11,956 nucleotides of DNA from a bacterium (GTDB lineage Bacteria > CSSED10-310 > JAJRTK01): positions 1 through 11,956 of the forward strand of contig JAJRTK010000019.1 in NCBI GenBank assembly GCA_024278345.1, in the 5' to 3' direction. The translations under genes and the position numbers were made by a program. The notes beneath the pieces were generated by a model. The model was not told the origin of the DNA and did not search any database. It was given only the letters and a program-made list of their open reading frames with translations. Position 1 is the first letter of the stretch. The number at the start of each line of letters is the position of its first letter. Shown one piece after another: positions 1 through 11,956 of the stretch.

Positions 1-161
1 ACAACATCACCGCTGGGGCGGGCCTCCTTCCCGGCTCCGTGCAGCCCGGAGGGCGCTACACCGGCAAGATGCCGGTGCCACCGTTTCGGCGAAGAAAATT
101 GTAAAGCAAAAACACGACAATTTGATAGGTCCCCTACGCGTTTTCCTTTTTTTTTCTGTTC
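1..161. other. Left-edge non-coding DNA with hairpins
   Basis: I see no credible gene here. It holds a perfect 7-bp stem, CACCGGC/GCCGGTG, at 59-77 with a 5-nt loop, and a second 7-bp stem, AAATTGT/ACAATTT, at 96-123 with a 14-nt loop, followed by a pyrimidine-rich run (131-160). It leads directly into the inverted-repeat end at 162-184, so it is probably the interior of a repeat element that begins outside the window. Its interior shows no obvious match to the full copy at 10094-10359. Confidence 0.4.
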
Positions 162-184
162 TGTCCCGCCTTGCGTGGATACCC
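162..184 (+). repeat. Right end of a repeat element (23-nt terminal repeat)
   Basis: This 23-nt sequence (TGTCCCGCC...GGATACCC) is identical to 10337-10359 and matches, in inverted orientation and imperfectly, 10094-10116 and 11594-11616. At 10094-10359 the motif forms both ends of an element, so this copy is best read as the right terminus of an element whose left end lies before the window. Confidence 0.7.
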
Positions 185-246
185 AGCGGACCCAGGGGAT
201 CATCGAGTCAGGAGCCAGTGTATCAGCGGCGCCTGTGTGATCTGCT

Positions 247-288
247 GGCCCCGGTCATCGGCGGAGCCGACCACCGATGACCGGGGCC
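247..288 (-). terminator. Strong hairpin beyond the 212-aa gene
   Basis: A perfect 15-bp inverted repeat pairs 247-261 with 274-288 (GGCCCCGGTCATCGG and its complement) around a 12-nt loop. It lies about 140 nt past the stop of the minus-strand gene at 427-1065, where a transcript end is expected. There is no T-run on either side, so it is not a classical intrinsic terminator. It could stabilise a 3' end or be an unrelated palindrome. The rest of 185-426 holds no supported gene, only an in-frame open extension of the upstream gene, described under findings. Confidence 0.45.
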
Positions 289-426
289 GATCAGCTCTTG
301 GGTAGCGAGTTTGCGGTCAAGGAGATTGAATCGCGCAAACTTCTGCACGGGACGTGCAACATCTTTCGCGGCGGGGTACCAATCCGCGGGTCCAGAAGTG
401 GTGGGTTCGTGGAGCGGGTGCCCGAT

Positions 427-1065
427 TCACTGCAGATCGTGGACCCGAAGGATGGCGTGTCGATTGACGAGAAGCATCTCCTTCTGGGTTTCCAGGACGA
501 GGTAGGGCCGCCGTTCGTTGAGGAGATCCGAGACTCGGGGCCGGATGGTGGGGATGTCAAGGCGCACCTCCCCCATGATCTCTTCGCCCCCCACAAGATC
601 CAATTTGACCTTGGAGCGCGTGGAAAAGGTGTCGGGTGGATTGGTTTCCAGGGGCATGGCAATCCAGCGGACCCCGGCGGTGTGGATGAGCACTGTCGTA
701 CCTTGGGGTTGTTTCATGGGAAAGAAACCATCTTCCAGCTCGTGCAGGTAACGGATAAGCTCCTGTTGTTCATCGAGCCCTGGCCGTGTGGTGGCCAGAA
801 AGATGCTCCCCCGCAGAACGGTCCCATCGTTCATGCGGACCTCCACGGTGTAGAGATCTTTGTCAAAGGCGACCTTGTTGCCGTCCCGGGGCAGGCTCAG
901 GGGAGATGTTTCCTTGAGAGATTTGTCTGCTGGGACTGGTTCCATGGCATTTTCCAGGGGATAATCCAGATCCGCCACACCATGGGCGTTCCTCTGGGAT
1001 CCGTTGGGAAAAGGGGAGTTGCCAGCTACTGAAGAGTCGGGGGAAGAAGATCTGTCTGGGCTCAT
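427..1065 (-). CDS. Hypothetical protein with two related beta-rich modules
   Basis: A 212-aa protein of unknown function. Residues 1-60 are polar, rich in Ser, Pro and Asn, and probably disordered, with no signal peptide or membrane segment, so it should be cytoplasmic. Two similar modules follow. Module 1 (about 72-136) has VEVRMNDGTVLRGSIF and ends TTVLIHTAGVRWI. Module 2 (about 152-208) has VKLDLVGGEEIMGEVRL, then SDLLNERRPYLVLE and LLVNRHAILRV. The pattern of charged strand, Gly turn, SDLLN..RPYL and LLVN+.AI..V resembles small bacterial DUF6812-like domains; this is from memory and unchecked. ATG at 1065 is chosen because GGGAG sits 7 nt upstream; an upstream in-frame ATG at 1194 adds a low-complexity leader without a ribosome site. 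It diverges from the large gene at 1433. The frame stays open for 67 codons beyond the TGA. Confidence 0.75.
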   Translation of the reverse strand: MSPDRSSSPDSSVAGNSPFPNGSQRNAHGVADLDYPLENAMEPVPADKSLKETSPLSLPRDGNKVAFDKDLYTVEVRMNDGTVLRGSIFLATTRPGLDEQQELIRYLHELEDGFFPMKQPQGTTVLIHTAGVRWIAMPLETNPPDTFSTRSKVKLDLVGGEEIMGEVRLDIPTIRPRVSDLLNERRPYLVLETQKEMLLVNRHAILRVHDLQ

Positions 1066-1432
1066 CGTTTGGCTCCCGGGGATGGTGAAGGCCGTTGTTA
1101 CGAGTCGCTGGGATGGTGCTTCGGACTGCCCTGCCGCGAATCGTGGTGAGAATCGGGGTTTCAGGTTCCAGGATCTGTGATGCCATGGAGACATAGAAGC
1201 AACTTGGGGCTTCCTTCACAAGCCTTGTCATGCCCCGGCTTGTTTTGGCCCGATGATTGCTTTACATCAGACTGAGTGGTCATTCATCTTGCGGGATGGA
1301 GAGCTTGCGTGGGGTATCGGGCGAGCAGCGCGAACGGACGTGAGTGATGGGAGCGGAACACAACAAAAAAGAGGAGCCTGTGGCTTGAAAAGAGCCTTGG
1401 CTTTCATCTTTTTCCAACTACTGGAGAATACG
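1066..1432. other. Divergent intergenic region
   Basis: This 367-nt spacer separates the minus gene ending upstream of 1065 from the plus gene at 1433 and must carry both 5' regions. I could not pick out a convincing sigma70 promoter for either. A 7-bp inverted repeat, ACAAGCC/GGCTTGT, at 1218-1243 with a 12-nt loop is followed on the plus strand by TTT. Open frames crossing it on both strands look like shadows without ribosome sites. Confidence 0.4.
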
Positions 1433-4332
1433 ATGCCGAACCGGTCAACTCTGGCGATGCTCCTTGGCTTTGGTGTGCTCCTTGGTTCTTGGGCCATGAA
1501 TGCGGATGCAGCGCCTTCGGGATCCTTTCCGTTTCGCCATAAGGTGGAGCTTTATCGGGACAAGGAAGGGGATGTGATGGCCTTCTCGTTGAAGCTTGAA
1601 CAGCCTTTTCTGGCGGAAGAGTTCGAGAAGAGCAATATCTGCGCCTTCGGCCTCTGGATGGCGGCGCGCACTTGATTTACCCGAAGGAGACGAAGTTTCA
1701 CCAGAAGCACGCGGCATTTTTCGGGCGTCTTCGTGGAGAGGGTCGGACACGGTTGGAGCTTTCGTACGAGATTGTCTCGGAGAACCTGGATGGCTCGAAG
1801 AAAGTGGAGGTCCACCGCGGGATCGTTGAGCTTGGGATTCCTGGTCAGGAGACGGGTTCGCGGACGCTATTCCTTGACTGGGCACGGCATCAGAACGACT
1901 ATTTTTCCAATATCCTCCGTTACTATCCCAAAGAGACTTTTTTTCAGTACTGCCTGTTGCAATCCCATGCCCGCTATGGGGTGGTGGCGCCGACAATGTT
2001 TGTTCCCGGGCCTGGTGACGCCAAGATCGAAGGGGACTTGTACCGGGTATTCACAGGTTCGCTGGCGTTGCAGGAGTCGCTTCAGCGGCAGTCGCTTCGA
2101 GGGCGGTCTCGGCCTGGAGATTTGAATATCCACATCAGCTCGCTTCGAGGGCCTGAGCTCAAGTCGTTGGATTATCGGAAGCTGTTGAAGAAGAAGAGGG
2201 AAGATGGGGTTGAGCCAGAGCTTCATTCTCTGGCGGCGTTTGTTCCCGACGACCAGTATTTTCTTTACTTCGACTCCATGAAGGTGGCGAACGACCTCGT
2301 GGAGATGGGGTCGGAATGGGGAGACAATCTTCTTCGTCTGTTGACCCTCCACGCTCGGCACAACCGGTTGGACCAGAAGCTGGAAACGCAGCTTTGCCTT
2401 CGCCGGACGCCCTTGACCAAACTTTTTGCCGATGGTGTCATCGCCGAGATGGCCATGACGGGTTCGGACCCGTTCTTTGCCGAGGGCACGGACGTGACGG
2501 TGCTCTTGCGTCTGTCGAAGCCGTTGATTTTCGAAGGAATGGCTTCGGCTTGGATGGAGGAGACGCGGAAAGCTTCTCCCGGGTTGGAAGAGCGGACGTT
2601 CAACTACCGTGGACACAAGGTGTTGGCCCGTTACACACCGGATCGGCTGGTGAGTTCGTTCGTGGTGCGGGATGGTGACGTGGTGATTTTTTCGAACTCG
2701 CACCGTGCGATCCGGAAGATGGTGGAGACGCGGATCGGCGTATTCCCCGCGCTTTCCAATGCATTGGATTATCGCTACAGCACGACGCTGTTGCCCCCGT
2801 CGAAAGAGAAGGGCTCCGGTTACTTCTTCGCCTCGGAGGCCTTTTTGCGCCGGCAGACCTCGCCAGCCATGAAAATTTCGGAAAAGCGGCGTCTGCAGTG
2901 CTTCAACAATTTGGTGATGCTCAACAATGCATCGCTTTTCTATCGCCTGGAGTACGGCCGGTCGCCGGAATCCCTGAGCGAGCTTGTGGACAAGAAGTTT
3001 GTCGATGCCTCGAAGCTCGTCTGCCCCCATGGGGGCGTCTATGCCTTCGACGCGGATCGAGATACGGGCACCTGTTCCCTCCACAATCGCATACGGTATT
3101 TGACGCCCAATGCGGAGTTGGAGGTTTTGAAGGTCTCCAATGACGAACGGAACGAGTACAACCGCTACAAAGAGCGGTATGGAACTTTCTGGAAATCGGT
3201 TTTCGACCCCATTGCCCTCCGGATCCATACGGAGCCGGATCTGGCCCTTGAGCTCTTGGTTCTGCCATTCGCCAATGGAAAGATCTACAGGGATTTGCGG
3301 AAGGCATTGGACGTGCGAGCCAGCGGTTTCGATGTGTCGAGGATCGCTAAGACGGCCGTGGTTTCGCTTGGAATGGCCCTTGGCCGAGAGTCCGTTGCCC
3401 GGTTCCTTCGGCAGATTCCCGGAATCCCCGAGGCCCTCGAAGCCGATCCCACGTTGACGGATCTTGGCTGGATCGGCGACCGGTTAGCGTTCCACTTCTG
3501 TGACGGTGACCTGATCCTGGAGGTCGATCCATTGCAACTGAAGACCTTGAACCTCATGGGCGAAACTTCAGTGGGGCTCCAGGCGATGGTGGCCACGACC
3601 CTTTTGGCAACGAACCTGCCGATCTACGTCACCATTGACGTGGAGGATTTGGAGAAGGCGGAACGTCTGCTCGAGCAGTTAGCCTCGAGGATCTTCCTGA
3701 AAAAAGGCCAGTTTGTTGGGCTTCCCACGGGTCTCGACGCCTACCGGCTCCCGGCCTATCGCGGGACTCCCGTCTACGTTCTGAGCTTTCAGCTCTACGC
3801 GCTCAAGGTCCGGCTCCACGTAGCCCTTGTGGGGGAGCAGCTTGTGGCCGCCACCAAGCCTGAAACGCTGCGAGCCGCCATCGATGCCGCCATGACCGAA
3901 GGAGCCAAGGAGCCGCCGCCAGCCCATGCCCAGCTCCGCTTCCACCGGCACGCCCTGGACCGGTTGGCCACGAGCTTGGAGCTCTATTGGGCGGAGAAAT
4001 CACGCCTTTCGTGTCACAGCAACATCACGTCGATCCAGAACTTGGTGAAATTGTACGGCATTGCTATTGAGGAAGTTGATCGCCTGAGCGAGCTGAAGTA
4101 CGGCGTCCGCTATTATTGTCCCGACGGAGGCCACTACAGCTACGACGAAGGGCGGGATCAGGTGGTTTGTTCGGTACACGGCAATCGCCAGAGCTCCCGT
4201 CAAGATCCGGCCTCTCCGGCGGAGAGCTCGTTTCAGCGGTTTATCCAGAGTCTTGATGAGGTGGTAGCGACGCTCCGCTTCAGTGAGGAAAGCCTGTTAG
4301 CGACGCTGCGGGTGCGGCGTCCGGAGCGGTAG
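1433..4332 (+). CDS. Large exported protein with two pilin-like CPxGG modules, frame broken once
   Basis: Function unknown. ATG at 1433 has GGAG 6 nt upstream and encodes a signal peptide (hydrophobic LAMLLGFGVLLGSW, likely cleavage near NADA-AP), so the product is exported. The first frame runs to a TGA at 1673; the second runs from before TTG 1672 to 4332. They join if one base is restored near 1636 (SN then YLRLRPLDGG), giving about 966 aa. In that numbering, 150-450 and 570-840 carry diffuse alpha/beta sequence like DUF3352-type proteins, for example YVTIDVEDLEKAERLLEQLA (tentative). Two Cys motifs stand out: C490-F-N-N-L, CPHGG at 531 and CSLH at 548; then C861-HSN, CPDGG at 896 and CSVHG at 913. 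They resemble the C-terminal part of some Gram-positive-type and pseudopilin sequences. There is no slippery heptamer at the break, so it is a mutation or a sequencing error. TTG 1672 as a true start lacks a ribosome site. Confidence 0.75.
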
Positions 4333-4340
4333 CTATTGGA

Positions 4341-4374
4341 GGGCCCCGTACCACCGAAGTCGGCGGGCCCCGTA
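4341..4374. repeat. GGGCCCCGTA direct repeat / GC hairpin after the large gene
   Basis: GGGCCCCGTA occurs at 4341-4350 and 4365-4374. Because GGGCCC is a palindrome, the two copies can also pair with each other, with CCACCG/CGGCGG (one mismatch) inside, giving a GC-rich stem 9 nt after the stop at 4332. It is followed by A residues rather than T residues, so it is at best an atypical transcript end for the large gene. Confidence 0.35.
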
Positions 4375-4472
4375 AAAACGTGATCATGCGCGGGTTTCGA
4401 CAGGAGAGAGCAAGGAACGGCGGGGTTTCCGGGAAAAGATCCGGGAGAGTCTGGGTTGACGCTGTCCTTCGG

Positions 4473-4500
4473 TTGATCGGTCTGGAGGTTGTGCTATGGT
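4473..4500 (+). promoter_or_regulatory. Candidate sigma70 promoter of the ECH-AtuA operon
   Basis: TTGATC (4473-4478), a 16-nt spacer and TATGGT (4495-4500) resemble a -35/-10 pair, four of six matches each. Transcription would start near 4507, leaving a roughly 40-nt leader before GTG 4547. A TTGACG at 4456 has no good -10 partner. The spacing to the first gene of the operon and the absence of any coding sequence here support it. Confidence 0.45.
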
Positions 4501-4546
4501 CAGGGGCGCAAGTTGTGGGCTTTTTTGAACGCCAAGGAGGTGGCTC

Positions 4547-5344
4547 GTGGCGGTCCATGTGGAACGGTTGGATTCAGGAGTGCTCTGCGTGACATTGCAG
4601 CGGCCTGACCAACGGAATGCTTTGAATTTCGAGCTTTTGGGCGGGATGAACCGGGGCGTGGGTCGGGAGCTGCGGGCTGGCGGGGTTCGGGCCATCGTCG
4701 TTCGGGGAGCTGGCGGGTATTTTTCCGCCGGCGCTGACCTCAAAGAGATGCATGAGGCACGGACGGCCGGGCCGGAGGGGCGGAGGCGGCTGGAGCTTGC
4801 CATGGCCGAGCTCATCTACACGATGACGAACTTTGCGACACTTCGAATTCCGACGATTGCCCTTGTGGAGGGTGGGGCTTCTGGTGGAGGCGTGGGATTG
4901 CTGGCATCTTGCCAGATCGTGCTGGTGAAGGAAGGCGCGATATTCCGGCTGCCGGAGACGCAGATTGGGCTCTTTCCCTTTATGATCTCGCCCGTGCTGA
5001 TCCGGCGGATGGGGTTTCGGTCCTTTCTGGAGATGACTTTGAGCGGGAAACGGGTCCTGGCTTCGGAGGCATTGGAGCTGGGGCTTGTGGATGAACTGGT
5101 CCGGGAGCTTCCCGATCCGTCGAGTTTGGTGGAACGGTCGGCTCGACCTTGGGCTGTGTGGCCTTCTCGGGATGGCAGCGATGAGGTTGATGCGGCGGTG
5201 GCTTCCTATTCCTCGGCTCCGAAACACCTTTTGCAGGCGGCGGCGAAAGCTGCGTTGATGCAGAGGTCGATGGCTTTGCCCATCGCCATGAGGACTGGCG
5301 CCATCGAGCTTCAGGCATTGGTGTCCAAGATGGGAGAGATGTGA
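4547..5344 (+). CDS. Enoyl-CoA hydratase/isomerase (crotonase) family protein, LiuC/AtuE-like
   Basis: A 265-aa crotonase fold protein that should act on an acyl-CoA thioester in the cytoplasm, most likely hydrating a 2-enoyl-CoA. GTG 4547 is chosen because of a full AAGGAGG six nt upstream. Signatures: RPDQRNALN (19-27), AGAD (61-64) for the oxyanion hole, IPTIALVEGGASGGGVG (101-117), and LPETQIGLFP (135-144). The first catalytic Glu of rat crotonase is replaced by Gly117, while the second (E137) is kept. From memory, methylglutaconyl-CoA hydratase LiuC and the terpene enzyme AtuE share that change and the following ISP segment, present here as FMISPVL. This suggests a branched-chain or terpenoid glutaconyl-CoA substrate, consistent with AtuA next door, but substrate is inferred. 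Length is normal for the family. The stop overlaps the next start (TGATG). Confidence 0.85.
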   Translation: MAVHVERLDSGVLCVTLQRPDQRNALNFELLGGMNRGVGRELRAGGVRAIVVRGAGGYFSAGADLKEMHEARTAGPEGRRRLELAMAELIYTMTNFATLRIPTIALVEGGASGGGVGLLASCQIVLVKEGAIFRLPETQIGLFPFMISPVLIRRMGFRSFLEMTLSGKRVLASEALELGLVDELVRELPDPSSLVERSARPWAVWPSRDGSDEVDAAVASYSSAPKHLLQAAAKAALMQRSMALPIAMRTGAIELQALVSKMGEM

Positions 5345-6702
5345 TGGTAGCCACTTGGGCTGAGATTCATGGAGTGTACGGGTTTCTTGGTGACCAGCTC
5401 TATAAGGGGATGGTCGATGCCGTCTTCAGCTCGGGTGTGGGGGGCTACCTTGTGGCCGATTATTTGTCGGAAGACACCTTCCAGATCATGAAGACGAAGC
5501 TGCGGCGGGAGCATTTTTTCGAGACGTTCCTTGAGAACATGCTGGAGAGTGTGGTGGCCCGGGGGATGTACGACCGGCGTTTGAAGATGGTTTGTAACGC
5601 CGGGGCTTTGGACCCTCTGGGGTGTGCCCGGAAGCTGGCGAATCACCTCCAGGGGCTGGGGATTCCCTTGCGGGTTGCCGCGGTGACCGGTGACAATTTG
5701 ACGGACCGGCTGGACGAGCTTGGAGAGCTCCGTCACATCTCTTCTGGTGAGCCGATGCCAGGCAAGTATCGTCGCCGGTTGACCTCGGTTTCGGCCTACA
5801 TCGGCGCGAAGGAGGCAACGCAAGCTCTTGCCGAGGGTGCCGACATCGTCGTTGCGGGCCGGATGACCGATGCTGGTTTGGCGCTTGCCTGTGCCGCCCA
5901 CGCCCACGGATGGAGCTACGGTGGTGACGTTCACCGGCTGGCGGCGGGGGTCCTGGCTGGGCAGCTATTGAGTTGTGGCGGGCAGTGTGTTCGCCCCGTG
6001 GAGCTTGCGGGATCCGATCCCGCGGCGGTAGGCGGATTGATCTATCCTACGGCGTGGGTGTCGGAAGAGGGGCGGATCCGGGTCTCCAGTCCTTCTGGCG
6101 CGACTCGGGAGAGCGTTCTTAGCCACCTGTTTTACGGGATTAGCCAGCGGGAGTTCATCGATCCAGATGTGACGGTGGACCTTGGGGATGTGGAGGTGGA
6201 ATCGCTTTCCCTTGCGGAAGTCGAGGTTCGGGGAGTCCGCGGTTTGCCGAGGCCGGAGAAGCTCAGGGTGCTGATCCTTTGTTCTGGCGACTCTGTGACC
6301 CTCAAGGGGATGCTCCAAGTTCCCCTTTCGGACTTTCGGGCGTTGGGAACGGATGGATTCAGGCGACTCATTGGCGCCAGGCTTCGTGGCGGTGGATCTT
6401 TGGTGGCCGACGAGGGGATCGACGTCGAGCATTTGGGAGACACCCATCGAACATCATCGATCTTTTTGTCCATCCGCTTCGGCCAGAAAGTTTACGCCAA
6501 GATTGGGCGAGGCCAACTCCCGTCGCTCCTAGTTTCGGGAATCAACGGCGGCTATGCCGGGATGCCCCGCATCGAGCACGAAACCATCATCTGGGATGCC
6601 CTTGTGGCGCGATCCCTGGTGGAACCTCATCTTCAGGTGGCCCATATGACCGAGGATCTCGGCGACCCGACGGATTTGCGGTCACAGGGAGGGAACAGAT
6701 GA
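5344..6702 (+). CDS. atuA: AtuA family protein (DUF1446, acyclic terpene utilization)
   Basis: A 452-aa member of the AtuA/DUF1446 family, which is required for citronellol and geraniol use in Pseudomonas but has no assigned reaction. Family hallmarks: YGFLGDQLYKGMVDAVFSSG (12-31), DYLSEDTF (39-46), NAGALDP (85-91), VAAVTGDN (111-118), TSVSAYIGAKEATQALAEGA (147-166), DIVVAGRMTDAGLALA (167-182), the Cys-containing GQLLSCGGQC (206-215), and GINGGYAGMPRIEHET (399-414). It ends before the ferredoxin-like domain that many AtuA proteins carry at the C terminus; that domain is the next gene. ATG 5344 is preferred over GTG 5341 because GGGAGAG lies 5 nt upstream of the ATG. It overlaps the hydratase stop by one base and the next gene by four. 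Confidence 0.9.
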   Translation: MVATWAEIHGVYGFLGDQLYKGMVDAVFSSGVGGYLVADYLSEDTFQIMKTKLRREHFFETFLENMLESVVARGMYDRRLKMVCNAGALDPLGCARKLANHLQGLGIPLRVAAVTGDNLTDRLDELGELRHISSGEPMPGKYRRRLTSVSAYIGAKEATQALAEGADIVVAGRMTDAGLALACAAHAHGWSYGGDVHRLAAGVLAGQLLSCGGQCVRPVELAGSDPAAVGGLIYPTAWVSEEGRIRVSSPSGATRESVLSHLFYGISQREFIDPDVTVDLGDVEVESLSLAEVEVRGVRGLPRPEKLRVLILCSGDSVTLKGMLQVPLSDFRALGTDGFRRLIGARLRGGGSLVADEGIDVEHLGDTHRTSSIFLSIRFGQKVYAKIGRGQLPSLLVSGINGGYAGMPRIEHETIIWDALVARSLVEPHLQVAHMTEDLGDPTDLRSQGGNR

Positions 6703-7049
6703 CATCTTCACCCTTCGATACGTTTCCGCGGGATCTTCTTCCCGAGCTGCTCTACGTTTCTTCGGGGGAGGACAAGGGCGACGACGTGAACTTCGCCATC
6801 GGCATTCGCGGCGTGGATGGCATGGCCGAGCGGCAGCGGCTTTTCGAGCTCCTGTTGGCATGGGTCACCCAGGAGCGGTGCCAGGAGATCCTAGGCGCGC
6901 CTTGCTTGGTGGTCCCGTTTCCCAAGGTCCAGGTTGTGAATGTCGTTGCCCTGGGCCTGCTGACTCGGGAGCGCTTTGACAAGCAGGGCAAAGGGCTTGG
7001 CCGCGGGTTCCTCGAATTAGCGAAAAAATCCCTCGCCGCGGCTTCTTGA
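6699..7049 (+). CDS. Stand-alone AtuA C-terminal ferredoxin-fold domain protein
   Basis: A 116-aa protein matching the domain usually fused to the end of AtuA. Recognisable parts are LLYVSSGEDKGDDVNFAIGI (17-36; the SGDKGD-N-IG signature of the family), the LFELLLAWVTQERCQEILG helix region (48-66), FPKVQVVNVVALGLL (74-88) and DKQGKGLGRGFLELA (94-108). It very likely forms a complex with the product of the gene before it, reconstituting a full-length AtuA. ATG 6699 has AGGGAGGG 5 nt upstream and overlaps the AtuA stop as ATGA, so the two should be made in equal amounts. No independent enzymatic role is known. The longer frame upstream of 6699 is a shadow of AtuA. Confidence 0.85.
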   Translation: MTSSPFDTFPRDLLPELLYVSSGEDKGDDVNFAIGIRGVDGMAERQRLFELLLAWVTQERCQEILGAPCLVVPFPKVQVVNVVALGLLTRERFDKQGKGLGRGFLELAKKSLAAAS

Positions 7050-7053
7050 TCCA

Positions 7054-8889
7054 ATGGAGTCGCCGCATCTTTCCCGTCGCTGGACCTTGAGAGACTGGGT
7101 TCTTTTCTCAGGGGCTTTGCTTGTGGCGCTGGGGTTAGGGCTTTCCCTGGCCGATCCGGAGCTCGTGGGGATCTGGGAGGACGATGCTATCTATTTGTCG
7201 GCGGCGGCGGCTCAGGCCAGGGGGGCCGGCCTCGCCATCGAGCTTTTGCCTGGATCCCCGCTCTTGGCGAAACAGCCGCCCCTCTATCCCTGGCTCTTGT
7301 CCCTGGTGATTCGAGCAGGCGCGGATCTGGCGCATCCTCGTGGTCTCTGGTGGATCCTCCTGTTTCAAGGCTCGATCTTTGCCTTCGCCGCGGCTCTTTA
7401 CGGCGGGGTTCTGCTTCGCCGGATGGAGCTTGGTTTGGCGGAGCGGGTGGCGGCACTGGTGTTGTTCGTCGTCAACGCAACGATCCTGGGAGTGGCCACG
7501 ACCACCATGTCGGAGGGGCTGTTCTTACTGCTTTTCACGGGACAGCTCCTCTGCCTGGTTCCCCTGTTGGGCATGACTGCGGTGGAGAAGGATACGAAGC
7601 CCCCTGGCCTCGCGTCTGGCGTCTCACGGAAATCGGGCCCCGGGAGGGGGTGGCTCCTGGCGTTTCTCTTTTTCGCATTCACCACGGCGGTGTGCGCGAC
7701 GCGTGGGATAGGATTGGTCATGTCGTTGGGCTTCCTTCCCCTTTTGCTTGCTCGCCGCAGGTGGTTGGCGGTGGTGGCCCTAGCGACCGCGTTTGCCCTG
7801 GCTTTGGGTGTCAGTGGCCATTTGCGGGCCAAGGCTCGTGCGGATCGAGAGGCCCGCCTTGCCTCCATCCAGATGTCTCTCAGCTATTACGTCGATTATG
7901 ACAATCAGTTGTTTTTTTACCGGAAGGCCTGGGCCGAGGGAGGCACCGGCGGGCTTTTGAGGGCCTTGGGCGCCGTGGCCGCTGCCAATGCCGAGAGCGG
8001 GCTCGACTCCTTCGCGCAGCTCTTCTTTCCCACCCGGAAGCTCCAGCAGCCGGGGAGCCAGGAAGCTCCATGGTCCAGGCGCTTGGAGAAGAGCATGGGC
8101 CTTGCCCTGTTCTTGTTGTGCCTCCTGGGGCTCTTGCAGGGGGACCGGACCCGATGGGCTCTTGTTCCGCCGCTTCTTCTTTTCACGTGCTTTTTCGCGG
8201 TTTGGACCTGGCCTTTCAGCGCCAGGTTCTGGGTCTCGGCCATGCCCTTGCTTGCGGTGGGGCTGGTCCGGGGCTGTAGAAAGTTTGACAGGATTGGGCC
8301 TTTCTTGCTCTGGAGCCTGGTGGTGGCCTCGGCCTCCATGCATGGGCTGGTGCTGGGCCAGCGGATGTTTCCTGGCCAGGCCACGGCCGCCGGAACCTCG
8401 GTTGCATCAACGGCCAATCCGGCAAGCTCGGAAAACCAATCCACCCCAGAGGAAGCTCCCCCCATCGATGAATTGCAGCGCTACCGAGCCTGGCTACGGG
8501 ATGCCGTGGCCGGAAGGCGCCAAGATCTTCTGCTGGGGGGGTTCACGACCCTTTGGACTGCAAGAACCGTGGGAATCCGCGGGCTTTGGATTGGAGCTCT
8601 TCTCGACCCCGCGGACCAGGTGTCGGTCACCCTTCAACTAAGGGACGGGGCGGATCCCGAACCGCGCACGATCCGAAAATTTGCCCAGCGGCTGGCGGAT
8701 CTGGCGCAATTCTTGCCACCCGGGGCCCGGGTGCTAGTCCAGGTCGATGGCAGCCTTTCCCCTCCGGTTTTCCAGCTTCTCCAAGTTCTGGCTTCGGCCG
8801 GCCTGCTCCGGGAGTTGAGCCCGCCCAGTCCTGTCGCCCGGCTGTACGAGTTTATCTTACCCCTTTCCAGGCCGGGGCGGTCACGATGA
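7054..8889 (+). CDS. GT-C family polytopic membrane glycosyltransferase (PMT/ArnT-like)
   Basis: A 611-aa integral membrane protein of the polyprenyl-phosphate-sugar-dependent GT-C superfamily, which transfers sugars to lipid or protein acceptors on the periplasmic side. After a first membrane helix (about 15-34) comes the signature loop: WEDDAIYLSAAAAQARG (41-57, acidic pair D43-D44 as catalytic candidates) and KQPPLYPWLL (73-82). About ten further hydrophobic segments follow (roughly 98-121, 131-150, 154-173, 199-233 as two, 237-255, 349-361, 369-389, 392-406, 416-436). A low-complexity Ala/Ser/Thr linker (441-470) leads to a soluble C-terminal domain (about 471-605). There is no good ribosome site; ATG lies 4 nt after the preceding stop, so coupling is likely. 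Why it sits in an AtuA operon is unclear. Sugar donor and acceptor cannot be read from the sequence. Confidence 0.8.
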   Translation: MESPHLSRRWTLRDWVLFSGALLVALGLGLSLADPELVGIWEDDAIYLSAAAAQARGAGLAIELLPGSPLLAKQPPLYPWLLSLVIRAGADLAHPRGLWWILLFQGSIFAFAAALYGGVLLRRMELGLAERVAALVLFVVNATILGVATTTMSEGLFLLLFTGQLLCLVPLLGMTAVEKDTKPPGLASGVSRKSGPGRGWLLAFLFFAFTTAVCATRGIGLVMSLGFLPLLLARRRWLAVVALATAFALALGVSGHLRAKARADREARLASIQMSLSYYVDYDNQLFFYRKAWAEGGTGGLLRALGAVAAANAESGLDSFAQLFFPTRKLQQPGSQEAPWSRRLEKSMGLALFLLCLLGLLQGDRTRWALVPPLLLFTCFFAVWTWPFSARFWVSAMPLLAVGLVRGCRKFDRIGPFLLWSLVVASASMHGLVLGQRMFPGQATAAGTSVASTANPASSENQSTPEEAPPIDELQRYRAWLRDAVAGRRQDLLLGGFTTLWTARTVGIRGLWIGALLDPADQVSVTLQLRDGADPEPRTIRKFAQRLADLAQFLPPGARVLVQVDGSLSPPVFQLLQVLASAGLLRELSPPSPVARLYEFILPLSRPGRSR

Positions 8890-8963
8890 AGGTTTGGCAA
8901 ACCATCCTGGGCCACAGCGCATGGACGGTGACTAGGCGGCGCGAGCTCAGGTGGTTGCGATGA
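8886..8963 (+). CDS. 25-codon mini-ORF resembling the start of the next gene
   Basis: A tiny frame that starts with ATG inside the glycosyltransferase stop (ATGA at 8886-8889) and ends with TGA inside the next start (ATGA at 8960-8963). It begins MKVWQTILG, close to MKIGQIILG at the start of the following gene, then turns basic (TVTRRRELRWLR). It fills the gap between its neighbours exactly, so it could pass ribosomes along as a coupling leader, or be the stump of a tandem copy of the 142-aa gene. The two readings are not exclusive. I cannot show that it makes a stable peptide. Confidence 0.4.
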   Translation: MKVWQTILGHSAWTVTRRRELRWLR

Positions 8964-8986
8964 AGATCGGGCAAATCATCCTGGGC
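8886..8986 (+). repeat. Two copies of a 27-nt gene-start sequence, 74 nt apart
   Basis: Bases 8886-8912 and 8960-8986 match at 23 of 27 positions, both beginning ATGAAG and ending CATCCTGGGC. The similarity fades soon after (about 7 of the next 12). The repeat spans the start codons and first nine codons of the mini-ORF and of the 142-aa gene. Confidence 0.7.
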
Positions 8987-9388
8987 GAAAGGGAACGGGT
9001 TGAGCTGAGTCTCCGGGAATCGCCCCTTGGCTCGGACGCGGAGCTCGTGGTCCGCGTCTCCATCCAGCTCCACAAGCTGCAATGCACGACCTCTGGTTCC
9101 TCGACCTGGGCCGCGCTCCTGCGGTTTCGCTCGCAGCTTTCCACCATGGTAAGGGATCTTGAGGGCTCTTGCATCCTGGACATCAAAGGAGGCGGCCGGA
9201 TCGACGGCAGCTTCAATGCGCAGGGGCACGTGGTCTTTCTCATCCAAGCTCAGGGTAGCTCCCGAGGAACAGGCCACGAGTTCAAGCAGGGCAGTCAGTG
9301 GGCGTTGAGTGACCGGTTTGCCTGCTTTCCGGTCTGCCTTCACGAGGCCGTGGACCAGTGTGATCGTGCCTTGAGAAGCACCCGTTGA
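8960..9388 (+). CDS. Hypothetical 142-aa protein
   Basis: Function unknown. The first 97 residues look like alternating beta strands with a short helical part: VELSLRE (14-20), ELVVRVSIQL (28-37), WAALLRFRSQLSTMVRDLEG (50-69), then CILDIKGGGRIDGSFNAQG (71-89) and HVVFLIQA (90-97). This layout is reminiscent of small bacterial WapI/DUF6228-type beta proteins, an impression only. The tail (98-142) is less regular and carries Cys122, 126 and 134. ATG 8960 has AGGTGG 5 nt upstream and overlaps the mini-ORF stop; an in-frame GTG at 8951 is less likely. A long minus-strand frame overlaps it (8852-9601), but that lacks a ribosome site and crosses the glycosyltransferase end. As last gene of the operon it may be accessory to the glycosyltransferase. 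Confidence 0.6.
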   Translation: MKIGQIILGERERVELSLRESPLGSDAELVVRVSIQLHKLQCTTSGSSTWAALLRFRSQLSTMVRDLEGSCILDIKGGGRIDGSFNAQGHVVFLIQAQGSSRGTGHEFKQGSQWALSDRFACFPVCLHEAVDQCDRALRSTR

Positions 9389-9593
9389 CTGGCGAAATCT
9401 ACCGTTTTTACCGCGAAATCTCATGGCTTGTGGGGCGGAAGGTCGGCCGCTGGTCTTTCCTTTGGGTTGGGTTCCGCTCGCGTCGCCGGCCATCCGGCCA
9501 TCGCCACTCGCCTCTTCTCGCCCTCGCCACATTTCGAGCCGGGTTGGGGTCAAAAGTGGGGTCAAACGGCAAAAAGGAGTATCTGGTTCCCGG
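9389..9593. other. Non-coding spacer between operon end and tRNA
   Basis: No supported gene. Just after the operon, GCGAAATCT occurs twice, about 21 nt apart. At about 9546-9567 the sequence TGGGGTCAAA is repeated in tandem with a 2-nt gap. In one plus frame this reads WGQKWGQ and in another GVKSGV, a style seen at the tails of some tRNA-targeting tyrosine integrases; it could be an integrase remnant, but no catalytic part is present. Confidence 0.35.
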
Positions 9594-9635
9594 AAAAACA
9601 AAAGCCGGAAACCCGATAAACACGAGCCTCCGGCT
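9594..9635 (-). terminator. Intrinsic terminator of tRNA-Lys
   Basis: Read on the minus strand just after the tRNA, AGCCGGA and TCCGGCT form a perfect 7-bp stem (9629-9635 with 9603-9609) around a 19-nt loop, followed by TTTGTTTTT. This is a normal place and shape for termination of a single-tRNA transcript. Confidence 0.6.
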
Positions 9636-9638
9636 AAG

Positions 9639-9711
9639 TGGGCTGTCAGGGACTCGAACCCTGGACCGACGGATTAAGAGTCCGCAGCTCTGCCAGCTGA
9701 GCTAACAGCCC
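9639..9711 (-). tRNA. tRNA-Lys (anticodon CTT)
   Basis: A complete 73-nt cloverleaf on the minus strand. The acceptor stem pairs GGGCTGT (9711-9705) with ACAGCCC (9646-9640), with discriminator A at 9639. The D arm is AGCTC..GAGCT. The anticodon stem GCGGA/TCCGT holds the loop CTCTTAA, giving anticodon CTT. The T arm has GGTTCGAGTCCC. CCA is not encoded, so it is added by enzyme. It reads AAG codons. Its promoter lies at 9734-9762 and its terminator at 9594-9635, making it a single-gene unit. Confidence 0.97.
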
Positions 9712-9733
9712 ATTGCCGAAAAACGACCCCCTT

Positions 9734-9762
9734 AGGATAGCATCCCCTCCCTGATTGTTCAA
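9734..9762 (-). promoter_or_regulatory. Sigma70 promoter of tRNA-Lys
   Basis: On the minus strand, TTGAAC (9762-9757), a 17-nt spacer and TATCCT (9739-9734) make a good -35/-10 pair. The start would be near 9727, about 15 nt before the tRNA 5' end. The run of G residues just downstream resembles a GC-rich discriminator typical of stringently controlled stable RNA genes (inference). Confidence 0.65.
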
Positions 9763-9872
9763 GAGTCAAAAGAGAGCGATTCGGGGGAGAACAGGGCCTC
9801 GTTTGCTTCTATTTTTGAACTTCCATATCTGCCCATCCCCCGTCTCTTGCTTGGGTGGCCAGGGCCTCCGCG

Positions 9873-9905
9873 GGCCTCGTCCATCGTTCGGGCCACTCTC
9901 ATGAA
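9873..9905 (+). repeat. 33-nt dispersed repeat, copy 1
   Basis: GGCCTCGTCCATCGTT and the following 17 nt match 11820-11852 at 28 of 33 positions. In copy 2 it leads into a hairpin array; here it leads into a different set of hairpins. It appears to be a module of the same intergenic repeat zone. Confidence 0.6.
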
Positions 9906-10093
9906 CCCAGGGTGGAGGGCGGCCATCGCCTCCCACTTGGAGCGCCAGGCAGAGCCTCGCATTTCAGGGCTCTGCCCAGACCCGCAAGGGGGGCGAGCGC
10001 TCCCCCCACCCACAGCCGGCGGAGCCGCGCAACCATGCCGGCAACCGGAACCGACTAAAGGGAGAATCGGTTTTGCCGCGCCCTGGACGAGTC
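9906..10093. repeat. Hairpin-rich non-coding region
   Basis: No convincing gene. Visible stems: a perfect 9-bp GGCAGAGCC/GGCTCTGCC at 9948-9976 with an 11-nt loop; a 6-bp G-run/C-run stem at 9988-10007 around CGAGCGCT; and AACCGA/TCGGTT at 10049-10072, followed by TT. The last could end transcription arriving from the left. Short open frames here on both strands lack ribosome sites and are low-complexity. Confidence 0.45.
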
Positions 10094-10359
10094 GGGTATC
10101 CACCTAAGCTGGGACACGCAACAAAACCAAAAAAAGACGCGGAGCGTACAAAAACGTGGGTCCAGGGAGGTAACTCCCTGGTGGGTGCAGGGCGAAGCCC
10201 TGCCAGGGGACGGGGGATGGAATCCCCGGACGACCTTCGGGTAACGCACGGCGTGACCCTTCGAGTCACGCAAACGTGACCCGCCAAGCAACAGCGAGGC
10301 GTTGCCCGGACGCTTTCGATTCCACAGTCCCGGGAATGTCCCGCCTTGCGTGGATACCC
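10094..10359. mobile_element. 266-bp inverted-repeat-bounded hairpin element (MITE-like)
   Basis: The ends are 23-nt imperfect inverted repeats: 10094-10116 (GGGTATCCACCTAAG...) and 10337-10359, matching at 19 of 23 positions. Between them is a string of perfect stems: 8 bp at 10162-10181 (CCAGGGAG/CTCCCTGG), 7 bp at 10187-10203 (GCAGGGC/GCCCTGC, loop GAA), 6 bp at 10213-10227 (GGGGAT/ATCCCC), 7 bp at 10251-10271 (GCGTGAC/GTCACGC) and 5 bp at 10288-10305. No protein of credible type is encoded, so if mobile it depends on a transposase elsewhere. Related ends occur at 162-184 and 11594-11616. I see no clear target-site duplication. It ends 26 nt past the stop of the minus gene at 10386-11573, so its right end may also serve as that gene's 3' region. 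Confidence 0.6.
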
Positions 10360-10385
10360 CGTGGATACTCATGTGCAACAGGCTC

Positions 10386-11573
10386 CTAGCGGTCTATCAT
10401 GGGTTTCTTGGACAATGAATGATAGATCCGCATCTCCTTCTCGATACCCGACATTCCTCCAACGGCAACGAAGAACACAAGCCCAGAATCTCTCGCATTG
10501 GTGGTGTTGGCCTCTTTCATCTCAGCCAAAAGAGCGTCGTACTCTTCAAAGTAAGTGTTCTGCTCCACATCGTCCTCATAGAGCTTCAAAATCTGAATGA
10601 GGAACATGATTCGTTTCTTGCGGAGATAGTCTGACGCGCGGGTCAGCCTTACGACGTCGCCAGCCATTGTGACGATGACCATCCCGGTGATCTCTATTGG
10701 GGAATGGGCATCGTTGAAAAAATCGAGACCAAAGGTCTGGGGGGCCGTCCAGTGGGCACGCGAGAAAACGGCAGCCAGCACTGGCCGCGGTTCAAGGGTG
10801 AACTTGAAATCGCGGGGATCATATTCTTTCTTCTTCCGGGTCCGTTTCGCCTTTGACCCGGAACACTGGTAAAGGACTTTGCTGTTTTTCCAGTCGTCTT
10901 TGCAGATGACAGACCCATCGACATCCGGGCCGCGGCGGCAATCGACTCCACCGTGAGAGCTACACGCTCCATCAACTTCCGCGCAGTCCTCTTTACACCT
11001 CTTGATTGAAAGGGGCGCGCGAAAGCTCTCCACGTCCGGCTTTGGCCCGGGGGACAACGGCAGCGACGGGGCGCGAAACTCCTGGATATACTTCCGGTTC
11101 AGTTTGAGAACGCCTCGCGACCTCAGAAGTCTGGCAAGCCGAGCCGCATTCATATTAGCCCAGATCACTTGCTCTCCCACCTGTCGGTTAAGCCCTATCT
11201 TCCCAAGGCTCTTGCGTTTCCCTCCCTTCTCGATCTGCGGCGACAGTGTGAAACTCACATAGCTCTTCATCTCAGGTATTCCAAAGAATCTCGCGGAAAA
11301 CCGCACGGTTCGTGTGAGGAAATTACGGAGCCGGAAGTAGGGACCAGGCACGAGGTATTCGATGGCGACAGCATCACCTCCGTCCGACTCCGTGATGGAT
11401 ACAGATAGTGTGGGATTGTACGACGCACTACCATAATTCCGAACCACCAACTGCTCGATGACGTGTTCTCTGGAGCCGAAAGGATAGAGCTGGCGTTCAG
11501 CGCCCCGAACCGAAGCGAGGCAGTTCATCAGCACCAGAAACACAGGGAGGAGCCAACCAGGAAAGCGACGCAT
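10386..11573 (-). CDS. Secreted protein with a six-cysteine GGVDC...GPDxDGSVIC module
   Basis: A 395-aa protein of unknown function. ATG 11573 has GGAG 8 nt upstream and opens a signal peptide (MRRF, hydrophobic GWLLPVFLVLMNCLASV, cleavage near residues 23-25). C18 lies in LMNC, not a canonical lipobox, so a lipoprotein is unlikely. Residues 25-180 look beta-rich (VEQ/LSVSITESDGG, YVSFTLSPQIEKGG). Residues 193-237 hold six Cys (193, 197, 204, 212, 224, 237) with CSSHGGVDC and GPDVDGSVIC; the even count suggests disulfides after export. A basic patch (KAKRTRKKKE, 241-250) follows, then a C-terminal domain (254-395) with a helical EDDVEQNTYFEEYDALLAEM stretch. Three sampled 60-nt lines average about 50% G+C, against 60% or more in neighbouring genes, and repeat elements flank it, so horizontal gain is likely. 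The longer upstream frame runs into the repeat and is rejected. Confidence 0.75.
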   Translation of the reverse strand: MRRFPGWLLPVFLVLMNCLASVRGAERQLYPFGSREHVIEQLVVRNYGSASYNPTLSVSITESDGGDAVAIEYLVPGPYFRLRNFLTRTVRFSARFFGIPEMKSYVSFTLSPQIEKGGKRKSLGKIGLNRQVGEQVIWANMNAARLARLLRSRGVLKLNRKYIQEFRAPSLPLSPGPKPDVESFRAPLSIKRCKEDCAEVDGACSSHGGVDCRRGPDVDGSVICKDDWKNSKVLYQCSGSKAKRTRKKKEYDPRDFKFTLEPRPVLAAVFSRAHWTAPQTFGLDFFNDAHSPIEITGMVIVTMAGDVVRLTRASDYLRKKRIMFLIQILKLYEDDVEQNTYFEEYDALLAEMKEANTTNARDSGLVFFVAVGGMSGIEKEMRIYHSLSKKPMIDR

Positions 11574-11593
11574 CGTCTGTTCTCCACAGGTAG

Positions 11594-11708
11594 GGGTATC
11601 AACGTAAGCCGGGACACCCGCCAAAACCAAGACGCAACGCGTCGTACATGAATGTGGGTCCAGGGAGCGAGCTCCCTGGTGGGTGCGGGGCAAAGCCCTG
11701 CCGGGGAC
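11594..11708 (+). repeat. Second, left-half copy of the inverted-repeat hairpin element
   Basis: From 11594 the sequence follows 10094 onward: the terminal repeat (11594-11616), a CCAAAACCAA stretch, a GTACA..GTGGGTCCAGGGAG segment, and two hairpins, CCAGGGAG/CTCCCTGG (11660-11679) and GCGGGGC/GCCCTGC (11685-11701, one G-T pair). Resemblance stops near 11708, and no right terminus is seen before the window ends. It begins 21 nt before the start codon of the minus gene, so that gene's promoter must lie within or across this repeat. Confidence 0.65.
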
Positions 11709-11819
11709 CGGACCCACTCGTTCCGTAATGGTGGAAGCGATTGAAGAAGAAAGCGTTTCCCTTTTTCGTCAATTGTGTGGGAAAATGAAAGAGGTCGTCG
11801 CTTTTTGCTTTGTATGTTT
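11709..11819. other. AT-richer non-coding stretch
   Basis: Between the two repeat blocks, with A/T-rich runs. A 44-codon frame at 11728-11862 runs through it with no ribosome site. I see no terminator or promoter that I would defend. Confidence 0.35.
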
Positions 11820-11852
11820 GGCCTCGTCCATCGTTTCGGCCACCCTCTCGAA
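11820..11852 (+). repeat. 33-nt dispersed repeat, copy 2
   Basis: Matches 9873-9905 at 28 of 33 positions. It is followed by an ACGCGTAGCGTACAT segment similar to the one that precedes the hairpins at 10159 and 11657, linking the two repeat types. Confidence 0.6.
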
Positions 11853-11874
11853 AAACGCGTAGCGTACATAGAGG

Positions 11875-11956
11875 GGTCCAGGGAGCTAGCTTCCTGGCGA
11901 GGTCCAGGAGCAGCGCTCCTGGCGAAGGTCCGGAGGCGGAGCCTCCGCCGGGGTCC
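11875..11956 (+). repeat. Tandem 26-bp hairpin units, running off the window
   Basis: GGTCC begins at 11875, 11901, 11927 and 11952, spacing 26, 26 and 25 nt. Each unit is a hairpin of different sequence: CCAGGGAGC/GCTTCCTGG (11878-11897, one G-T pair), CCAGGAGC/GCTCCTGG (11904-11922) and CGGAGGC/GCCTCCG (11931-11947). Two units of the same design sit at 10159-10203 and at 11657-11701. The array continues past the edge. Confidence 0.75.

Follow-up and report, generated by a model that had tools for sequence, protein, structure and literature searches.

We found that the 266-bp element at positions 10094-10359 is one copy of a high-copy MITE family, here called type 1, which in all likelihood is moved in trans by a DUF6399-type transposase and carries a modular hairpin cassette homologous to that of a second family, type 2. 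The window, i.e. the whole stretch of 11,956 bp analysed here, is the complete contig C324 of a 6.06 Mb draft genome in 550 contigs. This assembly is 87.9% complete and its contigs are broken inside repeats; indeed, both window edges, like those of many other contigs, fall inside repeat copies of MITE type, and such repeats probably account for much of the fragmentation of the draft genome. Elsewhere in the window, the overlapping open reading frames 1253-1675 and 1672-4332 look like a single gene frameshifted near 1660, and an imperfect 49-bp direct repeat (76%; 8876-8924 and 8950-8998) lies at a gene start.

The element has the anatomy that the initial annotation had described, on the forward strand. 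Its 23-nt imperfect inverted repeats, on the left at 10094-10116 and on the right at 10337-10359, are complementary at 19 of 23 positions (83%), and it holds no protein, since no open reading frame of at least 80 aa is confined to it. The announced stem-loops are present as well, and the 266 nt fold much better than shuffled sequences (z = -5.7 as RNA and z = -4.1 as DNA), none of 200 shuffles equalling the element in either case. The left end is followed by an A-rich inner arm (10117-10155), which exists in several alternative types among the copies and whose last part, GACGCGGAGCGTACAAAAAC, is homologous to an arm of the type-2 MITE. Then come hairpin H1 (10162-10181; 8-bp stem CCAGGGAG/CTCCCTGG), H2 (10187-10203; 7-bp stem GCAGGGC/GCCCTGC), H3 (10211-10229), H4 (10251-10271; GCGTGAC/GTCACGC), a module that in other elements ranges from absent to tandemly repeated several times, and a weak fifth stem-loop (10282-10301; CGCC...GGCG).

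Two further type-1 copies lie on the same contig, both on the forward strand. Positions 162-184, identical to the right end of the element (23 of 23), are the right end of a second copy truncated by the contig start. Positions 11594-11616 match the left-end type in direct orientation, in keeping with the inverted relation to the right end noted in the initial annotation; they open a third copy whose hairpins continue to about 11711, the contig ending before any right end. A type-2 MITE on the same strand (11820-11956), with its end GGCCTCG..CATCGTTTCGGCCAC and a hairpin array, is truncated by the contig end. Beside the leftmost copy, the sequence at 1-136 (GGTGCCACCGTTTCGGCGAAGAAAATTGT) recurs partly as the flank of the copies on C205 and C438 and is thus probably another repeat serving as target. 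On the other side of that copy, a near-perfect 18-bp palindrome at 247-288 (GGCCCCGGTCATCGGCGG...CCACCGATGACCGGGGCC) resembles two type-2 ends placed back to back. In addition, a decayed type-2 end followed by hairpins (9873-10060) separates a tRNA gene from the element at 10094-10359.

The number of copies was assessed by counting occurrences of the end pattern TGTCCCGCYTTNCGTGGATACCC, with up to three mismatches and the reversed pattern as control, and by reading about 0.54 Mb of sequence picked mostly for repeat-bearing contigs. The search of the genome with the terminal 23 nt gave 491 occurrences (249 + 242) and none for the reversed control, and that with the full 266-bp element gave about 40 long matches. 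Neither of the outcomes that the initial annotation had named as refuting was observed: many other copies carry an end on each side, and homology stops at these ends. We read 46 distinct elements with both ends, of 189-1009 bp and most often 211-312 bp; type-1 MITEs mostly measure about 189-360 bp, and four larger elements (517-1009 bp) include composites with pieces of transposase. When the flanks of 44 copies were examined, we observed a perfect 8-bp target duplication in 14 and a match at seven of eight positions in 4 more, against 1 perfect pair and 2 at seven of eight among 1,892 pairings of left flanks with the right flanks of other elements. An exact duplication is absent from over half of the elements; some are shifted by one base (CCTGGCAT in L057 and CGGGATTC in L089). 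Copies have also inserted within copies: the target duplicated in L145, TATCTACG, is part of an older end, and L026 contains two overlapping or nested elements. Over rejoined flanks, the stop-free frames have a median of 256 aa versus 358 aa at random points, a mild tendency to avoid genes in a small sample, and for two insertions the frame is about 490-500 aa long. The type-1 elements are therefore a MITE family, as established by their repetition, their ends and their 8-bp duplications, and the earlier proposal of a mobile non-autonomous element is well supported by the matching ends, the copy number and these duplications. The 266-bp element had no match in 59 other genomes, plasmids and phages. 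The family is real, high-copy, new in sequence as far as we searched and of a known kind.

The copy at 10094-10359 itself is without target duplication, its left flank being GACGAGTC (10086-10093) and its right flank CGTGGATA. The duplicate of GACGAGTC is absent from the window contig and present on C135, at the right end of a copy 99% identical to that of the window, C135 itself ending within this element. The original insertion therefore probably linked the left flank of the window to C135. The right flank, CGTGGATACTCATG, is similar to the terminus of an older GAGTATCC-type element. The flanks of the window copy thus derive from two sites, which recombination between two copies would explain, as would a misjoin of the assembly at 10094-10359.

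What moves such an element was sought among the transposases of the same genome. The Pfam family PF19936 (DUF6399) is described as of 'unknown function'. Its profile gave three matches above the cut-off. On C188, a C-terminal fragment stops about 25 bp short of a type-1 end; on C36, an N-terminal helix-turn-helix part lies inside such an end, at a distance of about 107 bp; and on C390, transposase remnants and MITE form a composite of 832 bp between two type-1 ends. These are fragments only, no intact DUF6399 gene being found in this 87.9% complete draft, and they have the 23-nt ends alone in common with the window MITE, the inner arms being different. A scan of public genomes with the type-1 end gave, among the matches listed, exact matches in cyanobacteria. 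In one of these (L063), the N-terminal part of a DUF6399-type transposase gene adjoins the end; cyanobacterial plasmids carry relatives of this gene that bear the DUF6399 annotation. The Crinalium plasmid pCRI9333.07 has an intact DUF6399 gene, accompanied by a small gene, between perfect ends GGCTACCAATCTAAGGCGGGACA, which are related to type 1 and flanked by the 8-bp duplication CGTTTTCT. Ends are thus held in common with an autonomous element, represented by DUF6399 fragments in the genome of the window and by an intact element with related ends elsewhere. Neither DUF6399 relatives nor the type-1 end pattern were found in viral contigs, and our literature search returned no paper naming DUF6399.

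When DUF6399 proteins were aligned, we observed that DETF, SD.A.AL and S..EG.NG are conserved, motifs which may belong to a DDE active site interrupted by a long insertion; comparison of the profile with solved structures gave nothing meaningful and so revealed no relative of solved structure at the sequence level. We infer that a DUF6399 transposase moves, or moved, the type-1 MITE. The transposase, most likely of the DUF6399 (PF19936) type with a DDE-compatible set of conserved D, D and E, would act in trans to cut out or copy the protein-less element via its 23-nt ends; the element would then insert elsewhere, leaving an 8-bp target duplication, and the GC-rich hairpin cassette, homologous to that of the second family, would ride between the ends.

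Two other mobilisers were considered. The many hairpins and the high copy number are also what a REP/BIME-type array would show, in which a Y1 (TnpA-REP) transposase works on hairpins of single-stranded DNA. A transposase of this type, as had been suggested, finds no support: the sole Y1 match (PF01797) reaches 21.5 bits, below the curated cut-off of 23. The HUH mechanism of IS200/IS605 and REP systems leaves no target duplication, so the 8-bp duplications, like the long inverted ends, contradict such an origin. Neither of the two marks of a REPIN, a Y1 transposase and the absence of target duplication, is supported here, and we regard this origin as next to negligible. An ISL3-family transposase was the other candidate, as these enzymes also generate 8-bp duplications, and C5 carries a gene of this family, followed after about 410 bp by a type-1 end. 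However, that copy appears to stop just past the gene at an end of its own, GAAGAGCC, presumably typical of ISL3, and the type-1 end farther out is part of a separate MITE remnant nearby. The type-1 ends therefore do not appear to be those of the ISL3 copy, whose gene is itself broken by a type-2 MITE, and mobilisation by ISL3 is highly improbable. No IS256 (PF00872) was found in the genome.

The preferred mobiliser, a DUF6399 transposase, also accords with the second MITE family. The type-2 end GTGGCCSGTACCATGACCRAGGCC occurs 244 times in the genome (control, 0). We read eleven complete copies, nine of which measure 201 bp, and six carry perfect 8-bp duplications; another, the 201-bp copy that interrupts the ISL3 transposase gene (C5:335-535, L151), has GTTCAAGCG on both sides. 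In Thiodictyon, a DUF6399 gene lies between type-2-like ends GGCCTTGATCATCGTTCCGGCCAC with the 8-bp duplication GTCCAACC; in another genome of the same phylum (G003), three DUF6399 fragments adjoin type-2 ends, and C387 of the genome of the window bears a DUF6399 fragment closest to the Thiodictyon protein. Since type-1 and type-2 ends are each found at DUF6399 genes, the two MITE families seem to pair with two DUF6399 subtypes. A probable role thus emerges for DUF6399, that of a transposase whose elements have ends that begin with GG and measure about 24 nt, flanked by 8-bp duplications; this type is seen in cyanobacteria, gammaproteobacteria and the phylum of the window genome.

The initial annotation had remarked that there are more stems than a simple MITE needs. 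This remark was borne out, as the stems make up a separate conserved cassette. In an alignment of 34 elements, the central cassette is conserved, the arms beside the ends are of several types, and whole hairpin modules have been exchanged, lost or gained, or tandemly repeated. About 105 cassette matches were found in 0.54 Mb, almost all beside type-1 ends. The type-2 MITE contains a 77% identical cassette stretch preceded by the homologous A-rich arm, and we infer that the cassette was exchanged between the two families. Among 25 distinct cassettes, 96.8% of cells are paired; H1 is invariant, H2 shows one-sided changes only and H3 shows two-sided (compensatory) changes at three pairs. The covariation check that had been proposed gave a score of 0.089 versus 0.055 for shuffled alignments, with none of 500 shuffles reaching it, in a control that ignores relatedness. 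These data support the upkeep of the stems as palindromes, via selection or template-switch correction.

Such data, together with the folding of the element and the sharing of one cassette type by two MITE families, would also be expected of a repeated structured non-coding RNA family in which the hairpins are the functional unit and mobility is incidental. Only H3 provides two-sided changes, however, H1 never varying and H2 varying on one side alone, and template-switch correction can also preserve palindromes. Moreover, no Rfam family attained its gathering score, the best relaxed hit reaching 21.2 bits for a requirement of 58.6, and the cassette is almost confined to MITE interiors. We thus consider an RNA family very unlikely. 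It is somewhat less doubtful, but still improbable, that the cassette is an exchangeable functional module with stems under selection, kept by two MITE families with different transposases, for example because it insulates transcription, stabilises RNA or, as a single-strand structure, aids transposition; our comparison of cassettes gave no sign of a specific hairpin function. The hairpins rather appear to be cargo maintained as palindromes between the ends of DUF6399-mobilised MITEs, and two families with a common cargo are a natural case for testing the purpose of hairpins in MITEs.

Like the type-1 family, the bacterial MITEs Nezha, NEMIS/Correia, RUP, MITEAba12 and others encode no protein and have inverted ends of 20-30 nt, target duplications, high copy number and strong secondary structure. 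REP/BIME arrays likewise consist of rows of GC-rich palindromes; unlike them, the present family has long inverted ends and 8-bp duplications, with no supported Y1 transposase. In Leptolyngbya-type cyanobacteria, we also observed small elements with the ends of the window MITE (L059:2235-2364, 130 bp, and L062:5222-5366, 145 bp). Their ends match the same 23-nt pattern, and their interior is different and without the GC-rich hairpin cassette; that they are Nezha-like is a lead only. Nezha was proposed to be mobilised by ISNpu3-like elements (PMC3049150). The DUF6399 elements of Crinalium and Thiodictyon likewise have GG-starting ends of about 24 nt and an 8-bp duplication, and the Acaryochloris DUF6399 gene has a related end, of which a single clear one was seen; in contrast to the window MITE, which encodes none, all three encode a protein of 520-560 aa. 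The less usual features of the type-1 family are its probable DUF6399 mobiliser and a cassette common to two MITE families. Unlike known bacterial MITEs, hundreds of copies from two families share a modular hairpin cassette in one genome, with DUF6399 transposases as their probable movers.
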